A stretch of DNA of 64,000 nucleotides. Source: Halostella limicola (GTDB lineage Archaea > Halobacteriota > Halobacteria > Halobacteriales > Natronoarchaeaceae). The stretch lies in assembly GCF_003675875.1 (NCBI RefSeq), contig NZ_RCDI01000001.1:1240001-1304000 (forward strand). Direction: 5' to 3'. The notes under the pieces were generated by a model. It was not told the DNA's origin. It saw only the letters and a program-made list of their open reading frames with translations, and ran no database searches. Both the position numbers and the translations under genes were made by a program. Below, one piece after another: positions 1 through 64,000 of the stretch (position 1 is the stretch's first letter; the number at the start of each line of letters is the position of its first letter).

Positions 1-565
1 GGCCCTTCATCAGGAGAGTGATGTCGGACCAGTCCATCTGCTCGCTGGCCGCGCTGACGAGGTCGGTGAGGGAGTCGACGAGCACGAGGTTGCCGGAGGC
101 ATTCTCGCTGAGGTAATCGCCCATCGCGTCGAGGACGTTCCGCCGCTCGTGGCGCTCGCCGAGCGAGGTGATGTCCTGGGGCTCCTTCGCGTACCAGTCG
201 GTCGGCACGGGCGAGAGCTGGAAGTACTCCGGCGAGAGGTCCGCGAACTCGACGGGCGCCGCGGCCGCCTCGACGATGTCGTCGTCCATCGTGAACGCCA
301 TCTCGTCGACGAGCGCCGGTTCGTCGCTGGTGAAAGAGAGGTAGTGGATCTCCTCGGGGACGACGGAGTTCTCGTGGAGCGAGCCGTAGTAGAGGTCGAA
401 CAGCTCCGGGTCGGCCTCGACGAGGCCGTTCATCGCCGCGCTGGTGTACATGAACTCCCGCCCGCCCGCCCCGATGTCGCCCGCGAGGAGGACGACGCTC
501 CCCGGCGGCGCGCCGCCGTCGATCATCGAGTCCAGTCGGGAGATCCCGAACGGAATGCGTTTCAT
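1..565 (-). CDS. KaiC-like RecA-superfamily protein (N-terminal part, runs off the window)
   Basis: The first ~188 residues of a leftward gene are visible; the 3' end lies before base 1. The start is the ATG at 565. The opening (MKRIPFGISRLDSMIDGG followed by a glycine-rich loop) and a later LVDSLTDL strand match KaiC/RAD55-like ATPases, which haloarchaea use in several poorly known signalling proteins. The P-loop position reads GDIGAGGREF and lacks the normal GK[ST], so ATP binding may be altered or lost. Family assignment is from motifs; the specific function is unknown. Confidence 0.8.
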   Translation of the reverse strand, partial: MKRIPFGISRLDSMIDGGAPPGSVVLLAGDIGAGGREFMYTSAAMNGLVEADPELFDLYYGSLHENSVVPEEIHYLSFTSDEPALVDEMAFTMDDDIVEAAAAPVEFADLSPEYFQLSPVPTDWYAKEPQDITSLGERHERRNVLDAMGDYLSENASGNLVLVDSLTDLVSAASEQMDWSDITLLMKG

Positions 566-638
566 AGCCCGACGTGGTGTCGGATTCGCTTACGTGTTAC
601 GGCGGATCGCCGCGGGGGAGCGCGGTCGAGCGGCCCGC

Positions 639-1610
639 TCACCGACGCTCGCGGACGGACGCGCCCTCGTTGCGGACGCGCGAGACGAACACGTCGCCGT
701 CGACGCCGGCGGCGCCCAGCGCGTCGCGGGCCGCCTCGCGCGCGGCGCCGGCCCCGTCTGCGTCGGTGACGCCGTACACCGTCGGCCCCCACGAGGACTG
801 CCCGGCGCCCGCGACGGCGGAACAGTCGGTCAGTTCCTCGACGATGGTCCCGACGGGCGGTCGAAACACGCCGCCCTGGGCGTCGGCGTACCAGGCCCCG
901 TTGAGGCGTCCGATCTCCGCGACGGCGTCGCCGAACGCGGAGCGTCGCCCCTCGGCGGCGGCCGGGAGCAGGCGGCGCGAGACGACGCCGCTTATCTGGT
1001 CGGCGATTCCGGGGTCGGCGCGCTCTATCACCGACCGCATGCTCGACTCCTCCTCCTCGCCGCTCCGTCCCGGGTCCGCGTCGGGGATGGCCAGCACGAA
1101 CCGCCAGTCGTCGGGGAGTTCGTGGCGCGACACCACCGCCGGCACGTCCCACTCGCCGTCCGCCGGGCGGTCGGTCGTGAACCGCCCCGTCGGGTGCCCC
1201 GCGTCGACGACGAACCCGCCGCGCTCGAACCCGGCGATGCCGACGCCGCTCCGGCCGCCGCGACCCAGCGCGGGCGCGGCCTCCCGGACGTCGAAGTCGG
1301 CGTCGTGGGCGCGCGCGACGGCGGCGTACACCGCCAACGCGAGTTGCGTGCCGCTCCCGAGGCCGACGTGGCGGGGGAGTCGCTCCCGGACCGACACCGT
1401 CGCGCCGGGGACGCCGAGCACCTCCGACGCCCGACGGGCGTACTCGCGGGCGGCCTCGTCGTCGGCCGTCACCTCCGCCGCCGGCGTCGCCTCGACCGCT
1501 AGTCGCGGCTCGGCCAGCGCGACGCCGAGGCTCCCGTACAGTCGCTCGTGGGCGAGCGAGAGGTTCTGGAAGCCGAAGTGAAGTCGCGCCGCCGTCTCGA
1601 CCGTCGCCAT
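639..1610 (-). CDS. beta-ribofuranosylaminobenzene 5'-phosphate synthase-like GHMP protein
   Basis: 323 residues, ATG at 1610. The N-terminus (TAARLHFGFQNL) and the GHMP nucleotide-binding segment LPRHVGLGSGTQLALAV (about residues 78-94) match the archaeal beta-RFAP synthase family. In methanogens that enzyme joins a p-aminobenzoate-type substrate to PRPP in methanopterin synthesis. Haloarchaea are not methanogens, so the likely role is an analogous step in their own C1-carrier pterin, which is inference. An mch gene lies ~56 kb away in this window. The gene stands between a KaiC-like gene and a small membrane protein, all leftward, with gaps of 73 and 57 bp. Confidence 0.8.
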   Translation of the reverse strand: MATVETAARLHFGFQNLSLAHERLYGSLGVALAEPRLAVEATPAAEVTADDEAAREYARRASEVLGVPGATVSVRERLPRHVGLGSGTQLALAVYAAVARAHDADFDVREAAPALGRGGRSGVGIAGFERGGFVVDAGHPTGRFTTDRPADGEWDVPAVVSRHELPDDWRFVLAIPDADPGRSGEEEESSMRSVIERADPGIADQISGVVSRRLLPAAAEGRRSAFGDAVAEIGRLNGAWYADAQGGVFRPPVGTIVEELTDCSAVAGAGQSSWGPTVYGVTDADGAGAAREAARDALGAAGVDGDVFVSRVRNEGASVRERR

Positions 1611-1667
1611 TGGCGACGCTACGGCGCCGAGGGGGTTTTCGGTTTCGACACTGGCAACCCGACGGGT

Positions 1668-1976
1668 CTACCGGACCGACTCCGCCCTCTGGAGCGAGGA
1701 CGAACCGCGCTTGAGAGCGTCGGCGACCACGAAGAGGTACAGCGCCGCGAGGTTCCAGACGACAGGGACGAGACCGACGGCGAAAGCGCCCTCGACCGTT
1801 CGGAGGTACGCCGCAGTCACCGGCGTCACCGCCGGGACGACCGGGACACAGACGAGGAGATAGGCGACCAGCAGCGGCCCGGCGTACGTACCGAAGTACC
1901 GTACGAGTCGGCGCTCGATGGCGCGCCCGAGCCGGGCGTTCCGACCGTCTCGCGTGAGTGGGTGAGAGTTCGTCAT
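1668..1976 (-). CDS. small membrane protein of unknown function
   Basis: 102 residues, ATG at 1976. A short basic N-terminus (about 30 residues, many Arg) is followed by two strongly hydrophobic segments (about residues 30-55 and 62-87), so a two-helix inner-membrane protein with a basic cytoplasmic N-tail is likely. I do not recognise a family. It is codirectional with the GHMP gene downstream, with a 57-bp gap, and divergent from ilvD. Codon use and composition match its neighbours, so it looks like a real gene. Confidence 0.6.
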   Translation of the reverse strand: MTNSHPLTRDGRNARLGRAIERRLVRYFGTYAGPLLVAYLLVCVPVVPAVTPVTAAYLRTVEGAFAVGLVPVVWNLAALYLFVVADALKRGSSSLQRAESVR

Positions 1977-2165
1977 GGAACTGCGATCGAGTGTTCGACG
2001 CCGCTAGGAGTCCCCCGCTGAAAAATATTGTCAGTTGTATGAAGGGAAATGTGATGTGAATTATCGATCGCGGCCGACCTGTGGGTCTCTAGTGTCCCCC
2101 GGTGGGGCGACAAGAAACGTTCCGGCGCACACGTTCGGACGGCAGCAAACTTGTGCGGGAGCAGG

Positions 2166-2175
2166 TACCTTAAGA
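2166..2175 (+). promoter_or_regulatory. TATA-like promoter of ilvD
   Basis: The motif CCTTAAGA sits 24-30 bases before the ilvD ATG (2198), the usual archaeal TATA-to-start distance. The transcript would begin at or within a few bases of the start codon (leaderless). Assigned by position and composition only. Confidence 0.5.
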
Positions 2176-2197
2176 CGTACCAACGCGATCACCGGGT

Positions 2198-3934
2198 ATG
2201 AGTCAGCAAGAGCGGCGCAGGGAGAAAGACGAGAACCTGCGCAGCAGCGAAGTCACGGAGGGGACGGAGCGGGCCCCCCACCGCGCCATGTTCCGCGCGA
2301 TGGGCTACGACGACGAGGACCTGACCTCGCCGATGGTCGGCGTCGCCAACCCCGCGGCCGACATCACGCCGTGTAACGTCCACCTCGACGACGTCGCGCA
2401 GTCGGCCTACGACGGGATCGACGACACGGGCGGCATGCCCATCGAGTTCGGCACGATCACGATCTCGGACGCCATCTCCATGGGGACCGAGGGGATGAAG
2501 GCGTCGCTCATCTCCCGGGAGGTCATCGCCGACTCCGTCGAGCTCGTCGCGTTCGGCGAGCGGATGGACGGTCTCGTGACGGTCGCGGGCTGCGACAAGA
2601 ACCTGCCCGGGATGATGATGGCGGCCATCCGGACGGACCTGCCCTCCGTGTTCCTCTACGGCGGGTCGATCATGCCGGGCGAGCACGACGGGCGGGAAGT
2701 CACCATCCAGAACGTCTTCGAGGGCGTCGGCGCGGTCGCCGAGGGCGACATGGCCGAGGACGAACTCGACGACCTCGAACGCAACGCCTGCCCCGGCGCG
2801 GGCGCCTGCGGCGGGATGTTCACCGCGAACACGATGGCCAGCATCTCCGAGACGCTCGGCTTCGCGCCGCTGGGCAGCGCCAGTCCGCCGGCCGAGTCCG
2901 AGGACCGCTACGAGGTCGCCCGCGAGGCCGGCGAACTCGCGCTCGACGCCATCGAGAACGACCGCAAGCCCTCCGACTTCCTCACCAAGGAGTCCTTCGA
3001 GAACGCCATCGCGCTCCAGGTGGCCGTCGGTGGGTCCACGAACGCCGTGCTCCACCTGCTCGCGCTCGCCGCGGAGGCCGGCATCGACCTAGACATCGAG
3101 GAGTTCGACGAGATATCCCGGCGCACGCCGAAGATCGCCGACCTCCAGCCCGGCGGCGAACGCGTGATGAACGACCTCCACGAGGTCGGCGGCATCCCCG
3201 TCGTCCTCCGCCGCCTGCTCGACGCCGACCTGATCCACGGTGACGCCCTCACCGTGACGGGCAACACCCTCGCCGAGGAGATCGAGCGCCTGGAGGACGA
3301 GGGCGCGATCCCGCCGCGCGGCGAGATCGACGCTGACTTCCTCTACCCCGTCGACGACCCCATCCACGAGGAGGGGGCGATCAAGATCCTCACCGGCAAC
3401 CTCGCGCCGGACGGGAGCGTCCTGAAGATCACCGCCGACGACGGTTTCCACCACGAGGGGCCCGCACAGGTGTTCGAAAACGAGGAGGCGGCGATGAAGT
3501 ACGTCCAAGAGGGGCACGTCGACGAGGGCGATGTCATCGTCATCCGCAACGAGGGGCCGCAGGGCGGTCCCGGCATGCGCGAGATGCTCGGCGTCACGGC
3601 CGCGGTCGCCGGCCAGGACCACGCCGACGACGTGGCGCTGATCACCGACGGACGCTTCTCCGGCGCGACCCGCGGCCGCTCCATCGGACACGTCGCCCCC
3701 GAGTCGTTCTCGGGCGGCCCCATCGGCGCACTGGAGGACGGCGACTACGTCACGATCGACATCCCCGACCGGACCCTCGCCGTCGACCTCTCCGACGAGG
3801 AGATCGAGGCGCGCCTCGACGAGCGCGACGAGCCGGACCTCCCGTACGACACCGGCGTCCTCGCGAAGTACAGCCTCTCGATGGGCTCGGCCGCGAACGG
3901 CGCGGTGAGCAACCCGGGCGTCCGCCGGGACTAG
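2198..3934 (+). CDS. ilvD: dihydroxy-acid dehydratase
   Basis: 578 residues, the normal length for IlvD. It dehydrates 2,3-dihydroxy-3-methyl acids to 2-oxo acids, the penultimate shared step of valine, isoleucine and leucine synthesis. The Fe-S ligand motifs are visible: PCNVHL near residue 57, CDKNLPGMM near 131 and [11 protein letters not shown] near 195-205. The active-site motif [10 protein letters not shown] lies near 484. The ATG at 2198 follows a TATA-like box at leaderless spacing. It is monocistronic: divergent from the gene to the left and convergent with the gene to the right. Confidence 0.97.
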
Positions 3935-3943
3935 GCCCCGGAA

Positions 3944-3961
3944 GCGTTTCTTCTCTTTTCG
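3944..3961 (+). terminator. pyrimidine/T-rich terminator after ilvD
   Basis: A run of T and C just after the ilvD stop (GTTTCTTCTCTTTTC), lying between two convergent genes. T-rich tracts are the usual archaeal termination signal. Confidence 0.4.
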
Positions 3962-3965
3962 CCGA

Positions 3966-4673
3966 TCAGCGAACGCTGATCCCGAACGCCTCTGACGCCT
4001 CCGAGCCGGCGAGCGCGACCCACTCCCGGGGCACGCCCGGCAGGCCGACGCAGCGGACCTCCTGCCGCCCGTCGCGCCGGCGGACCCGGACGTGCGCGTC
4101 GGCGACGTGTTTCAGCCGCTCCAGGTCGCGGCCGTTCGTCCGGTTCGTGAACGCCGGCAGGACGCTCGTCCCGCCGCGCTCCGCGGCGAGGCCGGCAAGG
4201 TAGTGAGCGAAGCGCGCGACGGCGTCTGAGTCGACCAGTAGCAGCGGTGTCGAGAGCGTGTCGAACAGCAGGTGCGACCTGACCGCGCCGCGGTCGGCCA
4301 GCAGGTCGAGGCACTCGTCGACCGCGGTCCCCGCCCGCGAGAAGTTCGTCGGCCCGGAGACGCGCCACGCCAGCCGCTCCGGGCTCGCGTTCGACGCCCC
4401 GCCGCGCGTGCAGTCGACCGCGCCGACGCGCTCGGCGTCCATCGCCGTCGACCGGACGAGCCCCGACGCGGCGTCGGTCGCCGGCCCGTCCGTCGTGAGG
4501 ACGACGCAGCCGTCGTCCGCCCCGGCGAGCGCCGAGACCGTCCGCTCGGGGAACCCGCGGAGGTCGGACCGGCTCGGGGCCGTCACCAGCACGGCGTCCG
4601 GCGCCGGCTCGCCGGCGAACAGGTCGTCGAGTTCGTGCGCCACCGTTGCGCGTATCTCCCGGTAATTCGTCAT
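3966..4673 (-). CDS. DUF7504-type haloarchaeal protein
   Basis: 235 residues, ATG at 4673. It has the RecA/KaiC-like layout of small haloarchaeal regulators: an early strand VLVTAPSRSDL where a P-loop would sit but without GK[ST], then LLFDTLSTPLLLVD in the Walker-B position and a C-terminal strand-rich part. This resembles the haloarchaeal DUF7504 group, regarded as inactive RecA-fold proteins near signalling genes. Function is unknown. It is convergent with ilvD (31-bp gap) and divergent from the KDPG aldolase gene. Confidence 0.65.
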   Translation of the reverse strand: MTNYREIRATVAHELDDLFAGEPAPDAVLVTAPSRSDLRGFPERTVSALAGADDGCVVLTTDGPATDAASGLVRSTAMDAERVGAVDCTRGGASNASPERLAWRVSGPTNFSRAGTAVDECLDLLADRGAVRSHLLFDTLSTPLLLVDSDAVARFAHYLAGLAAERGGTSVLPAFTNRTNGRDLERLKHVADAHVRVRRRDGRQEVRCVGLPGVPREWVALAGSEASEAFGISVR

Positions 4674-4737
4674 AATCCTGTCGGCCGCGTCGGCCGAGAA
4701 GGGTAGTTACAAGACCGCGGCGACGGGACCTGCCCGC

Positions 4738-5382
4738 ATGGAGAAACAGGAGACCATCGAGCAGTTGGTGGACAGCGGCGTCGTCGCGGTCATGCGCGGC
4801 GCGAACGCGGACGCGGTCGTCGACATCGCCCGCGCGCTGCAGGACGGCGGCGTCACCGCCATCGAGCTGACCGCGGACACGCAGGGCGTGATGAACCTGG
4901 TCGAGGAAGTCGTCGCCGCCCTCGAAAACGACGACGTGGTCGTTGGCGTCGGCACGGTGCTCGACGCCGAGACGGCCCGCGCGGCCATCCTCGCCGGCGC
5001 GGAGTTCGTCGTCTCGCCCTCGTTCCACGAGGACGTCGTCGAGGTCTGCAACCGCTACGGCGTGCCGGTCGCCCCCGGCGTCGCCACCCCGACCGAGGCC
5101 GTCGAGGCGTACCAGGCCGGCGCGGACATGGTCAAGCTGTTCCCCGCCTCCAGCCTCGGTCCGGGCTACCTCTCCAGCATCAAGGGCCCCCTCGGCCAGA
5201 TCCCGATCATGCCGACCGGCGGCGTCGGCCCCGACAACGCCGGCGACTTCATTGAGGCCGGCGCGGAGTGCGTCGGCGCGGGCAGCTCGCTCGTGGACGA
5301 CGACGCCGTCGAACGCGGCGACTTCGAGACCATCACCGAGAACGCCGAGGCGATGGTCGACGCGGTCGAGAGCGCGCGGTAG
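4738..5382 (+). CDS. eda: 2-dehydro-3-deoxy-phosphogluconate (KDPG) aldolase
   Basis: 214 residues, a complete KDPG/KHG aldolase. It cleaves KDPG to pyruvate and glyceraldehyde-3-phosphate, the last specific step of the semi-phosphorylative Entner-Doudoroff route of haloarchaeal sugar breakdown. The Schiff-base lysine is in MVKLFPASSLG (about residue 131), and a glutamate in AIELTAD near residue 42 matches the catalytic Glu. GVGTVLDAETA and PTGGVGPDNAG form the phosphate-binding end of the TIM barrel. The ATG at 4738 lies about 30 bases after a weak A/T-rich box, consistent with a leaderless transcript. Confidence 0.93.
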   Translation: MEKQETIEQLVDSGVVAVMRGANADAVVDIARALQDGGVTAIELTADTQGVMNLVEEVVAALENDDVVVGVGTVLDAETARAAILAGAEFVVSPSFHEDVVEVCNRYGVPVAPGVATPTEAVEAYQAGADMVKLFPASSLGPGYLSSIKGPLGQIPIMPTGGVGPDNAGDFIEAGAECVGAGSSLVDDDAVERGDFETITENAEAMVDAVESAR

Positions 5383-5786
5383 GGTACGATTTCGAACCCG
5401 CCGATCCCGGATCGGTTCGTCCTCCATCGTGACGCTAACGATATGGTTCGGAAGCGAGTTTCTAATTTCATCTTTGTGAACGGATTGATATAATTATCAT
5501 GAATTAGTCAACCCGGTGGTAGTATATCTATAACTATTGGTAATAATGGGTTTAGAGGCCTCGATGAGTGGTTTCAATAGGTGCTTGAACGGCTTCAACG
5601 CGGTGCTGAAAGTGTTCGACTATTTGAAAGAATGACTACATTTATACTTACTCGGTGTTTTGAAGCGCTTAACGCGCCGCCACAGGACGGCACCGCGCCG
5701 GGGCGGACCTCGTTCCCCCACGCGCAACAACACGGTCCGTTACCCGGGCCGGAGCCGTCCGCGGTCGGAGCGGGAAAACGAAAATC
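5383..5786. other. AT-rich intergenic region before the pilins
   Basis: No convincing gene in 404 bp. The middle (about 5440-5660) is markedly AT-rich compared with the rest of the window and contains short related words (GCTTGAA and CTTCAAC near 5583-5600). The right part, after about 5665, is GC-rich again and would be a 5' leader of roughly 110 bases if transcription starts from the TATA box near 5640. It may hold regulatory sites for pilin expression. Confidence 0.5.
5638..5650 (+). promoter_or_regulatory. TATA box for the pilin pair
   Basis: ACATTTATACTTA is a strong archaeal TATA-like element in the AT-rich gap before the first pilin. It implies a start near 5670-5675 and a leader of about 110 bases, unusually long for this genome. 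Confidence 0.45.
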
Positions 5787-6206
5787 ATGAACATCAAAAA
5801 CCTATTCACAGACGACGACGCCGTGTCGCCGGTTATCGGGGCTATCCTGATGGTCGCGATTACGGTCATTCTGGCTGCCGTCATCGGGGCGTTCGTCCTC
5901 GACCTCGGCGGCTCACAAGAAAAGACGCCGCAGACGAGTTTCGACGCTGACTGGAATCAGAGTTCTACTGGCAACAACGTCACAATCACGCAGGAAAGTG
6001 GAGACTCGATCGAAGTCAACCGGATCAACTTCGTCGGTAACAAATCCAATCAAGGGACTGGATGGAACCAGATTTCTGACGGACAGACTCAGGCGGGTTC
6101 GTACGTAGGCACTGCTGTGGAGTCTGGTGGTACGGTCCGCGTTGTCTGGGAGTCTGAGAGTGGCGAAACTTCCTCGACGATCGCCGAGTTCGAGAACCCG
6201 AACTAA
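5787..6206 (+). CDS. archaeal type IV pilin (first of a tandem pair)
   Basis: 139 residues with the archaeal pilin N-terminal domain. A short charged leader ([13 protein letters not shown]) precedes the conserved H-domain beginning SPVIGAILMVAITVILAAVI, which the prepilin peptidase exposes and which forms the pilus core. The rest is an extracellular domain with three N-glycosylation sequons (NQS, NVT, NKS). Such pilins mediate surface adhesion in haloarchaea. Six bases separate it from a second pilin with nearly the same first ~52 residues and the same C-terminal end. Base composition is less GC-rich than the flanks. Confidence 0.92.
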   Translation: MNIKNLFTDDDAVSPVIGAILMVAITVILAAVIGAFVLDLGGSQEKTPQTSFDADWNQSSTGNNVTITQESGDSIEVNRINFVGNKSNQGTGWNQISDGQTQAGSYVGTAVESGGTVRVVWESESGETSSTIAEFENPN

Positions 6207-6647
<441 letters not shown>

Positions 6648-6655
6648 CGCAGCTC

Positions 6656-6676
6656 TTTCCGTTTTTTCTTTTTGTA
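6656..6676 (+). terminator. T-tract terminator after the pilins
   Basis: Two runs of five to six T (GTTTTTTCTTTTTG) about 10 bases after the second pilin stop, a typical archaeal terminator. Confidence 0.6.
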
Positions 6677-6891
6677 GAGCGCTCACTACGTACTAAGGGT
6701 GACTCGTGAGAGGAGCGATAGAGAGCGACAGCTATCTATTCCAGAGCACTTCCGTAACATCGGAGTTTCTCCAAGCCTTTTTCCTCCCTTAAGCATCCAG
6801 AAGGAGATTACCGCTTCCATTTTTGGACAGGGGTTGCTTGCCTCAGTTGCCACCTATAACTATCGCTAACGGAGTAGCGACGCCAAAATGA

Positions 6892-6962
6892 TGGGACCGC
6901 CGTGATTCGAACACGGGTCCAACGCACCCCATGCGCAGAGGATACCACTACCCCACGGTCCC
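6892..6962 (-). tRNA. tRNA-Pro (GGG)
   Basis: On the minus strand a cloverleaf can be drawn: acceptor stem GGGACCG/CGGTCCC with discriminator A (base 6892), a three-pair D stem, anticodon loop ATGGGGT (anticodon GGG, proline) and a perfect T arm CCGTG-TTCGAAT-CACGG. The anticodon stem ends in a T-T mismatch at its first pair. No CCA is encoded. No intron is seen. Confidence 0.93.
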
Positions 6963-7003
6963 GCACTCGGGAAGAGGGCAGTGCTATAAATAAGCGCTTC
7001 GTT

Positions 7004-8023
7004 TCAACCTCGCCACTGGAGGACGGTCGCGGCCCACGTGTAGCCGGTGCCAGCGCCGACGAAGCAGACGACGTCGCCGGGCTCGACGCGGCCGCGGGCG
7101 AGCCCCTCGTCGAGCGCGAGCACCTGGTCGACGCTCTGGACGTGGCCGTAGTCGTCGAGGTAGTAGCCGTCAGACTGGGGGTCGAGGCCCATCTCGTCGA
7201 AGAAGCGGTCGTGGAACGACCGTTTCACGTGCGTGAGCGCGGCGAAGTCGACGTCGTCCCGGACCAGCCCGGACCGCTCCAGCGCGCGGTCGGTCACGTC
7301 GAGGAAGTTGGGCAGGGAGACGGGCGCGAGGCGCTCTTTCATCCCGTCGGGGTCGGGAACGTCGAGGGAGTGCGCGCCGGCGCGTACGGTCTCCTCGCTC
7401 GGCGGGTTTCGCGTGCCGCCGGCGGGCATCACCACGTCGCGGGAGAACGAGCCGTCCGTGATGGCTGCGCTCTCGCGGACGGACGCGCGGGCGCGGTCAC
7501 CCCCGCCGTTTTCGAGGACCGTCGCGGACGCGCCGCTGCCGAAGTTGAACATGAACGAGGAGTCCTCGTTCGCGTAGTCCACGAGGTCCTCCTCGCGGCT
7601 GGCGGCGACCAGCAGGGCGCTGTCGACGTCGCCGGCGAGCAGCTGGGCGCGGACCTGCCGGATCGCTATCGGCGCGCCGGCACAGAGTGTGTAGCTCTCG
7701 GTGGCGTAGGCCCCGTCCGCGCCGATCCGCTCGGCGACGTCGGCGGCGAGGCTCCACACCACGTAGTCCTTGAACTCGCTCCCGTGGTACAGCACGAGGT
7801 CGAGGTCGGCCGGATCGATCCCCGCGTCGGCGATCGCCTCTTCCGCGGCCGCGACGCACATGTCGGAGGGGAGGTCGCCGTCGGGCGGGCACACCCGCTT
7901 CTCGCGGACGCCCATCTTCTCGACGACGACCGCCTCCGGAACGCCGCTGCGGGCGGCGATCTCCCGCCCGGTGAGGCGTTCGTCCGGCACGTACCGACCG
8001 TAGCCGGTGAGCGAGACCGTCAC
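7004..8023 (-). CDS. 3-oxoacyl-ACP synthase III-like (KAS III family) protein
   Basis: 339 residues starting at a GTG (8023) whose GTGA overlaps the livM stop. KAS III enzymes form C-C or ester bonds from acyl-CoA/ACP thioesters. The nucleophile is Cys114 (SYTLCAGAP), and a conserved His lies in ALTHVKRSFHD. The third position, usually Asn in a GN-x-S/T motif, reads YGHVQSVDQ, with His in place of Asn. The C-terminal glycine loop GAGTGYTWAA is intact. Being the last gene of a transporter operon argues against housekeeping fatty-acid synthesis, and haloarchaea make isoprenoid lipids. It could be an HMG-CoA-synthase-like or acyltransferase-type enzyme; the substrate is unknown. Confidence 0.85.
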   Translation of the reverse strand: MTVSLTGYGRYVPDERLTGREIAARSGVPEAVVVEKMGVREKRVCPPDGDLPSDMCVAAAEEAIADAGIDPADLDLVLYHGSEFKDYVVWSLAADVAERIGADGAYATESYTLCAGAPIAIRQVRAQLLAGDVDSALLVAASREEDLVDYANEDSSFMFNFGSGASATVLENGGGDRARASVRESAAITDGSFSRDVVMPAGGTRNPPSEETVRAGAHSLDVPDPDGMKERLAPVSLPNFLDVTDRALERSGLVRDDVDFAALTHVKRSFHDRFFDEMGLDPQSDGYYLDDYGHVQSVDQVLALDEGLARGRVEPGDVVCFVGAGTGYTWAATVLQWRG

Positions 8024-9432
8024 CGCTTCAGCCCCCTGAGCGTCGTCCGCAGACGGTCGGGGAGCCGGTCGGCGACGGTGCCGCCGAGGCGGTCGCGGAG
8101 CGTGCCGAGGATCCCGCGCGGGACGTAGAGGACGAACAGGATGAACACGATGCCCAGATACAGGTCGGCCCGGCCGTCGACGAGGACGTCGATGACGTCG
8201 CCGACGGTGACGCCGCCCGCGCCGGACGACAGCATCGCGTCGGACAGCCCGCGGCGCAGGTACCGGGCGACGCCGTGGTGCTCCGTCGAGAGGACGCCCT
8301 CGACCGAGGCCGTGAAGAGGTAGCCGTACAGCGGGCCGGCGAGCGTGCCGAACCCGCCGATGATCGCGGCCAGCAGCGCCTCGGCCGTGTGGAACAGGTC
8401 GAACGTGTTCCCCGGCGCGACCGAGCGGCTGTAGCCGGCGAACAGGCCGCCCGCGATCGCGGCGAAGAAGCCGCTGACGGCGAAGGCGGCCAGCTTGAAC
8501 CGGTAGACGTCGTAGCCGACCGCGCGGGCCCGCTCCTCGTTCTCCCGGATGGCGATCATCACGCGCCCGAACGGCGAGTGGACGATCCGCTGCATCAGGA
8601 AGTAACAGACGGCGACGACCGCGCCGATGGCGTAGAACGACACCCACACCTCGTCGACCTCGATCCCGAGGCCGAGGCCGAACACCTCGCCCAGGCTGGT
8701 GCCGACGATGCGGCCGATCTCGACCTGAAGCGCGTCGACGCCGGGGACGCCGAGAGCGAACCCGTCGCCGCCGGCGATCGTCGCGCCGTCGCGCGGGTTG
8801 CTGCCGACGCGGTCCCAGTTCCGGATGAACACGTGGGCAACCTCCGCGAACCCGAGGGTGATCATCGCGAAGTAGACGCCGGTGAGCCGGAAGGAGACGA
8901 GGCCGACGAGGACGGCGATGACGACCGCGAGCACCCCCGCGATCAGCAGCAGGGCCATGAACGGCGTTTCCGTCCCGAGCATCGGCACCTTCCCCGTCGC
9001 CGTCAGGACGACGAGATACGCGCCGACCCCGTAGAACAGCGAGTGGCCGAAGGAGAGATAGCCCGTGTAGCCGCTGATGAAGTCGAAGCTCATAGCGAAC
9101 AGGCCGATGTACAGCACCGCGACCATCGTGTGGATCCGGGGCAGGAACACGTCGAACTCCGCGCCAAGCGGCGTCCGGATCAGGATCGCGTAGACGATCG
9201 GGTAGAGCGCGAAGGCGAGCATCACCGCGACGTGGACCGACTGCTCGCCGAGCAGCCGTCGGACGTAGCCGGCCCCCGACTCGGTTTCCGGTTCGTCCGC
9301 CGCGTCGGTCACGGCGGCGTCGGTCGGGTTTGCGGGGTCTCGCTCCTCCGTCGCTTCGGCCGCCTCCGTCGTGTCCGGCGCGTTCGACGCGTCCGACCGG
9401 TCGGCCGGTTCGGTAGGGTCGCTAATGGCCAC
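8020..9432 (-). CDS. livM: branched-chain-amino-acid-type ABC transporter permease
   Basis: 470 residues, longer than typical LivM because of a ~65-residue acidic, Thr/Glu/Asp-rich N-terminal tail before the first membrane helix. About ten hydrophobic segments follow, with the family signature SFDFISGYTGYLSFGHSLFYG near residues 115-135 and the EAA-like loop (IRENEERARAVGYDVYRFK) that contacts the ATPases. It starts at GTG 9432, inside the end of livH, and its stop overlaps the KAS III-like gene by 4 bp. With LivH it forms the membrane channel of the transporter. Confidence 0.92.
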   Translation of the reverse strand: MAISDPTEPADRSDASNAPDTTEAAEATEERDPANPTDAAVTDAADEPETESGAGYVRRLLGEQSVHVAVMLAFALYPIVYAILIRTPLGAEFDVFLPRIHTMVAVLYIGLFAMSFDFISGYTGYLSFGHSLFYGVGAYLVVLTATGKVPMLGTETPFMALLLIAGVLAVVIAVLVGLVSFRLTGVYFAMITLGFAEVAHVFIRNWDRVGSNPRDGATIAGGDGFALGVPGVDALQVEIGRIVGTSLGEVFGLGLGIEVDEVWVSFYAIGAVVAVCYFLMQRIVHSPFGRVMIAIRENEERARAVGYDVYRFKLAAFAVSGFFAAIAGGLFAGYSRSVAPGNTFDLFHTAEALLAAIIGGFGTLAGPLYGYLFTASVEGVLSTEHHGVARYLRRGLSDAMLSSGAGGVTVGDVIDVLVDGRADLYLGIVFILFVLYVPRGILGTLRDRLGGTVADRLPDRLRTTLRGLKR

Positions 9433-10432
9433 CCACCTCCGCGACGCCGAAGAGGCCCTGCGGCCTGACGATCAGGACGCCGACGAGCACGAGGAACATC
9501 GCCATCTCCGGCAGGCCGGGGAAGTCGACGTGGTTCTGGAACAGCCAGGTCATCAGCGCGTCGGTGAGGCCGACGACCCCGGCCGCGACGACCGTCCCGC
9601 GGAAGGAGCCGAGACCGCCGATGATCACGACGACGAACGCGACGAGCAGCGTCTCGACGCCGAGCGGGACGCTCGCGCCGAAGCGCGGATCCCACATCAG
9701 CACGACGCCGGCCAGTCCAGCGAGGCCCGCGCCGACGCCGAAGACGACGGTGAACGCCTTCCGCACGTCGATGCCGAGCGCGCGGGTCATCTCGGGGTCC
9801 TCGCTCCCGGCCCGGATGTAGAGGCCGTACCGCGTCTTGGTGAGGAACGCCCAGATGGCGACGACGACGAGCGCGCCGACGAGCACCTCGAACAGGTACA
9901 GCCCGCGCGTGGAGACGCCTGCGACGGAGTACCAGTTCGAGAGGAAGCCGGGCGCGGTCCCCATCGCCGCCTGCCACTCGCTCTGGGGCTGGAGACCGTA
10001 CAGTTCGACGGCGATTCGGGCGAGCTCGTCGAGCACGAGCACGACGCCGAAGGTCAGCAGTATCTGGAACAGCGGCTCGCGGTCGTAGATCGGTCGGATC
10101 AGCGCCACCTCGATCGCGCCGCCGAGCAGGGTGAGGAGGCCGAATGCGGCGGCGATGGCGAGGAAGAAAAGCAGGAACCGCACCGGGCCGCTGGTGCCGG
10201 ACGACACCAGCGCGACCATCACCGCGCCCCCGAGGTACGCGCCGATCATCGTGAGCGACCCGTGCGCGAAGTTCAGCACGCCCATCAGGCCGAAGATGAG
10301 CGAGAGGCCGCTGGCGATGACCACGTACAGCGCGGACTTCGACAGCGCGTCGAGGAGGATGCGCGCCAGCGTCCCGGGCTGGAGCAGGTCGACGAGCACG
10401 TCGACGGCGGAGAGGACGACGGGGTCGGTCAT
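9422..10432 (-). CDS. livH: branched-chain-amino-acid-type ABC transporter permease
   Basis: 336 residues, ATG at 10432 (ATGA overlap with livF), a usual length for LivH. The signature SLIFGLMGVLNFAHGSLTMI lies near residues 42-62. About eight membrane helices and the coupling loop with SEDPEMTRALGIDVRKAF follow. Partner of the adjacent LivM. The reading frame stays open well upstream of 10432, but that part is antisense or out-of-frame livF sequence; the ATGA overlap decides the start. Confidence 0.92.
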   Translation of the reverse strand: MTDPVVLSAVDVLVDLLQPGTLARILLDALSKSALYVVIASGLSLIFGLMGVLNFAHGSLTMIGAYLGGAVMVALVSSGTSGPVRFLLFFLAIAAAFGLLTLLGGAIEVALIRPIYDREPLFQILLTFGVVLVLDELARIAVELYGLQPQSEWQAAMGTAPGFLSNWYSVAGVSTRGLYLFEVLVGALVVVAIWAFLTKTRYGLYIRAGSEDPEMTRALGIDVRKAFTVVFGVGAGLAGLAGVVLMWDPRFGASVPLGVETLLVAFVVVIIGGLGSFRGTVVAAGVVGLTDALMTWLFQNHVDFPGLPEMAMFLVLVGVLIVRPQGLFGVAEVGGH

Positions 10433-11139
10433 GCGCTGAGGTACCTCCGTATCGTCTCGTCGTCCTGGGAAACGGTTCCGGAGTCGCCGCTCTCGACGAC
10501 CTCGCCGTGGTCGAGCAGGTAGAAGCGGTCGGTCAGGTCCATCGCCATCGGGAAGTTCTGCTCGACGAGCAGCAGCGTCACGTCGTCGGCGAGCGTCCCG
10601 AGCGCGTCGACCACCTCCTCGACGATGAGCGGCGCGAGCCCCTCGCTGGGCTCGTCGACCAGCAGCAGGTCGTTGTCCCCGACCAGCGCGCGGGCGATGG
10701 CGACCATCTGCTGTTGCCCGCCGCTGAGGTCGCCGGCGTCCCGGTCGCGGTGGTCCCGCAGCGCCGGGAAGGCGTCGAGCGCCTCCTCGACCCTCGCCGA
10801 GACGTCGGACCCCGGCGGCGTGGCGACGCGCAGGTTCTCGTCGACGGAGAGGTGGCTGAACATCCGGCGCTCCTCGGGCACCCACCCGACGCCTCGCCGG
10901 GCGATCTCGTGGGTCTCGACGCCGGTGACGTCCTCGCCGTGGAGGCGGACGGTCCCCTCGCGGGGCGGCGTCAGCCCGAGGATGGAGCGGAGCGTCGTCG
11001 TCTTGCCGACGCCGTTTCGCCCCACGAGCGCGACGTTCTCCCCCTTCTCGACGGTCAGGTCGACGCCGCGGAGGACGTGGCTCTCGCCGTAGTAGCTGTG
11101 GACGCCGTCGAGCTCGAGCGCGGGGGGATCGCCGCTCAC
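10429..11139 (-). CDS. livF: branched-chain-amino-acid-type ABC transporter ATP-binding protein
   Basis: 236 residues, GTG start at 11139 overlapping the livG stop (GTGA). Walker A GRNGVGKTT near residues 39-47, the ABC signature LSGGQQQMV, Walker B DLLLVDEPSEGLAP and the switch histidine region LLLVEQNF are all intact, so this is an active ATPase of the LivF type. A Shine-Dalgarno GGAGGTGA lies 7 bases upstream inside the livG C-terminal codons. Confidence 0.95.
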   Translation of the reverse strand: MSGDPPALELDGVHSYYGESHVLRGVDLTVEKGENVALVGRNGVGKTTTLRSILGLTPPREGTVRLHGEDVTGVETHEIARRGVGWVPEERRMFSHLSVDENLRVATPPGSDVSARVEEALDAFPALRDHRDRDAGDLSGGQQQMVAIARALVGDNDLLLVDEPSEGLAPLIVEEVVDALGTLADDVTLLLVEQNFPMAMDLTDRFYLLDHGEVVESGDSGTVSQDDETIRRYLSA

Positions 11140-11945
11140 GCGGCCTCACCTCCCTCCCTGGCGTCGCCGCCCGCGTTCGTCTCCTCGCCGGGCTCGTACC
11201 CGCCGAGGTACGCCTTCTGCACGTCCGGGTTCTCCTGCACCGCCTGGGGCTTCCCGTCGGCGATGAGCTCACCCTGGTGGAGGACGGCGACCCGGTCGCT
11301 GACGTCCATCACGATGTCCATGTTGTGCTCGACGAGCAACACGGCGTGGTCCTCGGCCACGTCGCGGATGAGTTCGACGAGCCGGTCGATGGCGTCGCTG
11401 GAGACGCCGGCCGTCGGCTCGTCGAGCAGGAGGACGTTCGGGTCGCCCGCGAGCGCGATGGCGACTTCGAGGTGTCGCTTCTGCCCGTGCGAGAGCGTCT
11501 CGGCCGGCGTGTCGGCCTCGTCGCCGAGGCCGACCCGGTCGAGGATCGAGCGCGCCTCGCGCTCGTACTCCGGGAACGCCGAGACGTTGCGCCACAGCTT
11601 CCAGGCGTCGTCGCCGCCGTGGGCCTGCGCGGCAACGCGGACGTTCTCCAGCGCCGTCGCCGTCGGGAAGACGTTCGTGATCTGGTAGGACCGGTGGATC
11701 CCCCGGAGCGCCGTCTCGTGCGGGCCGTCGTCCGTCACGTCGACCCAGTCGCCCTCGCGCGGGCGGTACTCGACGCTCCCCTCGCTCGGCGCGAGTGTGC
11801 CGGTGAGCAGGTTGAAAAACGTCGTCTTCCCGGCGCCGTTCGGGCCGATGAGCGAGCAGAGCTGGTTCTCGCCGAGCTCGAAGTCCACGTCGTCGACCGC
11901 CGTCAGGCCGCCGAACCGTTTCGTGAGTCCCGTCGTGCGGATCAT
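11136..11945 (-). CDS. livG: branched-chain-amino-acid-type ABC transporter ATP-binding protein
   Basis: 269 residues, ATG at 11945 overlapping the binding-protein stop (ATGA). Walker A GPNGAGKTTFFNLLTG, signature TLSHGQKRHLEVAIAL, Walker B VLLLDEPTAGVSSD and the LivG-type C-terminal extension ending in a Gly/Glu-rich tail are present. The tail residues Glu-Gly-Gly-Glu encode the Shine-Dalgarno for livF. A longer open frame upstream is out-of-frame binding-protein sequence and is not part of this gene. Confidence 0.95.
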   Translation of the reverse strand: MIRTTGLTKRFGGLTAVDDVDFELGENQLCSLIGPNGAGKTTFFNLLTGTLAPSEGSVEYRPREGDWVDVTDDGPHETALRGIHRSYQITNVFPTATALENVRVAAQAHGGDDAWKLWRNVSAFPEYEREARSILDRVGLGDEADTPAETLSHGQKRHLEVAIALAGDPNVLLLDEPTAGVSSDAIDRLVELIRDVAEDHAVLLVEHNMDIVMDVSDRVAVLHQGELIADGKPQAVQENPDVQKAYLGGYEPGEETNAGGDAREGGEAA

Positions 11946-13294
11946 CCTGAGAGGTCGCAGTTCATCCCGCTCGCGCCCTGCGGGATCGTGGCGTCGCTGC
12001 CGGCGACTCGGGCGACCGGCTCGCTCGGCATCACGCCCGCGTCCCACGAGTCGGCCCACTCGTCGGTCGTCGGCACCGGGTTCGCGATGGTCATCTCGGA
12101 GCGGGCCTGGTTGTTGTACTCCTGGAAGGTGTAGCCGGCCTCGCCCTTCGGCGTGTCGTCGACGGTCATCCCGGTGAGCGCGTCGACGACGTCGTCGGCG
12201 TCGGTCGAGCCGGCGTCCTCGACGGCCTGGACCAGCGCCGACCCTGCGGTGAACGTCCCCGATGTGAAGAGGTCGGGGACTGTGCCGTACGCCTCGGTGT
12301 ACATGTCGACGAAGGCGTCGTTGATCTCGTTGTCGTACTGGTTCCAGTGGTATCGCGTCGTGAACGGGCCGAGCTTCGCGTTTCGGAGGTCCTCGGCCGT
12401 GTAGCCCTCGCCGAAGACGCGCTGGGCGACGCCGCCGATGGCGTTGTTCGAGATCATCGTCGCGAACCCGCCGAACATCCGGAGGCCGTAATCGCCGGAG
12501 AGCCCGGTCGAGAGGAACGCCGGGAGCGTCACGACGGTGAACCCACCGATGACGGCGTCTGCGCCCGCCTCGACGGCGTTCTCGTAGAGGCCGTCGAACT
12601 CCGAGTAGCCCCGCGGGACGAACTGCTCGCCCGCGATCTCGATGCCCTCGCTCTCGAGGACGGAGCGGTAGTTCGCCGCCACGGCGCGGCCGAAGCTGTA
12701 GTCGGCGGCCATGATGTACACGCTCTCGACGTCGGTCTCCTGCGCGACGTACCGGCCGCCGCTGCGGGCGTCCATCGCCGTGTGCTCGTTCGCGCGGAAC
12801 ACGCGTTCGCTGCAGTACTGGCTATCGGAGGTGATGTCGGACGCGGCCGCCGGTCCCGCGACGAAGGGGGTGTCGGTGTTGGCGACGACGGACTCGATCA
12901 CGCGGCGGGCGGCCCCGGAGTTCGCCGTGCCGAACAGCACGTCGACGTCGCGCTCCTCCACGAGGTCGGTAGCGATCGACTGCGCCTGGTCGGCGTCGAA
13001 CTGCGTGTCCTCGATGAGGAGCTCGTAGTCGTACTGGTCGCCCTCGACCGTCTCCTCGCCGGCGGAGTCGGCGTCGAGCGGGTCGGCGTCGTGCTTGTAG
13101 GCGAGCCCCGAGAGGAACCCCCAGAGGCTCTGCTTCCCGTAGTACTCCACGTCGCCGGTCAGCGGCTGCATCACGCCGATGCGGAGCGCGCCGCCCTCGC
13201 CGCCGCCCCCCTCCTCGGAGAGGCAGCCGGCGACGCCGGCGAGACCGATCGCACCAGCGCTCTTGAGTAACGACCGTCGGGTCGGGTGTGTCAT
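11942..13294 (-). CDS. Liv-type ABC transporter substrate-binding lipoprotein (Tat-exported)
   Basis: 450 residues. The N-terminus has a twin-arginine motif (RRSLLKS, residues 6-12), a hydrophobic stretch and a lipobox ending at Cys24 (LAGVAGC), so it is a Tat-exported lipoprotein on the outer face of the membrane, followed by a Gly/Glu linker. The mature part begins ALRIGVMQPLTGDVEYYG, the LivJ/AmiC-type periplasmic-binding fold. It is the first gene of the transporter run. This family binds amino acids, amides or small carboxylates; the acyl-CoA genes alongside suggest a carboxylic acid, which is inference. Confidence 0.93.
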   Translation of the reverse strand: MTHPTRRSLLKSAGAIGLAGVAGCLSEEGGGGEGGALRIGVMQPLTGDVEYYGKQSLWGFLSGLAYKHDADPLDADSAGEETVEGDQYDYELLIEDTQFDADQAQSIATDLVEERDVDVLFGTANSGAARRVIESVVANTDTPFVAGPAAASDITSDSQYCSERVFRANEHTAMDARSGGRYVAQETDVESVYIMAADYSFGRAVAANYRSVLESEGIEIAGEQFVPRGYSEFDGLYENAVEAGADAVIGGFTVVTLPAFLSTGLSGDYGLRMFGGFATMISNNAIGGVAQRVFGEGYTAEDLRNAKLGPFTTRYHWNQYDNEINDAFVDMYTEAYGTVPDLFTSGTFTAGSALVQAVEDAGSTDADDVVDALTGMTVDDTPKGEAGYTFQEYNNQARSEMTIANPVPTTDEWADSWDAGVMPSEPVARVAGSDATIPQGASGMNCDLSG

Positions 13295-13335
13295 TGTATA
13301 TCAATCAGTCGCGCCGTTCCTGCAAAGTCACCAAT

Positions 13336-13348
13336 GTTAATATACAAA
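13336..13348 (-). promoter_or_regulatory. TATA-like promoter of the Liv operon
   Basis: On the minus strand TTTGTATATTAAC lies about 42 bases before the binding-protein ATG. It would start transcription ~20 bases upstream of the gene. It marks the 153-bp gap between the DUF35 gene and the transporter as a probable promoter region. Confidence 0.5.
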
Positions 13349-13447
13349 CCCCGCCCCTCGACGGCCGTAACGGCCGTAGAGGGCTACGCGCTATCTCGCG
13401 AGCGCCGAGCGGGGGCGCGGCCGATAGCCCCCCGTCCGCCGTCCCGC

Positions 13448-13825
13448 TCAGCCGAACAGCGGCGCCGGCCCCTCGGGCGTGGACGACGCGCCGCGGAACG
13501 ACACCGCCTCGCCGATGTCGGCGTCGCCCTCCAGGCGGGCCATCACGCGGCCGTCGCCGAGCGTCACGATCCCGACGCGGTACGGCGCGTCGAACCCCTC
13601 GGGCGCGACCTCGATGCGCGTCGCCGAGTACACCGTTCCCTCCTCGGGCAGTTCCACCGTTTCGAGCGCGCGCGACCCGCACCGCGCGCAGGCCGCCTTC
13701 GGCGCGGCCGTGACGTGGCCGCAGTCCGCGCACTCCTGTCCCAGCAGGCGGCCGTCGCCGAGCGCGTCCTGCCAGCCGGCGGTCGTGAGCCGGCCGTCGG
13801 TCAGGTAGTCGGCGAACTCGCTCAC
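13448..13825 (-). CDS. DUF35 OB-fold protein with zinc ribbon (acyl-CoA-binding partner of the thiolase)
   Basis: 125 residues, GTG start at 13825 overlapping the thiolase stop (GTGA). The zinc ribbon has four cysteines (QECADCGH and ARCGSR in the CxxC...CxxC arrangement, about residues 32-50, preceded by the usual helix GRLLGQEC) and is followed by an OB fold with GTVYSATRIEVAPEGF. DUF35 proteins pair with SCP2-type thiolases, and in archaeal mevalonate synthesis a DUF35 protein bridges thiolase and HMG-CoA synthase. Translational coupling here supports a complex with the adjacent thiolase. Confidence 0.9.
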   Translation of the reverse strand: MSEFADYLTDGRLTTAGWQDALGDGRLLGQECADCGHVTAAPKAACARCGSRALETVELPEEGTVYSATRIEVAPEGFDAPYRVGIVTLGDGRVMARLEGDADIGEAVSFRGASSTPEGPAPLFG

Positions 13826-15030
13826 GCTTCACCACCTCGCGCGCCGCCGCGCGTGCCGTCCGACTCGGGGCGCTCCAGCACGCTGACGACCGTCGTCGCC
13901 GCGTCGCCGCCGAGGTTGTGGGCGACGCCGACGTCCGCGGCCTCGACCTGTCGCTCCCCGGCCTCGCCGCGGAGCTGCTCGGTCAGTTCGACCACCTGCG
14001 CGACCCCCGTCGCGCCGATGGGGTGGCCCTTCGCCTTCAGCCCGCCGCTGGGGTTGACGGGGACGTCGCCGCCCAGAGCGGTGCGCCCTTCGGCGGCGGC
14101 CGTCCCGCCCTGGCCGTCCTCGACGAGGCCGAGCGCCTCCGTCGCGAGCACCTCCGCGCCGGTGAAGCAATCGTGGATCTCCGCGAAGTCGACGTCGTCC
14201 GCGGTGACATCGGCGGCCGCGTACGCCTCGCTCGCGGCGTCCCGCGCGGCCTGCGTCACGGAGGGGTGGGCCTTGTCCGCGATGGGGACCACGTCCGTCG
14301 CGTGGCCGACGCCGGCGACGCGGACCGGGTCGCCGCCCAACCGCTCCGCGGCGTCCGGGCTGGCGACGACGACGGCGGCGGCCCCGTCGGAGAACGGACA
14401 GCAGTCGTGCAGGCGGAACGGGTCCGCGACGAGGGGGCCGTCCAGCACCTCCTCGACGGTCGTCTCCTTGCCGAAGTGCGCCCGCGGGTTCAGGCTGCCG
14501 TGGTGGTGGTTCTTCACGGCCACCTCGGCCAGTTGCTCCGACGTCGTCCCGTGCTCGTGCATGTGCCGCTTCGTCAGCAGGGCGAACACGCCGGGGAAGG
14601 TGAGGCCGGTCGGGCGCTCGTACGCGCCGTGGGCCGCGCTGGCGAAGATGCGGGTCATCGCGCCGGTCCCCTTGCCCGTCTCGGGAGAGCACCGCTCGAC
14701 GCCGCCGACCAGCACCACGTCGTGCTGGCCCGCCTCCACCGCGCGGACGGCGTGTTTGAACGCGTTCGAGGAGGTCGCGCAGGCGTCCTCGTACCGCTGG
14801 CAGGGGACTCCAGCGACGCCGACGTGGGAGGCGAGCGTCGGCGCGAGGTGGCTCTCGCCCTCTATCTGGCCGCCCATCGCGTTGCCGAAGTAGAAGGCGT
14901 CTATCTCGTCCGGGCCCGCCCCGGCGTCGTCCATCGCCGGGAGCGCCGCGTCGGCGAACAGGTCGGGGAGCGTCGCTTCGTGGACGCCGAACGGCGTCAT
15001 TCCGACGCCGACGACGTGTGCGTCTGGCAT
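13822..15030 (-). CDS. SCP2-type thiolase (acetyl-CoA acetyltransferase family)
   Basis: 402 residues, ATG at 15030. The nucleophilic cysteine is in YEDACATSSNAF. The SCP2-type signature EIHDCFTGAE and the C-terminal GGLKAKGHPIGATG and HNLGGDAA motifs are present, so the protein should be catalytically competent. It condenses or cleaves acyl-CoAs: thiolytic release of acetyl-CoA in a degradative cluster, or acetoacetyl-CoA formation. It is coupled to the DUF35 gene by a GTGA overlap, and its last codons (GGTGGTGAA) supply the ribosome-binding site. A 64-bp gap with a T-rich box separates it from the ligase upstream. Confidence 0.93.
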   Translation of the reverse strand: MPDAHVVGVGMTPFGVHEATLPDLFADAALPAMDDAGAGPDEIDAFYFGNAMGGQIEGESHLAPTLASHVGVAGVPCQRYEDACATSSNAFKHAVRAVEAGQHDVVLVGGVERCSPETGKGTGAMTRIFASAAHGAYERPTGLTFPGVFALLTKRHMHEHGTTSEQLAEVAVKNHHHGSLNPRAHFGKETTVEEVLDGPLVADPFRLHDCCPFSDGAAAVVVASPDAAERLGGDPVRVAGVGHATDVVPIADKAHPSVTQAARDAASEAYAAADVTADDVDFAEIHDCFTGAEVLATEALGLVEDGQGGTAAAEGRTALGGDVPVNPSGGLKAKGHPIGATGVAQVVELTEQLRGEAGERQVEAADVGVAHNLGGDAATTVVSVLERPESDGTRGGARGGEA

Positions 15031-15094
15031 GCTAGAGACGAGGAACTAGGAGTGCAAAAGTGGTGAGGTTGACATCTGAACGCGGCGCCCCCGG

Positions 15095-16735
15095 TCAGGC
15101 GCCGTCCGACTCGCCGAAGCGCCGCTCGATCGCGGACCGGTCGATCTTCGACGGGCCGCTCGTGGGCATCTCGTCGACGAACGCGACGTGGCGCGGGTGC
15201 TTGAACCCCGCGAGGCGACCGTCGAGGAACTCGCGGAGGTCGTCGACCGTCAGCGACTCGTCGTCCCCGCTGTCGCCTTCCGCGGCCTCGGAGGCCGCGC
15301 TCTGCACGACCGCTTTCCCCACGGTCCCCCACCGCTCGTCCGGGACGCCGACCACGATCACCTCCTCGATGTCGGGATGGTCCGCGAGGGCGTCCTCGAC
15401 CTCCGGCGGGTAGACGTTCTCCCCGCCGCTCGTGAACATGTTCTTCTTCCGCCCTTCGATGCGGTAGTACCCATCGCCGTCGACCCGCGCGAGGTCGCCG
15501 GTGGCGACCCAGCCCTCGCCGAACGTCGCCCGCGTCTCGCCCTCGTCGCGCCAGTAGCGCTCGGCCGCGTGCGGCCCAGCCAACTGGAGTTCGCCGATCT
15601 CGCCCTCGGAGACGGGATCTCCCCCCTCGTCGACGATCCGCACGTCGGTGTGCATCACGGGCTTGCCGATGCTGTCGGTCTTCGCCTCGTCCCAGTCGTC
15701 GGGCATCGCGAAGTTGTTCGGGCCGCACTCGGTGAGGCCGTACCCCTGCGAGAGGTCCACCCCGCGCTCCCGCCACGCGCGGATCGTCGCGTCGCGACAG
15801 GGACCGCCGCCGCTCTTGACGAACCGGAGCGACGAGAGGTCCGTGTCGTCCCAGTCGTCGTGGGTCGCCATCGACCGCAGGACCGCGGGGACGCCGACGA
15901 ACACCGTCGCGCCCTCGGACTCGATCGTGTCGAGCACGCGCCCCGGGTCGACCTCGCGGCCGATGACGACGGTCGCGCCGAGGTGAAACAGCGGCACCGT
16001 CAGCACGTTCCACCCGCCCGTGTGGAACATGGGGAACACCATCGGGGTCACGTCTTCGGGGCGCAGCCCCCACGCGGTGATCGTGTTGAAGGAGTTCCAG
16101 CAGAGGGCCCCGTGCGTGAGGACCGTCTCCTTCGGCGTCCCCGTCGACCCGCCGGTGTGAAGCAGCATCGCCGGGTCGTCGAGCGACAGTTCCGCGCCGT
16201 CGACCGGCGCGCCGTCCTCCGGGAGCGCGTCGGCGTAGGTCGGCGCGTCGGCGAACGGACCGTCGGGGGAGTCTCCGGCGTCGGCCTCGCCGTCTCGGTC
16301 GCTCCAGTCGTCCGCCGGCAGGAGGATCCGCGGACAACTCACCTCCTCGCCCAGCGCCTCGGCCACGTCGCCGACGAACGGCTCCTCGACGACGAGCAGG
16401 CTCGGGTCCACCGTTTCGAGCAGCTCCCCCAGCTCCGGCGGCGCGAGGCGGTGCGACAGCGGCGCGAGCACCGCACCGGTCTTCCCGCCGGCGAAAAAGA
16501 GGTCGACGAGTTCGACGCGGTTCCGCGAGACGACGGCGACCCGGTCGCCCTCGCCGACCCCGCGGTCGTCGAGCAGCCGGGCGGTCCGGTTCGCGCGCGC
16601 GTCGAGCGTTTCGTAGGTGTACTCCTCGCCGGTCGTGGCGTCCCGGAGGCCGACCGCATCGGGGGAGAGCGTCGCCCGGCGGCCGCTCCAGTCGCCGACC
16701 CAGTCGTACGGGCGCTCGCCGTGGTCGTGGATCAT
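15095..16735 (-). CDS. acyl-CoA synthetase (AMP-forming, class I adenylate-forming enzyme)
   Basis: 546 residues, ATG at 16735 (ATGA overlap with the hydrolase stop). Motifs in order: LLHTGGSTGTPKETVLTHG (P-loop, about residues 190-208), YGLTECGPN, then GDLARVDGDGYYRIEGRKK and SGGENVYPPEVEDAL, with a lysine near the C-terminus (PSKIDR) as the likely adenylation residue. It activates a carboxylic acid to its CoA thioester. Medium/long-chain, aromatic or terpenoid acids are all possible; the sequence does not decide. It is probably the entry step for the acid imported by the neighbouring transporter. Confidence 0.93.
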   Translation of the reverse strand: MIHDHGERPYDWVGDWSGRRATLSPDAVGLRDATTGEEYTYETLDARANRTARLLDDRGVGEGDRVAVVSRNRVELVDLFFAGGKTGAVLAPLSHRLAPPELGELLETVDPSLLVVEEPFVGDVAEALGEEVSCPRILLPADDWSDRDGEADAGDSPDGPFADAPTYADALPEDGAPVDGAELSLDDPAMLLHTGGSTGTPKETVLTHGALCWNSFNTITAWGLRPEDVTPMVFPMFHTGGWNVLTVPLFHLGATVVIGREVDPGRVLDTIESEGATVFVGVPAVLRSMATHDDWDDTDLSSLRFVKSGGGPCRDATIRAWRERGVDLSQGYGLTECGPNNFAMPDDWDEAKTDSIGKPVMHTDVRIVDEGGDPVSEGEIGELQLAGPHAAERYWRDEGETRATFGEGWVATGDLARVDGDGYYRIEGRKKNMFTSGGENVYPPEVEDALADHPDIEEVIVVGVPDERWGTVGKAVVQSAASEAAEGDSGDDESLTVDDLREFLDGRLAGFKHPRHVAFVDEMPTSGPSKIDRSAIERRFGESDGA

Positions 16736-17538
16736 GATCGGCTCCCCAGGAAGTCGAGCAGCGTTCCGTTGACGGCGTCGGCCCGCTCGATGAAAAAGAG
16801 GTGCGGGGCGCCGTCGAACAGTTCGACTCGCGCGTCCGGCAGCCCCTCAGCCAGCAACTCCGCGTTCTCGACCGGGAGTATCCGGTCCGCCGTCCCGTGG
16901 GCGACGAGCGTCGGGACGTCGATATCGCCGAGTCGGTCGGAGACGTCGAACGCGCCCACGGCGGCCAGTTGCGCCTCGCGGCCGGCCTCGCTCGCGTCGC
17001 CCTCGATGCGCCAGTCGACGATGCGCTCGATCAGGTCGTCGTTGGCCTCGCGGAACTCGTCGGTCATCGCCGGCGCCATCCGGTGGCGGATGACCTCCCG
17101 CTCGTCGTACCCCTCGGGCTCCGCGACCATGCGCTGTTGCACCTCGGGCGACGCCTCGACGGCGTCCTCGCCGCCGGGACTCGTACAGAGCAGGGAGAGC
17201 GACGCCGCGCGGTCGTAGTCCAGCGCGTAGCGCTGGGCGATCATCCCGCCCATGCTCGCGCCGACGACGTGCGCGCGCTCCGCCCCGTGGTCGTCGAGCA
17301 CGGCCTCTAGATCGCTCGCCATCTCGGCGATCGTGTACGGCCCCGCGGGCGCGTCGGAGTCGCCCGTCCCGCGGTTGTCCCAGACGACCGTCTCGTAGCA
17401 CTTTGACAGCGCCTCTCGCTGCCACTGCCACATCCACCGGCCGTAGCCGAGGCCCTCCACCAGCACCACGGTCTCGGCGTCCGTCGGGCCGTCGACCTCG
17501 TAGTACAGGTCGACGCCGCCATTGGTAGCAATCGGCAT
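16732..17538 (-). CDS. alpha/beta hydrolase (3-oxoadipate enol-lactonase-like)
   Basis: 268 residues, ATG at 17538. The nucleophile elbow is VGASMGGMIAQ, the oxyanion region follows VVLVEGLGYGRWMW, the acid is in VAHGTADRILP and the catalytic His in DGAPHLFFIERAD, so the triad is complete. The closest general type is the PcaD/haloperoxidase-like group, which hydrolyses lactones, esters or thioesters. It is the first gene of a leftward run with the acyl-CoA ligase (4-bp overlap), so it may release or process the acid to be activated. Confidence 0.88.
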   Translation of the reverse strand: MPIATNGGVDLYYEVDGPTDAETVVLVEGLGYGRWMWQWQREALSKCYETVVWDNRGTGDSDAPAGPYTIAEMASDLEAVLDDHGAERAHVVGASMGGMIAQRYALDYDRAASLSLLCTSPGGEDAVEASPEVQQRMVAEPEGYDEREVIRHRMAPAMTDEFREANDDLIERIVDWRIEGDASEAGREAQLAAVGAFDVSDRLGDIDVPTLVAHGTADRILPVENAELLAEGLPDARVELFDGAPHLFFIERADAVNGTLLDFLGSRS

Positions 17539-17564
17539 ACTAGAGCGTGTGCGGGAGCGGTAAT

Positions 17565-17590
17565 CAAAACGAGAGTTTGCATATCAACCC
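17565..17590. promoter_or_regulatory. divergent promoter region between hydrolase and maoC
   Basis: The 87-bp gap holds an A/T-rich patch (AAAACGAGAGTTTGCATATC) that gives TATA-like boxes on both strands. A shared regulator could bind here, since the two transcription units flank one apparent pathway. No clear palindrome is seen. Confidence 0.35.
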
Positions 17591-17625
17591 CGGGATTGAC
17601 CGGACGACTGTGCCTACCACAGTGC

Positions 17626-18039
17626 ATGCCAGTTGCGGACCCCGGCGACACGGCGACGGCAGAGTTATCGGTGACCCAGCGACGGATCGACGCGTTCGCG
17701 TCGGTCACGGGCGACGACAACCCGCTCCACCTCGATCCGGGCTACGCCGCCGACTCGGTCTTCGACGGCCAGGTCGCCCACGGGATGCTGTCCGCCGGCG
17801 CCATCTCCAGCGCGCTCGCGGACCTCCCCGGCGACATCGTCTACGTCGACCAGGACCTCTCGTTCGAGCGGCCGGTCCGCCCCGGACAGACGGTGGAGGC
17901 GACCGTCACCGTGGCCGAGACGGACGAGGAGGACCAGTTGCGCGTCGAGACGACCGCAGCCACGGAGGACGGCCCTGTCGTCACCGGCACCGCGACCGTG
18001 CTGTCGCTCCCCCACGGGCAGGCGAGCGCCGGCGATTAG
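17626..18039 (+). CDS. MaoC-family (R)-specific enoyl-CoA hydratase
   Basis: 137 residues from the ATG at 17626 (an upstream in-frame ATG at 17596 would add ten residues without family similarity). The hydratase 2 motif is clear: ASVTGDDNPLHLDPGYA with the catalytic Asp/His, followed by FDGQVAHGMLSAG. Hot-dog fold proteins of this type hydrate trans-2-enoyl-CoA to (R)-3-hydroxyacyl-CoA. It is divergent from the hydrolase/ligase run across an 87-bp gap carrying A/T-rich boxes for both directions, so it probably belongs functionally to that cluster. Confidence 0.88.
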   Translation: MPVADPGDTATAELSVTQRRIDAFASVTGDDNPLHLDPGYAADSVFDGQVAHGMLSAGAISSALADLPGDIVYVDQDLSFERPVRPGQTVEATVTVAETDEEDQLRVETTAATEDGPVVTGTATVLSLPHGQASAGD

Positions 18040-18083
18040 CGCGGTACCGGCGCACCGTGTCGGCGCGTTCTGCGGGCGCTCCC

Positions 18084-18980
18084 CTACACCAGCACGCGCT
18101 CTAACTCGACGGCGACTCCCGCGTCGGCGTCGAACGGCCCCGCGGTCCGCCCCAGACAGACCGCGCTCCCGTTCGGCGCGTAGCAGGCGACCAGCCCCCC
18201 CTCCTCGCGGGCGGCGTCGTCCGCCTCGACGACGCCCGGCGCGTAGACCTGCGCGCCGTTCGCTATCTGCTCGGCCGCGCTCGGCGCGACGGTGACCCGC
18301 GGCAGGTGGTCGAGCGCCCGCTCGGCGGGGGCGACGACCTCGCGGAGGAGGTCCTCGTCGCCGTCTTCGAGAAACGCCAGCGCGTCCTCTAGGTCGTGCA
18401 GCGTCGCTAGGTTCCGGTCGTCGAACGGGTCCGTCGCCGTCCGGCGGAGGTGACCCATGTGCGCGCCCGTCCCCAGCGCGAGGCCGAGGTCGTGACAGAG
18501 CTTCCGGACGTACGTCCCGCTCTCGCAGCGGATGCGCAGCAGCGCCTGTCGCTCGGTCGCCTCCAGCACGTCGAGGTCGTACACCTCGCGCACGCGGAGG
18601 TTCCGTGCGACGGCGCTCTTTCGCGGCGGCTTCTGGTAGAGCGGCCCCTCGAACTCGCCCGCGACGGCCTCGATATCGCTCGGCACCGAGTCGTGGAGTT
18701 CGAGGACGGCGACGTACTCCTTCGCCCCTTCGAGAAACACCTGCGCGAGGCGGGTCGCGTCCCCCAGCATCGTCGGGAGACAGCCGGTCACCTTCGGGTC
18801 GAGCGTCCCGGCGTGGGCCGCCTTGTCGACGGCGTCCTCGCCGACGCGGTCGGCGACCATGTCCCGGACCCACGCCGACACCTGGTGCGCCGAGGGACCC
18901 GCCGGCTTGTCGAGGTTGACGACGCCGAACGAGAGGAGGTCGGCGGCCGACCGCTCCTCGGGCGGGGCGCGAAGGGACAT
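18084..18980 (-). CDS. cbf5: tRNA/rRNA pseudouridine synthase subunit Cbf5 (TruB family)
   Basis: 298 residues from the ATG at 18980, which overlaps the cmk stop by one base (TGATG). The catalytic aspartate is Asp61 in KAAHAGTLDPKVTGCLP. PLYQKPPRKSAV and RIRCESGTYVRKLCHDLG are TruB/Cbf5 motifs, and a PUA domain occupies about the last 80 residues. It is the catalytic protein of archaeal H/ACA guide RNPs and can also make tRNA pseudouridine 55. An open frame continues upstream of the start but is cmk DNA in another frame. Confidence 0.95.
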   Translation of the reverse strand: MSLRAPPEERSAADLLSFGVVNLDKPAGPSAHQVSAWVRDMVADRVGEDAVDKAAHAGTLDPKVTGCLPTMLGDATRLAQVFLEGAKEYVAVLELHDSVPSDIEAVAGEFEGPLYQKPPRKSAVARNLRVREVYDLDVLEATERQALLRIRCESGTYVRKLCHDLGLALGTGAHMGHLRRTATDPFDDRNLATLHDLEDALAFLEDGDEDLLREVVAPAERALDHLPRVTVAPSAAEQIANGAQVYAPGVVEADDAAREEGGLVACYAPNGSAVCLGRTAGPFDADAGVAVELERVLV

Positions 18981-19558
18981 CAGAACTCGTACCGAACGTC
19001 GGTAACGGGGTACTTGCCCTCGTCGTCGCTCGGGTCGTACGTCTCGACGGCGTCGGCGAGGATCCGGAACGCGGGGTCCTCGCCCCAGCGCGCCGTGTTC
19101 AGGGAGACGTCGTAGATGGAGAGGTCCGAGATGTCGATGTCGTAGTACTCCCGGTAGCGCTGGGCCTCGCTCGCCTCGCGCGTCTCGGTCTCCTCCCGGG
19201 CCTGCTCGACGGGCTTGTCCTCGCGGTCGGCGATGCGCTCCGCGCGGACGTCGACGGGCGCGTCGAGCCAGAACCGCAGGTCGGCCTCGTCGCCGGCCAG
19301 CCACCCGGCGAGTCGGGATTCGAGCACCACGCCGTCGCGTTCGACCGCTATCTCGCGCAGGCGGCGGTCGAGGTCGCGGTCTATCTGGTCGTCCTCCTCC
19401 GCGCGCTCGTTGAACTCCGCGAGCGAGAGGCCGCGCTCGTCGGCCAGCGACCGGAAGATGTCGCCGCCGGAGACGTGCTCGAGTCCGAACTCGTCGGCGA
19501 GACGGGCCGCGTTCGTACTCTTTCCGCTCCCGGGCGGGCCGGAGACGGTTAGTAACAT
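18980..19558 (-). CDS. cmk: (d)CMP kinase
   Basis: 192 residues, ATG at 19558. It phosphorylates CMP and dCMP with ATP. The P-loop is [17 protein letters not shown] at the N-terminus, followed by [10 protein letters not shown] and a lid-type basic segment. It is an archaeal-type cytidylate kinase, shorter than the bacterial one. The one-base overlap with cbf5 and the nearby DUF106 gene reproduce the archaeal adk/DUF106/cmk/cbf5 neighbourhood that often follows secY. Confidence 0.93.
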
Positions 19559-19602
19559 ACCCTACCTCCGCGCGGGGTAGTAAAAGGGATTTTGAACTCG
19601 CC

Positions 19603-20520
19603 TTACGTCGAGGGCGTGGTCTGGAGGTTCAGCGACTTCCGGATGAGCTGGGTGAAGCCCATCGAGCAGAGGAAGTACCAGACGATCCACGCCTGCATCG
19701 GGCCGACGACCCCCTCGCTCCAGGAGACCTCGCCGACCATCGGCATGACGATCGTCGCCCCGCCGACGTCGCCGGTGCCGATCTTCCAGTACATCCAGAG
19801 GAAGAAGGGGATGGTGAGCAGGAAGATCCACACCATCGGGCGGAACTGCTCTTTGAACATGCCCATCTGGTCGCCCATCGCCTCCATCTGCTCCTCGCGG
19901 ATCTTCTCCAGGGCCTCGTCGTCGCCGCGCTCCTTCGCGCGCTTCTGTTTCTCCTGGATCGCCTGCATCTGCTCCTGGTACTCGGACATCTTGTCCATGT
20001 CCATCAGGTTCGACTGGAGGAGCGTCGAGTACAGGCCCGTGATCATCGCGATCGAGAGGATCACCGTGTAGAACGGCATCGTCGTCGAGAGCGGCGAGAG
20101 CAGGAGGTCGATGGTGCCGCCGACCGCGTTCCGGACCGGCGTGTAGTAGTAGCCGACCATCAGGCCGAGCGCCGCGACGCCGGCCAGCTTGTCGTACTGC
20201 GACCAGCTGGAATCGTCGTCGTCGGTGCCGGCGTCGGCGTCGCTCGACGCGGCGGTCGTCGTGGCCGTCACCGACTCGTCCTCGTCGAGCACCGCGTCGA
20301 CGGCCGCCGGGTCGGAGAGCTTGAACCCCTCGTCCCCGCTGACGAGGATCCCCGTCTCGATGAGGCGGCCCCACTGCCCGCTGGTCAGGTCGTCGCGGAC
20401 GTCGCCCCACTCTACCTCGCCGCCGTTGGCCTTCGTCTCGCGGCGCACCGCCGCGATGGCGTCGGCCATCGTCACGTCCTCCTCGATGAGGGACTCTACT
20501 TTCTCCGCTGTCCGTGCCAT
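19603..20520 (-). CDS. DUF106 membrane protein (EMC3/TMCO1-YidC superfamily)
   Basis: 305 residues, ATG at 20520. The first ~115 residues are a soluble acidic domain. They are followed by a helix near residues 118-133, one near 153-175, a charged coiled coil rich in Gln/Glu/Lys/Met (about 178-235), then helices near 238-258 and 275-293. This is the layout of archaeal DUF106 proteins, distant relatives of YidC/Oxa1 and eukaryotic EMC3 that help insert membrane proteins. It lies 44 bp upstream of cmk. Confidence 0.9.
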   Translation of the reverse strand: MARTAEKVESLIEEDVTMADAIAAVRRETKANGGEVEWGDVRDDLTSGQWGRLIETGILVSGDEGFKLSDPAAVDAVLDEDESVTATTTAASSDADAGTDDDDSSWSQYDKLAGVAALGLMVGYYYTPVRNAVGGTIDLLLSPLSTTMPFYTVILSIAMITGLYSTLLQSNLMDMDKMSEYQEQMQAIQEKQKRAKERGDDEALEKIREEQMEAMGDQMGMFKEQFRPMVWIFLLTIPFFLWMYWKIGTGDVGGATIVMPMVGEVSWSEGVVGPMQAWIVWYFLCSMGFTQLIRKSLNLQTTPST

Positions 20521-20684
20521 TGTCCGCGTGTAGGAGACGCCCTGTAATCAACCTTTTACCTCGCGTCCGTCAGAACGCCCCCCGTCTCCGCTCGGGGCGC
20601 GGTCGGGGCGGTCGGAGCGACCCGTTCGATCTGTCACGCACATCAAGTTATTTGGCGGCGCGTTCGGTACCACGAGCCGTATCC

Positions 20685-21980
20685 ATGGTTCCCGACGACG
20701 ATGCGGTCGAAGCGACGGCATGCGAGTTCGCCGCGGCGTTCGGCGGCGGAGCGTTCGCGGACGCGGCCGAACTCGCCGACGAGAGCGGGCGCGAGCGCAT
20801 CGTCGAGTCCTTCCCCGACGAGTTCCGCGACGGCCCCCTCGAAACGGCGGACGCCCTCGAACGGTACTGGTGGGGGCTGTACGGTCAGTACGGCGACTTC
20901 GAGGCGGTCGGGGACGTCGCCGTCGAGAACGGTGAAGCGGCGGTCGAACTCGTCTTCGCGGACGGCAGCGAAGTCGCCGCCGTCGAGGTCGACGACGACG
21001 GCGTCGCGGACCTAGCCTTCGATCCCGCGTACGAGGTCCCCGACTACGTCGACCGCGACGCGTTCGGCGAGCGCGACGTGACGATAGACGCCGGCGACGT
21101 GACCCTCGACGGGGTGCTCGCGGTGCCCGACGGCGACGGCCCGTTCCCGGGCGTCGCGCTGGTTCACGGTCACGGGATCCACGACCCGGACGGCAGCGCG
21201 GGAGCGTCGAAGATCCTCAAGGACGTGGCGTGGGGGCTGGCCAGCGAGGGCATCGCCTCGCTCCGTTACGAGAAGCGTCTCAACGACCACGAGGTGGCCG
21301 ACGAGAACTACACGCTCGACGCCGTCGTCACGGACGACGCGGTGGCCGCGACCTCGGAACTCGCCGACGCCGCGGACGTGGACGCCGGTAGCGTGTTCGT
21401 CGCGGGACACAGCCAGGGCGGGATGTGCGCGCCCCGGATCGCCGACCGGTACGGCGGCGTCGCGGGCGTCGTGATACTCGACGGCCCCGCCGAACCTGTC
21501 GTCGACCCGGACGACCTCTCGTTCATGCGGTACGGCATGGAGGTCGACGGCGACCTCAGCGACGACCAGCGGGAGGAACTCGAGGCCGCGCGCGAGACGT
21601 TTCGACGCATCGCGGAGGGCGATTTCGACGACGACGAGACCCTCATGGGCCAGCCCGGCGTGTGGCACCGGAGTCACCGCGACTGCGATCCGCGGGGGAC
21701 CGCGAGCGACCTCGACGCGCCGACGTTCGTCGCGAAGACCGGCGGGGTCGACGAGGAGGTTCAGGAGGGGCTCTACGAGTTCCTCCGCGGCCAGTTCGAG
21801 GAGTGGCGGGCGGCCGACCTGCCGGACGGCAGCCGGACCGAGTTCTACGAGGGCGTCGACCACTACTTCCAGGACGGCCCGACGCCGGCGACGATGGACC
21901 GCCTCTACTTCGGCGGGAACGTGGCGGGCTACGTCGTCGCGGACGTCGCTGCGTGGATCCGCGGCGTCGCCGACGCCTGA
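20685..21980 (+). CDS. alpha/beta hydrolase with an N-terminal DUF3887-like domain
   Basis: 431 residues from the ATG at 20685; an open frame upstream has no supporting features. Residues ~8-115 form an acidic alpha+beta domain resembling the DUF3887 type seen in front of esterases. The hydrolase domain follows with VALVHGHGIHDPDGS (oxyanion region), the nucleophile motif FVAGHSQGGMCAP and a C-terminal GVDHYFQ with the likely catalytic His. The substrate is unknown. It is read divergently from the DUF106 gene and sits between DUF106 and adk, genes often adjacent in archaea. Confidence 0.85.
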   Translation: MVPDDDAVEATACEFAAAFGGGAFADAAELADESGRERIVESFPDEFRDGPLETADALERYWWGLYGQYGDFEAVGDVAVENGEAAVELVFADGSEVAAVEVDDDGVADLAFDPAYEVPDYVDRDAFGERDVTIDAGDVTLDGVLAVPDGDGPFPGVALVHGHGIHDPDGSAGASKILKDVAWGLASEGIASLRYEKRLNDHEVADENYTLDAVVTDDAVAATSELADAADVDAGSVFVAGHSQGGMCAPRIADRYGGVAGVVILDGPAEPVVDPDDLSFMRYGMEVDGDLSDDQREELEAARETFRRIAEGDFDDDETLMGQPGVWHRSHRDCDPRGTASDLDAPTFVAKTGGVDEEVQEGLYEFLRGQFEEWRAADLPDGSRTEFYEGVDHYFQDGPTPATMDRLYFGGNVAGYVVADVAAWIRGVADA

Positions 21981-22075
21981 CCGGGCGCGCCGGCGAGCGT
22001 CTCCGAGTACCCTCACTGCGCTCGGCCTCGCCAGTGTCGCCGCGCGGAACGCTCGGAGAAAGGCCGCCCGTTCGG

Positions 22076-22723
22076 TTACGCCTCGGACTCGATCGTCTCG
22101 CGGACGTCGTCCCACACCTCGTCGGGCGTCTGCTCGCCGTCGATGCGGGCGAGTTCGCCCTCCTCGTCGTAGTGCTCGATGACCGGCTCCGTGTTCTCCT
22201 CGTACACGTTGATGCGCTCGCGGACGGTCTCCTCGGTGTCGTCGTCGCGCTGGATCAGCTCGCCGCCGCACTCGTCGCAGACGCCTTCCTCCTCCGGCGG
22301 GTTGAACTCGACGTGGTAGTTCGCGCCGCACTCGTCGCAGACGCGCCGGCCCGTGAGCCGGTCGACGAGTTCGTCCTTGTCGACGTCGAGATATAGCACG
22401 ACGTCGAGATCCGTGATCCCGTCGAGGTACTCGGCCTGCGAGAGGTTCCGCGGGTAGCCGTCCAGCACGTAGCCGTCGGCCTCCTGCAGGGCGGTCTTGA
22501 CGATCTCGTTGACGACCTCGTCGGGCACGAGCTCGCCCGCGTCCATGTACGCCCGCGGCGTGTCGTACTCGGTGTCCATGTGCCCGATGTCCATGTCCTT
22601 GTTCGCGCGCAGGGCGTCGCCCGTCGTGACGTGCTCCACGCCGAACTCGTCGGCGATGTTGCTGCTCTGCGTGCCCTTGCCGGCGCCCGGTGCGCCCAGG
22701 ATCAGAACGTTGGGTGCGCTCAT
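22076..22723 (-). CDS. adk: adenylate kinase
   Basis: 215 residues from the ATG at 22723. P-loop [10 protein letters not shown] (residues 10-19), the AMP-binding segment [23 protein letters not shown] and a long-form LID. The LID carries four cysteines in two CDECG motifs, so it is a zinc-LID adenylate kinase. It interconverts ATP+AMP and 2 ADP. Many acidic residues are present, as in other halophilic enzymes. An open frame continues upstream but starts in low-complexity intergenic DNA. Confidence 0.97.
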
Positions 22724-22860
22724 ACCGTCCGCTTCAGCGCGGCGCGGTAAATGCTTGAAGGATCCGGCGCGCGCCCGGCCGGCGGTCGAGTGGGCTCGGA
22801 CGTCCGAGACGGCGCCGCGCAAGGGGACGTTTTTCCTCCCCCGCCCGCGTACCTCCGCGC

Positions 22861-23244
22861 ATGACCCGTTTCGACGCCGACACGCCGACCGAGCGGCGGA
22901 AGCTGTTCGTCGACGCCATCACCGCCCACCGCGAGCGAGACAGCGCCTTCCTCACTATCGAGGCAGACGTCGACACCGACGAGCTCGCGCCGTGGATCCA
23001 GATCAGTCAGGACACGCTCAACATGGACTGCACGGACGAGGAGATGGACCGCCTGAAGGACCTGCTCGGCGAGTTCCCGTCGTTCACCATCGACGAGGTG
23101 ACCCGCCCCGACGAGGCCGAGGGGACGAACGTCCGCGTCGTCGGCCGCGGCGACGCCAACCGCGTCGCGCAGTTCGTCGACCGAGCGTTCGTCGAGGTGT
23201 ACGACCGCACGGAGGAGTACCGCGCCTGGGTCGTCGACGTGTGA
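22861..23244 (+). CDS. conserved haloarchaeal protein of unknown function
   Basis: 127 residues, ATG at 22861. It is a small soluble acidic protein with a predicted alpha/beta pattern ([44 protein letters not shown]). No metal-binding or catalytic motif stands out, and I do not recognise the family with certainty. It is divergent from adk across 137 bp and followed by a gap of 277 bp. Composition and codon use support a real gene. Confidence 0.75.
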
Positions 23245-23521
23245 CGCCTGACTGACGAGTCGCTCGTGCTCGATGCCGGGGCGTCGCCTGTTCAGTCTTT
23301 CTGAGAAAGCGTACGGCCGGTCGCTCCGGTCGCGGCCGCTCGGCTGACGGCGGTCACCGGCAGCCGGCGTCGGCACCGCAGATCGGGAACGGTTAATAGT
23401 TAGAGACAGTGCAGCAACCTAATTCGGCGTTTCTTCGACTAAGGCGGCTATTACAAAGGCCCTAAGCGTGGAAACGCTGGTGTATGCTCACGAATACAGG
23501 CGCTACGGGAGGGGAGGGCCG

Positions 23522-23710
23522 ATGAGCGACGTGTTGCTGGCCCCGTTGCAGTTCACCGGCGAGTTCTTGCAGTGGGCGATCGTGTTTTTCGTCCTGGCGA
23601 TCATCGCCGCGGTGGTAGGCGCACGGGGCGTAGCCGGCGTCAGCATGGAGATCGCGAGGATCTTCATCGTGATCTTCATCATCCTGGCGATCGTCACGCT
23701 GTTGCTGTAG
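23522..23710 (+). CDS. DUF1328 small membrane protein
   Basis: 62 residues from the ATG at 23522 (an in-frame ATG at 23468 would add 18 polar residues). Two membrane helices separated by the conserved turn GARGVAGVSMEIARI identify the DUF1328 family of small hydrophobic proteins, common in bacteria and haloarchaea and of unknown function. It is monocistronic; a short T-run about 37 bases downstream may terminate it. Confidence 0.85.
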   Translation: MSDVLLAPLQFTGEFLQWAIVFFVLAIIAAVVGARGVAGVSMEIARIFIVIFIILAIVTLLL

Positions 23711-23740
23711 CCGCCCGTCGCCGCGGGCGTGGGCCATTAC

Positions 23741-23753
23741 GATTACTTTTTTC
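23741..23753 (+). terminator. T-run terminator after the DUF1328 gene
   Basis: GATTACTTTTTTC, six T in a row about 37 bases after the stop codon. Confidence 0.4.
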
Positions 23754-23825
23754 GGAGCGCTCGACCGGAAGCGCCGCGGCGGATATCGGCTGTCGGCGCG
23801 CCGCCTCACACCCCGATTCGGCGGT

Positions 23826-23875
23826 ACTTACTCCGGGATACGTGTCGGCGGGACTTACTCTCGGGAGACATATCG
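23826..23875. repeat. imperfect direct repeat upstream of the Mrr-like gene
   Basis: Two similar units, each starting ACTTACTC and continuing CGGGA...C...TCG, lie at 23826-23847 and 23853-23875, ending about 40 bases before the ATG of the Mrr-like gene. Spacing and location suit an operator, but no second case was found in the window. Confidence 0.4.
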
Positions 23876-23916
23876 AGCGTGAGGTATTTCTCCCGTCGGC
23901 CCCTCCGTCAGGGCGA

Positions 23917-24963
23917 ATGAACGCGTCGACCGCGCGACAGTACGTGCTCGATCGCGCGCTGGCCGTGGACCACGAGCAGTTCGAGATCCTCTGCAAGATG
24001 CTCGTCGAGCGCGCGGAGCGGACCCGGGACCTGGAACTGACGCCGTTTCGGGGCGACGGCGGCATCGACGTCCACGCGGTCGTCGACCGCGACCTGTTTC
24101 ACGCCCGCCTCGGGATCCAGGTCAAGCAGTACTCGCCCGGCAATACCGTCGGCGCTCGGAGCGTGCGGAGTTTCAAGGGGGCGCTCGCCGACCAGAACTA
24201 CCACGTCGGCACGTTCATCGCGACCTCGTCGTTCACGAGCGGCGCCAAAGAGAGCGCGCAACGCGACGACATCCGCCTGATCGACGGCGAGCGCCTCGCC
24301 GAGATCATGGTCGAGGGCGAGGTCGGCGTAGAGCGGACGGCCGACGGGACGTACGAGCCCGACGAGGACTTCTGGGCGGTGTTCGACGGGCCGGAGCGGA
24401 CGGACGCCGTCCCCTCGCTGGAGGTGCCGCAGGCGGACGACTTCGACACGCTCCGGCTGGTACTCCGGGCGATCGACGCCGGGCGCGACCGCAAGCCGGA
24501 CGTCGCGGAGTACGTCCAGGCCGAGCGCGGAGACTCCTTCGACCCGCGGCAGGCGGACTACTACGGGATGGCGGCGTGGCTCCTCGGGTTCGCCCACAAG
24601 GAGCAGCGCGTCGAGGTCGACGGTCGGGAGGTCCGGCGCTGGGGGCTCACCCGGAACGGCGAGGCCTACCTGACCCACCTCGACCGCGGCGACGACGACG
24701 CCGCGCGGCAGTTGCTCCACGACGCCGTTCGCGACGTGGAGATCGTCAGGCGGGTCTACGACCGACTGCGCGAGGCGGGAACGCTGCGGCGCGAGGAGAT
24801 CACGGCGACGCTCGCCCGAGAGACCGAACTCGCCGAGTCGACGACGGCCCGTCGCGCGCTCTCGATCGGGCGCTGGTTGTCCGAACTCCCCGAGATCCGG
24901 GCCGCCGGGAGCGGCCCCTCCCAGACCTTCGAGTACGTTCGCAGCGACCTGAGCGACTTCTAG
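23917..24963 (+). CDS. Mrr-like restriction endonuclease with C-terminal winged-helix domains
   Basis: 348 residues from the ATG at 23917. Residues ~15-125 are an Mrr/PD-(D/E)xK nuclease domain: the helix EQFEILCKMLVE, the acidic metal site GDGGIDV (Asp51) and the core GIQVKQY (Gln68-Val-Lys70), then SVRSFKGAL and GTFIATSSFTSGA. The C-terminal ~200 residues look like winged-helix DNA-binding or specificity modules. Mrr-type enzymes cut methylated or foreign DNA. The gene ends tail to tail with a Dam-type methylase, and their stop codons share the four bases CTAG. It is probably part of a restriction-modification or defence pair. Confidence 0.85.
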   Translation: MNASTARQYVLDRALAVDHEQFEILCKMLVERAERTRDLELTPFRGDGGIDVHAVVDRDLFHARLGIQVKQYSPGNTVGARSVRSFKGALADQNYHVGTFIATSSFTSGAKESAQRDDIRLIDGERLAEIMVEGEVGVERTADGTYEPDEDFWAVFDGPERTDAVPSLEVPQADDFDTLRLVLRAIDAGRDRKPDVAEYVQAERGDSFDPRQADYYGMAAWLLGFAHKEQRVEVDGREVRRWGLTRNGEAYLTHLDRGDDDAARQLLHDAVRDVEIVRRVYDRLREAGTLRREEITATLARETELAESTTARRALSIGRWLSELPEIRAAGSGPSQTFEYVRSDLSDF

Positions 24964-25823
24964 AACTCCGAGAGCGTCGTCCGCTGGCGCTCCCCCTCGG
25001 GAACGTTCGTGATCAGCACCTCCGCCACCTCGCCGCGGCCGTCGCCGTCGCTGTTGATCGCGCGCGTCGCGTCGACGATCTCCACGGAGAACGACTCCAG
25101 CCCCTCGTACAGCTCCGCCACCGGCGGCGAGTTCGAGAGCACGACCGAGACGCCCATCTCGTCGAGTTCGGCCGCCACGTCCCGCAGGCGGCGCTGGTCG
25201 TCCCTGTCGAACCCCTCCGCGTGGTAGTCGTTGAAGTTGGCTGTCGTGGACACCGGCTGGTACGGCGGGTCGAAGTAGACGAGGTCGCCGGCGGCGGCCT
25301 CGTCGACGACGTAGCCGAAGTCCTCGTTGTGGATCGTCGCGCCTCGGAGGGCGTCGCTGGCCGCACGGATCCGCTCGGCCTGTATCCAGTCCGGGTTCGC
25401 GTACCGGCCGACCGGGACGTTGAACTCGCCGCTTGAGTTCTCCCGGTAGAGGCCGTTGAAGCACGTCCGGTTCAGGTACAGCAGGAGGCTCGCCTCCCGT
25501 ATCGCCTGCTCATCGGTCTTCTCGTCGACTCGGCGGAGCTCGTTGAACTCGTCGCGGGCGTCGTAGTAGTAATCGTCGTCGTGTTCGTGGGTCCGGTTCT
25601 CCTCGACGAGCGCCTCCGGCGCGTCCCTGACGACCTCGTAGAAGGTGACGAGGCGCTCGTTGAGGTCGTTTATCGACCCGCCGTCCGGCTCCAGGTGGAA
25701 GTACACCGCCCCGCCGCCGAAGAAGGGCTCGTGGTAGCGGTCGTACTCGGTGGGGAAGCGGGCGGTGATCTCGGAGAGCAGTTGACGCTTGCCGCCCGCC
25801 CACTTCAGCACTGGGTCGACCAT
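24960..25823 (-). CDS. DNA adenine-N6 methyltransferase (Dam / D12 class)
   Basis: 287 residues, ATG at 25823, the usual length of Dam-type enzymes. The N-terminus LKWAGGKRQLL and EPFFGGGAVYFHL form the AdoMet-binding motif, and the catalytic motif DPPYQP lies near residue 183, followed by LSNSPP. It methylates adenine in a short DNA motif; the target cannot be read from the sequence. It is convergent with the Mrr-like nuclease, with overlapping stop codons. A TATA-like GGATATTAG about 30 bases upstream suggests a leaderless transcript. Confidence 0.92.
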   Translation of the reverse strand: MVDPVLKWAGGKRQLLSEITARFPTEYDRYHEPFFGGGAVYFHLEPDGGSINDLNERLVTFYEVVRDAPEALVEENRTHEHDDDYYYDARDEFNELRRVDEKTDEQAIREASLLLYLNRTCFNGLYRENSSGEFNVPVGRYANPDWIQAERIRAASDALRGATIHNEDFGYVVDEAAAGDLVYFDPPYQPVSTTANFNDYHAEGFDRDDQRRLRDVAAELDEMGVSVVLSNSPPVAELYEGLESFSVEIVDATRAINSDGDGRGEVAEVLITNVPEGERQRTTLSEF

Positions 25824-26057
25824 CTATCGGGAGACTGACCCGCGGCGCCTAATATCCATCGTCCCCGCCGCGGCGGCCGGAGTCCGTCGACGGACCCGTA
25901 GGGACCGAGCCGGCGGCGCCCCTATCGCCTCCATCGCTCCCGCCCGCCTGTGGCGTCAGCCGCTTCTCGGCCCCTCGAAATGTCGGTTTCAGGCGGTGTT
26001 ACTGCGGGCTAATTGGGCAACGCCTAAGGCGCGTCTGGTAGATAGTTGCCCTGTTGG

Positions 26058-28403
26058 ATGGCTCCGGCTCTATCGGTGATCACCGTCGCTATAGCGCTAC
26101 CTTTCGTCGCCGCGGCCGCGACCCCGCTTCTGCACCGTCTGATCGGTGAGCGGACGGGGTACGCCGGGGCAGCCGTCGCGCTGGCGTCGTTCAGCCTCCT
26201 GCTGACGCAGGTCGGCGAGCGCGGCGCCGTCTCGTTCCCGTGGGTGCCGTCGCTCGACGTGGCGGCGCGGTTCTACGTCGACGGGTGGGCGCTGCTGTTC
26301 GGCCTGCTGGCCAGCGGCATCGGCGTCCTCATCTTCGCGTACTCCCGCGAGTACATGCACGGCGACGAGCACCTCGCGCGGTACTACGCGACGCTGCTGG
26401 CGTTCATGGGGTCGATCCTCGGCGTCGCGTTCGCCGCGGACCTGATCCTCGTCTTCCTGTTCTGGGAGCTGACGAGCGTCGCCTCCTTCGTCCTCATCGG
26501 CCACCACACCGACGCCGAGGCGTCGCGGTACTCCGCGCGGATGGCGATGGTCGTCACCGTCGGCGGCGGCCTCTGCCTGCTCGCGGGCCTGCTCGTGCTC
26601 GCGGTCGCCGCCGAACCGGCCCTCGGCGCGCGGACGTTCGACCTGTCGGCGATGCTCGCGAACCCGGACGCGATGGAGGCGGCGCTCCGGGAGCGGGGGC
26701 TGTTCGTGCCGGCGCTGGCGCTACTCGGCGTCGCCGCCGGCGCGAAGTCCGCGCAGGTGCCGCTGCACTTCTGGCTGCCGAACGCGATGGTCGCGCCGAC
26801 GCCCGTCTCCGCCTTCCTCCACTCCGCGACGATGGTGAAGGTCGGCGTCTACTTCGTCGGTCGGCTCCGGCCACTGCTGCTCTCGCCCGAGTGGACCTAC
26901 CTGTTCGCCACGGTGGGCCTGCTCACGATGACCGTCGGCGCGGCGCTGGCCGTCGCGGCGACGGACTCGAAGCAACTGCTCGCGTACTCGACGGCGAGCC
27001 ACCTCGGACTGATGGTCGCCGCCTTCGGGTTCGAGAACGCCTACGGCGCGGAGGCCGGGTCGTTTCATCTCCTGAACCACGCGGCGTTCAAGGCGGCGCT
27101 GTTCCTCGTCGCCGGCATCGTCGCCCACGAGGCGGGGACCAGACACATCGACAGCCTGGGCGGGCTGTGGCGCGACCTGCCGGTCACCGCGGCGATCGCC
27201 GGCGTCACCGCGCTGAGCATGGCGGGCATCCCGCCGTTCTCGGGGTTTTACTCGAAGGAGCTGCTGTTCGAGTCGGCCTACGAGTGGGCCCACCACGCCG
27301 GCGGCCTGGCGTGGCTCTACCCCGCGGCGGCCGTCCTCGCCAGCGTGTTCACGGTCGTGTACTCGCTGCGGTTCCTCTCGATGTTCGTCGGCGACCGGGC
27401 GGCCGACGCCGATCCGGTCCACCGCGCCCCGTCGCTGCTCGTCGCTCCGCCGGCCGCGCTCGCGGTCGTCACGGCGGTCGTCAGCGTCGCGCCCGGCGTC
27501 GCCGTCGACGGCATCGTTCAGGCGGCGGTCGACGCCACCGCGGTCGGCGAGCCCGAGATGCACGTCGGCCTGCCGGACCACGTCACGCCGCCGGTCGTCA
27601 TGTCGGCCATATCGATCGCGGGCGGGGTCGCCGCCTACGGCGTCGGCGGCCGCTTGCGCGCCGGGGTCGGCGCGGCGACCGACCGCGACGCCCTGCGGGC
27701 GAACTGGTGGTACGACCGGCTGCTGGTCGGCGCGGAGGCGGCGAGCGCCCGGGCCGGCCCGGCGGTCCACGACGGGTCGCTCCGGACGTACGTCGCCGGG
27801 AGCATCACGGCCGCCGCCGCGCTCGCGCTGGTCGGCTACGCCGCGTCGGTGACGGCGCTCCCGCCGGCCACGCGGTCGGTGCCGGCGGCGATGGCGCTCG
27901 TCCTCGCCGTCGCCGGCGTCGCCGCCGTCGCGGTGATGATCGCCCCCTCGCACGTCGCGGAGGTGCTCACAGTGTCGATCCTGGGCTTCATGGTCGCCAT
28001 CTTCTACATCCTCGCGAGCGCGCCCGACCTGGCGCTGACGCAGCTGGTCGTCGAGACGCTCGTGTTGCTTATCTTCCTGCTCGTCATCGAGCAGCTGCCG
28101 GCGTTCTACGGCGACACGCCGCGTCGGGTCCTCGCACGCGACGCCGCCGTCTCGCTGTTCGTCGGCGCGACCGTCTTCCTGACGGTGCTTCTGGCCGGCC
28201 GCGAGGCGACGGCCGAGCCGACCGCCGTCGCGCGCTACTACGCGACCGAGGCGGTGCCGCAGGGCGGCGGGACGAACGTCGTCAACGTCATCCTCGTGGA
28301 CTTCCGCGGGTTCGACACGCTCGGGGAGATCGTCGTGATCTCCGTCGCGGCCATCTCCGTGATCGTCCTGATAACCATGCGCAACAGGGGTGAGACGCAG
28401 TGA
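26058..28403 (+). CDS. mrpA: Mrp-type Na+(K+)/H+ antiporter subunit A
   Basis: 781 residues from the ATG at 26058 (a TTG four codons earlier is less likely). It is the NuoL-like main subunit of a multisubunit cation/proton antiporter. The conserved glutamate is in FLFWELTSVASFVLIG, and HAATMVK-like histidine/lysine motifs appear (FLHSATMVKVGVYF, LLNHAAFKAALF). About 20 membrane helices are present, with the C-terminal MbhE/DUF4040-like part (ILASAPDLALTQLVVETLVL) fused as in bacterial MrpA. First gene of a seven-gene operon in A-B-C-D-E-F-G order; its stop overlaps mrpB (GTGA). Confidence 0.95.
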   Translation: MAPALSVITVAIALPFVAAAATPLLHRLIGERTGYAGAAVALASFSLLLTQVGERGAVSFPWVPSLDVAARFYVDGWALLFGLLASGIGVLIFAYSREYMHGDEHLARYYATLLAFMGSILGVAFAADLILVFLFWELTSVASFVLIGHHTDAEASRYSARMAMVVTVGGGLCLLAGLLVLAVAAEPALGARTFDLSAMLANPDAMEAALRERGLFVPALALLGVAAGAKSAQVPLHFWLPNAMVAPTPVSAFLHSATMVKVGVYFVGRLRPLLLSPEWTYLFATVGLLTMTVGAALAVAATDSKQLLAYSTASHLGLMVAAFGFENAYGAEAGSFHLLNHAAFKAALFLVAGIVAHEAGTRHIDSLGGLWRDLPVTAAIAGVTALSMAGIPPFSGFYSKELLFESAYEWAHHAGGLAWLYPAAAVLASVFTVVYSLRFLSMFVGDRAADADPVHRAPSLLVAPPAALAVVTAVVSVAPGVAVDGIVQAAVDATAVGEPEMHVGLPDHVTPPVVMSAISIAGGVAAYGVGGRLRAGVGAATDRDALRANWWYDRLLVGAEAASARAGPAVHDGSLRTYVAGSITAAAALALVGYAASVTALPPATRSVPAAMALVLAVAGVAAVAVMIAPSHVAEVLTVSILGFMVAIFYILASAPDLALTQLVVETLVLLIFLLVIEQLPAFYGDTPRRVLARDAAVSLFVGATVFLTVLLAGREATAEPTAVARYYATEAVPQGGGTNVVNVILVDFRGFDTLGEIVVISVAAISVIVLITMRNRGETQ

Positions 28404-28864
28404 CGACGACGATCATGAAGACGACGGCGCGGATCGTCGTGCCGATCGTGCTCGTCCTGGCGATCTCGCTGCTGTTGCAGGGCCACAACCTCCCGGGCGG
28501 CGGGTTCATCGGCGGCGTCCTCACGACGGCGGCGTTCGCCCTGATCTACGTCGCCCACGGGCTGGACTACCTGGAGGTCGGCGTCCTCGGGCAGGACGTC
28601 GACCCGGGCACGGGCGTCTTCGACCACCGGACGGTGACCGCCTACGAGCGCGCGTTCGTGGTCGGTCTGGCGGTCGCCGTCGGGAGCGGGTTCGTCGCGC
28701 TGGCGTTCGGCGAGCAGTTCCTGTCACAGACGTACGCCATCGTCCACGACGTGCCGGTCTATCACGAGATAGAGCTGGCGACTGCGCTCGTCTTCGACGT
28801 CGGCGTCTATCTGGTCGTCGTCGGCGGGCTACTGACGATCCTCACGGTGGTGGGAGCGGAGTGA
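28400..28864 (+). CDS. mrpB: Mrp antiporter subunit B (MnhB domain)
   Basis: 154 residues, GTG start at 28400 overlapping the mrpA stop. The MnhB signature LLLQGHNLPGGGFIGGVLTTAAFAL is split here only for brevity: LQGHNLPGGGFIGG lies near residues 23-36. Four membrane helices. Subunit B belongs to the membrane arm of the Mrp complex and is needed for cation/proton exchange. A 115-bp gap without a gene follows, the only loose junction in this operon. Confidence 0.93.
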   Translation: MTTTIMKTTARIVVPIVLVLAISLLLQGHNLPGGGFIGGVLTTAAFALIYVAHGLDYLEVGVLGQDVDPGTGVFDHRTVTAYERAFVVGLAVAVGSGFVALAFGEQFLSQTYAIVHDVPVYHEIELATALVFDVGVYLVVVGGLLTILTVVGAE

Positions 28865-28979
28865 CCCGGAGCGTCCGCCGCGGGGCGACCCCGCATCGGG
28901 GTACGCTGGTCGGCCCGGCCGCCTCCGGTCCGCGAGCGCCCGCCGTAGCGACCGACGGGACCGCCGGAGGTGGCCGCGC

Positions 28980-29321
28980 GTGAGCGTCCTACTTGCGGCC
29001 GTCGTCGGCGGGCTGTTCGCGATCGGCACCTTCCTGCTTCACCGCCGGGACCTCGTGAAGGTCGTCCTCGGGGTCGCCGTGCTCACTCAGGGGGCGAACG
29101 TCTACCTCATCACGATGGGCGGCATCGAGCAGGGGACCTCCGACACCGTCCCCGTCCTCGCGACCCACGGCGACCACGTTCCGGAGACGGCCGACCCGCT
29201 GGTGCAGGCGCTCGTCCTGACGGCGATCGTCATCAGCTTCGGCACCACGGCGCTCGCGCTCGCGCTGACGTACCGCGCGTATCAGGAGAACGAGACGATG
29301 GACGTCCACCAATGGCGATGA
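28980..29321 (+). CDS. mrpC: Mrp antiporter subunit C (NuoK-like)
   Basis: 113 residues, GTG start at 28980 preceded 7 bases upstream by GGAGGTG. Three membrane helices and the NuoK-like pattern VVLGVAVLTQGANVYLI and DPLVQALVLTAIVI define the small MrpC subunit that packs between the large antiporter subunits A and D. Its end overlaps the start of mrpD. Confidence 0.92.
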   Translation: MSVLLAAVVGGLFAIGTFLLHRRDLVKVVLGVAVLTQGANVYLITMGGIEQGTSDTVPVLATHGDHVPETADPLVQALVLTAIVISFGTTALALALTYRAYQENETMDVHQWR

Positions 29322-30916
29322 CGGAACAGATCGTGATCGGCCCGATGCTCGCGGCGATGGCGAGCGTCGTCCTGACGCTTTCGACGCGGCGGTTCCGACG
29401 CCTCCAGCGCGCGGTGAGCGTCGCGGGCGGCGTCGCGTACGCCGGCGCCGTCGGCGCGCTCGTCTGGCGGGTCGTCCTCGGGGCGGGACCGGCGGCCTAC
29501 CAGGTCGGCGGCGTCGAGGCGCCGTTCGGGATAACGCTCGTCGCGGACGAGCTCTCGGCGTTCATGCTCGTCCTCGCGGCCGCCGTCGGTCTCCCGTCGA
29601 TCGCGTTCTCGGCGGTCTACGTCGACCCCGACAACCAGGCCGTGTTCTACCATCCGCTGTTTCACTGCCTGCTGCTCGGCGTCGCCGGCTCCTTCCTCAC
29701 CGGCGACCTCTTCAGCCTCTTCGTCTGGTTCGAGGTGATGCTGATGGCGAGTTACGTGTTCGTCGCGTTCTACGGCGGCGAGCAACACACCGCGGCGGCG
29801 CTTCGCTACCTCGTGTTGAACGTCGTCGGAGGTACGCTCCTGCTGCTGGGCATCGGCGGCCTCTACGCGGTCACCGGCACCCTCAACATGGCCGACATGG
29901 CCCGGCGGCTGGCCACCCCGGCGGCGTACGGCATCGACGTCGAACCCGTGCTCGGGCTGTCGATGCTGCTGTTCGCCGCGTTCGCGCTGAAGGCGGGGCT
30001 GGTGCCGTTCCAGTTCTGGGTGCCCGGCGCGTACCGCGCCGCGCCCCTGCCCGTCGTCGCGATGCTCGCCGGCGTGACCAAGAAGGTGGGCGTGTACGCC
30101 GTCGTCCGCCTGTACTTCACCGTCTTCGGCGGGCTGTCGGTGGAGGTCGACGCGCTCGGCGTCACCGGCGACTCCCCGCTCGCCCTGCTCGGCCCGATAC
30201 TGCTCGTCACGGGCTGTGCGAGCATCCTCGTCGGCGGCCTCGGCGCGGTCGTCCGCGACACCTTCGAGGAGACGTTCGCCTACTCCAGCATCGGGCAGGT
30301 GGGGTTCATCGTCGTCCCCGTCGGCGTCGCCGCCCTGGCCGACACCGAACCGCTCCGCCGGTTCGCCGTCGCCGCAGCGCTGGTGTACGCGCTCCACCAC
30401 GCGCTCGCGAAGGGGCTGCTCTTCCTCGTCACCGGCGCCGTGCGCAGCGCCACCGGGACGGGCCGCCTCGCGGACGTGGGCGGCCTCGCCGGCCGCTCGC
30501 CGGTGCTCGGCGCGACGTTCTTCGTGGGGAGCCTGTCGCTCGTCGGCATCCCGCCGCTGACCGGCTTCTTCGGCAAGTTCCTCGTGTTCGACGCCGCGGT
30601 CCGCCGCGCCGCCGCGGGCGGGTCGGTCGGGGCCGTCGGGGTGGTGGTCGCGCTGCTTTTCGGCGCGGTGCTCACCATCCTCTACACGTCGCGGACCTGG
30701 ACGCGGTGCTTCTGGGGTGCCCGCACGCCACTGGTCGAGGACGCCGTCGTCGACCCGGCGCAGGTGGCGATCCTCGTCGCCGTCGCGACGGCGATCGTCG
30801 TCCTCGGTATCGGCTTCGACCCGGTGTTCGAGTTCGCGGACGCCGCCGCCGGGGCCGCGATCGACCGCGAAGGGTACGTCGAGGTCGTCGACCCGGTCGG
30901 AGGTGTCGAGGAGTGA
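29318..30916 (+). CDS. mrpD: Mrp antiporter subunit D (NuoM/N-like)
   Basis: 532 residues from the ATG at 29318, chosen because its ATGA overlaps the mrpC stop, the junction type of this operon; an in-frame ATG at 29312 is possible. It is a NuoN-like proton-translocating subunit with about 14 helices. The conserved Glu is in LFVWFEVMLMASYVFVAF, with lysines in FALKAGLVPFQFW and HALAKGLLFL. Only one D-type subunit is present besides A, whereas haloarchaeal clusters can carry several. Confidence 0.94.
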   Translation: MTEQIVIGPMLAAMASVVLTLSTRRFRRLQRAVSVAGGVAYAGAVGALVWRVVLGAGPAAYQVGGVEAPFGITLVADELSAFMLVLAAAVGLPSIAFSAVYVDPDNQAVFYHPLFHCLLLGVAGSFLTGDLFSLFVWFEVMLMASYVFVAFYGGEQHTAAALRYLVLNVVGGTLLLLGIGGLYAVTGTLNMADMARRLATPAAYGIDVEPVLGLSMLLFAAFALKAGLVPFQFWVPGAYRAAPLPVVAMLAGVTKKVGVYAVVRLYFTVFGGLSVEVDALGVTGDSPLALLGPILLVTGCASILVGGLGAVVRDTFEETFAYSSIGQVGFIVVPVGVAALADTEPLRRFAVAAALVYALHHALAKGLLFLVTGAVRSATGTGRLADVGGLAGRSPVLGATFFVGSLSLVGIPPLTGFFGKFLVFDAAVRRAAAGGSVGAVGVVVALLFGAVLTILYTSRTWTRCFWGARTPLVEDAVVDPAQVAILVAVATAIVVLGIGFDPVFEFADAAAGAAIDREGYVEVVDPVGGVEE

Positions 30917-31572
30917 CGCGGCGCTGGCCGGTCGTCGGGGCGGCGTTCGCGGCGCTGTGGGTGTTCGTCCGCGGGGTCGAGTTCGCCCCGGACGCGGTGC
31001 TCGGCCAGTTCCTGCTGGGGCTGGTCGTCGGGATGCCCGTCGCCTTCGTCTTTCGCCGCCTGTACGCCGCCGAGATCGACCTCGGCGGCAGCCTGCGGTC
31101 GATCCCGGCGGCGGCGGCGTTCGGTGCCGTCTTCCTCCGCGAAATCGTCGTCGCGAACGTGGACGTCGCCTACCGCGTGCTCGCGCCGGGGACACAGATC
31201 GACCCGGAGGTGATCCTCGTCCCCCTTCGCGTCGAGACGGACGTCGGCGTGACGACCATCGCGAACAGCATCACGATCACCCCGGGGACGATCACGCTGG
31301 ACCACGACCCCGAGGCGAACGCCCTCTACGTCCACGTGATCGACGGCCGGGACCCCGAGGCGATCGTGGAGCCGATCCGCGCGTGGGAGGACTACGCCCT
31401 CGTCATCTTCGACGAGGAGCGCTCGCCGGACGACCCGGCCCCCGACATCGCCGTCTATCCGGCGGGCTACCAGAACCCTCCGGACCCCCTGGAACGGGGC
31501 GAGCGCGCGGAGCGCGCGGAAGCGACCGAGCAGCGCGACGGGTCCGACGGAGGTGACGCCGATGGCCGCTGA
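30913..31572 (+). CDS. mrpE: Mrp antiporter subunit E
   Basis: 219 residues, GTG start at 30913 overlapping the mrpD stop (GTGA). N-terminal membrane helices are followed by the MnhE domain (NSITITPGTITLDHD, YVHVIDG). A ~60-residue acidic C-terminal tail lengthens it relative to bacterial MrpE. The tail codons for Gly-Gly-Asp include the GGAGGTGA that serves as ribosome-binding site for mrpF. A longer frame upstream is out-of-frame mrpD. Confidence 0.92.
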   Translation: MTRRWPVVGAAFAALWVFVRGVEFAPDAVLGQFLLGLVVGMPVAFVFRRLYAAEIDLGGSLRSIPAAAAFGAVFLREIVVANVDVAYRVLAPGTQIDPEVILVPLRVETDVGVTTIANSITITPGTITLDHDPEANALYVHVIDGRDPEAIVEPIRAWEDYALVIFDEERSPDDPAPDIAVYPAGYQNPPDPLERGERAERAEATEQRDGSDGGDADGR

Positions 31573-31858
31573 GTCCGAACTCGTGGTCCGCGCCGCGGAC
31601 GCCGGCCTGATCCTCGTGAGCGCGCTGTGTGTCCTCTGTAGCTACCGGGTGATCTTCGGGCCGACCGTCCCCGACCGCGTCGTCGCGCTCGACGCCATCG
31701 CGACGAACGTCGTCGCCATCGCGGTGCTGTTCGCGCTCCGGACCGGCCGCGGCCTGTTCGTGACCGTCAGCCTCGTGCTCGCGATCATCGGGTTCCTCTC
31801 GACGGTCACCGTCGCGAAGTACGTCACCGAAGGCGACATCATCGAACCGAGGGAATGA
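31562..31858 (+). CDS. mrpF: Mrp antiporter subunit F
   Basis: 98 residues from the ATG at 31562, with GGAGGTGA 5 bases upstream; it overlaps the mrpE end by 11 bases. Three membrane helices and the MnhF signature RVIFGPTVPDRVVALDAIAT are present. It is a small structural subunit of the antiporter membrane arm. Its stop overlaps the mrpG start. Confidence 0.92.
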   Translation: MAAESELVVRAADAGLILVSALCVLCSYRVIFGPTVPDRVVALDAIATNVVAIAVLFALRTGRGLFVTVSLVLAIIGFLSTVTVAKYVTEGDIIEPRE

Positions 31859-32220
31859 CCATGGTTACGCTACGCTCCGCGCTCGTCGTCGCCCTGATCG
31901 CCGTCGGGATATTCTTCCTGACGGTCGGAACGATCGGCCTGCTCCGCCTGCCGAACGTGTACAACCGGATGCACGCGACGAGCAAGCCGACGACGCTCGG
32001 CACCGCGGCCATCTTCCTCGCCGGCTTCCTCTCTTTCGGTCCCGGCGGCGCCGGACTGCCGTCGCTCGTCGGCATCGTCTTCCTCTTCCTGACGGTGCCG
32101 ACCGGGGCGCACATGATCTCGCGGGCGGCCCAGCGGATCGGCGTCCCCTTCATGGGGTCGGTCACCTGGCCGGGGAAGGCCGACGACGCGGACTGGCGGC
32201 GCTCGTCGGACGAGGAGTGA
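31855..32220 (+). CDS. mrpG: Mrp antiporter subunit G
   Basis: 121 residues, ATG at 31855 overlapping the mrpF stop (ATGA). The MnhG signature GTIGLLRLPNVYNRMHATSK and a following helix pair TLGTAAIFLAGFL and VGIVFLFLTVPTGAHM are clear. It completes an A-to-G set, so this operon can encode a whole Mrp complex, which exports Na+ (or K+) in exchange for protons, useful for a halophile under alkaline or salt stress. Confidence 0.93.
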   Translation: MTMVTLRSALVVALIAVGIFFLTVGTIGLLRLPNVYNRMHATSKPTTLGTAAIFLAGFLSFGPGGAGLPSLVGIVFLFLTVPTGAHMISRAAQRIGVPFMGSVTWPGKADDADWRRSSDEE

Positions 32221-32608
32221 CCGCCGGCGGACGACGGCCCCGCGCCGTCGCGTGACCCGCGCGGAGCGTTCGTCCCGAAAACCGACGAAAATGCCCGGTA
32301 CGCCGCCAGTCGCCACGCCTCCCCTTCCGTTTTCGGGGTGCCTCTCGTTCGGGACCGCTGACGGCGTTGGGTCGTTAGCGGTACGCCCCCGTAGCTGACG
32401 TTCCTAAATGATTAGGCGTGCCCGGTTCCGGGGCGGATCACACTTGGTGCGGCGGACGACACGCGGCCTCCGCGGCGACGGCGGACGACGCCCTTTTCCG
32501 CGACGACCGCCTCCCATCCGACGATCAGAACCCGGATATTGACAAGCACCCCTGTGGATGCGGGTGGTAGAGAGGGCTTCCGAGTTCCGGGGTTCGAAGG
32601 GCGCCACA
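32221..32608. other. intergenic region between mrpG and the sensor kinase
   Basis: 388 bp with no convincing gene. A C4/G4 stem around CTTCCGTTTTC near 32318-32337 could end the mrp transcript. A TATA-like GGATATTG lies at 32534-32541. It predicts transcription starting near 32564, downstream of the ATG at 32558, which is why the ATG at 32609 is preferred for the kinase. Confidence 0.4.
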
Positions 32609-35600
32609 ATGAGCGATCACATACTCGACCACGCCGACGAGCGCACGTTGCACGGCCTCGTGAGTACGGGCGACTCCCTGTCGTGGAGTTCCGGGGTCCA
32701 CGATCCGCACGGACCGACCGACGCGGGCGAGCATCTGGGGCTCGTCTACGAGGACCGGGCGGAGCAGTTCGCGGCGGTCGTTCCGTTCGTCCGGGAGGGG
32801 ATCGAGCGCGGCGAGCGGTGCCTGTACATCGTCGACGACAACTCGCCGGAAGACGTGATCGCGGCCCTGCGGGAGGGCGGGGTCGACGTCGAGCAGGCGA
32901 TCGACTCGGACCAGCTCCTGCTGTACACTGCCGAGGAGTCGTACCTGCGGGGCGGCGAGTTCGACCTCGACGACGCCCGCGACTTCCTCCGCTCCGCGGT
33001 GGAGGAGGGGGTCGCCGAGTACGACGGGTTCCGCGTGACCGCCGAGGAGACGTGGCTCGTCGGCGACCGCGACGCGCAGGAAGCGTTCGCGGCGTGCGAA
33101 GCGCACGTCAACGACCTCCTCGACGGCGAGGCGGCGACGGCGCTCTGTCAGTACGACCGGTCCGAACTCCCGCCCGAGGTCGTCGACGACGTCATCGAGA
33201 CTCACCCCTACCTCGTCTACGACGGCATCGTCTGCCCGAACGTCTACTACACGCCGCCCGAGGAGTACTTCGGTCCCGACCGCCCGGCCCGCGAAAACGA
33301 GCGCAAACTCGAGACGCTGGTCGACCGGACCGCGGCGACGACGGCCCTCGAAACGCACGAGCGCTACCACCGGGAACTGTACGAGGCGATCGCCGACCCG
33401 GGGACGGGGTTCGAGCGGAAGGTCGAACGCCTCCTCGAACTCGGGAGCGAGCGGTTCGGCATGGAGGTCGGGTACTTCGCGCGCACCGACGACGACCGGT
33501 TCGAGATCGTCGAGGCGGTCGGCGACCACGACCGGATCGCGGCGGGCGTCGCGGACTCGATCACCGGCACGCACTGCGAGGAGCTGCTCGCGTCGCCCGG
33601 TTCCGTCTTCGTGACGGACGCGGCCGAAGCGGGCTGGACGGACGATTCCGCCTACGAGCGGTTCGGTCTCGACGCCTACTTCGCGACGACCGTCCACGTC
33701 GGCGACGAGTACGGGACGCTGTGTTTCGGGTCCGAGACGCCGCGCGAAGTCCCTTACACCGACGCAGAACGGACGTTCCTCGAACTGATGGGCCAGTGGG
33801 TGGAGTACGAGCTCGAACGCCGTCACCGCGAGGCGGCGCTCCGGGAGAGCTACCAGATCACGTCCGACCCGGAGCTCGGATTCGAGGAGAAGTTGGCGGC
33901 GCTGTTCGACCTCGGCTGCGAGCAGTTCGGCCTCGAACTGGGCGCGATGGCCACGGTCGACCCCGACGCGGACCGGTTGGAAGTCGAGTACGTCAGCGGG
34001 GACCACGAGCACTTCGAACCCGGGCTCGAACTGCCGCTGTCGGAGACGTACTGCCGGGAGGCCGTCGACCGCGGCGGCGTCGGGAGCGTGAACGATCCCG
34101 TCGAGGCCGGGCACGGCGACATCTACGTGTACGACGAACTGGACGTCGCGGCGTATCTCGGCACCTACCTCGAGGTCGAGGGCGGCGCCGATCGGACGTT
34201 CTTCTTCGTCTCCGAGCAACCGCGCGACGAGGCGTTCTCCGAGGACGAGCGCGCGTTCGAGCGGCTGATGGGCCAGTGGGTGAAGTACGAACTCGAGAAC
34301 CGGCGGCGCGAGCGGTTCCTCCGGGAGAGCTACCAGATCACGTCCGACCCGGACCGCTCGTTCGACGAGAAGCTCGAGCGGCTGCTGGAGCTCGGTCGCG
34401 ACTGGTTCGGCCTCGAGATGGGCGGGATGAACCACCTGCCCTCGTGGGACGGACCGTTCCGGCTGGAACAGGGCGTGGGGCTCGGCGTCGACGACGACGA
34501 GATACTGTGGTCCGACCCTGGCGACGGTCGGTACTGCCGGCGGACCGTCGAGGCGGAGGACCCGGTCTGCGTGGCCGACGTCCGCGGCACCGACTGGGTC
34601 GAGGACCAGATATACCAGGAGTTCGAGCTGGCGAGCTACTTCGGAACGCGGATCACCAACGGCGCCGCGCCGTACGGCACGCTCTGGTTCGGAAGCACGG
34701 AGCCGTGCGACCGGGATTTCTCGGAGACCGAGCGGACGTTCCTCGAACTGATGGGCCAGTGGGTCAGCTACGAACTCGAACGCAAGCAGCGGGAGTACTT
34801 CCAGCGGACGCTGTGTGAGGTCATGGCCGACCCGGACCGCTCGTTCGACGAGAAGCTGCAGGACCTGTTCGACCTCGGGTGCGAGCGGCTCGACCTCGAA
34901 CTCGGCGGGCTGGCTCGCATCGACCCCGCGACCGACTCGTTCGAGGTCGAGGCCGTGAGCGGCGACCACGACCACCTCGTGCCCGGCGCGGAGGTGCCGC
35001 TCTCGGAGACCTACTGTCAGCTGGCCGTCGACGACGGCGGGGCCGCCGACGTAACGAACCCCCTCGACCACGGCTACGGAAACTCCATCGCGTACGAGGA
35101 GTTCGGCGTCGAAACGTATCTGGGCAAGCGGATCGAGTTGGAGAACGACGCCGACCGGACCTTCTTCTCCGTGTCGACGGAGCCGCGCGACCGGGGGTTC
35201 TCGGACGCCGAACGGGCGTTCCACGAGCTCATGGGCGAGTGGGTCAAGTACGAACTGGAGCGCAAGCAGCGACAGCGGGCCCTCGAGGAGTCGAACGAGC
35301 GCCTCGAACAGTTCGCCTACGCGGCCTCTCACGACCTGCAGGAGCCGCTGCGGATGGTCACGAGCTACCTCCGGCTGCTCGAGCGCCGGTTCGGCGACGC
35401 CCTCGACGAGGACGGCGAGGAGTTCCTGGAGTTCGCGGTCGACGGCGCCGACCGGATGCGCGACATGATCGACGGACTGCTCGAGTACTCGCGGGTCGAA
35501 ACGCAAGGCGACCCCTTCGAACCGGTCGACCTGGACGCCGTCCTCGACGACGTGCTCACCGACCTCCAGATCCAGATCGAAGAGAGCGACGCCGATATCG

Positions 35601-35968
35601 CGGCCGACGAACTGCCGCGCGTGGAAGGCGACGGTAACCAGCTCCGGCAGGTCCTGCAGAACCTGCTCGAGAACGCGCTCACCTACAGCGGCGACGCGCC
35701 GCCGCGAGTCCACGTCGCCGCCGACCGGCGGGGCCAGGAGTGGGTGATCTCGGTTCGCGACGAGGGCATCGGCATCGACCCCGACGACCAGAGCCAGATA
35801 TTCGACGTCTTCGACCGCCTCCACGGCCGCGACGAGTACGAGGGGACGGGGATCGGGCTCGCGCTCTGTCAGCGCATCGTCGAGCGCCACGGCGGCGACA
35901 TCTGGGTCGACTCGGAACCGGGCGAGGGGGCCACGTTCTCGTTCACGCTCCCCGCGGACCGCTCCTGA
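32609..35968 (+). CDS. large sensor histidine kinase: MEDS, four GAF repeats, HisKA, HATPase
   Basis: 1119 residues from the ATG at 32609 (an ATG at 32558 would add 17). Order: MEDS (DcmR-type sensory) domain, about 35-215 (HLGLVYEDRAEQ...GERCLYIVDD); four GAF-like repeats starting near 252, 410, 571 and 734, each opening with a (E/A)...DP...F(E/D)EKL signature and closing with ELMGQWV(K/E/S)YELE; HisKA with the phospho-acceptor in YAASHDLQEPLRM near 907; HATPase with NLLENALTYS, DEGIGID and GTGIGLALCQ. No membrane helix is seen, so it is a cytoplasmic sensor. No response regulator is adjacent. The GAF repeats share long identical DNA words, so they arose recently by duplication. Confidence 0.93.
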   Translation: MSDHILDHADERTLHGLVSTGDSLSWSSGVHDPHGPTDAGEHLGLVYEDRAEQFAAVVPFVREGIERGERCLYIVDDNSPEDVIAALREGGVDVEQAIDSDQLLLYTAEESYLRGGEFDLDDARDFLRSAVEEGVAEYDGFRVTAEETWLVGDRDAQEAFAACEAHVNDLLDGEAATALCQYDRSELPPEVVDDVIETHPYLVYDGIVCPNVYYTPPEEYFGPDRPARENERKLETLVDRTAATTALETHERYHRELYEAIADPGTGFERKVERLLELGSERFGMEVGYFARTDDDRFEIVEAVGDHDRIAAGVADSITGTHCEELLASPGSVFVTDAAEAGWTDDSAYERFGLDAYFATTVHVGDEYGTLCFGSETPREVPYTDAERTFLELMGQWVEYELERRHREAALRESYQITSDPELGFEEKLAALFDLGCEQFGLELGAMATVDPDADRLEVEYVSGDHEHFEPGLELPLSETYCREAVDRGGVGSVNDPVEAGHGDIYVYDELDVAAYLGTYLEVEGGADRTFFFVSEQPRDEAFSEDERAFERLMGQWVKYELENRRRERFLRESYQITSDPDRSFDEKLERLLELGRDWFGLEMGGMNHLPSWDGPFRLEQGVGLGVDDDEILWSDPGDGRYCRRTVEAEDPVCVADVRGTDWVEDQIYQEFELASYFGTRITNGAAPYGTLWFGSTEPCDRDFSETERTFLELMGQWVSYELERKQREYFQRTLCEVMADPDRSFDEKLQDLFDLGCERLDLELGGLARIDPATDSFEVEAVSGDHDHLVPGAEVPLSETYCQLAVDDGGAADVTNPLDHGYGNSIAYEEFGVETYLGKRIELENDADRTFFSVSTEPRDRGFSDAERAFHELMGEWVKYELERKQRQRALEESNERLEQFAYAASHDLQEPLRMVTSYLRLLERRFGDALDEDGEEFLEFAVDGADRMRDMIDGLLEYSRVETQGDPFEPVDLDAVLDDVLTDLQIQIEESDADIAADELPRVEGDGNQLRQVLQNLLENALTYSGDAPPRVHVAADRRGQEWVISVRDEGIGIDPDDQSQIFDVFDRLHGRDEYEGTGIGLALCQRIVERHGGDIWVDSEPGEGATFSFTLPADRS

Positions 35969-36092
35969 GCCGGCAACCGAGGACGGGCGTTCCGGTCATC
36001 ACTGTCGGGAACGTTAGCTGGCTCTAATTACCCCTGAGACAGGTCACGCAGCGCTCACTGGCGCTTTACCATGGCCGCGTCGAAGGGGGCGT

Positions 36093-36206
36093 ATGGTAGA
36101 ACACACCCGGACACTCGGGTTCTGGGTCGCCTTCGCGCTCGGCTTGGGGACGATGATCGCCGCGGGCATCTTCTCGCTGTCCGGGCAGGCGGTGGCGTCT
36201 CCGTAG
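36093..36206 (+). pseudogene. N-terminal remnant of an APC-family amino-acid permease
   Basis: A 37-residue frame starting MVEHTRTLGFWVAFALGLG and continuing TMIAAGIFSLSGQAVA before an early TAG. GLGTMIAAGIFSLSG is the first-helix signature of APC amino-acid transporters, which are normally over 400 residues. No continuation of the transporter was found before the next gene, so this is a truncated relic. It keeps an ATG. It lies between the kinase and a potassium channel gene. Too short for certainty, but the motif is specific. Confidence 0.65.
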
Positions 36207-36256
36207 CGGGGAGAAACCGCTGACTACTCCGACTCCGCGACTCAGCCCTGACCCGC

Positions 36257-36265
36257 CTTTTAATC
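36257..36265 (+). promoter_or_regulatory. TATA box of the TrkA-type channel gene
   Basis: CTTTTAATC lies about 30 bases before the ATG at 36292, the spacing of a leaderless archaeal promoter. Confidence 0.5.
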
Positions 36266-36291
36266 AGCTGGCAGGGATATAGAGAACATCG

Positions 36292-37950
36292 ATGCGCGAA
36301 CTTCGGGACCTGGAGGGATTACACCCGAGCGACCTCACGCAACGCCAGCGGCTGTTGGTCATCTACGCGGTCGGCGTCGTCTCGGTGATCCTCCTGTACG
36401 CGTTCGTCTACAACTGGGGGATGCGCGTACTGGAGGGTCGTCCGCAGTCCATCTTCCGCTCGTTCCAGACGACCGTCGAGACGATGACGACGACGGGGTA
36501 CGGCGCGGACTCGCCGTGGGACAGGCCCGTGATGAACCTGCTCATGGTGTCGATGCAATTGACCGGCGTCATCATCGGGTTCGTCACGTTGCGAGTGCTC
36601 GTCATCCCGCTGTTCGAGCGGACGCCGCTGAACCTGGACGACCGGCTCACGACCAAGAACGACCACGTCGTCGTCGCCGAGTACCGGCGCGACACCGGCG
36701 TGTTGCTCGACGAACTCGAGGAGTTGGATGTCGACTACGTTCTCATCGAGTCCGACGAGGAGGAGGCGAAGCGCCTCTCCGACGATGGCTACCAGGCGAT
36801 TAACGGCGATCCGGAGGATCGGGAGGACCTCGAGCGCGCCACCATCGGACGAGCGGAGACCCTGATCACGGACGCCGGCGACAGCACCGCGAGTGTCGTG
36901 CTGACGGCGCTCGAGGCCAACGAGAACCTCCGGGTGATCAGCTTCACGGCCTCGGGGCGGCGCAAGGCGGCGCTCAGGGAGGTCGGCGTCGACCGGAGCG
37001 TCGCCCCGCACGCGCTCATCGGGCGGCGGCTGGCGGGGAAGGCGACGACGCCCATCACGGTCGCCGATTCAGATGCCGAAAGAGGGGTCGGCATCCGCGA
37101 GGTTCTCGTCCGGCGGGACAGCCCATTACACGGCGTCACCATCCGGGAGTCTCCGATCGCGAAGCATCCGAACCTGACGCTCGTCGCCGGATGGTTCGAC
37201 GGCGAGTTACGGATGCCGCCCTCTCCCGAGGACCGGCTCACGCCCAACGCAGTGCTGGTCGTCGCCGGCCCCGAGGGCGAGCTGGACGAGCTGTCCGGCG
37301 AATTGTCGAACGTGCGGTTGTCGAGGGCCGCGGTGCACTCGCGGATCGTCGTCGCCGGCTTCGGCGAGGGGGGTGCCGCGGCCCTCGACGCGCTACCGGA
37401 GACGGCTTCGGCGACGACCGTGGACCAGTCGGATGAGAACGGCCCCGACATCGTCGGCGACGTCACCGAACCGGACACGCTCTACGAGGCTGGTATCGAC
37501 GAGGCGTCCGCACTGGTCGTCACCGTCGACGACGACGCGACCGCGCTGATGACCGTGGCGATGGCCCGCTCCCTCTCCGACGACCTGGAGATCCTCGCGC
37601 GAGTCACCGACGCGGAGAAGGCGTCGGCGGCGTTCCGGGCGGGCGCGGACTACGTCCTCTCTGTCCAGCGAGTGAGCGCCCGGCTGGTCGCCGGGGAGGT
37701 CCACGGCGAGCGGGTCATGGACCCCACCAACCAGATCCGGCTCGTCAGGGCCGACGCCGAGCCATTCGCCGGCGAGACGCTAGGGGACCTGCGGCGGGCC
37801 CCCGACCGGGGATGGACCGTGGTCGGCGTCTCGCGCGGTGGCACCGTCCACACCGACGAACGCGTCACCGTCGAGTCGGGCGACGAGATATTCGTCGCGG
37901 GGAGCGACGAGGCGATACAGGCGTTCGAGCGGAGCGTCGCCGACTCCTGA
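36292..37950 (+). CDS. potassium channel / TrkA-N and TrkA-C (RCK) domain protein
   Basis: 552 residues. The N-terminal ~105 residues form a two-helix pore module with the K+ selectivity filter TTTGYG (about 65-70). Two tandem RCK units follow, each Rossmann (TrkA-N) plus TrkA-C. The second Rossmann fold keeps the glycine loop RIVVAGFGEGG. The first reads HVVVAEYRRDTG and has lost the GxGxxG, so only the second is likely to bind nucleotide. It gates K+ flow in response to a cytoplasmic ligand. It is next to an amino-acid permease relic and downstream of the Mrp operon and sensor kinase. Confidence 0.92.
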   Translation: MRELRDLEGLHPSDLTQRQRLLVIYAVGVVSVILLYAFVYNWGMRVLEGRPQSIFRSFQTTVETMTTTGYGADSPWDRPVMNLLMVSMQLTGVIIGFVTLRVLVIPLFERTPLNLDDRLTTKNDHVVVAEYRRDTGVLLDELEELDVDYVLIESDEEEAKRLSDDGYQAINGDPEDREDLERATIGRAETLITDAGDSTASVVLTALEANENLRVISFTASGRRKAALREVGVDRSVAPHALIGRRLAGKATTPITVADSDAERGVGIREVLVRRDSPLHGVTIRESPIAKHPNLTLVAGWFDGELRMPPSPEDRLTPNAVLVVAGPEGELDELSGELSNVRLSRAAVHSRIVVAGFGEGGAAALDALPETASATTVDQSDENGPDIVGDVTEPDTLYEAGIDEASALVVTVDDDATALMTVAMARSLSDDLEILARVTDAEKASAAFRAGADYVLSVQRVSARLVAGEVHGERVMDPTNQIRLVRADAEPFAGETLGDLRRAPDRGWTVVGVSRGGTVHTDERVTVESGDEIFVAGSDEAIQAFERSVADS

Positions 37951-38292
37951 CCGAGGCGAAGTTTCGAGCGGGCGGTCTCACGGCGCCTGCGGTTGATCGC
38001 TCACTGCTCTCTGTACCGCTCACTCCTGGCCTTGGCGTGGCCGAAGACGTCCGTCGCGTCCGGCGTCGCCTCCTCCGCCGAGTACACCGTCACCGAGCCG
38101 CCCGGATTGAAGCGGTGTCGCCGCGCGGAGTTACGGCTCTGTCGTCTCGTCCGGTCCCCCGGGATGGGGTGCTCCCGCGCTCGTGCGGTACGGTCGCGAC
38201 GTGGGACACAGATCGCTTTCGGCAGTGAACTACCGGACGGCGAGCGCCGCCGCTCACGGGTCGACGCGTCCGAAAGAAGGGAGAAAGCCGCG
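37951..38292. other. intergenic region between the channel gene and secY
   Basis: 342 bp between convergent genes, with no full gene. On the minus strand 38001-38093 reads as about 30 codons (starting at a GTG: VTVYSAEEATPDATDVFGH and on) ending in TGA, with acidic haloarchaeal-style composition. It could be the tail of a decayed gene. A pyrimidine-rich stretch at about 38266-38282 (minus strand CTTTCTCCCTTCTTTC) may terminate secY. Confidence 0.35.
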
Positions 38293-39732
38293 TTAGCCGA
38301 ACATCTGGCGCATCATCGGGTGCATCTCCATGAGCTGCTCCTCGGCGATCTCCTCGTACAGCTTGTACGTGATAGAGACCGTCAGCAGCAGCCCGGTACC
38401 GGAGACGCCGCCGATGGTGCCGAGCATGTTCGCCATGACCGCCAGCAGGCCGACGAGGGCGCCGCCGATGACGGTGACCTGCGGGATGTACCGCTCCATC
38501 ACCTTCTCGATGACGCCGACGTTCTGTCGGAAGCCGGGGATCTGCATCCCGGAGTTCTGGATCTGCTTCGCCGTGGACTCCGGGCCCATGTCGGTCGTCT
38601 CGACCCAGAAGATGGCGAAGATCGCGCCGCCGACGATCATGAACGTCAGGTCGACGCCGATGCGGATGAGTACCTGCCACGTCTCCTGGGTGACCGTCCC
38701 CGACCACCACATCCAGTCTTCCGGCCGCTGGATCGGCGCCATGTAGTAGAACAGGCCGCCGACCGGCCGTCCGTCGGAGTAGGTGCCGAGCCACCCCGGA
38801 AGGCTCATCGTGGAGTTCAGGATCCGCCCGAGGAACTGCAGGTTCGCCTGCAGCGCGCGGACGAGGATCATCGGCAGGACGCTCGCGTAGATGAGCTTGA
38901 CGGGGAAGCGACCCCGGGCGCCCTTCACGCGGGCGTGGCTGAGGGGGATCTCGACCCGGACGCTCTCGGCGTACACGACGATGCCGAAGATGAGCAGCGT
39001 CGTGATGAGCGCGAGGATCTGGCCGGGACCGAGCACCAGCGCGTACAGACCGGGGCCGGCGATCGGCCCGATGCCGATGTTGCCGACCGCGATGTTGTAC
39101 CACTGCATGAGCAGCCCCTCCGAGCCGAGCAGCCCGCCGATCAGTCGCTGGCTCACGCCGGCGATGATGAACAGGCCGATACCGCTCCCGACGCCCCACT
39201 TCGAGATGATCTCGTCCATGAACAGGATGAGGATGCCGCCGACCACGATCTGACCGAAGATGACCCACTGGGTCCCCCCCGGTCCGAGCGTGCTCCCGCC
39301 GACGTTGATCGTGCCCGCGGGCAGGAAGTTGCCGGCGAACACCATCGGCGCGGCCGTCAGCACCGTCATCACGACGACGAGCAGCTTTTGGAGGCCCTGA
39401 TAGAGGACCTGATCGCGCGGGTCGTTCGTGTCCAACCCGAGCAAGTTCGCGCCGCCGAGCAACTGCAGGACGATGCTCGCCGTGACGATCGGACCGATAC
39501 CGACCTGCAGGACCGACCCCTGCGATCCGGCGAGGATCGAGCGGAACTGCTGGTAGATGTCGCCACCGCCGCCGGTGGCCAGGCCCCAGAGCTGCACGTT
39601 CGTCAGGAAAAAGTACAGCACCAGGACGCCGGCAGTCCAGCCGAGTTTACGCTTGAACGGCACGTGCCCTTCCGGTCGCTCGACCGAGGGCATACGCGTC
39701 AGGACCGGTTCGGCAGCCTCCTTCCATCCCAT
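38293..39732 (-). CDS. secY: preprotein translocase subunit SecY
   Basis: 479 residues, ATG at 39732, ten membrane helices. It is the channel of the Sec translocon for proteins not exported by Tat. Recognisable features are the plug region, helix 2 with GIGPIVTASIVLQLLGG, the cytoplasmic loop PLSHARVKGARGRFPVKLIY that contacts ribosomes, and the C-terminal MHPMMRQMFG typical of haloarchaea. It is the last gene of the spc-type ribosomal run, 3 bases after uL15, as in most prokaryotes. Confidence 0.97.
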   Translation of the reverse strand: MGWKEAAEPVLTRMPSVERPEGHVPFKRKLGWTAGVLVLYFFLTNVQLWGLATGGGGDIYQQFRSILAGSQGSVLQVGIGPIVTASIVLQLLGGANLLGLDTNDPRDQVLYQGLQKLLVVVMTVLTAAPMVFAGNFLPAGTINVGGSTLGPGGTQWVIFGQIVVGGILILFMDEIISKWGVGSGIGLFIIAGVSQRLIGGLLGSEGLLMQWYNIAVGNIGIGPIAGPGLYALVLGPGQILALITTLLIFGIVVYAESVRVEIPLSHARVKGARGRFPVKLIYASVLPMILVRALQANLQFLGRILNSTMSLPGWLGTYSDGRPVGGLFYYMAPIQRPEDWMWWSGTVTQETWQVLIRIGVDLTFMIVGGAIFAIFWVETTDMGPESTAKQIQNSGMQIPGFRQNVGVIEKVMERYIPQVTVIGGALVGLLAVMANMLGTIGGVSGTGLLLTVSITYKLYEEIAEEQLMEMHPMMRQMFG

Positions 39733-39735
39733 GTC

Positions 39736-40227
39736 TTACTCCTCGTCTTCGTCGCCTTGGGATACGTCTTCTGGTTCGGCTTCTTCCGCCCGGTCGCTGA
39801 GCACTGCCTCGCCGCCGGCCTCCTCGATGAGCGCGCGAGCGCTCGCGGAGAACGCGTCGGCGACGACGGTGAGCTGGTTCCGGACCTGTCCGTTGCCGAG
39901 CACCTTCACGGCGTCGGCCTCGTACCCGTCCTCCACGATCTCTCGCGCGTCGAGTTCGTAGCCGTCGCCGGTCTCTTCGGCGAGACCGTCGGCGGCGTAG
40001 ACGACGGCGTCCTCGTCGAGCTTCTGGACGTCGATCTCCAGGATCTCCTCCTGGACCGACTGAGGGCGCTTGAAGCCGTGTTTGCCGAGCGGTTCGTAGT
40101 TGTGGAACTCGTGTTTGTCGCGTCCCGCGCGCCCGCGCCCGCCGCGGTGGCCGGCGCCGCGGCGGTTCTTGTGGCTACCGCCGCTGTGGGTGCGAGACCC
40201 GCGCTGACGTCGTTTCTTGCTGGTCAT
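39736..40227 (-). CDS. rpl15: 50S ribosomal protein uL15
   Basis: 163 residues from the ATG at 40227. The basic Gly-rich start (KKRRQRGSRTHSGGSHKNRR) is the uL15 extension that threads into 23S rRNA, and the C-terminal half is acidic with a tail of Asp/Glu typical of halophiles. It begins two bases after the uL30 stop (TAA-CA-ATG) with no internal Shine-Dalgarno, suggesting translation by coupling. A longer frame upstream is antisense or out-of-frame uL30. Confidence 0.95.
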   Translation of the reverse strand: MTSKKRRQRGSRTHSGGSHKNRRGAGHRGGRGRAGRDKHEFHNYEPLGKHGFKRPQSVQEEILEIDVQKLDEDAVVYAADGLAEETGDGYELDAREIVEDGYEADAVKVLGNGQVRNQLTVVADAFSASARALIEEAGGEAVLSDRAEEAEPEDVSQGDEDEE

Positions 40228-40229
40228 TG

Positions 40230-40694
40230 TTATCGCATCGCGGTGAGGAGATCGTCGATCTCCTCGGTCGTGTGTTTCCCGAGTTGGCCGCCTTCCTTCG
40301 TCGGGTGCTTGATACCCTCGTGGCCCTTCCGCGGGGCGTGCAGGCGCAGCGCCGGCGCGAGGCCCTCGTCGCGGAGCTTCGTCTCCTCGTCGATCAGGGC
40401 CGTCGCCAGCGACTCGATGTCGTCGTACTCGGTGTTCTCCGAGACCCACTCGTCGTCGACGTCGGCGTCGCCCTCGAGCGGCTCGGCGCGCTTGCGCAGG
40501 AGCGTCTCGACGACCTCCTGGCTCGGCTCGCCGTGGGCGACGTAGTCGTTGACCTTCGTGATCATCCCCTCGTACGCGGGGGTCTCGGGAACCAGCGCGC
40601 AGTGGTTCACCGAGTGGATGTTGAGCATCTCGAGCGTGTCCTGCGTGTCGCCGCTCATGTCGACTTCGCCGCGGAGTTGCACGATAGCCTTCAT
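40230..40694 (-). CDS. rpl30: 50S ribosomal protein uL30
   Basis: 154 residues from the ATG at 40694 ([11 protein letters not shown]); a tandem ATG one codon earlier (40697) overlaps the uS5 stop as ATGA, so either may be used. It is the archaeal long form of uL30, with DTLEMLNIHSVNHCALV and the C-terminal HPTKEGGQLGKHTTEEID conserved. A GAGGTGAT ribosome-binding site lies in the last uS5 codons. Confidence 0.95.
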   Translation of the reverse strand: MKAIVQLRGEVDMSGDTQDTLEMLNIHSVNHCALVPETPAYEGMITKVNDYVAHGEPSQEVVETLLRKRAEPLEGDADVDDEWVSENTEYDDIESLATALIDEETKLRDEGLAPALRLHAPRKGHEGIKHPTKEGGQLGKHTTEEIDDLLTAMR

Positions 40695-41341
40695 CATTCG
40701 ATCACCTCTCGCTGTTCGAACGCGTGCTGGGGGACGCGCGCCTCCGCCGTGTTGCGGAGCGCGTTGAACGTCGCCTTCGCGAAGTTGACCGTGGTGCGAG
40801 TGTTCCCGGAGCTGCGCGTCCAGGCGTCCTCGATGCCGGCCAGCTCGAGCACGTTACGGACCGTCTCGCCGCCCGCGAGGCCGAGACCGCGTGGGGCGGG
40901 TCGGAGCTCGACCTCGACGCTGCCGGCCTTGCCCGTGGAGCGCAGCGCGACCGTGTGGGGTCGGCCGCAGCCGCACTCCCAGGACCCGCAGCCGCGGGAG
41001 ACGTTGATGATGTTCAGCTTGGCGATGCCGATGGCCTTCTGAATGGCCGCGCCGACCTGGTCGTCGCGCCCCTCGGCGTAGCCGACGAAGCCGTCGCGGT
41101 TGCCGATGGCGACGACGCAGCGGAACTTCACGCGTCGCCCGGAGTCGGTCATCCGCTGGACCATGTTGATGTCCAGCACTTCGTCTTCGAGCCCCGGGAG
41201 GAGCTGGTCGGTGACCTCCGGCTCCTTCAGCGGGAGACCGGAGTTGAGGGCCTCTTCCATCGTCGTGATCTCGCCCTCCTGTACTTGCTTGCCGAGCCGG
41301 GTGACGGGCTCCCACCCGTCGTTGTAGTCGTTGCTGCTCAT
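40694..41341 (-). CDS. rps5: 30S ribosomal protein uS5
   Basis: 215 residues from the ATG at 41341 (ATGA overlap with uL18). The S5 dsRNA-binding motif region [19 protein letters not shown] and the later [20 protein letters not shown] are conserved. Two cysteine pairs ([12 protein letters not shown]) seen in archaeal/eukaryotic uS5 are present. It acts at the mRNA entry and decoding region of the small subunit. Confidence 0.96.
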
Positions 41342-41889
41342 AGCTCTTGCAGGGTTTCGCGCACTTCGTCGAAGTGCTCGGGCAGTTCGGTGGCGTCGAA
41401 GTCCCCGCTGTAGAGGGGCTCGTCGAGCTGCTCCGCGTACTCGGCGATGTGCTCGCCGCGGTTGCGCGGCCACTCGGCCAGCACGTCCTCGTTGTGGGGG
41501 ATGTCGAGGCCAGCGTCTATCGCACCTTCCTGGACGGCGAACACCTTGTTGCCGGGTGTCGCCGTGTTCAGACCGATGTCGAGGACCGCCTCCTCGAGAC
41601 CGGCGTCGAGCGCGCGCTTGCCGGCGAGGAAGCCGGTCAGGTACGCGGCGGGGAGGTTGCCCGTGGGGGCTTCCCAGCCGTGATCCTCCAGGTCGCTGGA
41701 GTGCGCGCTCGCGATCGTTTCGTCACCGTCGGGGCCGGGGGACACCAGCTGCGCCGTAGTGTGCTTGTTGCTCTTGCGAGCGACAAGCCGGGGTTTCCCG
41801 GATTTCAGCAGGCGCAACCTCTGATGGTAATCGGTCCGGACCTCGCGGCGGCGCCGCATCGGCACCTTGTATCGTGGTCCTGTCGCCAT
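41338..41889 (-). CDS. rpl18: 50S ribosomal protein uL18
   Basis: 183 residues, ATG at 41889 overlapping the eL19 stop as TAATG. The start [20 protein letters not shown] and the segment [20 protein letters not shown] are the 5S-rRNA-binding uL18 signature. With uL5 it anchors 5S rRNA in the large subunit. It overlaps uS5 by four bases. Confidence 0.96.
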
Positions 41890-42338
41890 TATTGCTCACC
41901 GTAGTGTTCGTCGATGTAGTTCAACAGGCGCTGAACGTCGCGGAACTCGCCGCCGCGGGACTTGTTGTAGAGGTCCCGGTACTGCGAGGACGTGATCTCG
42001 CCCTCGGCGCGGAGTTCCTTCAGCTTGGCGCGCTGTGCTCGAATCCGTTCCTGCCAGTCGTCCTTGGGGTCCTGCCGGGCGCCGGCTTTCCCCTTGCGGG
42101 AGCCGGGTCCGGTCTGGTGGCCGTACGAGCGCTTCTGCTGGCGCTCGCGGGCGCGACCCCGGGAGTTGCCCTGCGCTTCCTTCGCCTGAATCGTGCCGTC
42201 GTCGACGAGCTCGCGGATGTCCTCGCGGGTGATCGCCTCCGCGATGTCGCCCTGGGCCTCGGGGTCGAACCAGACGCGGTTCTTCCCGACGTCCAGTACG
42301 TCGGCCGCGAGTCGCTTCTGTGCGGACAGGTCACTCAT
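41889..42338 (-). CDS. rpl19e: 50S ribosomal protein eL19
   Basis: 149 residues, ATG at 42338 inside the end of eL32 (8-bp overlap). [20 protein letters not shown] and the basic [18 protein letters not shown] are eL19 hallmarks. It is an archaeal/eukaryotic-specific protein with a long helix crossing the subunit surface. Full length for haloarchaea. Confidence 0.96.
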
Positions 42339-43041
42339 CGTCGGTCACCTCGACTTCCACGTACGTCGGGTTGAGCACGCGGATGTCCTGGTCTTCCGCC
42401 TGTTCCTCGATGCGCTCGCGCTTGCGAGCGCCGACCTTCGAGGCGATGCGGACCGCCTCGCGGTCGCCGTCGACGCCCTCGAGGTCGTCGACGTTGTGGA
42501 CGCGGACCTCCTCGAAGCCGCTCGGGTGCTTGCCGCGCACCTCGATCGGCGTCCGGAAGCCGGCCTCCACGGTGTCGCCCTTGCCCTTGACGCCCTTGCG
42601 CTGCTTCGACAGCTGTCCGCGGGGGCGCCGCCAAGAGGTCGACACGCGCTTTTTCTTGTGGTGGTCCTGCCGATTGAACTTCGGCTTGCCGACGCGCCGG
42701 CGCTCGTCGAGGAGGCGCTCCTCCTTCTCGGAGAGCTCGGGCGTCTTCTCGGAGAGGCCGCGCGGGCGGAGCTCCGTCTCCACGTCCTCCGCCTCGGCGT
42801 CCTCTTCCACGGTCTCGTCTTCGATCTCCGCTTCGGTCTCCTCGGCGACCTCGAGGTCGCCGACGTCGGCCTTGATACGGGCCGCCAGCGCGTTGCCGAC
42901 GCCGTCGGCCTGGGCGAGTTCGTCCTGGCTCGCGCCCTTGACGTCCTCGACCGATTCGAAACCGGCCTCGCGGAGCGCGTCGGCCTTGCTCGCGCCGACG
43001 CCGCTGATGTCTTCGAGTTCTTCTAGTTCGTCGTCTGCCAT
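42331..43041 (-). CDS. rpl32e: 50S ribosomal protein eL32 with N-terminal helix-hairpin-helix extension
   Basis: 236 residues, ATG at 43041, 3 bases after the uL6 stop. The ~100-residue N-terminal extension contains a helix-hairpin-helix motif ([20 protein letters not shown]) and an acidic linker; the eL32 core ([20 protein letters not shown] onward) follows. The extension is known in haloarchaeal eL32. It has GGAGGTG in the last uL6 codons as ribosome-binding site. Confidence 0.95.
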
Positions 43042-43044
43042 CTA

Positions 43045-43578
43045 TCAGGCACCTCCTGTCGGCTTCTCGGTGATGTACACGCCGTCCTGGAAGACGCGGG
43101 TGTCCTTGTCCGTGACGCGCGTGGTCTGTTCGATGTCCGCGGCGGTCTGGCCGACGGCCTCCTTGTCGGGGCCACGAAGCACGAGCTCCTCGTCGTCGAC
43201 CTCGACCTCGGTGTCGCCGTGGATCGGCGTGCGCCGAGGGGCCTTCTCGCCGAGGAAGTTCTCGATGACGACCTCGTTGCCCTCGACGCTCACCTGCATC
43301 GGGAAGTGGGAGTAGAAGACTTCCATCTTGTACTCCCAGCCCTCGGCGACGCCGTGGAACATGTTCTCGACGTGGCTCTCGAAGGTGCCGAGCGTCGACA
43401 TGGTCTTCGCGTCCTCCTCCTCGCTCTCGACGACGACGACGCCGTCGTCGACCGAGACCGACACGTCAGGGTACCAGAGGCGTCGCGTGACGCTCCCCTC
43501 GGGCCCCTCGACGGTCAGGTCGAGGTGGTCGACCTCGGCGCTTACCTCGTCCGGGATCTGTAGTTCTGTTCGCGGCAT
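43045..43578 (-). CDS. rpl6: 50S ribosomal protein uL6
   Basis: 177 residues from the ATG at 43578. Two related domains of the uL6 fold are visible, with the C-terminal NFLGEKAPRRTPIHGDTEVE and DIEQTTRVTDKDTRVFQDG conserved. It sits near the factor-binding site of the large subunit. The start is two bases after the uS8 stop (TAA-CA-ATG). A longer upstream frame is uS8 sequence. Confidence 0.96.
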   Translation of the reverse strand: MPRTELQIPDEVSAEVDHLDLTVEGPEGSVTRRLWYPDVSVSVDDGVVVVESEEEDAKTMSTLGTFESHVENMFHGVAEGWEYKMEVFYSHFPMQVSVEGNEVVIENFLGEKAPRRTPIHGDTEVEVDDEELVLRGPDKEAVGQTAADIEQTTRVTDKDTRVFQDGVYITEKPTGGA

Positions 43579-43580
43579 TG

Positions 43581-43973
43581 TTAGTACACGTATGCGATGA
43601 CCTGGCCACCGATGCCCTGTTCGCGGGCCTCGTAGTGGCTCATGACGCCGTGGCTGGTCGTGACGATGAGCGCCCCGTAGTCGCGGGCGGGGAGGAATCG
43701 CTTCTCCCACTTCTCGAACTCACCGGCGCCCGCGGAGTATCGGGGCTTGACCGGTCCACAGTCGTTGATCGCTCCTTTCAGTTCGACCTCGAACTTCCCG
43801 GCTTTTCCGTCGTCGACGAACTCGAAGCCGTCGATGTACCCTCGGTCGTACAGGACTTCGAGTACGCTGCCGATCTCGTTCGAGGCGGGCTCTACCGTGT
43901 AGTCCAGGTGTCCGACGCTCTCGGCGTTGTTAAGCCCCGCGAGCGCGTTGCTGAATGGGTCGTTACCTGTCAT
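43581..43973 (-). CDS. rps8: 30S ribosomal protein uS8
   Basis: 130 residues from the ATG at 43973, two bases after the uS14 stop (CGA-TAA-CA-ATG). [16 protein letters not shown] at the start and the C-terminal [20 protein letters not shown] are the conserved ends. It binds 16S helix 21 early in assembly. The open frame upstream is out-of-frame uS14. Confidence 0.96.
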
Positions 43974-43975
43974 TG

Positions 43976-44158
43976 TTATCGGTACTTCTTGAAGCCCATG
44001 CTCCGGGCGACCTCTCGGAAGCACTGTCGACACAGCCAGATGTCGTACTTCCCGACGAGGCCCTGCTTGCGCCCGCAGCGCTGGCACTGCTCCATCTGCT
44101 CGGTGCGCTTGCTGGCCTGCTCGCCCGTGGCTTCGGCTCCGTTCTCGCTTTCACTCAT
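43976..44158 (-). CDS. rps14: 30S ribosomal protein uS14 (zinc form)
   Basis: 60 residues, ATG at 44158 overlapping the uL5 end by 8 bases. A four-cysteine zinc site (CQRCG and CRQCF) identifies the C+ form of uS14, followed by [13 protein letters not shown]. The N-terminal ~20 residues are an acidic extension. It lies in the head of the small subunit. Confidence 0.95.
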
Positions 44159-44681
44159 TGTTTACCTCTACGTTGTACTCCGACTCGACGAACGCGACGG
44201 CGTCGTCGGCGTCGAGACGGTGACTCGACGGGATGGACCGGGTGGCCTTGTCCCGCTTGGAGACGCGGTAGCCCGGACGCACCAGGTTGACGGTGACGTC
44301 CAGCCCGTAGATCCCGACGTTCGGGTCGTACTCCTGGCCCGGGAACTCCGTGTGTTCCTCGACGCCGAAGCTGAAGTTGCCCGTGTCGTCGAACTGCGAC
44401 GCCGACACGTCGGCGAGCGGGAGCGCGGTCGACAGGAACTCGTCGGCCTCGTCGCCGCGGAGGGTGACCTTCGCGCCGATCGGGTCGCCCTGGCGGATGC
44501 CGAAGTCCGGGTTGGTCGCCTTCGCCTGCGTGCGAACGCTCTCCTGGCCCGCGACGTCCTCCAGGATCTCCTCGGCCTGGGCGAGTTCGCGACCGCCCTC
44601 GCCGACGCCCATGTGGACGACGACCTTCTCGATGGTCGGGCGACGCATCTCGTGGAACTCGGCGTCGTCTGCCTCGCTCAT
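44151..44681 (-). CDS. rpl5: 50S ribosomal protein uL5
   Basis: 176 residues, ATG at 44681 overlapping the eS4 stop as [23 protein letters not shown] and [18 protein letters not shown] are the uL5 signatures, and [20 protein letters not shown] contacts 5S rRNA. The GGAGGTGA ribosome-binding site is encoded by the Gly-Gly-Asp end of eS4. Confidence 0.96.
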
Positions 44682-45382
44682 TCGTCGTCACCTCCGGTGA
44701 AGTTCTCGTCGATGACCACGACGTACTCCTCGATCGTCTCGAAGGAACCGTCGTCGGTGTCGACGACGACGTTGTTCGACCCGCTGCCGGGCGTGACCTG
44801 GATCTCCTCGATCTCGCCGATCTCGCCGGCGTGCTGGCCGCGAACGGCCGTGACGAGCGCGCCCTCCTCGTACGGGAAGTGGGCGACGACCTCGCCGCCC
44901 TCGTTGGCGACGACGACCGAGTCGCCGCCGCTGTAGTCGCTCCCGTCCTCGACGGTCAGGTTCTGACCGCTGTGGAGGTTCAGCTGCGTCTCGCCGCCGG
45001 GGATCTGGCGCTTGTCCTCGATCTTGCCCAGCTTGCTGTTCGCGGCGTCCTCGTCGATGGGGGTCAGCGAGAGCCGACCGCCCTCGTCGGGGAAGACGCG
45101 GTAGTACTCCTCGCGCTCGGTGAACGCCAGGATGTCGAACATCCCGATCGGGATGCTCTCGTCGGAGACGGCGTCGCCGTTGACCAGGACCGCGTCCTGG
45201 TTGAGGGCGTAGCGCGCTTCCTTCTTCGAGTCGACGTAGCCGAGCACGTCCCGCAGGAGGATGACGAGCGGCACGCCGTCCTCGCCGTGGGGACCCGCGC
45301 CGGCCGCCGTCGTGAACGTGTCCGTCTTCCGCTCGACGGGCCAGGACTTGGGTACTGAGAGTCGTTTCTGGTGTTTCGTCAT
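44678..45382 (-). CDS. rps4e: 30S ribosomal protein eS4
   Basis: 234 residues, ATG at 45382 overlapping the uL24 stop as ATGA. The start [20 protein letters not shown], an S4-like RNA-binding segment ([23 protein letters not shown]) and a KOW-like strand near [12 protein letters not shown] are visible. It is present in archaea and eukaryotes only. The C-terminus is acidic. Confidence 0.96.
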
Positions 45383-45735
45383 TCGTCATCACCTTCCAGA
45401 CGTGCCTCGCGGCGGTCGTCTTCGAGGTTGAGGTCCGTCACGCGGAGGTTGCTCGCGTCGAGCGGCCGCGGCACTTCCTCGCCGTCGGCGGTCTCGGTCG
45501 TGACGTCCTCGACGTGAACGACGGCGTCCTTGAGGTCGACGTTGACGACGTCGCCTTCCTCGCCGGCGAAGTCGCCGCGCATGACCTCGACGACGTCGCC
45601 CTCGTTGACGCGAACGCGACGGGTGTCGTACTCGTCGCGGAGGTCCGGCGACAGCGTCGCGCGGACCTGCTTGTGCCGCTCGTGGAGCGGTGCTTCCGCG
45701 GTCTGGTTTCGCTGTTTGCGTGGTTGTCGTGTCAT
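45379..45735 (-). CDS. rpl24: 50S ribosomal protein uL24
   Basis: 118 residues from the ATG at 45735 (ATGA overlap with uL14). The KOW motif [20 protein letters not shown] is clear, preceded by the basic [17 protein letters not shown]. It is an early-assembly protein of the large subunit. The acidic tail encodes the ribosome-binding site of eS4. The upstream frame extension is uL14 sequence. Confidence 0.96.
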
Positions 45736-46130
45736 ACTATCATCGTCGCGGTGCTCGCGATGCTTCCGAACCGCTCTGCGACTTCCCGAGCGACGGGACC
45801 CTTGATCTCGGTCCCGCGGGGTTCCTCGTTCTCGTCGATGATGACGGCCGCGTTGTCCTCGAACTTCACGCGCGTGCCGTCGGGGCGACGGATGGTCTGT
45901 CGCTGGCGGACGATCACGGCCTCCAGCACCTGGCGACGCATCTCGGGCGTCCCCTTGGTGACGGAGATCGTGACCTTGTCGCCGACGCCGGCTTTCGGGT
46001 GACGGTTCTTCGTCCCCGAGTAGCCCGCGACGGACGTGATCTTCACCTGCCGCGCGCCGGTGTTGTCGGCGCACGTCAGGAGCGAGCCCTTCTCCAGGCC
46101 CTGGGTCACGTCAGCCTTCAGCGCTTCCAT
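45732..46130 (-). CDS. rpl14: 50S ribosomal protein uL14
   Basis: 132 residues, ATG at 46130 sharing one base with the uS17 stop (TGATG). [18 protein letters not shown] and the basic [20 protein letters not shown] are the uL14 signatures. It is a conserved barrel protein at the subunit interface. Its GGAGGTGA site lies in the uS17 C-terminal codons. Confidence 0.97.
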
Positions 46131-46495
46131 CAGTCGTCACCTCCCTGTTCGGAGGCGGCGCCGGCGGCCGCGACTTCGCTGTCTATCTGTTCGACGACGA
46201 CGTGGCTCTTCGTCTTCGAGAGCGGTCGTGTCTCTGCGATACGGACCGTGTCGCCGACTTCCAGCCCCATGCACTCGGGTGCGTGGGCGGGAACGCGCGA
46301 CCGTCGCTTCATGTAACGGTCGTACTTCGGCACTGTGACGTCGTACTCTCGCTCGACGATCACGGTCTTGTCCATGTCGGTGGAGGCCACCTCTCCTTCG
46401 AGAACCTGCCCGCGCACGGAAAGGGTTCCGTGGAACGGACAGTTCTCGTCGGAGCAGGATTCCTCCGGTTCCGGTACGTTCAGTCCTAACGCCAT
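46130..46495 (-). CDS. rps17: 30S ribosomal protein uS17
   Basis: 121 residues, ATG at 46495 overlapping the rnp1 end by 10 bases. The archaeal N-terminal motif [17 protein letters not shown] precedes an OB fold ([25 protein letters not shown]). It is a primary 16S-binding protein. The end (GGDD) encodes the next ribosome-binding site. Confidence 0.96.
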
Positions 46496-46881
46496 ATTGA
46501 ATCTCCAGTGTCTTCTGTTCGCAGGGCGGGTCGTGAGAGCAGTCGTGCTCCATCCACCGTAACGTGGGCCACGTCGTCGCCGGGGTGCCCGCTGGCACCA
46601 TCGGGATGCCCGCTGGCACCCTCCGGTTCCGACGCAGTCCCCGCGGTCCTTGCGGACGCGGCGGCTTCATCTGTGAGCACGAACTCGAACGTCGAGCCCC
46701 GTTTCGGCACCTGCCGCACCCGAGACTCCCCGTCCACGCGGTCTTCCACGTGGAACGTCTGCATCGTCTCGACGACGATGCGCCCCGCTATCCCGACGAG
46801 GTCGGGGTTCGGGGCGTCCACGACCTCCACGCGGAGGCCGTTGAGTTCGTGACGCGGGAGCGTCTCGGGTGTCAGTGCCAT
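46486..46881 (-). CDS. rnp1: ribonuclease P protein component 1 (Rpp29-type)
   Basis: 131 residues from the ATG at 46881, which shares a base with the uL29 stop (TAATG). The Rpp29/POP4 domain is recognisable: [37 protein letters not shown] and the strand [10 protein letters not shown]. It is a protein subunit of archaeal RNase P, which matures tRNA 5' ends, and is commonly placed here in archaeal r-protein operons. About residues 83-101 are an unusual Gly/His/Pro/Ser insertion with a repeated heptapeptide. Confidence 0.93.
46583..46624. repeat. two tandem 21-bp units inside rnp1
   Basis: The word GATGCCCGCTGGCACC recurs with 21-bp spacing (first copy GTGCCC...), encoding two copies of the heptapeptide GASGHP(D/G) on the minus strand. 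It keeps the reading frame. Confidence 0.75.
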
Positions 46882-47099
46882 TATTCCTCGTCTTCGTTCA
46901 GGTCGCCTTCCTCGCGCTGGATCGTCTTGATCCGCGCGATCGTCTTTCGGAGTTCGCTGATGCGGCCGGGGTCTTCCGGCGCGCCGCCCGCCGCCTGCAC
47001 GGCCTTCGCGTTGAGCAGCTCGGTCTTGAGCTCCTCGAGTTCGGACTCGCGCTCGGCGGGGGTCATGTCGCGGATCTCCTCGGCGTAGAGGATCGCCAT
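46881..47099 (-). CDS. rpl29: 50S ribosomal protein uL29
   Basis: 72 residues, ATG at 47099 sharing a base with the uS3 stop (TGATG). The helical hairpin protein has [20 protein letters not shown] and [17 protein letters not shown] conserved. It lies by the peptide exit tunnel. Its GGAGGTGA site is encoded by the Gly-Gly-Asp end of uS3. Confidence 0.96.
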
Positions 47100-48049
47100 C
47101 AGGCGTCACCTCCCTCGTCTTCGTCGCCGTCGTCGGCCTCGTCTTCGCCTTCCATCTCGTCCATCAGCTCGTCCGCTTCCTGCTCGACTTCCTCGTCGAG
47201 CTCTTCGAGCTCCTCGGCGATGTCTTCGTCCTCGCCGCCGGGGACCTCGACGTCTTCCTCCTCGAAGTCGGCGGCCGCCTCCTCGACGACCTCCTCTTCG
47301 ACGACGTCCTCGCCGGGCTCGGCGACGTCCTCGTCCGCGTCGGCCGCGGGTTCGGCGGCGTCCGCCTCGACGTCGCCCTCATCGGGCTCGTCGAGGAGCG
47401 CCTCGACGCCCTCGTCGGCGTCGACGTCCTCGGGGACGAGGTCCTCGATGTCGGCGTCCTCCTCGATGCGGAAGTCGTCGGGGAGCTGGGCCTCCGGCGG
47501 GATGATCTTGACGTCCACGCCGATGGTTCCGAGCTTCATGACGGCGACGCCCTGGCCGTGGTCGACGATCTCCTCGGCGGGCTCGCCGTTGTGCTTGATG
47601 TAGCCGTCGTTGAACTTCTCGACGCGCGAGCGGGCGCCGGTGACCTTCCCCGAGAGGACGATCTCGGCGCCCAGCGCGCCGGCGTCCATGATGCGTTCGA
47701 GGGTGGTGTGACCGGCCTTCCGGAAGTACCAGCCGCGTTCGAGGGCGTTCGCCAGACGGTCGGCGACGATCCGGGCGTTCAGGTCGGGCTCGTCGACCTC
47801 CTGAACGTCGATCTGGGGGTCGTCGAGGTCGAACCGCTCCTCGAGCGCCGTCGTGATCTTCCGGATGTTCTCGCCGCCCTTACCGATGACCATCCCGGGC
47901 TTCTCGGCCTTGAGGACGATCTGGGTTCCCATCGGCGTCTTCGCGACGTCCATCCCGCCGTAGCCGGCGCGACCGAGCTCGTCTTCGAAGAACTCGTCGA
48001 TCTGGGAACGCTGCAGGCCGTCTTCGATGAACTGGTGTTCGTCAGCCAT
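47099..48049 (-). CDS. rps3: 30S ribosomal protein uS3 with long acidic C-terminal tail
   Basis: 316 residues from the ATG at 48049. The KH domain ([20 protein letters not shown], residues ~45-65) and the uS3 C-terminal domain ([20 protein letters not shown]) are complete by about residue 205. The remaining ~110 residues are almost all Glu, Asp, Ala and Val, a long version of the acidic tail known from haloarchaea. It lines the mRNA entry channel. TAATG junction with uL22. Confidence 0.96.
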
Positions 48050-48513
48050 TATTCCTCGTCCTCCTCTTTCAGGATCAGTTCGACGTCTACTTCCGGCGTG
48101 TTCCACGCCGAGGCGCGACCCATCGCCCGGGGCTTGCGGCCCTGGGACTCGCCGACCTTGTGGGCGGCGACGTGGTCGATGACCATCGACTCGCCGTCGA
48201 AGCCCTGGCTGTCGGCGTTGTTGACGGCGTTGGTGAGCAGGTCGATGAAGGCCTCGCTGGCCTTCTCGGGGTAGCGACCCGCGTCCCAGCCGTCGATGTC
48301 CGATCGGTGGCCGACACCGGAGTTGTGGGACTTGAACGGGACCGAGCGGTCGCCGTCGACGACCGCCTGGAGGTACTCCTCGGCCTCCGCGGCGGTCTTG
48401 CCCTTGATCTCTCGGGCGATCGCCTTGCTGTGCTTGTGGCTCATGTGACGCTCCCGGAGCATGGCTTTCGCCGTCTCGTCCGGGTCCGCGTCGACGCTGT
48501 AGTTGATTCCCAT
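48049..48513 (-). CDS. rpl22: 50S ribosomal protein uL22
   Basis: 154 residues, ATG at 48513, 7 bases after the uS19 stop. RERHMSHKHSKAIAREIKGK and VAAHKVGESQGRKPRAMGRA are the uL22 motifs, and the long beta hairpin of this protein lines the exit tunnel. The tail is acidic (KEEDEE). Full-length archaeal form. Confidence 0.96.
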   Translation of the reverse strand: MGINYSVDADPDETAKAMLRERHMSHKHSKAIAREIKGKTAAEAEEYLQAVVDGDRSVPFKSHNSGVGHRSDIDGWDAGRYPEKASEAFIDLLTNAVNNADSQGFDGESMVIDHVAAHKVGESQGRKPRAMGRASAWNTPEVDVELILKEEDEE

Positions 48514-48520
48514 GGTTGTA

Positions 48521-48946
48521 TCACTTCAGCGGCACGAACTTCGAGGAGCGCGTCGCGCCGATACCGGCCTGTCCGTGCTCGACGGAGGTCCGCGTGAGCT
48601 GGAACTCGCCGAGGTAGTGGCCGATCATCTCGGGCTCGACCTGCACGCGCTCGAAGCCCTGACCGTTGTGGACGGCGAAGGTCAGGCCGACGAACTCCGG
48701 CAGCACCGGCATGTCGCGCAGGTGCGTGCGGATGGGGTCGTTGGCCGTCTCCTCCTCGCCCTTGTCGCGGGCCTCCTCTCGGAGCTTCTCCTGCTGGACG
48801 GAGAGGCCGCGTTCGATGGTTCGCCGCTGTCGAGCGGGCAGCAGTTCCGCGACGTCCTCCAGGCTCATGTCCTGCAGCTCGTCTAGCGTGTGACCGCGGT
48901 AGGTGAACTCACCTTCACGGCCGGTTCGGTACTCGGAGTCGCTCAT
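48521..48946 (-). CDS. rps19: 30S ribosomal protein uS19
   Basis: 141 residues, ATG at 48946 sharing bases with the uL2 stop (TAATG). The archaeal N-terminal extension [20 protein letters not shown] is followed by the core with [20 protein letters not shown] and the end [14 protein letters not shown]. It lies in the head of the small subunit. Its ribosome-binding site GGAGGTGA is encoded by the uL2 tail. Confidence 0.97.
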
Positions 48947-49668
48947 TAGTTGTCACCTCCGCGCCCCGTGCGTCGGGACGCGATGTCGCCCACCTTGCGG
49001 CCCGGCGGGGCGTTGCGGGAGATGCTCTTCGGTTTGCCCGGGTGCTGTCGACCGCCGCCACCGAAGGGGTGGTCGACGGCGTTCATGGCCACGCCGCGAA
49101 CGTTCGGCCACTTCGTGCCGCGGGCCTTCATCTTGTGGTACTTGTTCCCGGCCTTGACGTGGGGCTTCTCGGTGCGGCCGCCCCCGGCCACGACGCCGAT
49201 GGTCGCCCGGCACTCGGGGTCGAGGCGCTTGACCTCGCCGCTCGGCAGCTGCACGACCGCCGCGTCGACGTCGTGCGTGATGAGGTCCGCGCTCGTCCCG
49301 CTGGCGCGGGCGAACTTGCCGCCGTCACCGGGCTGGCGCTCGACGTTGCTCACGGGGACCCCTTCGGGGATCTCCGCGAGCGGGAGCGTGTTGCCCGGCT
49401 TGATCTCGGCCGAGACGCCGACCTGGATCTCCTCGCCGACGCCGACGCCCTCGGGCACGAGGATGAGGCGGCGGTCGCCGTCCTCGAACTCGACCGCGGC
49501 GACGGGGGCGCTCCGGGCGGGGTCGTGCTCGATGTCGACGACCGTCCCGGCGACCACGTCTTCGTCTTCGGCTTTCTTGTGCGTCAGGTCCGCCTTGTAG
49601 CGGTGCGAGGGGGCCCGGAACGTCGGGCCGCCGCGACCGCGTCGCTGTCCTTGAATTCTGCGTCCCAT
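48946..49668 (-). CDS. rpl2: 50S ribosomal protein uL2
   Basis: 240 residues, ATG at 49668, one or two bases after the uL23 stop. The peptidyl-transferase-proximal motif [20 protein letters not shown] with its conserved histidine is intact, as are the N-terminal [20 protein letters not shown] and GPGRK-like end. It is among the most conserved large-subunit proteins. Confidence 0.97.
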
Positions 49669-49670
49669 GG

Positions 49671-49928
49671 TTAGAACACCCCGATGCGCGAAGCGACTTC
49701 CTGGGCGTCGTCCTCCTCGGCGAGGCGGACGGTCGCTTTCTTCGTGCCCTTCATGGTGACCTGCGTGTTGACCTTCTCGACCTCGATGTCGAACTGGTCC
49801 TGAATGGCCTCCTTGATCTCCGGCTTGGCGGCGTCGAGGTCGACGATGAACTGGAGCTTGTTGTCGAAGTCCATCTGGTTCATCGCCTTCTCGGTGACGA
49901 GCGGGTGAACGATGACGTCTCGGCTCAT
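49671..49928 (-). CDS. rpl23: 50S ribosomal protein uL23
   Basis: 85 residues, ATG at 49928 (ATGA overlap with uL4). The compact archaeal uL23 has VIHPLVTEKAMNQMDFDNKL at the start and VEKVNTQVTMKGTKKATVRL in the C-terminal half. It sits at the tunnel exit and is the docking point for SRP and the translocon. Confidence 0.96.
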   Translation of the reverse strand: MSRDVIVHPLVTEKAMNQMDFDNKLQFIVDLDAAKPEIKEAIQDQFDIEVEKVNTQVTMKGTKKATVRLAEEDDAQEVASRIGVF

Positions 49929-50677
49929 CGCTCGGCCACCTCCTCGATAGCGCTCTCGGTGAAGACCGTCAGCCGACCGGCCTCGGCGCCGGGGGCGAGG
50001 TCCTCCGCGTTGACCTCGGCCGCCGTCGCGACGTCCGCGCCGGCGAGGTTGCGCGCGGCCTTCGACGGGCCGGCCTCGCTCGACGTGACGAAGAGGATCG
50101 ACTTCGGCTGCTGGTACTTCCGGCCGCGGGTCTTGCCCTGGCCGGCGCGGACGGAGCGGCCCTCGTCGGCCCGCACGACGTCCTCGTGGACGCCGAGCGA
50201 TTCGAGGGTGTCGACGACCGCCTGGGTCTTGACCAGGTCCTCGAAGGCGTCGCCCACGACGAGCGGCAGGTCGAGGTCCTCGTCGAACTCGTGGCCGCGC
50301 TCGGCGACGAGTTCGGGGTCCGCCGTCGCCGCGAGGGCGCTGCGGACGGCCTGCTTCCGTTCCTTGTCGTTGATGTTCAGCGAGCGGTCCTTCTCGGACT
50401 TCGGCGGGTGCGCCGGGCGGCCGCTGACGGCCTGGGGCACGCGTCGCGCCTGCCCGTTCTCGCGCGGCACGTGGGCCATACCGCGGCCGCTACCGAACGA
50501 TTCCGCGGGCGTTCGCATGCCGGCGTACTCATCGGCGCCGTAGTCCTGTTTCCGGTTTGCCTGGGCGGCGAGCACGGCGCGCTTGATGAGGTCCGGTCGG
50601 TAGGCCGACTCGAAGACCTCGGGGAGGTCGAGCGTGCCGTCGTCCTCGCCGTCCAGGTCGCGAATGGTTGCTTGCAT
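49925..50677 (-). CDS. rpl4: 50S ribosomal protein uL4
   Basis: 250 residues, ATG at 50677, three bases after the uL3 stop. The conserved basic loop near GSGRGMAHVPRENGQARRVPQ lines the exit tunnel, and the globular part with VVGDAFEDLVKTQAVVDTL follows. The conserved archaeal uL4 start (TIRDLDGEDDGTLDLPEVFE) supports the start. Confidence 0.96.
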   Translation of the reverse strand: MQATIRDLDGEDDGTLDLPEVFESAYRPDLIKRAVLAAQANRKQDYGADEYAGMRTPAESFGSGRGMAHVPRENGQARRVPQAVSGRPAHPPKSEKDRSLNINDKERKQAVRSALAATADPELVAERGHEFDEDLDLPLVVGDAFEDLVKTQAVVDTLESLGVHEDVVRADEGRSVRAGQGKTRGRKYQQPKSILFVTSSEAGPSKAARNLAGADVATAAEVNAEDLAPGAEAGRLTVFTESAIEEVAER

Positions 50678-50680
50678 TGT

Positions 50681-51697
50681 TTATCCCTGGTTCGATGCGG
50701 TGGAGACGTAGCGCACCTCGGGGTCGAGGCGCGGCTGGTCGTTCGGTCGGACGGCCGGTCGGAAACGCACGAGGCGCTGTTCCGGGCCGGGGACCGATCC
50801 CTTCACGAGCGCGTACGGGCCGTCGACCTCGCCGTAGTTGACGAAGCCGCCGTCGACGGACGCGTCGTCGCCCTCGCCGATGTCGACGAGGCGCTTGTTC
50901 AGTTCCGTGCGCTGGTGGTAACCGGTCTGCCCCTGCTGGGGGACCGTCGAGCGCACGCGGGAGGGGTTCCACGGACCGAGGTTCCCGATCCGGCGCCGCC
51001 ATCCCTGCCGGGCGTGCTTGCCCTTCCGCTTCTGGACGCCCCAGCGCTTAACCGGGCCCTGGGTGCCCTTGCCCTTCGTGACGCCGCTGACGTCGGCGTA
51101 CTCGCCGGCGCGGAACACGTCGTTCATCTCGTGTTCGCCGCCGTCGGCGACGAGATCGAGCGCGAAGTCGACGCGGTCCTGTACGGACCCGCCGCCGACT
51201 CGCGTCTCCATCACGTCGGGCTTCTTCTTCGGGACGCTCGGCACGCCGTCCGGCACGGTGTGCGTGATGACCCGGACGTCGGCGACGTCGCCGGCGTCGA
51301 GCGCCTCGCGGAGCTCGTCCTCGGCGGCGTCGGCGTCGTGCTCCTCGGGGACGTCGAGGACGCGGTCGAGTTCACCGTGGAACTCGTCGGTCCAGACCTC
51401 CGTGAGGGGCTTCTTTCCGTAAGCTGTATCTTCGTACGCTCGCAGGGCGACGGCGCGCATGGGCGGCGTCTCCACGATGGTGACGGGGACGGTCTCCTCC
51501 ATCCCTTCGCGGGGGGAGTCTGACTCGTCGTTGATCATCACCACGTGGGTCATGCCTGCCTTGTAGCCGGCGAAACCCTGAAGCGCAGGCTGTCCGTCGT
51601 CGTCCGGCCACGAATTGAAGCGCGGAACTTCACTCTCCGCGCGCTTCCGCGGACCGAACCCCAGCGAGCCTTTGCGTGGTCTGCTTGGTTGTGGCAT
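50681..51697 (-). CDS. rpl3: 50S ribosomal protein uL3
   Basis: 338 residues from the ATG at 51697. The basic N-terminus (PQPSRPRKGSLGFGPRKRA) and the core VSGVTKGKGTQGPVKRWGVQ, which reaches the peptidyl transferase centre, are intact. It is 8 bases after the upstream SPOUT gene stop. The open frame beyond 51697 is SPOUT-gene DNA in another frame. Confidence 0.97.
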   Translation of the reverse strand: MPQPSRPRKGSLGFGPRKRAESEVPRFNSWPDDDGQPALQGFAGYKAGMTHVVMINDESDSPREGMEETVPVTIVETPPMRAVALRAYEDTAYGKKPLTEVWTDEFHGELDRVLDVPEEHDADAAEDELREALDAGDVADVRVITHTVPDGVPSVPKKKPDVMETRVGGGSVQDRVDFALDLVADGGEHEMNDVFRAGEYADVSGVTKGKGTQGPVKRWGVQKRKGKHARQGWRRRIGNLGPWNPSRVRSTVPQQGQTGYHQRTELNKRLVDIGEGDDASVDGGFVNYGEVDGPYALVKGSVPGPEQRLVRFRPAVRPNDQPRLDPEVRYVSTASNQG

Positions 51698-51704
51698 TGT
51701 TGTC

Positions 51705-52613
51705 TCACTCTGTGAGTGTGAGGCAGCCGAGGGCGGCGAACATGGCTTCTTCCGTTCGCACGACCTCGCTGCCCTGATTCGGAATCGCGTTGAGCCAGAG
51801 GTCGAACCGGCCGGGTGCGCCTGGTTCGACTGCGGGCGAGGCGTCCGCCTCGTCCGCCGGTTCGGTCTCAACGGCTCCCTCGTCGGGAGTCCGGGAGGCC
51901 CTGACGTCCTCGACGGTCAGGCCCTCGATCATCTCCGGCAGCCCTCTCTCGGGCGAACCGAAGGCGACGGTCATTCCGTCGCCCTCGATCCGTCCGGCCA
52001 GCCGTCCGAGCCTCGACACGGTGAGCGGTTCACCGTGGCGCGACGTTGCGATTCGGATGCCAGCGTCCTCACGGCCGAGCGCTGCCGACAGGTCCGCGCG
52101 GTCGACCGTCAGCCCCGGGAGGGGGCGATCGACGATCTTCGCACGGACCGGCTCTCGCGAAGAGATCCTGATGGTCACGCGCTCCCCCTCGTCGACCTCC
52201 ATTTTCGGAGGGACGACGAGGGAGATCGGGTGTTGCAAGCCGCAATTGACCCGAACGCGCCCTTCAGGTCCGACCTCGGTCACGATTCCCTGTCTTAACG
52301 ACCCCGAACCGTTCGATTCGGAGCCGGTCTGTGACGCGGCGCGGAGCGGCGGCAGCACGCCCGCGTACTCCAGTTCGTCCCGCTTGCCCCACGCCTCCTT
52401 TCGGAGGTACGGCGGCGTTGCGGCGTACCGCAGTACGGTTTCGACGAACCCGCCGCCCCACCTGCGCTCGCCTTCCCGGTCGCGGAAGACGGTCAGGCGG
52501 TCCGCCCGGAACACCGTCGCCGCGCGGGCGACGTAGCCGACCTTGCGAGTTGCCTCGCGTTTGTCTTCGGCTTCCCGGACGAGGGACGACGGCACGAGTA
52601 CGCTGACAGTCAT
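51705..52613 (-). CDS. SPOUT-fold RNA methyltransferase (DUF171 / SPOUT1-like)
   Basis: 302 residues, ATG at 52613. The SPOUT knot is at the C-terminus: VAFGSPERGLPEMIEG and LNAIPNQGSEVVRTEEA, the AdoMet-binding loops. An OB-like insertion occupies about residues 100-170 (GIVTEVGPEGRVRVNCG). Archaeal relatives are annotated as putative rRNA uridine methyltransferases and are often the first gene before uL3, as here. Target base and rRNA site are not shown by the sequence. It is the promoter-proximal gene of the whole ribosomal run. Confidence 0.88.
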   Translation of the reverse strand: MTVSVLVPSSLVREAEDKREATRKVGYVARAATVFRADRLTVFRDREGERRWGGGFVETVLRYAATPPYLRKEAWGKRDELEYAGVLPPLRAASQTGSESNGSGSLRQGIVTEVGPEGRVRVNCGLQHPISLVVPPKMEVDEGERVTIRISSREPVRAKIVDRPLPGLTVDRADLSAALGREDAGIRIATSRHGEPLTVSRLGRLAGRIEGDGMTVAFGSPERGLPEMIEGLTVEDVRASRTPDEGAVETEPADEADASPAVEPGAPGRFDLWLNAIPNQGSEVVRTEEAMFAALGCLTLTE

Positions 52614-52666
52614 GCCGTGACGCTTCGACGCCTCGCCACTAGACTGTGCCGATGTTATCCGTCGGG

Positions 52667-52681
52667 GTCTTAAAAGAATAG
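52667..52681 (-). promoter_or_regulatory. promoter of the ribosomal protein operon
   Basis: On the minus strand ATTCTTTTAAGACC, an A/T box in an otherwise GC-rich gap, lies about 55-65 bases before the SPOUT gene ATG, predicting a leader of about 30 bases. It is the only clear box upstream of the 25-gene run. Confidence 0.55.
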
Positions 52682-52797
52682 CGGATCAGTCCCGTGCCTG
52701 AGTAGTCTTCACACGCGTCTCAGCGGGGAATCACGACGGTTTTCGTATGCGTTCGGATACCGTGGCCCGCCCTCACGAAGATGTCCTACTTCGGAAG

Positions 52798-52806
52798 CCT
52801 TATACG
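52798..52806 (+). promoter_or_regulatory. TATA box of tRNA-Gly copy 1
   Basis: CCTTATACG lies 31-39 bases before the tRNA 5' end, as expected for an archaeal tRNA promoter. Confidence 0.55.
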
Positions 52807-52836
52807 ACATCCAGCGGTTAGATGTGATTGCAACGG

Positions 52837-52907
52837 GCGCTGGTAGTGTAGTGGTATCACGTGACCTTGCCATGGTCACAACCGGGGTTCAAATCCCCGC
52901 CAGCGCA
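52837..52907 (+). tRNA. tRNA-Gly (GCC), copy 1
   Basis: 71-base cloverleaf: acceptor GCGCTGG/CCAGCGC, discriminator A, D arm GTG-TAGTGGTAT-CAC, anticodon stem TGACC/GGTCA with loop TTGCCAT (anticodon GCC), T arm CGGGG-TTCAAAT-CCCCG. No CCA encoded, no intron. Identical to the copy at 54449. Confidence 0.97.
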
Positions 52908-52977
52908 TTTCTGCTCCGAACAATTCTAGCGAGCACCGCGTAGCGTGTGCTCGCTTCCCGTGAGCAGCAAAATCGCC

Positions 52978-53013
52978 CGTTGATTTGAGCAGGAACGTTG
53001 ATTTGAGCAGGAA
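52978..53013. repeat. two tandem copies of an 18-bp unit
   Basis: CGTTGATTTGAGCAGGAA occurs twice back to back (52978-52995 and 52996-53013) between tRNA-Gly copy 1 and the stray tRNA 3' end. No function evident. Confidence 0.85.
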
Positions 53014-53053
53014 AGTCGCAACGCCGAGCGCAGCGAGGCGACCGACTTTTCGC

Positions 53054-53112
53054 GTTCAAATCCCCGCCAGCGCATTTCTGCCGAACGCTACTCAGCCAGC
53101 GACCGCTGTGCG
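53054..53112 (+). repeat. stray tRNA-Gly 3' end plus flank (59-bp direct repeat, left copy)
   Basis: The first 21 bases are the last 21 bases of tRNA-Gly (T loop to discriminator A); the next 38 bases match exactly those following tRNA-Gly copy 2 (54499-54557). The rest of a tRNA is absent. Tyrosine recombinases use tRNA 3' ends as attachment sites, so this looks like an att relic. No integrase gene is nearby. Confidence 0.8.
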
Positions 53113-53181
53113 CGTTGCCCGTCTCCGGACGACCGCGCGCAGAAACTATATCACCCGATTCCGCGTACCGCCGCTGGTCAG

Positions 53182-53910
53182 ATGACCGACCCCGACGACG
53201 CCCGCGGCGAGACTGCGCGAGGGTACGACGCGCTGGCCGAGCGCGACGGCGACGGGTGGGAGAGCCCGTGGCACGACAACCCGCTCCAGCGCCACTACTC
53301 GTGGCCGGCCACGAAGGCGATGCTCCCCGAACTGGCCGACCGGCGGGTGCTTGACGCGGGGTGCGGCGTCGGCGACCACGTCGAGTGGCTCCTGGACCGG
53401 GGCGCGACAGTCGTCGGCGTCGACGCCAGCGAGGCCGCCGTCGACCGGGCTCGCAGCCGGTTCGACGACGCGGCCGCGGCGGCGTTCCGACGGGCCGACC
53501 TGACGGAACCGCTCGCCTTCGACGGCGGCGCCTTCGACGTCGTCCTCAGTCACCTCGTGCTCGACCACGTCGCGGAGTTGCGTCCCGTGTTCGAGGAGTT
53601 CCGGCGAGTGCTGTCTGACGGCGGCGCGCTCGTGTTCGCGGTCGTCCACCCGATGCAGTACTACGAGGAGTACGATGCGGTCGAGACCTACTACGACGCC
53701 GCTGCGGTGGAGGTCGGGTGGGACGACGCAACGGTCACGTCGCACCACCGGCCGGTCGGCGAGATCCTGAACGCGCTCGTCGGCGCCGGCTTCCGCCTCG
53801 ACGAGGTGGCCGAACCGCGCCCGCGCGAGGAGTACCTCGATCACGCGCCCGAGCGGTGGTCGCCCGCGGAGCGACCCCAGATCCTCTGCGTCAGGGCGCG
53901 GGCCGACTAA
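53182..53910 (+). CDS. class I SAM-dependent methyltransferase
   Basis: 242 residues, ATG at 53182. Motif I is VLDAGCGVGDHVEWLLDRGA (about residues 56-75), with the acidic end of strand 2 in VVGVDASEAAVDRAR and motif IV near FDVVLSHLVLDHV. It resembles UbiE/Methyltransf_11-type small-molecule methylases; the substrate is unknown. It lies between the two 59-bp direct repeats formed by tRNA-Gly 3' ends, so it may be cargo of an inserted or duplicated segment, although its composition matches the host. Confidence 0.85.
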   Translation: MTDPDDARGETARGYDALAERDGDGWESPWHDNPLQRHYSWPATKAMLPELADRRVLDAGCGVGDHVEWLLDRGATVVGVDASEAAVDRARSRFDDAAAAAFRRADLTEPLAFDGGAFDVVLSHLVLDHVAELRPVFEEFRRVLSDGGALVFAVVHPMQYYEEYDAVETYYDAAAVEVGWDDATVTSHHRPVGEILNALVGAGFRLDEVAEPRPREEYLDHAPERWSPAERPQILCVRARAD

Positions 53911-54005
53911 CCCTGTTGCGATCGGAGCGGCGGTCGACCTCGAACACCGGATCATTCTCACCTACTGCCGATATTTTAATAACCATACATCGCGAAATAT
54001 CCGGC

Positions 54006-54392
54006 GTGCGTCGCTACTGGCTCGCGGTCTTCGGCGCGGCAATCCTCGTGTCACAGGTCGCCCTGTTCTCGCTCGTCGGGGTCCCCCAGCACGTCGGCTG
54101 GACCGTCGCCGCCCTCCTCTGTTTCGGCCTCGCCGGCGCGGCGTTCGTCGTCGCCGGCGTCCGCGAGTACCTCCCCCTGGCCTCCGCGGCGGCCCCGTGG
54201 TACCGGTTCGCCGGCGTCGGCGACCTGCTGCTCGCGCTCGGCATGTTCCTCAACGGCGTCTCGATGGTGCGAGGCGACGAATCGACGGTGTTCGTCGGCC
54301 TCATCGCTGCCGCGGGGGGCCTCGTGCTCGCCGCCATCGGCGTCGACTACCTCCGGGGCGGGGTGCACCTCGACACCTCCGTCGTCCAGTGA
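54006..54392 (+). CDS. small membrane protein (four helices)
   Basis: 128 residues from a GTG at 54006; no ATG exists upstream in frame after the A/T-rich box (ATATTTTAATAACC, ~25-35 bases before), which fits a leaderless GTG start. Four hydrophobic segments (about residues 5-25, 29-50, 65-83, 92-112) and no charged motif. Unrecognised family. It lies between the methyltransferase and tRNA-Gly copy 2, inside the tRNA-repeat-bounded segment. Confidence 0.65.
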   Translation: MRRYWLAVFGAAILVSQVALFSLVGVPQHVGWTVAALLCFGLAGAAFVVAGVREYLPLASAAAPWYRFAGVGDLLLALGMFLNGVSMVRGDESTVFVGLIAAAGGLVLAAIGVDYLRGGVHLDTSVVQ

Positions 54393-54413
54393 TCCTCGGT
54401 CGAGTTGGCTACA

Positions 54414-54422
54414 TTTATATAT
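54414..54422 (+). promoter_or_regulatory. TATA box of tRNA-Gly copy 2
   Basis: TTTATATAT lies 27-35 bases before the tRNA 5' end. It differs from the promoter of copy 1, so the 5' flanks are not duplicated. Confidence 0.55.
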
Positions 54423-54448
54423 CCCCGTCTCGTGATTTCGAGTGAAGG

Positions 54449-54519
54449 GCGCTGGTAGTGTAGTGGTATCACGTGACCTTGCCATGGTCACAACCGGGGT
54501 TCAAATCCCCGCCAGCGCA
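54449..54519 (+). tRNA. tRNA-Gly (GCC), copy 2
   Basis: Identical in all 71 bases to the copy at 52837 (acceptor GCGCTGG/CCAGCGC, anticodon loop TTGCCAT). The 38 bases after it equal those after the stray 3' end at 53054, not those after tRNA copy 1. Confidence 0.97.
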
Positions 54520-54557
54520 TTTCTGCCGAACGCTACTCAGCCAGCGACCGCTGTGCG
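54499..54557 (+). repeat. 59-bp direct repeat, right copy (tRNA-Gly 3' end plus flank)
   Basis: The last 21 bases of tRNA-Gly copy 2 and 38 bases of flank, identical to 53054-53112. The pair brackets about 1.4 kb with two protein genes. Confidence 0.85.
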
Positions 54558-54640
54558 TGTCGCTCGTCAGTCGTGGGCAGCACAATCGTCCGGAGGTTTG
54601 AACTATGCGAACGCGAGCGCCAGTGAGCGTTCGCCATCGA

Positions 54641-54661
54641 GTTCAAATCCCCGCCAGCGCA
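54641..54661 (+). repeat. second stray tRNA-Gly 3' end
   Basis: Twenty-one bases identical to the tRNA-Gly 3' end, about 120 bases after tRNA copy 2 and followed by a diverged version of the same flank (TTCCTGTTGAACGCC). It repeats the arrangement seen after tRNA copy 1. Confidence 0.8.
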
Positions 54662-54713
54662 TTCCTGTTGAACGCCAGCAGCAGGGAGAGCCGGACCGAG
54701 ATCCCGCGGCCGG

Positions 54714-55529
54714 TCAGAATACCCGCTGGATGAACCCCAGCGCCCGGTCGCGCAGTTTGTCCGGTACCAGTTTCAGCAGCGGAACGGGCTTGGCCGGCGG
54801 ACCGACGAGGTACCGCGCGTCGGGCTCCGCGGCCGACGCCGCGCGCAGGATGACCTCGGCTACGTCCTCGGGCTGGACGTACCCCGGCATCTTGTCGATC
54901 GCCTTCCGGCTGTCGTACATGTTGTAGAACCACTCGTACGCGCCCGTGCGCTCAAGCTCCCCTTTCTGCGCCAGCGCGACGTTTCCGAAGTTCGTCTCGA
55001 CGGGGCCGGGTTCGACCAGCACCACGTCGACGCCCGTATTCGCCAGTTCGCCGCGGAGCGTGTCCGAGAGGGCTTCGAGCGCGAACTTCGACCCGCAGTA
55101 CGCGCCCTGTCCGAGCATCGTCGTCCGCCCGTAGATGCTGGAGAGGTTGATTATCGTCCCGTCGCCGCGCTCGCGCATCGACGGGAGGACGGCCCGCGTG
55201 ACGCGGTGAGGGCCGAACGTGTTCACCTGGAACTGCTCGATCAGCTGGTCGGTCGGCAGCTCCTCGACGGGGCCGATCTGACCGTAGCCGGCGTTGTTGA
55301 CGAGGACGTCGACGTGGCCCGCCTGCTCCAGAACGTCGTCGACGGCGGTCTCGACGGACCGGTCGTCCGTGACGTCCAGCGCGGCGATCTCGATCCCCTC
55401 GTCGGCCAGTTCCGTCATGTTCGCGGGGTCCGGCGCGGTCGCGTAGACGTCCCAGCCGTTCGCGTCGAACGCGCGGGCGGTCGCGCGGCCGATGCCGGAG
55501 GAACACCCGGTGATGAGTACGGTCGGCAT
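54714..55529 (-). CDS. short-chain dehydrogenase/reductase (classical SDR)
   Basis: 271 residues, ATG at 55529. The Rossmann cofactor loop is ITGCSSGIGRATARAF, NNAGYG follows, and the catalytic Ser and YxxxK are in LSSIYG and AYCGSKFALEAL. It reduces or oxidises a carbonyl/alcohol with NAD(P)(H); SDRs of this size with FVPDKL-like ends are often linked to lipid or sterol-like substrates, but the substrate is not shown. Monocistronic, just beyond the tRNA-Gly repeat zone. Confidence 0.88.
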   Translation of the reverse strand: MPTVLITGCSSGIGRATARAFDANGWDVYATAPDPANMTELADEGIEIAALDVTDDRSVETAVDDVLEQAGHVDVLVNNAGYGQIGPVEELPTDQLIEQFQVNTFGPHRVTRAVLPSMRERGDGTIINLSSIYGRTTMLGQGAYCGSKFALEALSDTLRGELANTGVDVVLVEPGPVETNFGNVALAQKGELERTGAYEWFYNMYDSRKAIDKMPGYVQPEDVAEVILRAASAAEPDARYLVGPPAKPVPLLKLVPDKLRDRALGFIQRVF

Positions 55530-55648
55530 GGGCGACGTTCCACGGCGGGACGGTTAACGGCGGGGCCTGCTCGACTGCCGACCGCCGCGGCGTGGCCCCG
55601 CGCGCCGCGACGGCAACGGATTTGCCGCTCGCGCCCGACCGTCCGCCC

Positions 55649-55963
55649 ATGACGACTGTCGCGCTGCTGTCGGTCGCACCGGTCATCGAGGACAGCATGG
55701 CGAGCGAGGTGGCGAAGGCCGTCGAGGCGCTGGAGGGGTTCGACGTGTCCTACGAGACGAACCCGATGGGCACGGTCATCGAGGCGGAGGAGGCGAGCGA
55801 GGTGTTCGCCGCCGCCCAGGCCGCCCATGAGGCGGTCGACGGCGACCGCGTCAGCACGTTCCTCAAGATCGACGACAAGCGGTCGAAGGAGCGCTCCGCC
55901 GCCGAGAAGGTCGAGGCCGTCGAGGACGAACTTGGCCGTGAGGCCCGCGGCGACGGGACCTGA
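55649..55963 (+). CDS. MTH1187-family thiamine-binding protein (DUF77)
   Basis: 104 residues from the ATG at 55649. VALLSVAPVIEDSMASEVAK at the start and YETNPMGTVIEAE in the middle are the DUF77/MTH1187 signature. These small ferredoxin-fold proteins bind thiamine or its precursors and may act as sensors or carriers. It is convergent with the phosphatase gene, whose stop codon adjoins its own stop. Confidence 0.88.
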   Translation: MTTVALLSVAPVIEDSMASEVAKAVEALEGFDVSYETNPMGTVIEAEEASEVFAAAQAAHEAVDGDRVSTFLKIDDKRSKERSAAEKVEAVEDELGREARGDGT

Positions 55964-56368
55964 TCACTCCTCCGAGCGCCGCTCGGCCTCTATCTCGTCG
56001 AACAGCGCCGCGACGCGTTCCCGTATCTCCGCGAGTTGCTCGTCCGTCCCGCCCGCGCCGAGGTCCCACACCCGGCTCTCGCCGGTCCAGCCGTCCGGCG
56101 CGAACTGGTCGACGGAACACCCCATCGTCACGACGTAGTCGGCGTCGGCGATATCGTCCGGGGCGATCCGTCGCGGGGCCCGGTCGCCGATGTCGATCCC
56201 TTCCTCCCTGAGCGCGTCGACGACCTCGTCGTGGACGCTGTCGGCGGGGTCGACGCCGCCGGAGATGACCGCCGCGTTCAGTCCGCGGCGGTCCCGCTCG
56301 CGCTCGGCCAGCGCGGCCGCCATCTGACTCCGCCCCGCGTTGCCGACACAGACGAACGCTAGCTTCAT
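55964..56368 (-). CDS. low-molecular-weight phosphatase / arsenate reductase ArsC family
   Basis: 134 residues from the ATG at 56368. The phosphate loop CVGNAGRSQMAAA (Cys7, Arg13, the CX5R motif) is at the N-terminus as in LMW phosphatases and thioredoxin-type ArsC. WDLGAGGTDEQL near residues 103-114 carries the general-acid region (an Asp in the WD position). It could reduce arsenate or dephosphorylate proteins; no other ars gene is adjacent, so the role is open. An upstream ATG at 56395 would add nine residues. Confidence 0.85.
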   Translation of the reverse strand: MKLAFVCVGNAGRSQMAAALAERERDRRGLNAAVISGGVDPADSVHDEVVDALREEGIDIGDRAPRRIAPDDIADADYVVTMGCSVDQFAPDGWTGESRVWDLGAGGTDEQLAEIRERVAALFDEIEAERRSEE

Positions 56369-56426
56369 ACCTAGGCTTACCGCCTCCAGCGACAAGAATC
56401 CGGGCCTGCGGTCCCGTTCGCGTCCG

Positions 56427-56948
56427 TTACGCTAGCGCGCCGCTCAGGCGCTCCGTCCCGAGACCGATGAACGCCCCGAGAAGCATCGAGAGGACGGCGG
56501 CGAGGGCCTCGCCGGGGAGCCCGCCGACGCCGCCGACGGACGCGCCGGCGGCGCTGACGCTGAACATCGTCGCGTACCCGAAGAAGCCGCCCGGCGTGAA
56601 CGAGAGCACCGACACGTACTCGTGCAGGCTGGCGAGGAACATGAACGCGCCGACAGCGAGGCTCAGCGCGAGGGGTCCGCCGCCGACCGCGGCCACTATC
56701 GCGAGCGTCGCGACGGCGTAGAGGATCCCCGCGAGATTGCTCGCGTACCCGCGGACGAGGCCGTCGACGCCGCCGCCGGCCGCGTAGAACGTCGCCGACG
56801 CGATGAAGGACGGCCACAGCGGGATCTCCAGGCCGGCAACGAAGACGTACGTCCAGGGGACGGAGGCGAGACCGAAGACGACCGCGAGACTGCGCGTCTC
56901 GTCCCAGTCGCCGATCCGGTCAGCCAGTCCCCCGTCGTACTCGTCCAT
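56427..56948 (-). CDS. DUF1097-type membrane protein
   Basis: 173 residues from the ATG at 56948. After a ~20-residue polar start, six hydrophobic segments rich in Gly, Ala and Phe follow (LAVVFGLASVPWTYVFVAGL, PLWPSFIASATFYAAGG, and so on). This resembles DUF1097 inner-membrane proteins of unknown function. A TATA-like GTTTATGCC about 30 bases upstream suggests a leaderless transcript. Divergent from mch. The open frame upstream of 56948 is antisense to mch. Confidence 0.7.
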   Translation of the reverse strand: MDEYDGGLADRIGDWDETRSLAVVFGLASVPWTYVFVAGLEIPLWPSFIASATFYAAGGGVDGLVRGYASNLAGILYAVATLAIVAAVGGGPLALSLAVGAFMFLASLHEYVSVLSFTPGGFFGYATMFSVSAAGASVGGVGGLPGEALAAVLSMLLGAFIGLGTERLSGALA

Positions 56949-57050
56949 CGAGTGGCGCTTGGTGTGTGTGCGGCATAAACCCGCGGCGTTCGTCGGCTCT
57001 CTCGGAACGGTAACAGTAAGCCCTTGTTGCGCGCGGTCGTTCTCGGGGAC

Positions 57051-57983
57051 ATGGAGAGTCTCAACCGGATGGCCATCGAGCTCGTCGACGAGGCCATCGA
57101 CTTCGCCGAGGAGCTCGGCATCGGGGCGTACGAACTGGACAACGAGGCGACGGTGCTCGACTTCGGCATCGACGTCTCCGGCGGCATCGAGGCCGGGCTG
57201 CTGCTCGGCGAGATCCAGACCGCGGGGCTGGCGACGGTCCAGACGCGGATGGACGAGCTGGCCGGCGCGCCGCTCCCCCACGTCGAACTGTCGACCGACC
57301 ATCCGGGTCTCGCCCTGCTCGGCTCCCAGAAGGCCGGCTGGGAGGTCAGCGTCGACGACTTCGAGGGACTGGGGAGCGGCCCCGCCCGCGCGCTGGTCGC
57401 CGAGGAGGACGAGTACCGCCGGATCGGCTACCACGACGCCTTCGAGTTCGCGGTGCTGGCCGTCGAGACCGACGAGTACCCCGACGAGGCCGTCGTCGAG
57501 CACGTCGCCGACCTCGCCGAGGTCGAGCCGAACGGCGTCTTCCTCGCGGCCTTCCCCACGGCCAGCGTCGTCGGGAGCGTCACGATGGCCGCCCGCGCCG
57601 CCGAACTCGCCGTCTTCCGCCTCTCGGAACTGGGCTACGACCCGATGGACGTCGTCACCGCCAGCGGGAGCGCGCCGCTGCCGCCGGTCGCCGACGGCGA
57701 GGAGGCCGCCATCGGCCGGACGAACGACGCGCTGGCCTACGGCGGGCAGGTCCACCTCGTCGTCGAGGAGGAGTTCGACCGCTTCGACGAGGTCCCTTCG
57801 ACCGCGACCGACGAGTACGGCACGCCGTTCGCCGAGATCTTCGAGGACCACGACTGGGAGTTCTACGACGTCCCCGAGACGGTGTTCGCGCCGGCGCAGG
57901 TGACCATCGATGTCGTCGGCGGCGACACGCACGTCCTCGGCGAGCGAAACGAGGAACTGCTGGCCGACAGCTTCGACCTGTGA
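57051..57983 (+). CDS. mch: methenyltetrahydromethanopterin cyclohydrolase
   Basis: 310 residues from the ATG at 57051 (an ATG at 57024 would add nine). It interconverts N5,N10-methenyl and N5-formyl forms of the tetrahydropterin C1 carrier. MESLNRMAIELVDEA, DVSGGIEAGLLLGEI and the later TASGSAPLPPVADGEEAAIG with RTNDALAYGG match Mch throughout. Haloarchaea keep this enzyme without making methane, for C1 interconversion. A conserved small gene follows 15 bases later. Confidence 0.95.
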   Translation: MESLNRMAIELVDEAIDFAEELGIGAYELDNEATVLDFGIDVSGGIEAGLLLGEIQTAGLATVQTRMDELAGAPLPHVELSTDHPGLALLGSQKAGWEVSVDDFEGLGSGPARALVAEEDEYRRIGYHDAFEFAVLAVETDEYPDEAVVEHVADLAEVEPNGVFLAAFPTASVVGSVTMAARAAELAVFRLSELGYDPMDVVTASGSAPLPPVADGEEAAIGRTNDALAYGGQVHLVVEEEFDRFDEVPSTATDEYGTPFAEIFEDHDWEFYDVPETVFAPAQVTIDVVGGDTHVLGERNEELLADSFDL

Positions 57984-57998
57984 TCGGGTGACCGGCTC

Positions 57999-58481
57999 GT
58001 GAGATTCAAGGAGGTCCCTCCGGCGCCCGACTCGCTCGACTTCGTCGCGGACGCGCAGCGCGCCGTCCCGCTGGTGCCGGGGTCCGAGGACGACTGCTGC
58101 GCCCGCCTCCAGCGCCGGACCGACGTCCCCGACCGCGAGGCGGCCCGCACGTGGCTCACCTTCCTCCGGGCGCTGGGGCTCGCCGAGGAGACCGACGCGG
58201 GGTACGCCCGGACCGACCGAGATATCGACCGCGAGGGGCTCGCCGCGGCGTTCCGCGAAGGCGTCTTCGGCGCCGCGGAGGTCGCGTCGCTGCTCTCGGA
58301 CCACCCGCTCACCGCCGCCGAGGCGTTCGAGCAGTTCCGGCCCGACGTGCCGCAGTGGGAGCGCCACCGCAACCCCGAGACGTGGGAGGACGAGTGGGAG
58401 GGGCGCGTCGCACGGCTCCTCGAGTGGGCGGTCCTGCTGGGCCTCGCCGAGCGGACCGACGCCGGGTACGTCGCCGCCTGA
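57999..58481 (+). CDS. conserved haloarchaeal protein downstream of mch
   Basis: 160 residues, GTG at 57999, fifteen bases after the mch stop and so probably cotranscribed. It appears to hold two similar halves: WLTFLRALGLAEETDAGYAR and RLLEWAVLLGLAERTDAGYV. These look like winged-helix modules ending in the same Gly-Tyr turn. No catalytic motif. Function unknown; a regulator or partner of C1 metabolism is possible from the context only. Confidence 0.75.
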   Translation: MRFKEVPPAPDSLDFVADAQRAVPLVPGSEDDCCARLQRRTDVPDREAARTWLTFLRALGLAEETDAGYARTDRDIDREGLAAAFREGVFGAAEVASLLSDHPLTAAEAFEQFRPDVPQWERHRNPETWEDEWEGRVARLLEWAVLLGLAERTDAGYVAA

Positions 58482-58522
58482 GTCCGGCCGTTTTTTGTCG
58501 TCTCGCTCCCACGTTCCGCGCG

Positions 58523-59194
58523 ATGACCGCCGTCGACGCCGTCCTGTTCGACCTGGACGACACCCTCTGTGAGTACCGTCGGGGCGTCGAGGAGTTGCTC
58601 GACGCCGCGTTCGACGACGTCGGCGTGGAGCCCTTCTTCGAGGCGAGCGAGTACTACGCCCGCTACGACGAGTTCATGGAGCAGACCGACTCGATGGTCG
58701 ACCTCCGGCGGGAGTGTTTCGCCGCCATCGCCGAGGAACGCGGCCGCGACCCCGAGGCTGGCCGCGCGCTGGCGGACGCCTACGCCGCCGAGCGCGACCA
58801 CGCGAACGTCCGCCCGCTGCCGGGCGCGGGCGAGGCGGTCGAGGCGCTCGCGGCGGACCACCGCCTCGCGGTGCTCACGAACGGTGCGCCGGAGATGCAG
58901 TCGGAGAAGTTGTCGCAGCTGCCGTTCCGGGACGCGTTCGACGAGGTCGTTCACGCGGGCTACGACACGCCGCGGAAGCCGGAGCCCGACCCCTTTCACC
59001 ACGCGCTCGACCTGCTGGACGCGACGCCGGAGCGGGCGGTGCACGTCGGCAACTCGCTGACGACCGACGTCCCGGGCGCCCACGCCGCGGGCGTCCGCTC
59101 GGCGTGGCTCTCGGACGGCTCGGAGCCGGATCCCGTTCCCGACTACCGCCTCGACTCGCTGCACGACCTTGTCACCCCGCCGTGGCTGGAGTAG
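58523..59194 (+). CDS. HAD-superfamily hydrolase
   Basis: 223 residues, ATG at 58523. Motif I is LFDLDDTLCEY (Asp10, Asp12), motif II the Thr in VLTNGAPE, motif III the Lys in TPRKPEPDPFHHAL, and motif IV HVGNSLTTDVPGA, all intact. A helical cap follows motif I, as in phosphoglycolate-phosphatase-like or haloacid-dehalogenase-like members. It is a small phosphatase of unknown substrate, in line with the mch pair upstream across 41 bp. Confidence 0.9.
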   Translation: MTAVDAVLFDLDDTLCEYRRGVEELLDAAFDDVGVEPFFEASEYYARYDEFMEQTDSMVDLRRECFAAIAEERGRDPEAGRALADAYAAERDHANVRPLPGAGEAVEALAADHRLAVLTNGAPEMQSEKLSQLPFRDAFDEVVHAGYDTPRKPEPDPFHHALDLLDATPERAVHVGNSLTTDVPGAHAAGVRSAWLSDGSEPDPVPDYRLDSLHDLVTPPWLE

Positions 59195-59249
59195 CCCCGG
59201 CGGCGTCCACCTCGGGACGGACGCGCCGGAACCGGGCACGTCAGCGTTC

Positions 59250-59450
59250 CTATCGCCAGTCAGCTAGCGCGGCGGCGTCGGTCTCCGCCATCGCGACCCA
59301 GGCGCCGTCCCGATCGACGTCGGCGACGACGAGGTGCGGGCGGCCGTCGATCTCGTCTATCGCCGCCATCACGTCGCCCGTTGCTACCGGCCGGCCGTCG
59401 ACCGTCTCCGGCTCCGGGTTCATGTTCGGATATCCCTCTGCTCTCGACAT
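59250..59450 (-). CDS. small haloarchaeal protein (DUF7556-like)
   Basis: 66 residues from the ATG at 59450 (an internal ATG at 59423 gives 57). It is a compact acidic protein with two short strands and a tryptophan-rich end (GDVMAAIDEIDGRPHLVVAD, GAWVAMAETDAAALADWR), resembling the small haloarchaeal DUF7556 group. The upstream 100 bases are strikingly AT-rich with TATA-like boxes, so it has its own strong promoter. Function unknown. Confidence 0.65.
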   Translation of the reverse strand: MSRAEGYPNMNPEPETVDGRPVATGDVMAAIDEIDGRPHLVVADVDRDGAWVAMAETDAAALADWR

Positions 59451-59464
59451 GAATATTCCGGTAT

Positions 59465-59515
59465 CGATAGATATAGTGTACGGACGAGTAATTATTCGTA
59501 TATAGATTTGTGATA
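59465..59515 (-). promoter_or_regulatory. AT-rich promoter region of the small DUF7556-like gene
   Basis: A ~50-base stretch of mostly A and T with several TATA-like words (minus strand ACTATATC, TCTATATACG). It stands out in a GC-rich genome. The box nearest the gene is 20-27 bases from the ATG. Confidence 0.5.
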
Positions 59516-59578
59516 TCTCGCATTCCCGAGTGCGTAGGTCCGGCGGCGGTCGACCGCCCCGTTCCCGCCGGGACGATC

Positions 59579-60523
59579 TCACCGGATCGGGATCCGCGTC
59601 GCCGCGTCGTCCGCGCGCTCGACCATCCGCTCGATGCGCTCCTCCATCGGCGGGTGCGTGGCGAGCAGGCGGGTCAGCGCGTCGTCCTCCTCCTGCCCGT
59701 AGATGTACAGCGAGGAGAGCGGGCCGCGGCGCGGTCGGGAGGCGCGCTGGATACGCGCCAGCGCCCGGGCCAGCGCGAGGGGGTCGCCCGTCACCTCGAC
59801 GGCGCGGTCGTCGGCCGCGAACTCGCGGCGTCGCGAGTGGGCGCGCAGGGCCAGCGTCACCGCGAACAGGAGCGCGACGACGACCTGCCCGACCCGGTAG
59901 TGCACCCGCAGCAGGTGGTGGCTGAACGGTTCCGGGCGGCGGCCGGCGATCCACGCGCCGGCGCGGCGGACCCCGGCGGCGATCAGGCCGACCGGGAACA
60001 GGAGGAAGAAGAGCAGCCCGCTCACCGTCTGGACGAGGCTGGTGCCGAGCGTCTGGATCAGCGCGTCCCGCGTCTCCAGGTGGGCGAGTTCGTGCGCGAG
60101 GATCGCCTCCATCTCGTCGCCGTCGAGGATCCGGAACAGTTCGCGGTCGAGGATCACGATGCCCTCGCCCGCGCCGACGGCGAGCGCGTTCGGGGCCGGG
60201 AGCGCGGCGACGTAGATCCGCGGGCGGACGACGCGCATCTCCTCGCAGAGGCCGTCGAGACGGCGGTAGAGCCACGGCGCGCGCGACCGCGGCAGCTCCA
60301 CCGCGTCCAGCCCCGCCACCAGCCGCTTCGCGCCGGCGCGGTAGCTGAGGTAGCCGAGGACCAGCCCGGCCCCCACCGTCCCGGCGACGAGCACCGCGGG
60401 GTCCGGCCGCCCCGCGAACAGGAGGGCGAACGCCTCAACCGCGGCGAGTCCGACCAGCAGGTGGATGCCCAGCAGGCCGAGGCCGACGAGGACCATCAGG
60501 AGCCGAGCCCCGATCCGTCGCAT
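59579..60523 (-). CDS. M48-family metallopeptidase (HtpX-like)
   Basis: 314 residues, ATG at 60523. Zinc motif HELAH near residue 141 in AILAHELAHLETRDAL, with the third ligand in RREFAADDRAVE, as in HtpX/Ste24-type membrane proteases. Two N-terminal helices and two around residues 155-180 and 200-220 anchor it. Such enzymes degrade misfolded membrane proteins under stress. Its 5' end is 37 bases from the stop of the NAD-binding protein gene, so cotranscription is possible. Confidence 0.92.
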   Translation of the reverse strand: MRRIGARLLMVLVGLGLLGIHLLVGLAAVEAFALLFAGRPDPAVLVAGTVGAGLVLGYLSYRAGAKRLVAGLDAVELPRSRAPWLYRRLDGLCEEMRVVRPRIYVAALPAPNALAVGAGEGIVILDRELFRILDGDEMEAILAHELAHLETRDALIQTLGTSLVQTVSGLLFFLLFPVGLIAAGVRRAGAWIAGRRPEPFSHHLLRVHYRVGQVVVALLFAVTLALRAHSRRREFAADDRAVEVTGDPLALARALARIQRASRPRRGPLSSLYIYGQEEDDALTRLLATHPPMEERIERMVERADDAATRIPIR

Positions 60524-60560
60524 GCGCGACGGTACGGGCGGCGGCGAGAAAAACGGATCT

Positions 60561-61367
60561 CTACGTCGGCGACGCGGACGGGCGACTCGTCGCGTCGGCG
60601 TCGCCGTACCGTTCGGCGAGCCACCGCTCCCACGTCACGGTCCCGACGGTCCGATCCGGGCAGGTGGCGTGGCCGGCGCGGAACCCGCCCGCGACCCGCC
60701 CGGGGACCGGCAGGCGGACGATCGGGCGCCGCAGTCCCCTCGCGTCCCGGTAGGCCGCCGCGATCTCGCGGAGGGTCAGTACCTCGGGACCGCCGACGAG
60801 CGACGCCCGACCGCCCGCTGTCGGGGTCGCGCGCTCGACGACTGCGTCCGCGACCTCGCCGACGTCGATCGGCTGCACCCGGAAGCGGGTCGGCAGCGGC
60901 CAGACCGGCAGTCGCGACAGGCTCCCCAGCAGGTCGTCGACGAAGCCGTGAAACTGCGTCGCCCGCAGGATCGTCGTCGGCACGTCCGCCGACTCGACGG
61001 CCCGCTCGGCCGCCAGCTTGTGCTCGTAGTACGAGAACGGGATCTCGTCGACGCCGACGATCGAGACGTACAGGACGTTCCCGACGCCGGCGTCCGCGGC
61101 GGCCGAGAGGAGCCGCTCGGTCCCGCGCACGTCGACCGCCTCGCTGTCCCCCTGCGGGGCCGTGGCCGCGTGGACCACGACGTCGACGCCTTCGACGGCC
61201 GCCTCGACCCCGGTTCCCGCTGCCAGGTCCAGTTCCACCCACTCCGCCTCGTCCTCGGCGGGCGGCGACCGGCTCGCCGCGCGCACGTCGTGGCCCGCGT
61301 CCGCGAGTCGCGGCCGCAGTGCCGCGCCGAGCCTGCCGGTCGCGCCGGTCAGTAGCGTTCGCACCAT
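60561..61367 (-). CDS. atypical SDR / NAD(P)-binding protein (NmrA-like)
   Basis: 268 residues from the ATG at 61367. The N-terminal LLTGATGRLGAALRPRL is the extended-SDR/NmrA nucleotide loop. YYEHKLAAERAVE replaces the classical YxxxK (Tyr-x-x-x-Lys is retained as YEHK), and the C-terminal part resembles complex-I assembly or sugar-epimerase-like members. The substrate is unknown. It may be an NAD(P)H-dependent reductase or a redox sensor. Confidence 0.85.
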   Translation of the reverse strand: MVRTLLTGATGRLGAALRPRLADAGHDVRAASRSPPAEDEAEWVELDLAAGTGVEAAVEGVDVVVHAATAPQGDSEAVDVRGTERLLSAAADAGVGNVLYVSIVGVDEIPFSYYEHKLAAERAVESADVPTTILRATQFHGFVDDLLGSLSRLPVWPLPTRFRVQPIDVGEVADAVVERATPTAGGRASLVGGPEVLTLREIAAAYRDARGLRRPIVRLPVPGRVAGGFRAGHATCPDRTVGTVTWERWLAERYGDADATSRPSASPT

Positions 61368-61421
61368 ACGCGCCGGTACGGCCCGCCTGACCGAGGGCGT
61401 GCTGCCGGAGCTGCTCGGTGC

Positions 61422-61430
61422 GTTTAAGTC
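61422..61430 (+). promoter_or_regulatory. TATA box of the HTH_10 regulator gene
   Basis: GTTTAAGTC lies 23-31 bases before the ATG at 61453, the spacing of a leaderless promoter. Confidence 0.5.
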
Positions 61431-61452
61431 AGCGGGCGTGCGGGTCCTCCGC

Positions 61453-62109
61453 ATGAAACGCGTCCGGGTGCGGATCAGCGCCGGCGGCCGCGAAGGGGAG
61501 ATCCACCCGGTGTACGGGGTGCTGGCGAACGCGCCGTACGTCGAGTACGCGACGGCGATACAGTGGAACTTCACCGACGAGGAACTGGGCATCCTGCACT
61601 ACGTCGAGGGCGACCCCGACCGGTTCGAGGCGGCGCTGCGGTCGATCCCCGAGGTGCTGGCCCACGAGATCGAGTGCGCCGGCGACCGGTCGTTCTACGC
61701 CTACGTCAGGGACGACACGACTCCCGCCGTTCGGAAGCTGTGGGACGTGGCGGCCCGGCGGAGCGTCGTCTCGGTGCCGCCGGTCGAGTACCGCCCGGAC
61801 GGGTCGGTGACGTTCTCGATGGTCGGGCCGAGCGAGGAGCTACAGGCCGGCATCGACTCCGTCCCCGATCCCGTGACGGTCACGGTCGAGGAGATAACGG
61901 GACTGGGCGCGATGCCCCGCGTCGCCGCGACCGGGCTGACGGAGCGCCAGCGGGCGGCCGTGGAGGCGGCGATAGACGAGGGGTACTACGAGGTGCCCCG
62001 AACCGGAAGCCAGCGCGACGTAGCCGAGCGCCTGGACTGCGCGCCCTCGACGGCGGCGGAGCACCTGCAGAAAGCGGAGGCGGCGCTGGTGCGGGCGGCG
62101 TTCGCTTAG
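61453..62109 (+). CDS. HTH_10 (bacterio-opsin-activator-type) transcriptional regulator
   Basis: 218 residues from the ATG at 61453. The C-terminal ~55 residues are the HTH_10 domain: LTERQRAAVEAAIDEGYYEV, then GSQRDVAERLDCAPSTAAEH. The N-terminal ~150 residues form a sensory alpha/beta domain (Bat-like), with no PAS or GAF motif recognised. This family is widespread in haloarchaea and regulates single pathways. The target is unknown. Convergent with the GTPBP1-type gene, overlapping it by 4 bases at the stops. Confidence 0.88.
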   Translation: MKRVRVRISAGGREGEIHPVYGVLANAPYVEYATAIQWNFTDEELGILHYVEGDPDRFEAALRSIPEVLAHEIECAGDRSFYAYVRDDTTPAVRKLWDVAARRSVVSVPPVEYRPDGSVTFSMVGPSEELQAGIDSVPDPVTVTVEEITGLGAMPRVAATGLTERQRAAVEAAIDEGYYEVPRTGSQRDVAERLDCAPSTAAEHLQKAEAALVRAAFA

Positions 62110-63722
62110 GGGTCGACGTCCGTCACCGTGCCGACGCCCTTCGAGCGCCCCTCGCGGAAGACGAACCGCTGGCCCTCCTCGACGAGGTACGGGCGGAACT
62201 TGAACCGGACCGTGGCGTGGCCGCTGTCGCCGGGGAGCAACTGGCCGCCCTCGGGGTAGAACGCGGCGGCCTCGCTGACCGTCTCGAGGTGGACGACGGG
62301 CTCGTAGCCGTCGCCGATGCGGGTCGGATGGTTGAGCACCATCACCTCGGCCTCGAACTCGCGGACGGGGTCGGGGTCGGCTTCGCGCGGGAGCAACACC
62401 ATGCCGCGCTCGATGTCGGCCTCGCGGACGCCCTTCAGCGCGATGCCGACGATGCGGCCGGCCTTCGCCTTGTCCACGCGGTGGTAGTGCATCTCGATGG
62501 AGCGGACCTCCACCTCGCGGAACGCGCCGTCCGGCATCGGGCCGAGCAGGAGTTCGTCGCCCGCCTCGACCTCGCCGGACATGATGGTCCCCGAGGCGAC
62601 CGCGCCGACCCCGGTGACGGCGTACGTGCGGTCGATGTACATCCGGAAGTCGCCGTCCGTGCCGGCGGTCTTGGGGAGGCGCTCGAACAGTTCGTCCAAC
62701 TGGTCGAGCCCCTCCTTCGTGACGGCGCTCGTGGCGAGGACGGGGACGACGGTGTCGCCGATCTCCTCGACGGCCGCGTCGACGCCGTGTCTGTTCACGC
62801 GCAGCGGCACCCGGTCGACGTCGCGGAGCATCCGCTCGACCTCGCGCTCGACCTCGGCGAGGCGCTCGTCCGAGACGACGTCGGCCTTCGTGATGGCGAC
62901 GATGGTCGGCAGCTCCGTCGCGAGTAAGACGCCGAGGTGCTCGCGGGTCGTCTTCGTCGGGCCGTCGTCGGCCGCGACGGTGAGCAGGCCGTAGTCGAGC
63001 TTCTGCCCGACGAGCCCGCGGATCGTCGTGCGGAGCCACGGCTCGTGGCCGACGGTGTCGACGAACGAGACGAGGCGCTCCGATTCCTCGACCACGCGCG
63101 CGCGGTCGGACTTCCGGTGCGGGTTGTCCATGCGGACCGGGCCGTCGCCGTCGAAGCCGTAGACGCCGTAGGAGAGGTCGGCGGAGAGCCCGCGCTCGAC
63201 CTCGTGGGGCTGGACGTCGAGGTAGCCGCGTGTGCCGCCCTCGCCGTCGTCGGCCTGGCCGGTGACGAGGCTGCCGACCAGGGTGCTCTTCCCGTGGTCG
63301 ACGTGGCCCGCGGTGCCGACGACGACGTGCTCGTCGTCCGTGTCGAGCATCGCGCCCTCGCGGACCGTGGCGACGCCGACGATGCCCTCGTCGGCCGCGC
63401 CGTCGACGGCGTCGACGCCCCACGTCTGGACGTCCTCGATGTGCGCGCCGGCCTCCTCGGCCAGGAGGCTTAGCACGTCCATCGACTCGGAGAAGTCGTC
63501 GGGCGCGACGCCGGCGAGGCCACCGTCGTCGGTGACGCCGACGACGTACGTCGCCTCGCCGTCGCCGGAGAGCACGCGGTGGCGAAGCTGGGCCGCGAGG
63601 CTCTCGCGGCGCCCCTCGGAGAGGTGCAGGTCCTTGGTGAGACGCTCCTTGAACTCCACGCTGCCGCCTTCCCGCTCGCCGCGGTCCAGGGCCCGCTCCA
63701 GAACGGCCCGGTCAGGGCTCAT
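62106..63722 (-). CDS. GTPBP1-family GTP-binding protein
   Basis: 538 residues from the ATG at 63722. GTPase motifs: GTAGHVDHGKSTLVGSLVTG (G1, about residues 130-150), DTVGHEPW (G3), ITKADV (G4). EF-Tu-like beta-barrel domains follow in the C-terminal ~200 residues. The N-terminal ~125 residues are the family's own domain. It resembles eukaryotic GTPBP1/2, translation-related GTPases; the archaeal role is not established. The start is chosen at MSPDRAVLERALD; in-frame codons upstream give no homologous sequence. Confidence 0.9.
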   Translation of the reverse strand: MSPDRAVLERALDRGEREGGSVEFKERLTKDLHLSEGRRESLAAQLRHRVLSGDGEATYVVGVTDDGGLAGVAPDDFSESMDVLSLLAEEAGAHIEDVQTWGVDAVDGAADEGIVGVATVREGAMLDTDDEHVVVGTAGHVDHGKSTLVGSLVTGQADDGEGGTRGYLDVQPHEVERGLSADLSYGVYGFDGDGPVRMDNPHRKSDRARVVEESERLVSFVDTVGHEPWLRTTIRGLVGQKLDYGLLTVAADDGPTKTTREHLGVLLATELPTIVAITKADVVSDERLAEVEREVERMLRDVDRVPLRVNRHGVDAAVEEIGDTVVPVLATSAVTKEGLDQLDELFERLPKTAGTDGDFRMYIDRTYAVTGVGAVASGTIMSGEVEAGDELLLGPMPDGAFREVEVRSIEMHYHRVDKAKAGRIVGIALKGVREADIERGMVLLPREADPDPVREFEAEVMVLNHPTRIGDGYEPVVHLETVSEAAAFYPEGGQLLPGDSGHATVRFKFRPYLVEEGQRFVFREGRSKGVGTVTDVDP

Positions 63723-63811
63723 ACGCCCGGGTTGGGGGACGGTAGACAAAAACCTTCGCGTCACGTACTAACACACTGCATCCCGGTCCCGTCCCCGCGG
63801 CGTCGCCGCGG

Positions 63812-64000
63812 TCACCGGTTCTGTGCGGTCCGGGACTCGTCCGCGTCCGTCAGCCGATCGTAGGCGGCCGCGACGCGCTTGAACCGCTCCTCGTCGCCGC
63901 CCTCCGCGTCCGGGTGGGTCTCTTTCACCTTCTCGCGGTAGGCCCGGCGCACGCGCTCCTCGCTCGCGCCGGGGTCGACGCCGAGTATCTCGTAGGCCTC
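63812..64000 (-). CDS. DnaJ-domain protein (C-terminal J domain, 5' end beyond the window)
   Basis: The last 62 codons of a leftward gene: EAYEILGVDPGASEERVRRA, the HPD motif in KETHPDAEGG, and FKRVAAAYDRL, a complete J-domain core that stimulates Hsp70 ATPase. Only the end is in the window. A C-terminal J domain of this size often follows membrane helices in small haloarchaeal proteins, but what precedes it is not visible. Confidence 0.9.
   Translation of the reverse strand, partial: EAYEILGVDPGASEERVRRAYREKVKETHPDAEGGDEERFKRVAAAYDRLTDADESRTAQNR

Follow-up and report, generated by a model that had tools for sequence, protein, structure and literature searches.

What accounts for the stray tRNA ends that follow two identical tRNA-Gly(GCC) genes in the haloarchaeon Halostella limicola? 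The locus lies in a 64,000-nucleotide stretch of contig NZ_RCDI01000001.1 (hereafter the window, to which coordinates refer unless another sequence is named). Its initial annotation proposed that repeated integration or recombination at tRNA 3'-end attachment sites had left 59-bp repeats bracketing two genes, and that the cargo of the locus may vary between strains.

The sequence facts behind this proposal are sound. The two 71-nt genes, identified by ARAGORN and Rfam, are identical and both lie inside an 80-bp exact repeat. The 21-mer GTTCAAATCCCCGCCAGCGCA, which runs from the T-loop to the discriminator base, occurs exactly four times: at the two tRNA ends and at two stray positions, 53054-53074 and 54641-54661. 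The 38 bp past the first stray end (53075-53112) are the same as the 38 bp past the second tRNA (54520-54557) and, because they follow the 21-nt end in both places, the repeat measures 59 bp. No integrase lies between the tRNAs and the stray ends or near the locus, where the neighbouring genes examined with Pfam encode a SAM methyltransferase, a small membrane ORF, a putative RNA methyltransferase (PF02598) and a short-chain dehydrogenase.

Each stray end in the window is the 3' border of a defined unit of 140-170 bp. Folding and comparison with relatives gave a common order for such 'tRNA-tail units': tRNA 3' end, a T-rich start (TTTCT), hairpin 1, an antisense segment S', hairpin 2, and a segment S. 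S duplicates the 3' part of the host tRNA, beginning at the T-loop and ending with the discriminator base, and S' is the reverse complement of the T-loop region and part of the T/acceptor 3' strand (GGATTTGAAC for a tRNA with GTTCAAATCC). Since S' pairs with S, the stretch from S' through hairpin 2 to S forms one long hairpin. Units measure about 90-190 bp including the S copy, contain no genes, and have left and right ends unlike in sequence. In these terms the locus reads as follows:

52837-52907, plus strand: tRNA-Gly(GCC) copy 1, host gene of unit 1 (ARAGORN, Rfam)
52908-52972, plus strand: unit 1 hairpin 1, TTTCTGCTC...GAGCAGCAAAA (sequence, folding)
52978-53013, plus strand: unit 1 antisense tRNA-end segment S' (GATTTGAGC at 53000-53008), within an 18-bp tandem duplication
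53011-53051, plus strand: unit 1 hairpin 2, with sense-strand cap GAGCGCAGCGA (folding; match to covariance model R1, E 4.4e-4)
53054-53074, plus strand: unit 1 stray S, copy of the tRNA-Gly 3' end from T-loop to discriminator base (sequence)
53075-53123, plus strand: hairpin 1 start of a truncated further unit, complete in sister species; this is the 38-bp repeat of the initial annotation
53182-53910, plus strand: SAM-dependent methyltransferase gene between the two tRNA-unit arrays, a bystander outside the units
54006-54392, plus strand: small membrane-protein ORF, a bystander without Pfam match
54449-54519, plus strand: tRNA-Gly(GCC) copy 2, host gene of unit 2 (ARAGORN, Rfam)
54520-54581, plus strand: unit 2 hairpin 1 (sequence, folding)
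54592-54604, plus strand: unit 2 antisense segment S' (GGAGGTTTGAACT)
54607-54634, plus strand: unit 2 hairpin 2 (folding; match of the S'-hairpin 2-S part to model R1, E 4e-8)
54641-54661, plus strand: unit 2 stray S, copy of the tRNA-Gly 3' end (sequence)
54662-54680, plus strand: probable hairpin 1 remnant after the last S, TTCCTGTTGAACGCC... (sequence)

The window order is therefore a first tRNA with unit 1 and its S, a truncated unit reduced to hairpin 1, the methyltransferase and membrane ORFs, then a second tRNA with unit 2, its S and a remnant. Two sister species (G001 and G003) carry a complete second unit where the window genome has the truncated one, so what had been taken for a 59-bp bracket around two genes is a stray end followed by the start of hairpin 1 of that further unit. 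In these two species, too, the first array is followed by the methyltransferase gene, which was seen in that position only within the genus; fixation of the two genes across distant haloarchaea, which would have counted against the initial proposal, was thus not found. A mobile two-gene cassette is rejected: the element carries no genes and runs from a tRNA end to the stray end that comes after it, and such units are found order-wide.

Two further observations concern the window sequence. An exact 18-bp tandem duplication (CGTTGATTTGAGCAGGAA) covers S' of unit 1 at 52978-53013, and a sub-threshold Rfam match to the box C/D RNA sR45 (54266-54308, minus strand; 25.9 bits, E 0.003), probably due to chance, falls within the membrane-protein ORF. 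At a permissive E-value, Rfam returned nothing credible for the window region beyond tRNA, which alone reached the gathering score; at that score, ten further unit-bearing loci also yielded tRNA only. Comparison of the locus with plasmids and phages by blastn gave no phage match, one Natronorubrum replicon with tRNA-Gly pieces, and unrelated actinobacterial matches in the methyltransferase region.

Own-end copies are not particular to tRNA-Gly(GCC). In this genome, 11 of 44 tRNA genes score at least 15 for a downstream copy of their own last 30 nt and none does so upstream; the hosts are Arg-tct, Lys-ttt, Met (two genes), Gly-tcc, Lys-ctt, Arg-cct, Gly-gcc (two), Phe-gaa and Tyr-gta, and decayed cases occur at Thr-cgt, Val-gac and Pro-tgg. 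Near-identical ends aside, the best or joint-best match of each copy is its own tRNA. Across three genomes of the genus, allowing at most 3 mismatches of 21, an own-end copy was found downstream of 44 of 129 tRNA genes and upstream (within 300 nt) of 0 of 129; control pairings of a gene with the end of a tRNA that carries another amino acid gave 19 of 5168. Own-end copies are thus not chance matches. A more distant copy was seen at tRNA-Gly(CCC) of this genome (G000:C2:887737-888614; L010, L088), where an insert with apparent coding sequence separates the tRNA from a unit-like hairpin and stray end about 790 bp downstream; in the sister species the units are directly at the tRNA.

The reach of the family was assessed with a covariance model, R1, of 64 positions, built from a curated seed of seven S'-hairpin 2-S segments. 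Matches were obtained in 142 of 145 Halobacteriales genomes, which represent 47 of 49 genera, and numbered as many as 31 in one genome; in a phylum-wide sample, the only match outside Halobacteriales was a weak one in a single genome. Among 29 fetched loci, 28 have a same-strand tRNA just upstream whose own end is copied at the unit border, the hosts being tRNAs for Arg, Leu, Lys, Met, Gly, Pro, Ser, Val, Asp, Glu and Phe, and the lone exception (L128) has a tRNA-Met-like sequence upstream. One locus of genome G044 without an ARAGORN tRNA (L188) holds an intron-containing tRNA. No tRNA was detected directly upstream at two places in G003 (L153/L167 and L164). The first of these (L153, G003:C1:578729-578914) has two tail units, preceded by a stretch with the motif CCGCGAAATCGT..GGAACGC, which is also present in L164, and Rfam gave no match there. 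A public-genome scan for the tRNA-Gly(GCC) end returned 120 stretches, many with several copies, and all listed titles were haloarchaeal or uncultured archaeal.

Both the fold and its fit to the host tRNA are supported by comparison among units. In 53 distinct sequences, 96% of the cells scored for pairing are paired, and both sides had changed in 119 cells, compared with 35 (sd 4) for shuffles and at most 19 for slid structures; the alignment was fitted to the model and is biased towards covariation, but the distance from the controls is wide. For most units, shuffling the unit almost never yields an S' match as good. In 74 of 84 units, S' implies exactly the T-loop nucleotides that the host tRNA has. 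Agreement with the host is imperfect in the T-stem/acceptor part of S': in an anchored test, the unit's own tRNA ranked in the top 10% for 27 of 84 units (8.4 expected, p=2e-8), and in an unanchored test this part alone was not significant.

Units come and go between close relatives. Within the genus, those at Gln-ttg, Glu-ttc, Ser-cga, Val-cac, Arg-gcg and both Asp genes are present only in G003, that at Val-tac only in G001, and that at Phe-gaa in the window genome and G001, being absent from G003. Where the flanks of filled and empty sites align, the empty site has the tRNA end joined to the sequence found after the last S of the filled site. Such pairs were obtained for Arg-gcg (44/48 identical), Asp, Ser-cga and Arg-cct; they differ by exactly one unit, and the filled sites have about 21 bp of tRNA duplicated. 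Some of these differences may be deletions through recombination between S copies. Arrays reach five units (Ser-tga of G044), and the order of units in the tRNA-Gly array differs between the related genomes G044 and G019. The third units of these two arrays (L045 in G044, L046 in G019) depart in type from the rest: this kind of member has a long hairpin CCGAGGGGCTGCTCCGCAGCCCCTCG but no S', and occurs in both species at different places in the array order.

Similar units also stand behind different tRNAs. Those at Lys-ttt#3, Arg-ccg#1 and Arg-tct#1 of G044 are near-identical save for S' and S, each of which is fitted to its host, and further similar pairs were found at Leu-gag/Leu-tag and Val-gac/Leu-tag. 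The Gly-tcc and Arg-tct units of G003 have a common hairpin 1, and their hairpin 2 stems differ at several pairs through compensating changes (GAGACC/GGTCTC vs CAGCCC/GGGCTG). The initial proposal of insertion or recombination at tRNA 3' ends therefore survives in so far as the events are repeated, occur at the DNA level and leave a content that varies among relatives; reading the arrangement as a scar confined to this locus is not supported.

We lean, with little better than even confidence, towards the view that tail units are order-wide, gene-less palindromic repeats that target tRNA tails and spread by DNA copying. The spread by copying, the junction microhomologies, the template switching, and the identity or absence of an enzyme are the steps that we infer. 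DNA of a donor unit, spanning hairpin 1 through hairpin 2, would be copied in behind a new tRNA, with the left junction formed at the T-rich sequence that follows tRNAs (TTTCT) and the right junction at the T-loop sequence common to most tRNAs (GTTC(A/G)AATC). With the right junction placed there, S would begin at the T-loop and be host-specific beyond it, and the tRNA would be left intact. S' would then be rewritten against the S of the new host by template switching between inverted repeats, a process documented at such repeats (PMC7202029, PMC8794818), and arrays would grow and shrink by recombination between S copies. The driver may be replication or gene conversion, hairpin-driven template switching, or a recombinase acting in trans on sense-strand hairpins. 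More tentatively, and with somewhat less than even confidence, we propose that the unit is a gene-less mobile DNA element that adapts itself to its target, gaining direct (S) and inverted (S') tail copies on insertion through templated copying, so that one backbone can serve many tRNAs and cause no damage. To our knowledge, such a self-retargeting mechanism of templated copying has not been described for other known elements.

The strongest rival, which we nonetheless consider rather unlikely, treats the units as functional RNA elements. The pre-tRNA transcript would run through them, and they would be excised as structured small RNAs, act as a cis switch in which S' pairs with the tRNA T-loop and S releases it, or take part in 3' processing. 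The strong stem covariation, the order-wide conservation of the fold, and the position of units always downstream of a tRNA on the same strand agree with this reading, as does the release of RtT RNA from a tRNA operon in E. coli (PMC4986893). Near-universal units, such as those behind tRNA-Gly(GCC), could also mean a function. However, if pairing in sense RNA were under selection, G·U should be favoured over A·C among isolated stem mismatches, and no such preference was seen: the units have 67 G·U and 65 A·C, close to shuffled sequence (59:64) and unlike the tRNA acceptor stems of the same genomes (18:2). A first count restricted to model positions gave 25:25. This argues against a purely RNA-level role, as do the variable presence of units at a given tRNA within a genus and the failure to match any Rfam family. 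By contrast, when one inverted repeat is corrected from the other as template during DNA replication, both sides change with no intervening G·U.

One feature speaks for the recognition of a particular strand. Both hairpins often end in a common cap, C-GA-(G/A)C-GNA-G(C/T)-GA-G, made of tandem G-A mismatches, two pairs and a GNA loop. The motif GA(A/G/C)CGNAG(C/T/G)GA lies on the sense strand in 54 cases and on the other in 1, which suggests that a single sense strand, either ssDNA or RNA, is probably read by something. Passive maintenance of palindromes alone does not predict this bias, and an RNA- or ssDNA-binding partner would; the bias therefore counts in favour of the RNA reading as well. 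The cap resembles a K-loop, but an H/ACA or K-loop (L7Ae) RNA was set aside: no ACA box was seen at the expected place, and there is no G·U preference.

Strand-specific caps and the lack of a G·U preference would also suit non-autonomous ssDNA transposons, moved in trans by a transposase of IS200/IS605 type (Y1) or a REP-associated (RAYT-like) one that reads the sense-strand hairpins, and haloarchaea do hold many palindrome-bearing IS605-derived elements, the palindrome-associated transposable elements or PATEs (PMC3119063). We hold this to be improbable: IS605-type elements and PATEs do not duplicate their target (PMC3119063), whereas the units duplicate about 21 bp, and the rewriting of S' to a new host is left unexplained.

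Least probable of the three, in our judgement, is that the units are scars of integrative elements, each S being an attR-like end that persisted after loss of the element body, placed there by tyrosine integrases that differ in specificity. Integrase att sites of this extent, reaching from the T-loop to the end of the tRNA, are known (PMC8371274). Yet no integrase occupies the gap between tRNA and stray end, which holds the same two-hairpin filling at every tRNA and in every species; the units are too short for an integrase gene, and S' is a target-specific antisense copy. The elements that do integrate at tRNA-Gly(GCC) can be compared directly, as three IMG/VR contigs carry the end of this tRNA within an identity block of about 45 bp that starts in the anticodon loop and marks provirus att ends:

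L142, 12880-12934: provirus att end for tRNA-Gly(GCC), IMG/VR contig
L143, 500-416, minus strand: provirus att end for tRNA-Gly(GCC), IMG/VR contig
L144, 985-1029: provirus att end for tRNA-Gly(GCC), IMG/VR contig

In L142 and L143, the host unit or its start directly follows the att end. Integrative elements at tRNA-Gly(GCC) thus use another type of site and lie between the tRNA and older units. An origin of the units from the attP of an archaeal integrase was rejected on the same IMG/VR scan, its provirus att ends being of a different type. In G003 (C5:32432-55263; L247, L164), tRNA-Arg(TCG) has a copy of its 3' end, accompanied by a tail unit, at a distance of about 22.7 kb downstream; this suggests an integrated element between this tRNA and its old unit and lends the scar reading some support. 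A GC-rich, possibly structured stretch ending in CCGCGAAATCGTGCGGAACGC precedes this distant copy.

If the preferred reading of templated DNA copying is true, haloarchaeal tRNA genes carry, order-wide, a repeat family that rewrites part of itself to each host gene, and offer a natural system for the origin of inverted repeats and their correction by template switching. The same system could be used to ask what draws DNA to tRNA 3' ends, and whether the hairpins affect how tRNAs are expressed or keep integrating viruses out of tRNA genes. The annotation of tRNA loci, work on small RNAs and the prediction of att sites would likewise be affected in haloarchaea, in which a stray tRNA end readily passes for a proviral scar. 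The family is apparently undescribed: we found no description of it in the open literature, although an older or subscription paper may exist.

Among known systems, REP elements, which are associated with RAYTs, are short extragenic imperfect palindromes with strand-oriented hairpins that form tandem arrays; they are not known to target tRNAs or to carry a target copy. The units share their palindromes, oriented hairpins and arrays, and are set apart by description, being tRNA-targeted and copying their target. In the E. coli tyrT operon, 178-bp repeats lie downstream of a tRNA gene, each with a 19-bp copy of the tRNA-Tyr end. The likeness to tandem units behind a tRNA with copies of its 3' end is evident, but the units are general to many tRNAs and probably move between them, and we know of no antisense S' segment in the E. 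coli repeats. The covariance model of the RNA of these repeats, RtT (RF00391, PMC4986893), had 0 matches in this genome and matched in E. coli as a control. At the att sites of tRNA-targeting tyrosine integrases, the 3' part of the tRNA is duplicated and the tRNA left intact (PMC8371274), as with the units, which differ in having no integrase and common hairpins across all tRNAs, the att blocks at tRNA-Gly(GCC) being about 45 bp long. PATEs are gene-less haloarchaeal elements with palindromes near both ends, as are the units, but have IS605-related termini, no target duplication and no reported tRNA link (PMC3119063). Also close in kind is SMR-A of Haloquadratum walsbyi, a gene-less, multi-copy element of about 110 bp with inverted repeats, a highly uniform sequence, a strong preference for the palindromes of IS605-type elements, no target duplication and an unknown mode of mobilisation (PMC3119063). 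The units are likewise short, gene-less, palindromic, multi-copy and strongly selective in their target; unlike SMR-A, they target tRNA 3' ends, duplicate about 21 bp of them, and apparently rewrite part of themselves to match the host.
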